DNA of 13,431 nt from NCBI GenBank assembly GCA_025458465.1, contig JALOSK010000024.1, positions 1-13,431 on the forward strand, read 5' to 3'. The translations under genes and the position numbers were made by a program. Shown here piece after piece: positions 1 to 13,431 of the stretch (within the stretch, counting starts at the first letter, position 1; each line of letters opens with the position of its first letter). Source of the DNA: Sandarakinorhabdus sp. (GTDB lineage Bacteria; Pseudomonadota; Alphaproteobacteria; Sphingomonadales; Sphingomonadaceae). The notes below the pieces were generated by a model. It saw nothing but the letters and a program-made list of their open reading frames with translations. It had not been told where the DNA came from and searched no databases.

Positions 1-129
1 CACCTTCCAGCGCTCGCCTTCCTGCACTTCGCGATGGTAACGCTCTTCGTTGGGATAGATATGCTCGTCCATGAAGGCGCGCAGCTTTTCGATCAGGCCT
101 TTGGTCTTGTCGCTATATTCGAAATGCAT
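1..129 (-). CDS. Acyl-CoA dehydrogenase family protein, N-terminal fragment (runs off the window)
   Basis: Only the first 43 codons are inside the window; the gene continues past base 1. The visible protein starts [20 protein letters not shown] and continues with [15 protein letters not shown], the usual N-terminal helix of the ACAD10/11-like group of acyl-CoA dehydrogenases. Those are cytosolic FAD enzymes that introduce an alpha-beta double bond into acyl-CoA thioesters. The ATG at 129 is preceded on the minus strand by a purine-rich AAGGGGAAGG, a good ribosome binding site, which fixes the start. The FAD-binding and catalytic parts lie outside, so substrate cannot be judged. It is the last intact gene on the left side of the repeat region and may belong to a degradative or lipid-metabolism block further left. 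Confidence 0.8.
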
Positions 130-302
130 GGCGCGCCTTCCCCTTGTGTGAATTACTGCATGTTGCAGCGCACAGGCTGTCACGCCTGACCCTGCTTGGC
201 CACTGGCAAAAAGAAAAGAGCGGGAAATTGCGGAGATTGCGCGCAGCCGGGCGTGATGGACTGGTGCGCGACGCAGTCGGCGGTGAACTGGTCTCTCCCT
301 GA

Positions 303-490
303 TATTCCCTGTTATTTGCTTATTCTGTAGCTTTCGACTGGTCGGCAGTGACCGGGTTGCGCCAATAAACGCAGACTTATCCGTGGATTAGGGCAGCGGT
401 TGACTATCGTTGGGGTTGAATTCCCTATCGCGATAACAGGGAATTCCAATCTCAATAACAGGGAATTTAGTCCGCAGAACCGGGAATCCG
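303..490. repeat. AACAGGGAATT repeats in direct and inverted orientation
   Basis: This stretch has no credible gene but repeats a short word. Plus-strand copies of ATAACAGGGAATT lie at 433-445 and 455-467, 22 bp apart, and a diverged copy ACCGGGAATCC follows about 21 bp later (480-489). Minus-strand copies lie at 303-317 and 418-426. The 418-446 segment is nearly palindromic: GAATTCCCT and AGGGAATTC arms around a self-complementary ATCGCGAT. Spacing near two helical turns suggests protein-binding sites on one face of the DNA, for example sites for a recombinase, transposase or replication initiator. The cognate protein is not in the window. Frames reading through here give low-complexity peptides and I do not treat them as genes. 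Confidence 0.7.
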
Positions 491-547
491 GCACCTCCTT
501 TAGCGAGATCCGGGCCAATTCTGGTCGTCATGCCGCATTCACGTGCT

Positions 548-736
548 CAATAGCGGGACGGCTGCGCCGGGAAGTCGGACGAAAATTGCTCATAGCGGGA
601 TCGATTTGCGCGATATCGCGATGGAGTTTCCCAATAGCGGGATGAAAGTGCGGCATGTTAGAATGAAATTTTACCCTTCTGGGACGCGCGATGGTCATAG
701 CAGGACGAAACATGCGCATAGCGGGATGCGCATTGC
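548..736 (+). repeat. Array of nine degenerate 21-bp repeats (core ATAGCGGGA)
   Basis: The tetramer core GGGA, or a one- or two-base variant of it, recurs at 555, 576, 597, 618, 639, 660, 681, 702 and 723, exactly 21 bp apart each time. The best units (548, 590, 632, 716) share yATAGCGGGAyG, often followed by an A-rich then TTGC segment. Other units are diverged but keep the register without any indel. As 21 is a multiple of three, both strands can be read as seven-residue peptide repeats, but composition and lack of a start signal make coding use unlikely. The array ends right at the stop codon of the dehydrogenase fragment. An iteron-like binding-site array at the end of a mobile element is the best guess; a degenerate plasmid-type origin is the alternative. 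Confidence 0.75.
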
Positions 737-739
737 GGT

Positions 740-880
740 TTATCCGTCAATTGCAGGACCAAGATTGGCATGTGCAACGCCGCCGTCGACCGTGATGGTG
801 TCGCCAACGACATAATCGCCGGCGCGGTTCGCAAGGTAAATGGCAGCACCTGCCATATCCTCGTCCACGCCAATGCGCTT
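740..880 (-). pseudogene. Short-chain dehydrogenase/reductase, C-terminal remnant
   Basis: The minus strand encodes the last 46 or so residues of a classical FabG-like short-chain dehydrogenase: KRIGVDEDMAGAAIYLANRA followed by GDYVVGDTITVDGGVAHANL and a TAA stop at 740-742. The TVDGG motif and the preceding helix are typical of the C-terminal end of the family. Everything upstream is missing: the Rossmann TGxxxGIG motif and the Ser-Tyr-Lys active site, roughly 200 residues. Homology stops abruptly at about 880, where tRNA sequence begins. No enzyme can be made from this; it is a truncated gene at a recombination junction. The coding frame stays open a little way into the tRNA part by chance. 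Confidence 0.8.
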
Positions 881-960
881 TGCCGGAGTGGTCGATAGCG
901 ACGGTCTCGAAAACCGTTGTGCCTTTACGGGTACTGTGGGTTCGTATCCCACCCTTTCAG
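881..960 (+). pseudogene. Degenerate tRNA-Ser(CGA) lacking the 5' acceptor strand
   Basis: The D-arm region (882-899, GGAGTGGTCGAT loop) is followed by an anticodon stem ACGGT/ACCGT (901-905, 913-917) around CTCGAAA, giving anticodon CGA for serine. A long variable arm follows with a GTGCC/GGTAC stem (919-923, 930-934), as expected for tRNA-Ser, then a T-stem GTGGG/CCCAC (936-940, 948-952), a 3' acceptor strand CCTTTCA and discriminator G at 960. The seven bases before the D-arm (TGCGCTT) do not pair with the 3' strand and instead match the dehydrogenase remnant. The T-loop reads TTCGTAT, with T at the nearly invariant A58, and one D-stem pair is mismatched. A functional tRNA is unlikely. It looks like an attachment-site scar. 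Confidence 0.75.
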
Positions 961-1202
961 TTACGTTACGTTTAAACTATTGAACGTTGATGATGTTATG
1001 GGAGAATTTTAGCCCATCCGCTCAAGTTTCACCACTGCTTGCAAAGGTCCAGCAAGGCTGGCCTGTTCGGCGACTGCGGAAATGTCGGCCCGTGCTTCCA
1101 ATGGCTGGCAGCGCCACTGGAACCGCCGCCTGCTGATGATCTGACGGCGTGGTTGCATGGCACCGCGCAATCGCCGCTGGTAATGGCGTATCCGCCGGGC
1201 GA
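961..1202. other. Gap between tRNA scar and TonB receptor, no gene seen
   Basis: The first 60 bases are clearly AT-richer than the surroundings (ttacgttacgtttaaactattg). The rest is GC-rich with no start codon, ribosome binding site or recognisable motif. One minus-strand frame ends in a protein-like stretch (EARADISAVAEQASLAGPLQ) before a TAA at about 1013, but nothing upstream in that frame looks coding. I assign no function. Confidence 0.4.
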
Positions 1203-3263
1203 TCAGAAGGCGCGCCGTGCGCGGAGGAACACCGCGCCCGGAACATCGACACCGAAAAGCTGCACCGCATCAAGCTGTGTCGTGCTGCGCAGCCCCGGAT
1301 AGAATTCGCGCACGCGGTCGCGCCGGAAATTGGTGATGTTGGTGGCCTGCGCGAAAAGTGTCCATGCCGGTGTCGGTCGCCATTCCCACGACAGGTCAAC
1401 GACAGCAGCGCGGTTGATGGTCTGGATCTCGTTGATGAAGAAGCTGGCCTCCCGGCTGCCGCTCGTCACCGCCACGGTCCAGGTCGAGCGCAGCTTCGGC
1501 ATATCATTGGTGAGCGTGAAGGTGCCCGTAAACGGGCGATCACGTGAGATCAGGCGCGGCGTCAGCGTGGTGGGATCAAGCACTTCAGAGGCAATCCATT
1601 GCGCCCGCCCCTTGAACTGGCCGCCGCGCATGCCGAGCCGCGCCAACGGCAGTGTGAGCTCACCAATGACAGTGGTGCGGCGCCCGCGCGGGATGTTGCC
1701 GGGTGCATTCAGGCCATTAACCGGCACGATATCGACCAGCTGGGTGAGCTGCGCGTGACGGGCCGTCAGCGACGCAACCCCGCTCGACCAGAAGCGCTGT
1801 TCGGCCACGATCTCCACCACCCAGCGCCGCTCGGGCTGGAGGCGGGCGTTGCCGGCGCTGACAATGCCGGTGTTGAGATTGGCCGTCGCGACAAAATCCG
1901 GGAAATTCAGCTGCCCGACCTCTCGCTCCAACCGCCCGCGCAGCTGAAGCCTGGGCGTTGCCGACCAGGCTGCGGTCAGGCGCGGCTTGGGGAACAGGAA
2001 CGAGGCTTGCAGGCCATCCGGCCCCCGCTGCAGGATGGACGAGGCTTCGACCCGCAGGCCAGCTTCGAGCACAAGCCCTGCCGAAGGCTGCCAGTTTGCC
2101 GACGCAAACGCCTCGCCGCGCCGTTCGCGCACGCGTACGTCGGCATTGGGCAACGTCACGTTGGCTCCGTCCAGTGCCAACTGGGTGTTGCCATCGAGAA
2201 AGTTCAGAGTCGCTTCGGCCCCGCCTTCGATGGTCAGCCCGCGGCTCGCCGTGAACAGCAGCGTGCCGCGCAGCACCGTCTCGCCGGTGGTGCGCTTCTG
2301 GATGAAGTCTCGCTGAGCCCCGCCGAAATCCGATTGGGCGCGGTAGGTTTGCGTGCGTAGCGCTTGCAAGGCCACCAACTTCAGTTGCAGGTCCCGGCCG
2401 AGCGGCCGCACCAGATCGGCGCCCAGTTCGCCGCCAATGCGTTTCGTGTCTTCCAGCGTGGTGGCAATGCCAAGGCTGGCCGGAAAACGATAGTCATATT
2501 GCTCGGTCTTGTCGGTCGTGCTGCGGTCGAGCGCTGCGTTCAGCCGCAGCAATCCGCCCAGCGCCGGTGCATTGTAGCCGAGCCGGGCCTCCATGGTCTG
2601 GTCAAGATCGCGCTTGTAGGCGGCGGCGTCCTCGCGCTGTGCGCCATCGGCACCGGTCAGGCGCAGCACGCCCCATCCCTGTTCGCCGCCATCCTTGTTG
2701 GTGTATCGCAACGATCCGGTTAGCGCACGTTCGCCCTGGCGCCGGGCCTAGTCGATCTGCAGGTTGGGTGCAATGCGGCCATAGCGATAGATATAGGCCG
2801 AGCCCGTTGCCGCCGCTTCGGTGCGTGCCGCTGCGCGCAGCACGACATTGGCGAGCAGGGCGCGCCCCTACATGTCGACCTGGCCGGCGCCGCCACGGAT
2901 GATCTCGATCTTGTCCACGCTGGACGCCGGTATCCGGCGCAACTGGCTTTCCAGCGTGTCGGATTTGGCCGAGGGGCGCTGGCCATCGACCAGCACATTG
3001 CCTGCCGCGCCGCCAAAGCCGCGCACCGCCTCGCCGGGATCAAAAGTGAAGCCTGGCAGGCGGGCCAGCATGTCGAACGCCGTGTTGACTTGCGCCGTCG
3101 CAAAGAAGGCCGCCGGAAAGCCTATGCGGCCGTTCGCTGACGCGACCGGGCTTGTCGCTGCAGCCTCCGCAGCCGGGGCGTTGTCGATGGGTGGCATGAA
3201 GCTTTCGTGATCTAGAGTGATTGAAGGAGCCGCCACCGGGTCCTGCTAGGAGCCTGAAGCCAT
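1203..3263 (-). pseudogene. TonB-dependent outer-membrane receptor interrupted by amber codons
   Basis: One continuous minus-strand frame carries a TonB-receptor plug (LVDGQRPSAKSDTLESQLRR, then IPASSVDKIEIIRGGAGQVDM) and a long beta-barrel ending in FLRARRAF, the terminal-Phe signal for outer-membrane assembly. Intact receptors of this family import siderophores, sugars or other large nutrients using TonB energy. The frame is broken by TAG at 2868-2870 and 2748-2750. Both fall where glutamine is expected (QVDM-stop-GRAL and LQID-stop-ARRQG), so each fits a single CAG to TAG change, with no frameshift between them. A third TAG at 3246-3248 lies just upstream, after an ATG at 3261-3263, and no signal peptide is visible in any upstream frame, so the 5' end is also damaged. 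TAG ends several healthy genes in this window, so read-through is unlikely. The uninterrupted piece from 2711 down lacks the plug. Confidence 0.85.
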
Positions 3264-3383
3264 CGGCGCGCCTATCGCAGCGGCTCGTCGCTGTCGAGAG
3301 ACCGGCCAACCGGTTGAACCTGGCGCTGTCGATCCAGCCCGCCGAACCTGAAGAATCGCCAGAACAGTGCCGCCAGACTTGGC

Positions 3384-3409
3384 CGCGGCGGCTCGTTCAA
3401 GCCGCCGCG
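3384..3409 (-). terminator. GC-rich hairpin spanning the superoxide dismutase stop codon
   Basis: CGCGGCGGCT (3384-3393) and AGCCGCCGCG (3400-3409) form a perfect 10-bp stem with a 6-base loop that contains the dismutase stop codon (3397-3399). No T-run follows on the minus strand, so it is not a canonical intrinsic terminator. It could pause polymerase, protect the mRNA 3' end, or reflect GC-rich alanine codons. Confidence 0.4.
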
Positions 3410-4056
3410 ATCCTGTGCAGTCGGCCGGCCTCGCGCCAGTCGATCACCTTCATGAAGGCATCGACATAGGCGCCGGCATTGGCACCATAATCCATGTGGT
3501 AGGCGTGCTCATACATGTCGAGTGCCAGCAGCGGTGTCGATCCAGCCAGCGTCATCGTGTGATCGGCTGCCCATTGGTTGGTCAGCCGGTGGTCCCGCGC
3601 GCTCCACGTCAGCAGCACCCAGCCCGAACCGCCCCCAAGCGCCTTGCCCATCGCCGCAAACTCACTGCGCCAGCGCTCGTGCGAGCCAAAGTCCCGCTCG
3701 ATGGCGGCGGCCAGCGCCGCATCCGGCCGGTTCGCCTGGCCAAAGCCGGCAAAATACAGCTCGTGCAGGATCATCGAGTTCCACGCCAGCAGCTCTTCGC
3801 GCTTCAGCCCGTTCAACTGAAAGCCGGGCGCCGCTGCGGGATCAAGCGCTGAAAATGCCTGCTGAATCTGGCCAAGCCGCCGCACGGCACCGCCATAATT
3901 ATTTTGATGGTGACTGGTCAGCAGTCGGGAAGACAGTCCGGGGATTGTCGCCGGATCAAAAGCCAGGGGGCGGGGCGTGAACGCTGGCGCGGGCTGCGCA
4001 GCGGCGCCTGTGCCCGCCAGCAGCGCCGCCGGCAGCAAACAGGCTGCGCCGGTCAA
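3397..4056 (-). CDS. Fe/Mn-family superoxide dismutase, signal-peptide frame disrupted
   Basis: Encodes a complete Fe/Mn superoxide dismutase domain, which converts superoxide to oxygen and hydrogen peroxide. It belongs to the divergent branch with SHHQNNYGGAV near the N terminus and MILHELYF in place of the usual WNHTFYW. Probable metal ligands, numbering from the TTG at 4056, are His49 or His50, His98, Asp180 and His184 (DMYEHAYHMDYG). The open frame begins only at a TTG with no ribosome binding site of its own. A better start lies at 4069: an ATG with GAGGAG seven bases upstream, opening MTAEFDRRSLFAAGGAA, a textbook Tat signal, but in another frame. Losing one base between about 4013 and 4036 would explain it; repaired, the protein would be a Tat-exported periplasmic dismutase. 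Either the gene is inactivated or the sequence has an error. Initiation at TTG could still give a protein with a weak hydrophobic leader. Confidence 0.75.
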   Translation of the reverse strand: MTGAACLLPAALLAGTGAAAQPAPAFTPRPLAFDPATIPGLSSRLLTSHHQNNYGGAVRRLGQIQQAFSALDPAAAPGFQLNGLKREELLAWNSMILHELYFAGFGQANRPDAALAAAIERDFGSHERWRSEFAAMGKALGGGSGWVLLTWSARDHRLTNQWAADHTMTLAGSTPLLALDMYEHAYHMDYGANAGAYVDAFMKVIDWREAGRLHRIAAA

Positions 4057-4069
4057 ATTCGGCCGTCAT
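4057..4069 (-). other. Orphaned start and Tat-signal beginning of the dismutase gene
   Basis: The ATG at 4067-4069 has a strong Shine-Dalgarno (GAGGAG, minus strand, about 4077-4082). It opens the twin-arginine sequence DRRSLF, which continues out of frame into the dismutase start region as far as about 4016. It is recorded separately because the translation signal and the enzyme domain are in different frames. Confidence 0.65.
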
Positions 4070-4262
4070 GTCTCGATCTCCTCAGCAGCGAACACGCGCG
4101 GAGAGTAAGGGCCATCCGAAAAGCCGTCTACCGCGTGGATGCCACAATGTCGTCGAGCGCTGACGGGCGTCCAGCGCGAAGGGCGAGGCAGCAGCATAGT
4201 TCGTTCCAGTGGCAACCTCAGCGCTCTCACCGAGTACCACCATTCGTGAGAAATATCAGAAC

Positions 4263-4288
4263 AAAGATAGTGACTGATTACTATCTTT
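4263..4288. promoter_or_regulatory. Probable TetR operator: 26-bp inverted repeat
   Basis: AAAGATAGT (4263-4271) and ACTATCTTT (4280-4288) are perfect inverted arms separated by 8 bp, ending 15 bp before the tetR start. Length, symmetry and position match an operator for the adjacent TetR-family repressor. It overlaps the presumed -35 region of the tetR operon, so binding would shut off the whole efflux operon, including tetR. Confidence 0.75.
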
Positions 4289-4298
4289 TGGATATACT
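4269..4298 (+). promoter_or_regulatory. Candidate promoter of the tetR efflux operon
   Basis: TATACT at 4293-4298 resembles a -10 element, with a weak -35 (TAGTGA, 4269-4274) 18 bp upstream inside the inverted repeat. Transcription would then start at about the ATG at 4304. No Shine-Dalgarno precedes that ATG, so the message may be leaderless. The assignment is by pattern only. Confidence 0.4.
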
Positions 4299-4303
4299 GC
4301 GTC

Positions 4304-4900
4304 ATGACCCGAACGAAACTTCCGGCCGATTTGCGCCGCGCCGCAACCGTTCAGACGGTCATAACCCTCGCGGCGTCGATCAATCCGGCAGATATCACCA
4401 CCGCGCAGATCGCGGCGCACATGGGCGTCACCCAAGGGGCGCTGTTTCGCCACTTTGCCGACAAGCAGGCGGTGTGGGCAGCAGTGATGGACTGGACAGC
4501 CGAAACGCTGTTGGCCCGCATCGACGCCGCCACCGGTGCGACGCCGATCGATAGGCTGCATGCGATGTTTTCAATTCATATCGATTTTGTCGTCGAGTTT
4601 GCCGGCGTGCCGCGCATCCTGTTCGGCGAACTGCAACGCGATGGCGGCGCCCCCGGCAAAGCGCGGGTCCTGGCGCTCATGGGTGCCTATCGCGGTCGCG
4701 TGGTGGGTCTGCTTGAGCTTGCCAAGGCACAGGGACAGATTGCGGTGGAAACCGATACCGCCGCTGCAGCCACGCTGTTTCTGGGCATGGTGCAGGGCCT
4801 TGTGATGCAGGCGATGGCAGCCGATGATTTCAGCGCAATGCCCGTTGTTTCAAAAGGCCTGTTCGCGGTTTACCGGGACGGGCTGGGGATGGCCCCATGA
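4304..4900 (+). CDS. TetR/AcrR-family transcriptional regulator
   Basis: A 198-residue protein of normal TetR length. The N-terminal helix-turn-helix is visible at about residues 28-60 (ITTAQIAAHMGVTQGALFRH, then FADKQAVW). The rest is the variable all-helical ligand-binding and dimerisation domain. It is the first gene of a four-gene unit: its TGA overlaps the ATG of the adaptor gene (ATGA at 4897-4900), so translation is coupled. A perfect inverted repeat just upstream (4263-4288) is the expected operator. I infer that it represses itself and the ABC efflux genes until a ligand, probably an exported compound, binds. The ATG has no ribosome binding site, but the family alignment (MTRTKLPADLRRAATVQTVI) favours this start. 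The ligand is unknown. Confidence 0.9.
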   Translation: MTRTKLPADLRRAATVQTVITLAASINPADITTAQIAAHMGVTQGALFRHFADKQAVWAAVMDWTAETLLARIDAATGATPIDRLHAMFSIHIDFVVEFAGVPRILFGELQRDGGAPGKARVLALMGAYRGRVVGLLELAKAQGQIAVETDTAAAATLFLGMVQGLVMQAMAADDFSAMPVVSKGLFAVYRDGLGMAP

Positions 4901-6078
4901 ACGTGCCATTCAAGATGGGCCGCCGCGGCTGGACCTTGCTGGCAGTGCTGCTGCCGCTGCTGTTGCTGTTTGCCTGGGTTGCCTTTCGGTCCGGCCCGCT
5001 GGCGCCGACTGATGTCACGGTCGCGAAGGTTGAAAGCCGCCGGATTGCGCCGGCGATGTTCGGCATCGGGACCGTGGAGGCGCGTTACACCCAGAAAGTC
5101 GGGCCGACTGCTGCCGGCCGCGTCAGCAGCGTCGCCGTCGACGTCGGTGACAGAGTGCAGGCGGGGCAGGTGCTGGCGCAGATCGACCCGATCGACCTCG
5201 ACCAGCGGATCGATGCCGCGGCCGGCGGCACCGCCCGATCGGCCGCACTGGAACAGGCAGCAGCGGCACAAATCACCGACGCCAAGGCCCGTGTTGCGCT
5301 GGCAGCCGCGCAGGCTGCGCGGACAGAGCAATTGAAAAAGAACGGCTGGGTCACCACTGCCTTGCTCGATCAACGGCGGCAGGAACTTGCCGCTGCCCAG
5401 GCCGGCCTCGCCGCCGCCCAGGCCAATCGCGGCGCCGCTGCGATGGATCGCAGGCGCCTTGGGGCAGAGCGTGCCGCGTTGGTTGAACAACGATCCAATC
5501 TGCGCCTTGTTGCGCCGCACGCCGGGCTGGTGGTGCGCAGATCGGCAGAGCCGGGCACGACCGTGGTGGCCGGGCAAGCGGTGATCGAAATCATCGATCC
5601 AGCGCAATTGTGGATCAATGCGCGCTTTGATCAGACCCAGTCGGCAGGTCTGGCGGCGGGGCTGCCGGTGCGGATCACCCTGCGTTCGCGGCCCGATACG
5701 CCGATTTCGGGCACGATCGAGCGCGTTGAGCCCATGGCGGATGCCCTGACAGAAGAAGTGCTGGCCAAGGCCGGATTCGCCATCAGAGACAAGCTGCCGT
5801 CGATCGGCGAGCTTGCCGAAGTCACGGTCGCCCTGCCTGCGGGCAAAGCCGCGCCGGCGGTTCCCAATGCCGCCGTGCACCGTTTTGATGGCGTGACCGG
5901 CGTGTGGGTGATCCGCGATAGCGGCCTTGAATTTGCCCCCGTCGCGCTGGGCGCGCAGGATCTGGCCGGTTGGGTGCAGGTGCTGAACGGGCTTGCGGTT
6001 GGCGACCGGATTGTCGTTCACAGCGCGAAGGCGCTGAAGGCCAACAGCCGGTTCAGCATCGTTGACAGCCTGCCATGA
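4897..6078 (+). CDS. HlyD/MacA-family periplasmic adaptor of an ABC exporter
   Basis: A 393-residue membrane fusion protein. One transmembrane helix at about residues 12-30 (WTLLAVLLPLLLLFAWVAF) anchors it in the inner membrane. A split lipoyl (barrel-sandwich) domain follows: first half near residues 67-97 (VGPTAAGRVSSVAVDVGDRV), second half after about residue 200 (LRLVAPHAGLVVRR). Between them is an alanine- and glutamine-rich helical hairpin (about 100-195) of the type that reaches the outer-membrane channel. A beta-barrel and membrane-proximal region end the protein. Such adaptors link an inner-membrane pump to a TolC-like channel; none is encoded in the window. The start overlaps the tetR stop and the TGA overlaps the permease ATG (6075-6078), a tightly coupled operon. 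The substrate cannot be told from the sequence. Confidence 0.9.
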   Translation: MNVPFKMGRRGWTLLAVLLPLLLLFAWVAFRSGPLAPTDVTVAKVESRRIAPAMFGIGTVEARYTQKVGPTAAGRVSSVAVDVGDRVQAGQVLAQIDPIDLDQRIDAAAGGTARSAALEQAAAAQITDAKARVALAAAQAARTEQLKKNGWVTTALLDQRRQELAAAQAGLAAAQANRGAAAMDRRRLGAERAALVEQRSNLRLVAPHAGLVVRRSAEPGTTVVAGQAVIEIIDPAQLWINARFDQTQSAGLAAGLPVRITLRSRPDTPISGTIERVEPMADALTEEVLAKAGFAIRDKLPSIGELAEVTVALPAGKAAPAVPNAAVHRFDGVTGVWVIRDSGLEFAPVALGAQDLAGWVQVLNGLAVGDRIVVHSAKALKANSRFSIVDSLP

Positions 6079-7277
6079 TCAGCCTTGCCGGCCGTGACAT
6101 CCTGCATGGCTGGGGCAAATTCGTGCTGACGGGTGTCGGGCTTGGCCTGCTCATCGGCGTCACGCTGTCGATGGCCGGGGTCTATCGCGGCATGGTCGAT
6201 GATGCGCAGGCGCTGCTCGACAACAGCCGGGCAGACCTGTGGGTGGTGCAGAAGGATACACTTGGCCCCTATGCCGAACCGTCCAGCCTGACCGGCGACA
6301 GTGAGCGGCCGATCCAAGCGATGCGCGGGGTCGCAGAGGCGGTGGGCGTCACCTACCTGACCATGCAGATCGCGCACGGTGACAAGGACGTGCGGGTCAT
6401 GGTCGTCGGGGCCGAGATGGGGGAGCCGGGGTTGCCCGGCCAGCCGACGCACCTGATCGCCGGGCGCCATATCGTGCGCGGCCATTATGAGGCGGTGGCC
6501 GATGTGAAGACCGGTTTTGCGATTGGCGACCGGGTCAAGGTGCGGCGCAATTTCTACACCATTGTCGGGCAGACCAGCCGGATGGTGTCGTCGGGCGGCG
6601 ATCCGATGCTGTTCCTGTCGCTGAAGGATGCACAGGCTGCCCAGTTCCAGAAAGACAGCGATGCGATCCTGCGCCAGCGCGCGCGCGTGGCGGCCAGCCC
6701 GCTGCTCAACCCGCCAGGCAATCCGGCCGTGGCGCTGGCGGTCAACGCCGCCCAATCAGACAACAGCAACGTCAACGCCGTGCTGGTGACGATAACGCCG
6801 AACGCCGAACCCGACGACGTGGCCGCCGCCATCCGCCGCTGGCAACGCCTGACCGTTTATACCCGCGCGCAGATGGAAGAGATTCTCGTCGAGAAGCTGA
6901 TTGCCAATTCCGCGCGGCAGATCGCCATGTTCCTCGTCATCCTGTCGATCGTCAGCGCCGCCATTGTCGCGTTCATCATCTACACCATGACCATCGGCAA
7001 GATCCGCGAGATCGCCGTGTTGAAGCTGATCGGCACGCGTGACCGCACGATCTCGTGGATGATCCTGCAACAGGCGCTGGGGCTTGGCCTGATCGGATTT
7101 GTCGTTGGCAAGATTGCTGCCAGCCTGTGGGCGCCGTTCTTTCCCAAATATGTCCTGCTGCTGCCCTCCGATTCGATCCTGGGGTTTTTCGCAGTCATGC
7201 TGATCTGCACGCTGGCCAGCGTCCTCGCCATTCAGGCCGCGCTGAAGGTCGATCCGGCGGAGGCGATCGGTGGCTGA
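6075..7277 (+). CDS. FtsX/MacB-family ABC transporter permease
   Basis: A 400-residue permease with the MacB/FtsX layout. The first membrane helix is at about residues 16-38, followed by a large periplasmic domain (about 40-275). Three helices at the C-terminal end (near 283-305, 331-352 and 363-388) surround the family's cytoplasmic coupling segment KIREIAVLKLIGTRDRTISW. These mechanotransmission-type transporters do not move substrate through their own membrane domain but drive the adaptor and outer-membrane channel, or act on periplasmic substrates. It starts inside the adaptor stop and its own TGA (7275-7277) overlaps the ATPase start by 8 bp. The gene order adaptor, permease, ATPase resembles DevBCA- and MacAB-type systems with a separate ATPase. 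Substrate unknown. Confidence 0.9.
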   Translation: MISLAGRDILHGWGKFVLTGVGLGLLIGVTLSMAGVYRGMVDDAQALLDNSRADLWVVQKDTLGPYAEPSSLTGDSERPIQAMRGVAEAVGVTYLTMQIAHGDKDVRVMVVGAEMGEPGLPGQPTHLIAGRHIVRGHYEAVADVKTGFAIGDRVKVRRNFYTIVGQTSRMVSSGGDPMLFLSLKDAQAAQFQKDSDAILRQRARVAASPLLNPPGNPAVALAVNAAQSDNSNVNAVLVTITPNAEPDDVAAAIRRWQRLTVYTRAQMEEILVEKLIANSARQIAMFLVILSIVSAAIVAFIIYTMTIGKIREIAVLKLIGTRDRTISWMILQQALGLGLIGFVVGKIAASLWAPFFPKYVLLLPSDSILGFFAVMLICTLASVLAIQAALKVDPAEAIGG

Positions 7278-7986
7278 AGGCATCCTCATCGAAAATGTCG
7301 TCAAGACCTATGGCAGCGGCGATACGGCCGTCCATGCCCTGCGCGGTGTCGACATGGCGGTGGCCAAGGGCGAGGTGGTGGGGCTGATCGGGCCATCGGG
7401 TTCGGGCAAGAGCACGTTGCTGAAATGCCTTGGCGCGGTGATCGAACCCACATCGGGCAAGATGACGATCGGCGACCAGTGCATCTATGACAATGGCTGG
7501 AAAGTGCGCGATCTGCGGGCGCTGCGCCGTGACCTGATCGGGTTCATTTTCCAGGCGCCATATCTGATCCCGTTCCTGGATGTGACCGACAATGTGGCGT
7601 TGCTGCCGATGCTTGCCGGCAAGCCCAATGCGATGGCCCGCAAGGAAGCCCATGATCTGCTTGATGCGCTCGATGTCGGTCACCGCGCTGCTGCCATGCC
7701 GTCGCAGCTATCCGGCGGCGAACAGCAGCGGGTGGCGATCGCCCGGGCGCTAATCAACCGCCCGCCGGTCATTCTTGCCGATGAACCGACCGCACCGCTG
7801 GATGGCCAGCGCGCCCTTGCCGTGGTCGGGCTGCTCAACGACATGGCGCGGCAGTTCGATACCGCGATCATCATCGTCACCCATGACGAAAAGATCATCC
7901 CGACCTTCAAGCGACTATACAATATCCGCGATGGGCGAACGGTTGAGGAGATTCCAGGCGCGCCCGTACCGGAAATTGCAGCATAG
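7270..7986 (+). CDS. ABC transporter ATP-binding protein (MacB/LolD-like)
   Basis: A 238-residue ABC ATPase with all catalytic motifs: Walker A GPSGSGKST (about residue 41), Q-loop FQAPYLIP, signature LSGGEQQRVAIARAL, Walker B VILADEPT followed by APLD as the D-loop, and the switch histidine in VTHDE. It powers the permease encoded immediately upstream. Start is GTG at 7270, chosen because GGAGG lies about 7 bases upstream and because MAEGILIENVVKTYGSGDTA matches the family N-terminus; it overlaps the permease stop by 8 bp. The D-loop PLD instead of the common ALD is a minor variation. It is the last gene of the tetR operon. The next gene follows after 215 bp with no obvious T-run terminator between. 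Confidence 0.92.
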   Translation: MAEGILIENVVKTYGSGDTAVHALRGVDMAVAKGEVVGLIGPSGSGKSTLLKCLGAVIEPTSGKMTIGDQCIYDNGWKVRDLRALRRDLIGFIFQAPYLIPFLDVTDNVALLPMLAGKPNAMARKEAHDLLDALDVGHRAAAMPSQLSGGEQQRVAIARALINRPPVILADEPTAPLDGQRALAVVGLLNDMARQFDTAIIIVTHDEKIIPTFKRLYNIRDGRTVEEIPGAPVPEIAA

Positions 7987-8201
7987 CGCCGAGCGCTTGT
8001 GCACGCTCTTTGTGCCTCGGCAGTGCGCTTGTCGAATGGCAATACGCGGGCCGGCGACACACTCATCCGAACGGCCGCTTTCCGCCATTTTCTGCCTCTC
8101 CGTCATTTCACCAGACATCACCACGCCTGTCTGATTGCGGTGTTGCTGCGCGAGTTCAGTCGCGGCAGCATCGTGCCAAGAGACGCCGGGGAGAGGACGG
8201 G
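7987..8201. other. Gap between ABC ATPase and acetyltransferase, no gene seen
   Basis: Open frames cross this 215-bp gap, but they are arginine- and histidine-rich with no start signal or family resemblance. A weak CCGAG/CTCGG inverted repeat occurs just after the ATPase stop. I see no clear promoter or terminator. Confidence 0.4.
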
Positions 8202-8822
8202 ATGAGCGCACCGCCATTGACTGTGCTGGCCGTGCCGGAACACGAAGCCGCGGTGATCCGGGCAGCCGTTCGCGCCGCCGATGTGGCCTTGCTGGGCCCC
8301 GGCTATCGCCTTGCCGTTGCGGATGATGTGCCGGGACTGTTGGACTTGCTGTCAGACCCGGCCGTTTCTGCGCCGATCTATGATCTGCCGCGCCCGTTCA
8401 CGGCAGCGGTGATCGGTTCGTGGGTGGCCGAGGCGCAGGCGCGCCAGGCGCGGGGGGAGGCGGTGCTGGCGGTGAGCGTGGATGCCGATGGCAGGCTGTC
8501 GGGCTATAGCTATTTCACCGTCTGGCCCGAACGGTCGGCGGCCGAGATTGGCGGGGCCCAGCGTGCCGACCGCCAGAATCAGGGCGTGGGCAAGGCCGGT
8601 GCGGCACGCAGCTTTGGCTGGATGTTCGAGCATCTGGGTGTGCGCCTGATCGGGTTGACCGCCGCGATCGACAATGTGCGATCGGCGCGGGTGATCGAGG
8701 CAGCGGGTTTCGTGGCGATGGGCGAACGCGAAAGCCGCCGGCCCGATGGCAGCGTGCGCCTGTCGCGATACTGGGAGCTGACGCGGGACCAATGGCGGGC
8801 GCAGCAGGCGGCGGCGCCGTGA
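8202..8822 (+). CDS. GNAT-family N-acetyltransferase
   Basis: A 206-residue protein. The acetyl-CoA pyrophosphate-binding loop is NQGVGKAGAARSF at about residues 126-138 (R/Q-x-x-G-x-G/A type). It is followed by a C-terminal half typical of RimJ/RimL-like and aminoglycoside-type GNATs: LIGLTAAIDNVRSARVIEAA, then GFVAMGERESRRPDG. It should transfer an acetyl group from acetyl-CoA to an amine; the acceptor is not predictable. The start is the ATG at 8202, with GGAGAGGACGGG directly upstream; a longer reading frame from 8010 has a non-protein-like extension and is rejected. It ends only 6 bp from the convergent nnrS stop. Its link to either neighbouring group is unclear. Confidence 0.85.
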   Translation: MSAPPLTVLAVPEHEAAVIRAAVRAADVALLGPGYRLAVADDVPGLLDLLSDPAVSAPIYDLPRPFTAAVIGSWVAEAQARQARGEAVLAVSVDADGRLSGYSYFTVWPERSAAEIGGAQRADRQNQGVGKAGAARSFGWMFEHLGVRLIGLTAAIDNVRSARVIEAAGFVAMGERESRRPDGSVRLSRYWELTRDQWRAQQAAAP

Positions 8823-8828
8823 AGATGA

Positions 8829-10037
8829 TCAATCGGCGGCTTTGGTCTGGCCCAGAAAGAGCCGGCCATAGCCGAGTGCAAAGCCGAGGAAGGCAATGAT
8901 CCAGGCAGCACCGGCCAGTTGATACAGAGGCATTCCGATGTCGGGCCACAGCCCGCCGCCCAACCGCGTCAGCACCGCAACCAACAGCGCCGCATAGAGC
9001 ATCACCGTGCCCGGCCCGGCGTGCAGCGGCAGGTTGCTGTGACCCAGCGTGGCGCGGCTCATCACCGCCAGCGTCATCAGGCCGATGGCGCCGGCCATCC
9101 ACAGGTGCAGCGCCGCCCGCCCGCCGATCAGGCCGGGGGAGGCCGCCTCTGCCGCCAGGGCAATCGCACCCAGCGGCACGAAGCCATAGGCGATGTGGAG
9201 CACGAACAGCAGCGGTTCGGCTGTCGTGCGCAGGCCCTGCCAGCGGGCCAGCCGGGCGAATTGCAGCCCGCCGGCCAGTGCCAGCAGCATGGCGGTGGGC
9301 AGGCCTTCGGGGGCGACGATCCAGGCCAGCAAGCCGGCGCCAAGACCGGCCAGCGCGATCAGATCAAAGCGTTGCATCGGTGCCGCCGGCATCGCACCGC
9401 CGGCCTTGGCCGTAACCAGCCAGTTGCGGGTGAAGGCCGGGATGATGCGGCCACCGATGAAGGCAATCAGCATCACCGCAGCGCCCAGACCCAACCGCAG
9501 GCCATGGCCGGACGCCGTCAGCCCTGCCGCCGCCTGCCAGTGAAACAGCCCATTGCCGGCGATGAACAAGCCGAGAATGGCGACCACCGCGAGATTGCGG
9601 TGATTGCCGCCCGCGATGATCTCCCGCGCGATGAACGCCGCCAATGCCAGCGGCATGGCCAGATCGATCAGCGCCACCAGCAGCGCCGGCAGCCCTGCCG
9701 CGACCAGCACCGCCACGCGGCCAGACAGCCACAGGGCCGCCAATGCCATCAGTGGCCAACCGCGCAGCCGGGGCCGCCCGGTCCAGTTCGGCACCGCCGT
9801 GAGCAGGAAGCCGGCGATCACCGCCGAGAGATAGCCGAACAGGAATTCATGCGCGTGCCAGGCCGGCGGATCAAAGGCGATGGGCAGCGCCAGCCAGCCG
9901 GCCAGCAGCCCGATCCACAGCGCCATCGCCAGCGCCGCCCACAGGCTGGCCGCCAGGAAGAAGGTGCGGAACCCCCAGTCGAACAGCGCCGGCCAGCGCG
10001 GGCCGGCTGCAGTGGGGGTGGCAATGGTGATGGTCAT
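8829..10037 (-). CDS. nnrS: NnrS family protein (haem- and copper-containing membrane protein)
   Basis: A 402-residue, very hydrophobic protein with about 12 predicted membrane helices, the length and layout of NnrS. Family landmarks include WHAHEFLFGYLSAVIAGFLL near the N-terminal end, a GGRIIPAFTRNWL segment in the middle and MTLAVMSRATLGHS near the C-terminal end, with conserved histidines. NnrS relieves nitric oxide stress in several proteobacteria, is typically controlled by NO-responsive regulators, and is often beside denitrification genes. The start is the ATG at 10037, with only a weak ribosome binding site. An FNR-type box lies 34 bp upstream, but no -10 is seen at class II spacing in this direction. 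The gene is divergent from the HPP-CBS gene and convergent with the acetyltransferase. Confidence 0.9.
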   Translation of the reverse strand: MTITIATPTAAGPRWPALFDWGFRTFFLAASLWAALAMALWIGLLAGWLALPIAFDPPAWHAHEFLFGYLSAVIAGFLLTAVPNWTGRPRLRGWPLMALAALWLSGRVAVLVAAGLPALLVALIDLAMPLALAAFIAREIIAGGNHRNLAVVAILGLFIAGNGLFHWQAAAGLTASGHGLRLGLGAAVMLIAFIGGRIIPAFTRNWLVTAKAGGAMPAAPMQRFDLIALAGLGAGLLAWIVAPEGLPTAMLLALAGGLQFARLARWQGLRTTAEPLLFVLHIAYGFVPLGAIALAAEAASPGLIGGRAALHLWMAGAIGLMTLAVMSRATLGHSNLPLHAGPGTVMLYAALLVAVLTRLGGGLWPDIGMPLYQLAGAAWIIAFLGFALGYGRLFLGQTKAAD

Positions 10038-10064
10038 CGGGTGATCCGATCGGCGTTGAATGAA

Positions 10065-10078
10065 TTGATATTAGTCAA
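10065..10078. promoter_or_regulatory. FNR/ANR/DNR-type box in the nnrS - HPP-CBS divergent gap
   Basis: TTGATATTAGTCAA differs from TTGAT-N4-ATCAA at one position. Its centre (10071.5) is 32 bp from the centre of a weak -10 (CATCAT, 10101-10106) on the plus strand, the class II FNR geometry, putting a start near 10113 for the HPP-CBS gene. On the minus strand the same spacing falls on the nnrS start codon with no -10, so direct activation of nnrS would need other spacing. Confidence 0.75.
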
Positions 10079-10174
10079 GTGGAAGCGGCATTTGACCCCG
10101 CATCATCCCCTAGTCGGATTGCGGGCAACGCTGCTGTGTCGATAAGGCCACCGCTGGCTTCATGCGGAGACGAC

Positions 10175-11341
10175 GTGGCTGCTGACGATCCTTTCCCCCG
10201 CTGGTTGCGGGCGTTCGGCCCGGCCATGGGACGGCCGGCAGCCGGTGAGATGCTGCGCGCCGCGCTGGGGGCCGGTCTGGCGCTGGCCGGATCGGCGCTG
10301 CTGCTGGATGCCGTGGGCGGGCAGGTGGCGTCACCGATGCGGCCCGGCCTGATCGCGCCACTGGGCGCATCGGCCTTCCTGTTGTTTGCCGTGCCCAATT
10401 CGCCGCTGGCGCAGCCGTGGTCGGCGCTGGTGGGCAATGGCGTTTCGGCCGCCGTGGCGGTGCTGGTGCTGGGTTTGGGGCTGCACACCGGGCTTGCCGC
10501 GGGCCTTGCCGTGTGCGGTGCGATGGCGGCGATGGCGGTGGTGCGGGCGATGCATCCGCCCGGCGCTGCGGTGGCGCTGGCCACTGTTCTGATTGCTGGC
10601 GGCGGCACGCCCGTGGGCTTCGATTTCGTGGCGGTGCCGGTGCTGCTTGATACGGCCCTGCTCGTGCTGTTTGCGCTGGTGTGGAACCGGCTCACGGGCC
10701 GGCGCTATCCGTTCCGGGTGGCGGCCAGCGCGCATGGCACTGCCGATCCGCTGCCACAGCAGCGCCTGGGGCTGACGGCCGAGGATCTGGCGGCGCTGCT
10801 GCAACGCACCAACCAATCGGCCAATATCGGCGCGGAGGATCTGGGTCGGCTGCTCGCCGCGGCCGAGGCAGAGGCCGCGCGCCGGCGTTTTGGTGCGCTC
10901 ACCTGTGCCGATATCATGTCGCGCGATGTGGTGACGGTGGCGGCCGACGCATCACTGGCCACGGTGGCGGCGCTGTTCCGCCAGCATCGGTTCAAGACAT
11001 TGCCGGTGGTGGATGGCGATGGCTGGCTGGAAGGCATGCTGAGCCAGACCGATTTCGTCGCTGCCTGGCCGGAAGCGGCGCCGCTGCACGCGCGGGCCGG
11101 GGCGGCGCTTGGCCGGCTGATGGGGCGTCCGCCGGCCCAGGCGGCGCGTGACGTGATGGTACCGGCCCGCAGCGTCGCGCCCAATGAACCGGTCGGCATA
11201 TTGGTGGAATTGCTCGCGGATGGCGCGCTGGAAGCCGTGCCGGTGGTGTCCAGCCGGCGGTTGGTGGGCATCGTGACGCGGTCGGACTTTCTGGCGCTGC
11301 TCACCCAGCGGCGGCTGCTGCCAGAGCCGCCAACGGCCTAG
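10175..11341 (+). CDS. HPP-family membrane protein with C-terminal CBS pair
   Basis: A 388-residue fusion. The N-terminal part (about residues 25-190) is an HPP domain with several membrane helices and the signature MHPPGAAVALATVL near residue 126. The C-terminal part has two CBS motifs, about 244-299 (ADIMSRDVVTVAADASLATV) and 322-379 (GALEAVPVVSSRRLVGIVTR), which usually sense adenine nucleotides. HPP proteins have been linked to nitrite transport in plastids and cyanobacteria, which fits the nnrS neighbourhood, but transport here is inference. I chose the GTG at 10175 because GGAGA lies 4 bases upstream; the frame stays open to a GTG at 10079 at the very edge of the FNR box without a ribosome binding site. 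Its TAG shares the palindrome CTAG with the convergent gene. Confidence 0.85.
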   Translation: MAADDPFPRWLRAFGPAMGRPAAGEMLRAALGAGLALAGSALLLDAVGGQVASPMRPGLIAPLGASAFLLFAVPNSPLAQPWSALVGNGVSAAVAVLVLGLGLHTGLAAGLAVCGAMAAMAVVRAMHPPGAAVALATVLIAGGGTPVGFDFVAVPVLLDTALLVLFALVWNRLTGRRYPFRVAASAHGTADPLPQQRLGLTAEDLAALLQRTNQSANIGAEDLGRLLAAAEAEAARRRFGALTCADIMSRDVVTVAADASLATVAALFRQHRFKTLPVVDGDGWLEGMLSQTDFVAAWPEAAPLHARAGAALGRLMGRPPAQAARDVMVPARSVAPNEPVGILVELLADGALEAVPVVSSRRLVGIVTRSDFLALLTQRRLLPEPPTA

Positions 11342-11802
11342 GGCACCCAGCCGTGTGAACCGGCGACGGCCCCCGCCGTGGCGATCAGGCCGCCTAGCGA
11401 CAGCACGACATGCAGGATGCGCATGCGCCCCAGCGTGATGAAGCCGCCGCCACGCTTCAGCATTGGATGGATGATCAGCGGTTCAGCGACGAACAGGATC
11501 AGCATGAACGCCAGCCATACCAGCAGCATCGCCGACATCCACCAATAGGCCGGATCGGCAAAGCGCCACCACAATTCCATCCGCCACGTCATCCAGAAAC
11601 CGCTGGCACCAGCCAGCAGCACCCAAGCCATGGCCTGCGGGGCAAAGCGGCCTTCGATGCGGTGGAATTCGGCGATCTGGCGATCGGGCGGCGTGGTGGC
11701 GGCAATCGCCGGCAGCAGCACCAGCGTGACGAACCATACGCCGCCCATCCAGGCCAGCACTGCCGCCACGTGCAGCGCGCGGGCGACGATCAGATCATCC
11801 AT
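11338..11802 (-). CDS. CopD-like small four-helix membrane protein
   Basis: A 154-residue integral membrane protein with four predicted helices: about residues 8-30 (ARALHVAAVLAWMGGVWFVT), 55-72, 87-108 and 127-147. The helix-1 histidine and WxGG pattern resemble CopD/DUF-type proteins that may bind haem or copper. A family-like cytoplasmic motif FHRIEGRFAPQA follows. Similar small proteins occur near nnrS in denitrifiers, so a role in NO or low-oxygen physiology is likely but unproven. The ATG at 11802 has AGGAAAG 8 bases upstream. The promoter is unusually clear: an FNR-type box at 11860-11873 and a TATGAT -10 at 11832-11837 at exactly class II spacing. Its stop overlaps the HPP-CBS stop at CTAG (11338-11341). 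Confidence 0.8.
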   Translation of the reverse strand: MDDLIVARALHVAAVLAWMGGVWFVTLVLLPAIAATTPPDRQIAEFHRIEGRFAPQAMAWVLLAGASGFWMTWRMELWWRFADPAYWWMSAMLLVWLAFMLILFVAEPLIIHPMLKRGGGFITLGRMRILHVVLSLGGLIATAGAVAGSHGWVP

Positions 11803-11831
11803 CGGCCAGTCTTTCCTGTGTGTTTCCCGGC

Positions 11832-11837
11832 ATCATA
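11832..11837 (-). promoter_or_regulatory. -10 element (TATGAT) of the CopD-like gene
   Basis: TATGAT on the minus strand matches TATAAT at five of six positions. Transcription would start near 11825, giving a leader of about 22 bases that contains the AGGAAAG ribosome binding site. Its centre is 32 bp from the centre of the FNR-type box. Confidence 0.7.
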
Positions 11838-11859
11838 GTGATGATGTTTCTCAAGGCGA

Positions 11860-11873
11860 TTGATTCATATCAA
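11860..11873. promoter_or_regulatory. Consensus FNR/ANR/DNR-type box
   Basis: TTGATTCATATCAA is a perfect TTGAT-N4-ATCAA site in the divergent gap between the CopD-like gene and the porin. With the minus-strand TATGAT at 11832-11837 it forms a class II FNR-dependent promoter (site centred at -41.5). Plus-strand class II spacing would place a start on the porin ATG, where no good -10 exists. Confidence 0.9.
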
Positions 11874-11908
11874 TTTCAACGCCAGCATCCTTGCCCATGC
11901 AAGGGGCC

Positions 11909-13138
11909 ATGAACAGCATCTCATCACAACGGTGCCGCCGCCGCATCACATGGGGGCTGGCCTTTGCCGCGCTCGGCCTGGCTGGCAGCGGCCGGGCCGA
12001 GGCTGCGGATCCGATCACGCCGTATGCCAATATCCGCTATCGCATCGAGGCCATCGATCAGCAGGGCCTGCCCGAAGACGCGCTGGCCTCCACATTGCGG
12101 CTGCGCGCCGGGGTGCGCACGCAAAGCTGGCACGGCCTGTCGGCGGTGCTGGAGGGTGAGGGGATCGTGCCGTTGGGCGCCGAGCGCTATAACGACACAG
12201 CCAATGGCCGCACGAATTTTCCGATCGTGCCCGATGGCAGCGGGCTTTGGTTGAACCAGGCCATCATCCGCTTTCAACCGGTGAAGGAGCTGGACGCCGC
12301 TGTTGGCCGGCAGGCGATCAATTTCGACAACCAGCGCTGGATCGGCAGCGTTGATTGGCGACAGAATGATCAGACGCTGGACGCGGCCCGCCTTGGCGCG
12401 ACGCCGGTGAAGAATCTGCGGGTGGATTATGTCTATGCTTGGCGGGTGAACCGGGTGTTCGGGCCGGATTCGCCGATCGGCACTTGGCGCAACAATGATA
12501 TTCACCTAGCCCGCGTGGCGGCGACCCTGAAACCGCTGGGCACGGTTACGGCCTATGGCTGGTGGCTCGATATCCCGGATGCGCCGGCCGCGTCGTCGCG
12601 CACACTGGGCGCGCGGCTGGTGGGGGAACAGGCGTTGGGGCAGGGCGTCAAGCTGGTCTATGCGGCGGAATTTGCGCAGCAGCGCGGCATCGCCGCCAAT
12701 CCGGCCCGCACCGATCACACATATCTGCTGATCGAACCCGGCATCGCTATCGGCAAGGTCACGCTGCGCGGCGGTTTCGAGGAACTGGGCGGCGATGGCC
12801 GCAGTGCGCTGCAAACGCCGCTGGCCACTGCCCATCTGTTCAACGGCTGGACCGATCGCTTCCTCACCACGCCGCCGGCTGGGCTGCGCGATGTCTATGC
12901 CGATCTGCGCTGGCAGATGGGGCCGCTGCTGACCAAGGCGCCGGCCGTGCTGTGGCTGCGTGTGCACGATTATCGCCCGTCGGGTGGTGGCCCCCGTTAT
13001 GGCCGGGAAGTGAGCGGCTGGTTCACCCTGCCGATCGACAAGCATCTCACCGGCATCATCAAGGCCAGCCATTATCAGGCCGACAGCTTTGCCACTGACA
13101 CGACGAAATTCTGGGTCTCGCTGGACGCGCGCTTCTAG
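11909..13138 (+). CDS. Alginate-export-family outer-membrane porin
   Basis: A 409-residue beta-barrel protein. A Sec signal peptide is evident: basic n-region RCRRR, hydrophobic core ITWGLAFAALGLAG and cleavage near AEA-ADP at about residue 32. The mature part starts PYANIRYRIEAIDQQGL, alternates beta-strand patterns, and contains FQPVKELDAAVGRQAINFDN, typical of alginate-export-domain porins. It ends in KFWVSLDARF with a terminal Phe. Despite the family name, many members outside Pseudomonas have no link to alginate. Beside nnrS and an FNR-type regulator, uptake or efflux of small anions is a reasonable guess only. The ATG at 11909 follows AAGGGG at short spacing; ATG 11897 or TTG 11891 are in-frame alternatives. 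Its TAG shares CTAG with the convergent regulator gene. Confidence 0.85.
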   Translation: MNSISSQRCRRRITWGLAFAALGLAGSGRAEAADPITPYANIRYRIEAIDQQGLPEDALASTLRLRAGVRTQSWHGLSAVLEGEGIVPLGAERYNDTANGRTNFPIVPDGSGLWLNQAIIRFQPVKELDAAVGRQAINFDNQRWIGSVDWRQNDQTLDAARLGATPVKNLRVDYVYAWRVNRVFGPDSPIGTWRNNDIHLARVAATLKPLGTVTAYGWWLDIPDAPAASSRTLGARLVGEQALGQGVKLVYAAEFAQQRGIAANPARTDHTYLLIEPGIAIGKVTLRGGFEELGGDGRSALQTPLATAHLFNGWTDRFLTTPPAGLRDVYADLRWQMGPLLTKAPAVLWLRVHDYRPSGGGPRYGREVSGWFTLPIDKHLTGIIKASHYQADSFATDTTKFWVSLDARF

Positions 13139-13431
13139 GCGTCGATCACCGGGTCGGGCCGCGCCAGCGCCGTCAGCGCCGCGCGGTCGCTGATCTGTAC
13201 CACCGGGCCCGAAATGGTGGCGCCATGCTGGGCCAGCGTGTTGCCGGCGCGGGACAGATTTTCCGGCGTCATGCCCAGCAGCGAGGCGATCACCCGCTTT
13301 TCCGCGGGCAGGGTGAACTGCACGGCGCCGGCGCGGCGGTCGCTTTCCAGCAGGATGAAATTGGCCAGCCGTTCGATGGACTGGCGCAGTTTCATGTCGG
13401 CCAGGCTGCGCACCAGCCCGCGATAGCCGGC
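13135..13431 (-). CDS. Crp/Fnr-family (ANR/DNR-type) regulator, C-terminal part (runs off the window)
   Basis: The last 98 residues of a Crp/Fnr regulator; the cyclic-nucleotide-like sensor domain lies beyond base 13431. The end of the dimer helix (LADMKLRQSIERLANFILLE) leads into a winged helix-turn-helix: FTLPAEKRVIASLLGMTPEN then LSRAGNTLAQHG. The recognition helix has E-x-x-S-R (TPENLSR), the residues with which E. coli FNR reads TTGAT half-sites, so it should bind the boxes at 10065 and 11860. Without the N-terminus, the presence of FNR-type cluster cysteines (oxygen sensing) or their absence (NO sensing, DNR/NnrR-like) cannot be judged. The frame is open to the window edge, so an internal GTG at 13413 is not the start. 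It ends in the CTAG shared with the porin. Confidence 0.88.
   Translation of the reverse strand, partial: AGYRGLVRSLADMKLRQSIERLANFILLESDRRAGAVQFTLPAEKRVIASLLGMTPENLSRAGNTLAQHGATISGPVVQISDRAALTALARPDPVIDA

Follow-up and report, generated by a model that had tools for sequence, protein, structure and literature searches.

A phased 21-bp array in an alphaproteobacterial contig

A series of short sequence cores that keep an exact 21-bp phase while the DNA between them diverges raises the question of what kind of genetic element it belongs to, and of which protein might recognize it. Such a series (array 2; positions 548-736, plus strand) is found in a 13,431-nucleotide contig of Sandarakinorhabdus sp., referred to below, in its full length, as the window. 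The genome containing it is incomplete, comprising 2.5 Mb in 374 contigs (the window being G000:C334), with 75.92% completeness and 2.26% contamination. Based on the comparisons described below, array 2 probably belongs to a phage-derived integrative element and is the distal of two arrays that flank its attachment site on the P' side; a large serine recombinase would insert this element into tRNA genes at their 3' CCA end.

All nine GGGA-like cores that the initial annotation had placed 21 bp apart are found where it put them. Exact GGGA cores occur at 555, 597, 639, 681 and 723, in steps of 42 bp, and alternate with weaker cores in the intervening slots (CGGA, GCGA, AGAA and AGGA), so that the array consists of nine 21-bp slots with a consensus of about CATAGCGGGAYGAA. 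The periodicity is real: identity within 548-736 is 0.482 at lag 21 and 0.537 at lag 42, as compared to 0.257 +/- 0.035 at lag 21 in dinucleotide-preserving shuffles (n=2000), none of which reached the observed lag-21 value, whether at that lag or anywhere between lags 3 and 59. Among all 189-bp stretches of the window this one ranks highest for lags 15-30 (0.494), the runner-up being a stretch at 9555 with 0.481 at lag 27. The 21-mer is most conserved at its columns 3-13 (consensus approximately ATAGCGGGAYG), where mean pairwise identity is 0.65 vs. 0.26 in shuffled sequence. The remaining ten columns have a mean identity of 0.34 vs. 0.26, a value reached by 8 of 5000 shuffles, and the spacers are near random. 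Tandem Repeats Finder reported no 21-bp repeat at array 2.

The array follows a conserved block found in alphaproteobacterial and viral loci

Upstream of array 2 the window contains, in this order, the upstream region of a host gene, an attachment half-site, an inverted TTCCCTG and a second array with a period of 21/22 bp, built of AACAGGGAA units (array 1; 421-486, plus strand). Array 1 comprises an inverted TTCCCT at 421-426, AACAGGGAATT at 435 and again at 457, and AACCGGGAA at 478, with steps of 22 and 21 bp. The pattern AACAGGGAATT-N{6,14}-AACAGGGAA was found in 7 of 149 genomes of the family, every one with a 22-bp period, and the array 1 pattern was found in 17 viral contigs, including two simple repeats. 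The period is 21 or 22 bp in all seven family matches and in 15 of the 17 viral ones, although spacings of 17 to 25 were permitted, and the two exceptions are simple GGAACA-type repeats with period 20. With a looser array 1 pattern, the order gave matches in 11 of 296 genomes and the class in 13 of 289, with the window's genome included in each count. Reversed-pattern controls for the array 1 scans of family, order and class gave 0 among the matches listed; in the class scan that yielded the genome G755, the reversed pattern was found in 18 of 289 genomes, not 0.

These matches define a block that recurs in 47 loci from alphaproteobacterial genomes and viral contigs (46 loci and, in addition, L281 from G755), counted after leaving out two simple repeats (L104, L112) and seven loci overlapping another match (L163, L176, L179, L180, L181, L184, L186). 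It consists of a TGGYG core, CAGTC, GCGAACC, GTCTC, a TTCCCTG..CAGGGAA palindrome, approximately 80 bp of intervening DNA, TTCCCT, and AACAGGGAA-like units at 21/22 bp (two to five per locus). When the offsets of these features were tested on 43 loci (two loci with short flanks and two near-duplicates were removed), the features were found at their offsets in 19-36 loci, with control means below 1; the GAACC word (17/43) and the fifth unit (2/43) are weaker. The inverted TTCCCTG of the window (305-311, minus strand), a remnant of the palindrome, has the same offset in 33 of the 43 loci against a control mean of 0.08. The distance from core to array is 162-166 bp in 21 of the 47 loci and 174-177 bp in five, the window and the congeneric genome G008 among them; these two classes, grouped manually, differ by one helical turn. 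The tally of array 1 spacings (21 bp: 60, 22 bp: 47, 20 bp: 6, 23 bp: 3) was limited to 20-23 bp, and it is the open-gap searches, not this tally, that provide independent evidence of the period. At the level of sequence, the loci show a fixed order of core, palindrome and 21/22-bp array, followed in a few of them by the 21-bp GGGA array, often with recombinase and ParB-methylase modules nearby.

Array 2 is much rarer than array 1. A two-unit array 2 pattern with up to two mismatches was found in 2 of 60 relatives, i.e., in the window's own genome and in G008 of the same genus, and the 21-bp unit with up to one mismatch matched one of 397 family genomes, its own. In G008 (L020, about 9010-9178, minus strand) the array has eight or nine 21-bp slots with different spacers, and is adjoined by AACAGGGAATT repeats, as found at 435-486 of the window, and by a gene end which its relatives identify as the C-terminus of a large serine recombinase. 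We counted GGGAY in 21-bp phase within 600 bp past array 1 (less at locus ends) in 45 loci, two with fewer than 150 bases past the array having been removed. The count is 5 in the window, 5 in G008, 4 in G755 (L281) and 3 in the viral contig L108, none of which was reached in 400 shuffles each; the other 41 loci have at most one. G008 and G755 had been discovered with array 2 patterns, L108 independently of them. G755 is GGGAY-rich, periods 17 and 19 reaching 3 there as well, and some of its GGGA cores appear on reading to be about half a period out of phase. It belongs to a different family of the same class and has the order core, palindrome, array 1, array 2, ParB-methylase. In profile-ranked GGGAY scans of viral contigs, the best ten of the listed loci without a previously known array were tight tandem or coding-like repeats, save G755, and a BLAST search of 400-960 against plasmids gave matches mainly to the tRNA part. 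The initial observation that phase is retained while spacers diverge extends to array 1, with its period of 21/22 bp, and to the three further loci with a 21-bp GGGA array and different spacers.

In two genomes the crossover point maps to tRNA 3' ends

In the window, the conserved block includes the attachment core, TGGTGCG (262-268), and the P' half-site, GCAGTC...GTCTC (273-295), of a probable large serine recombinase element (262-295, plus strand). The half-site pattern GCAGTCN{4,12}GAACN{1,3}GTCTC has a single match in the window's genome, that of the window itself, and the core equals the 3' end of a tRNA in G008 (tRNA-Leu) and in Sphingobium (tRNA-Gln). Contig C92 of G008 carries a second recombinase copy (83% identical), the same arm and then tRNA-Leu, reading ACTGCGTGGTGCG followed by GCC; on C88 of the same genome this arm reads ACTGCGTGGTGCG followed by CGACGCAGTC, and continues into the arrays. 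Similarly, one site of the Sphingobium plasmid pTomTYG42a reads GATAGTTGGCTG followed by GGGCGG (tRNA-Gln), and the other reads GATAGTTGGCTG followed by AGGAACCAGTC, after which come what remains of the palindrome, AACAGGGAA repeats and ParB-methylase. Up to the core, the two plasmid sites share 200 of 212 columns; past it they share 74 of 239. The junctions in G008 and the Sphingobium plasmid therefore place the crossover, as judged by sequence comparison in two genomes, at the 3' CCA end of the tRNA, with the arrays on the P' side. G008 and the plasmid each seem to carry elements in tandem at a single tRNA, the upstream recombinase end in Sphingobium having been read by eye.

The window appears to contain the left end (attL) of an integrated element, and its half-site lies at the host junction. 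The host flank (1-235, minus strand) contains the 5' end of a gene resembling acyl-CoA dehydrogenase, as named from reading its translation (start codon at complement 127-129), and its upstream region, and is matched at the DNA level in all 24 genomes of the genus, its own included. The match stops exactly at 235 in six genomes (G001, G011, G003, G010, G014, G020) and in a second copy from the window's own genome, and earlier (69-231) in the remaining best matches; the core begins at 262. In G011, G003, G010 and contig C347 of the window's genome, this host gene is faced by the 3' end, GCACCA, of a tRNA-Thr. The TGGTGC of the window core fits insertion at this tRNA-Thr, which we consider a candidate target, the other end of the element being absent from the contig. 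The second copy of the acyl-CoA dehydrogenase-like region (G000:C347:1276-1509) is 88% identical to window 1-235, is flanked by tRNA-Leu and tRNA-Thr, and may reflect a strain mixture or a duplication. In the relative G014 (L152, G014:C163), a recombinase 3' end (69% identical over 35 residues) directly precedes tRNA-Leu(GAG) and the same host gene, and this tRNA-Leu(GAG) may have been used as a target in two relatives.

The initial annotation had described array 2 as lying next to a tRNA scar. The scar is situated at 881-958, a truncated gene end lies between it and the array, and the attachment core of the array is on the opposite side, at 262-268. The scar is a degraded tRNA-Ser(CGA) on the plus strand, with its first ~10 bases gone and its 3' end altered, that matches an intact copy in the same genome (G000:C175) at 91%. 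ARAGORN did not call it, and a search of 1-1300 against Rfam gave three matches, all under the gathering scores, of which one is tRNA-like (883-960). The truncated gene (759-880, minus strand) is the 3' end of what reads as a short-chain dehydrogenase, with DNA matches of 72-85% in relatives; both remnants are outside the array. Because G018 has the dehydrogenase-like gene and tRNA-Ser as normal neighbors, in the opposite order, and because an intact tRNA-Ser(CGA) is present on C175, the scar is the product of a separate rearrangement; it is not the attachment site of the array. Another part of the window, 8658-11384, is a gene block that reads as NnrS- and HPP-like; it is 85% identical to G000:C175:14783-17490, which lies ~2.5 kb from the intact tRNA-Ser(CGA). 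The window contig may be chimeric.

Genes associated with the block

A large serine recombinase ends 330-520 bp to the left of the block in 11 of the 47 loci, and a recombinase faces it from the right in four, one locus having both; within the stretches examined, 33 loci have a recombinase on neither side. In five loci scanned with Pfam (L107, L109, L111, L114, L108), genes for DUF2924 and DUF3489 proteins precede the recombinases, where for L108 Pfam gives DUF3489 and a separate comparison of neighbors gives DUF2924. The viral contig L111 has two consecutive DUF2924-serine recombinase modules upstream of a single array. A ParB-methylase match is found to the right of the array in 19 of the 47 loci, together with DUF5681 and terminase in some of them, and Pfam domains confirm the assignment for two Sphingobium genes. 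Which gene adjoins the array, and in which direction it runs, differs between loci; the position and direction of the array relative to the core are constant.

The statement that no cognate protein is encoded in the window agrees with our reading of its open reading frames, among which no transposase was noticed either. A recombinase search with the related proteins gave no match in the window, neither a recombinase nor a ParB-methylase is present on its contig, and the genome has one recombinase match (C127, 37% over query residues 87-212). The window element is a relic. Related recombinases occur in 39 of 118 relatives. We took 40 stretches around them, of which 31 gave a tblastn match, and the CAGGGAA motif was found downstream, once, in L062 alone; the idea that these arrays accompany any serine recombinase was rejected. 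Recombinase ends that lack arrays would be expected if they represent attR. A recombinases-in-trio element had also been considered, and was abandoned upon the appearance of the serine recombinase.

The recombinases of these elements end in a ParB-like helix-turn-helix, and their C-terminus has the ParB-family fold of a DNA-binding domain. For the first member, the scores are below the curated thresholds (HTH_ParB, 17.7 bits vs. a cut-off of 22.6; TIGR00180, 15.6 vs. 58.45). In the recombinase P0001, Pfam detects only Resolvase and Recombinase, with no zinc ribbon. A full-length recombinase model computed without an alignment was set aside at a pLDDT of 34. The ParB-like helix-turn-helix is a candidate array binder.

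Proposed function of the arrays and alternative explanations

In the explanation we favor, a large serine recombinase would insert the element where tRNA genes end in 3' CCA, and the repeats, spaced by about two helical turns, would be bound by a multimeric protein encoded by the element. Once bound, this protein could build a nucleoprotein complex beside the crossover and help to choose between integration and excision, the arrays being accessory protein sites. The likeliest candidate for the binder is the ParB-like helix-turn-helix at the recombinase end, followed by the small DUF3489 protein encoded in the same gene cluster. More tentatively, we suggest the possibility that a family of serine recombinases across Alphaproteobacteria gained a ParB-type operator-binding domain along with arm-type arrays (palindrome and 21/22-bp repeats) next to the attachment site, that a wrapped or multimeric complex governs integration and excision as in tyrosine integrases, and that array 2 is a second, diverged set of sites for the same or a partner protein.

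The arrays could also be parS-like targets of the element-encoded ParB-methylase, steering DNA modification or packaging. The presence of such a gene right of the array in 19/47 loci is in line with this, as is PMC6536676, which in the sections consulted reports that terminase is preceded by genes of this kind, and restates the suggestion that ParB-like proteins guide modification to sites in phage genomes. We nevertheless find this unlikely, as the array remains fixed relative to the core while the genes behind it change from a forward methylase to a reversed terminase (L105, L106, L110), a reversed recombinase (L114, L164, L174) or repressor-like genes (L117, L119, L113). The same change of neighbor and direction makes it quite unlikely that the arrays are operators of an element-encoded repressor acting on adjacent promoters; some loci do have repressor-like genes next to it (Xre/ImmA in L117, L119 and L113, Xre in L103), but for a single operator, three to nine phased copies would be a large number. 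Direct repeats of 21/22 bp resemble plasmid iterons, and the initial annotation had suggested iterons or transposon ends; comparison places the arrays beside a serine-recombinase attachment site instead. That they are iterons of a replication origin for the excised circle is very unlikely, given that no replication initiator was recognized beside the arrays (from reading of open reading frames, with a comparison panel that contained none) and that a constant distance to the attachment core is unexpected for an origin.

Two further explanations concern array 2 itself. Alternate slots in the window are degenerate and the spacer columns are slightly above chance, as would be left by a functionless, decayed tandem duplication in which the phase survived through the rarity of indels. 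The conserved cores between near-random spacers, and the occurrence of the 21-bp phase at the same place with different spacers in G008, G755 and L108, make such decay highly improbable. Since 21 is 3 x 7, and a 90-codon open frame (543-815, plus strand) spans the array, the repeat might encode a seven-residue peptide repeat. The chance of this is negligible: the corresponding frames of G008 and G755 are closed by stops, and array 1 has a period of 21 or 22 bp. The coding explanation of array 2 was rejected. A conserved coding gene in related genomes, named at the outset as one of the findings that would refute the initial interpretation, did not emerge.

Relation to known systems

Serine-recombinase integrative elements, tandem piling at RNA genes, ParB-methylase beside terminase and phased sites at tyrosine-integrase cores are already known. 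In its parts consulted, PMC3783163 describes serine integrases of this type as working without accessory proteins or auxiliary DNA on sites of 40-50 bp. The attachment sites of the Listeria phage integrase type described there have in common with ours a serine recombinase, a crossover core and a P' half-site of ~25-30 bp, whereas in our loci one or two arrays come after the half-site, and the recombinase has a ParB-like helix-turn-helix end. Phage WO of Wolbachia encodes a related large serine recombinase (34-42% identity), with a C-terminus alignable in A2, and, according to the accounts consulted, a methylase/ParB gene in most variants, as here; unlike here, no CAGGGAA array was found in the stretch scanned. 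The ssrA islands of Dehalococcoides (PMC3146451) likewise combine a serine recombinase with a ParB gene and pile up in tandem at the 3' end of an RNA gene, but they use a tmRNA target, a CcrB-type enzyme and 20-bp att repeats, and phased arrays are not mentioned in the sections consulted.

Phased direct repeats at the attachment site are also present in tyrosine-integrase systems with directionality factors (RdfS, Apl), where, in the descriptions consulted, they are helper-bound; the recombinase class differs, and Apl sites are one helical turn apart, as opposed to two in the arrays here. Regarding ParB and Noc sites (parS, NBS), the helix-turn-helix type is alike, and the NBS consensus TATTTCCC-GGGAAATA, as given in the part of PMC7383237 consulted, has TTCCC/GGGAA in common with array 1. 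In our case the domain is on a serine recombinase, and the four Noc specificity residues were not seen at the positions aligned by eye. Among the titles listed in searches of an open-access library, which lacks most subscription papers, there was no account of phased repeats next to the attachment site of a serine recombinase, and none of a serine recombinase carrying a ParB-type domain.

Serine integrases are prized, and described as requiring two short sites only. If our explanation is true, a conserved array at constant distance from the core in many genera of Alphaproteobacteria, combined with a ParB-like domain on the recombinase, would constitute a second architecture, one in which auxiliary sites are built in, and might offer a new means of direction control. 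The array also provides a searchable attL landmark for prophages and islands without identified integration sites; for the 16 Paracoccus prophages with serine recombinases in PMC6536676, the sections consulted give a predicted specific site for one only.

Further arrays and islands

A scan for 22-bp spacing gave 14 matches, nine of them in one Prevotellaceae metagenome-assembled genome, in which a CCATAGCGGGACG-like unit forms 22-bp arrays in nine places (L005-L007, L009-L011, L013, L014, L016). Similar 22-bp arrays occur in one Treponema and one Prevotella contig (L012, L017).

The order of genes seen on pTomTYG42a recurs in a 42-kb island on pTomTYG65a, with no core or array seen ahead of its methylase. 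On a Sphingobium megaplasmid (L297, AP027319 156000-205000), islands apparently arranged in tandem are found at tRNA-Gln, and genes for ectoine synthesis lie between the two attachment cores. In L298 (AP027331, about 400000-443000), 42 kb extend from ParB-methylase/DUF5681/terminase to DUF3489-DUF2924-recombinase at tRNA-Gln, and the interior contains genes annotated as steroid and bile-acid enzymes.
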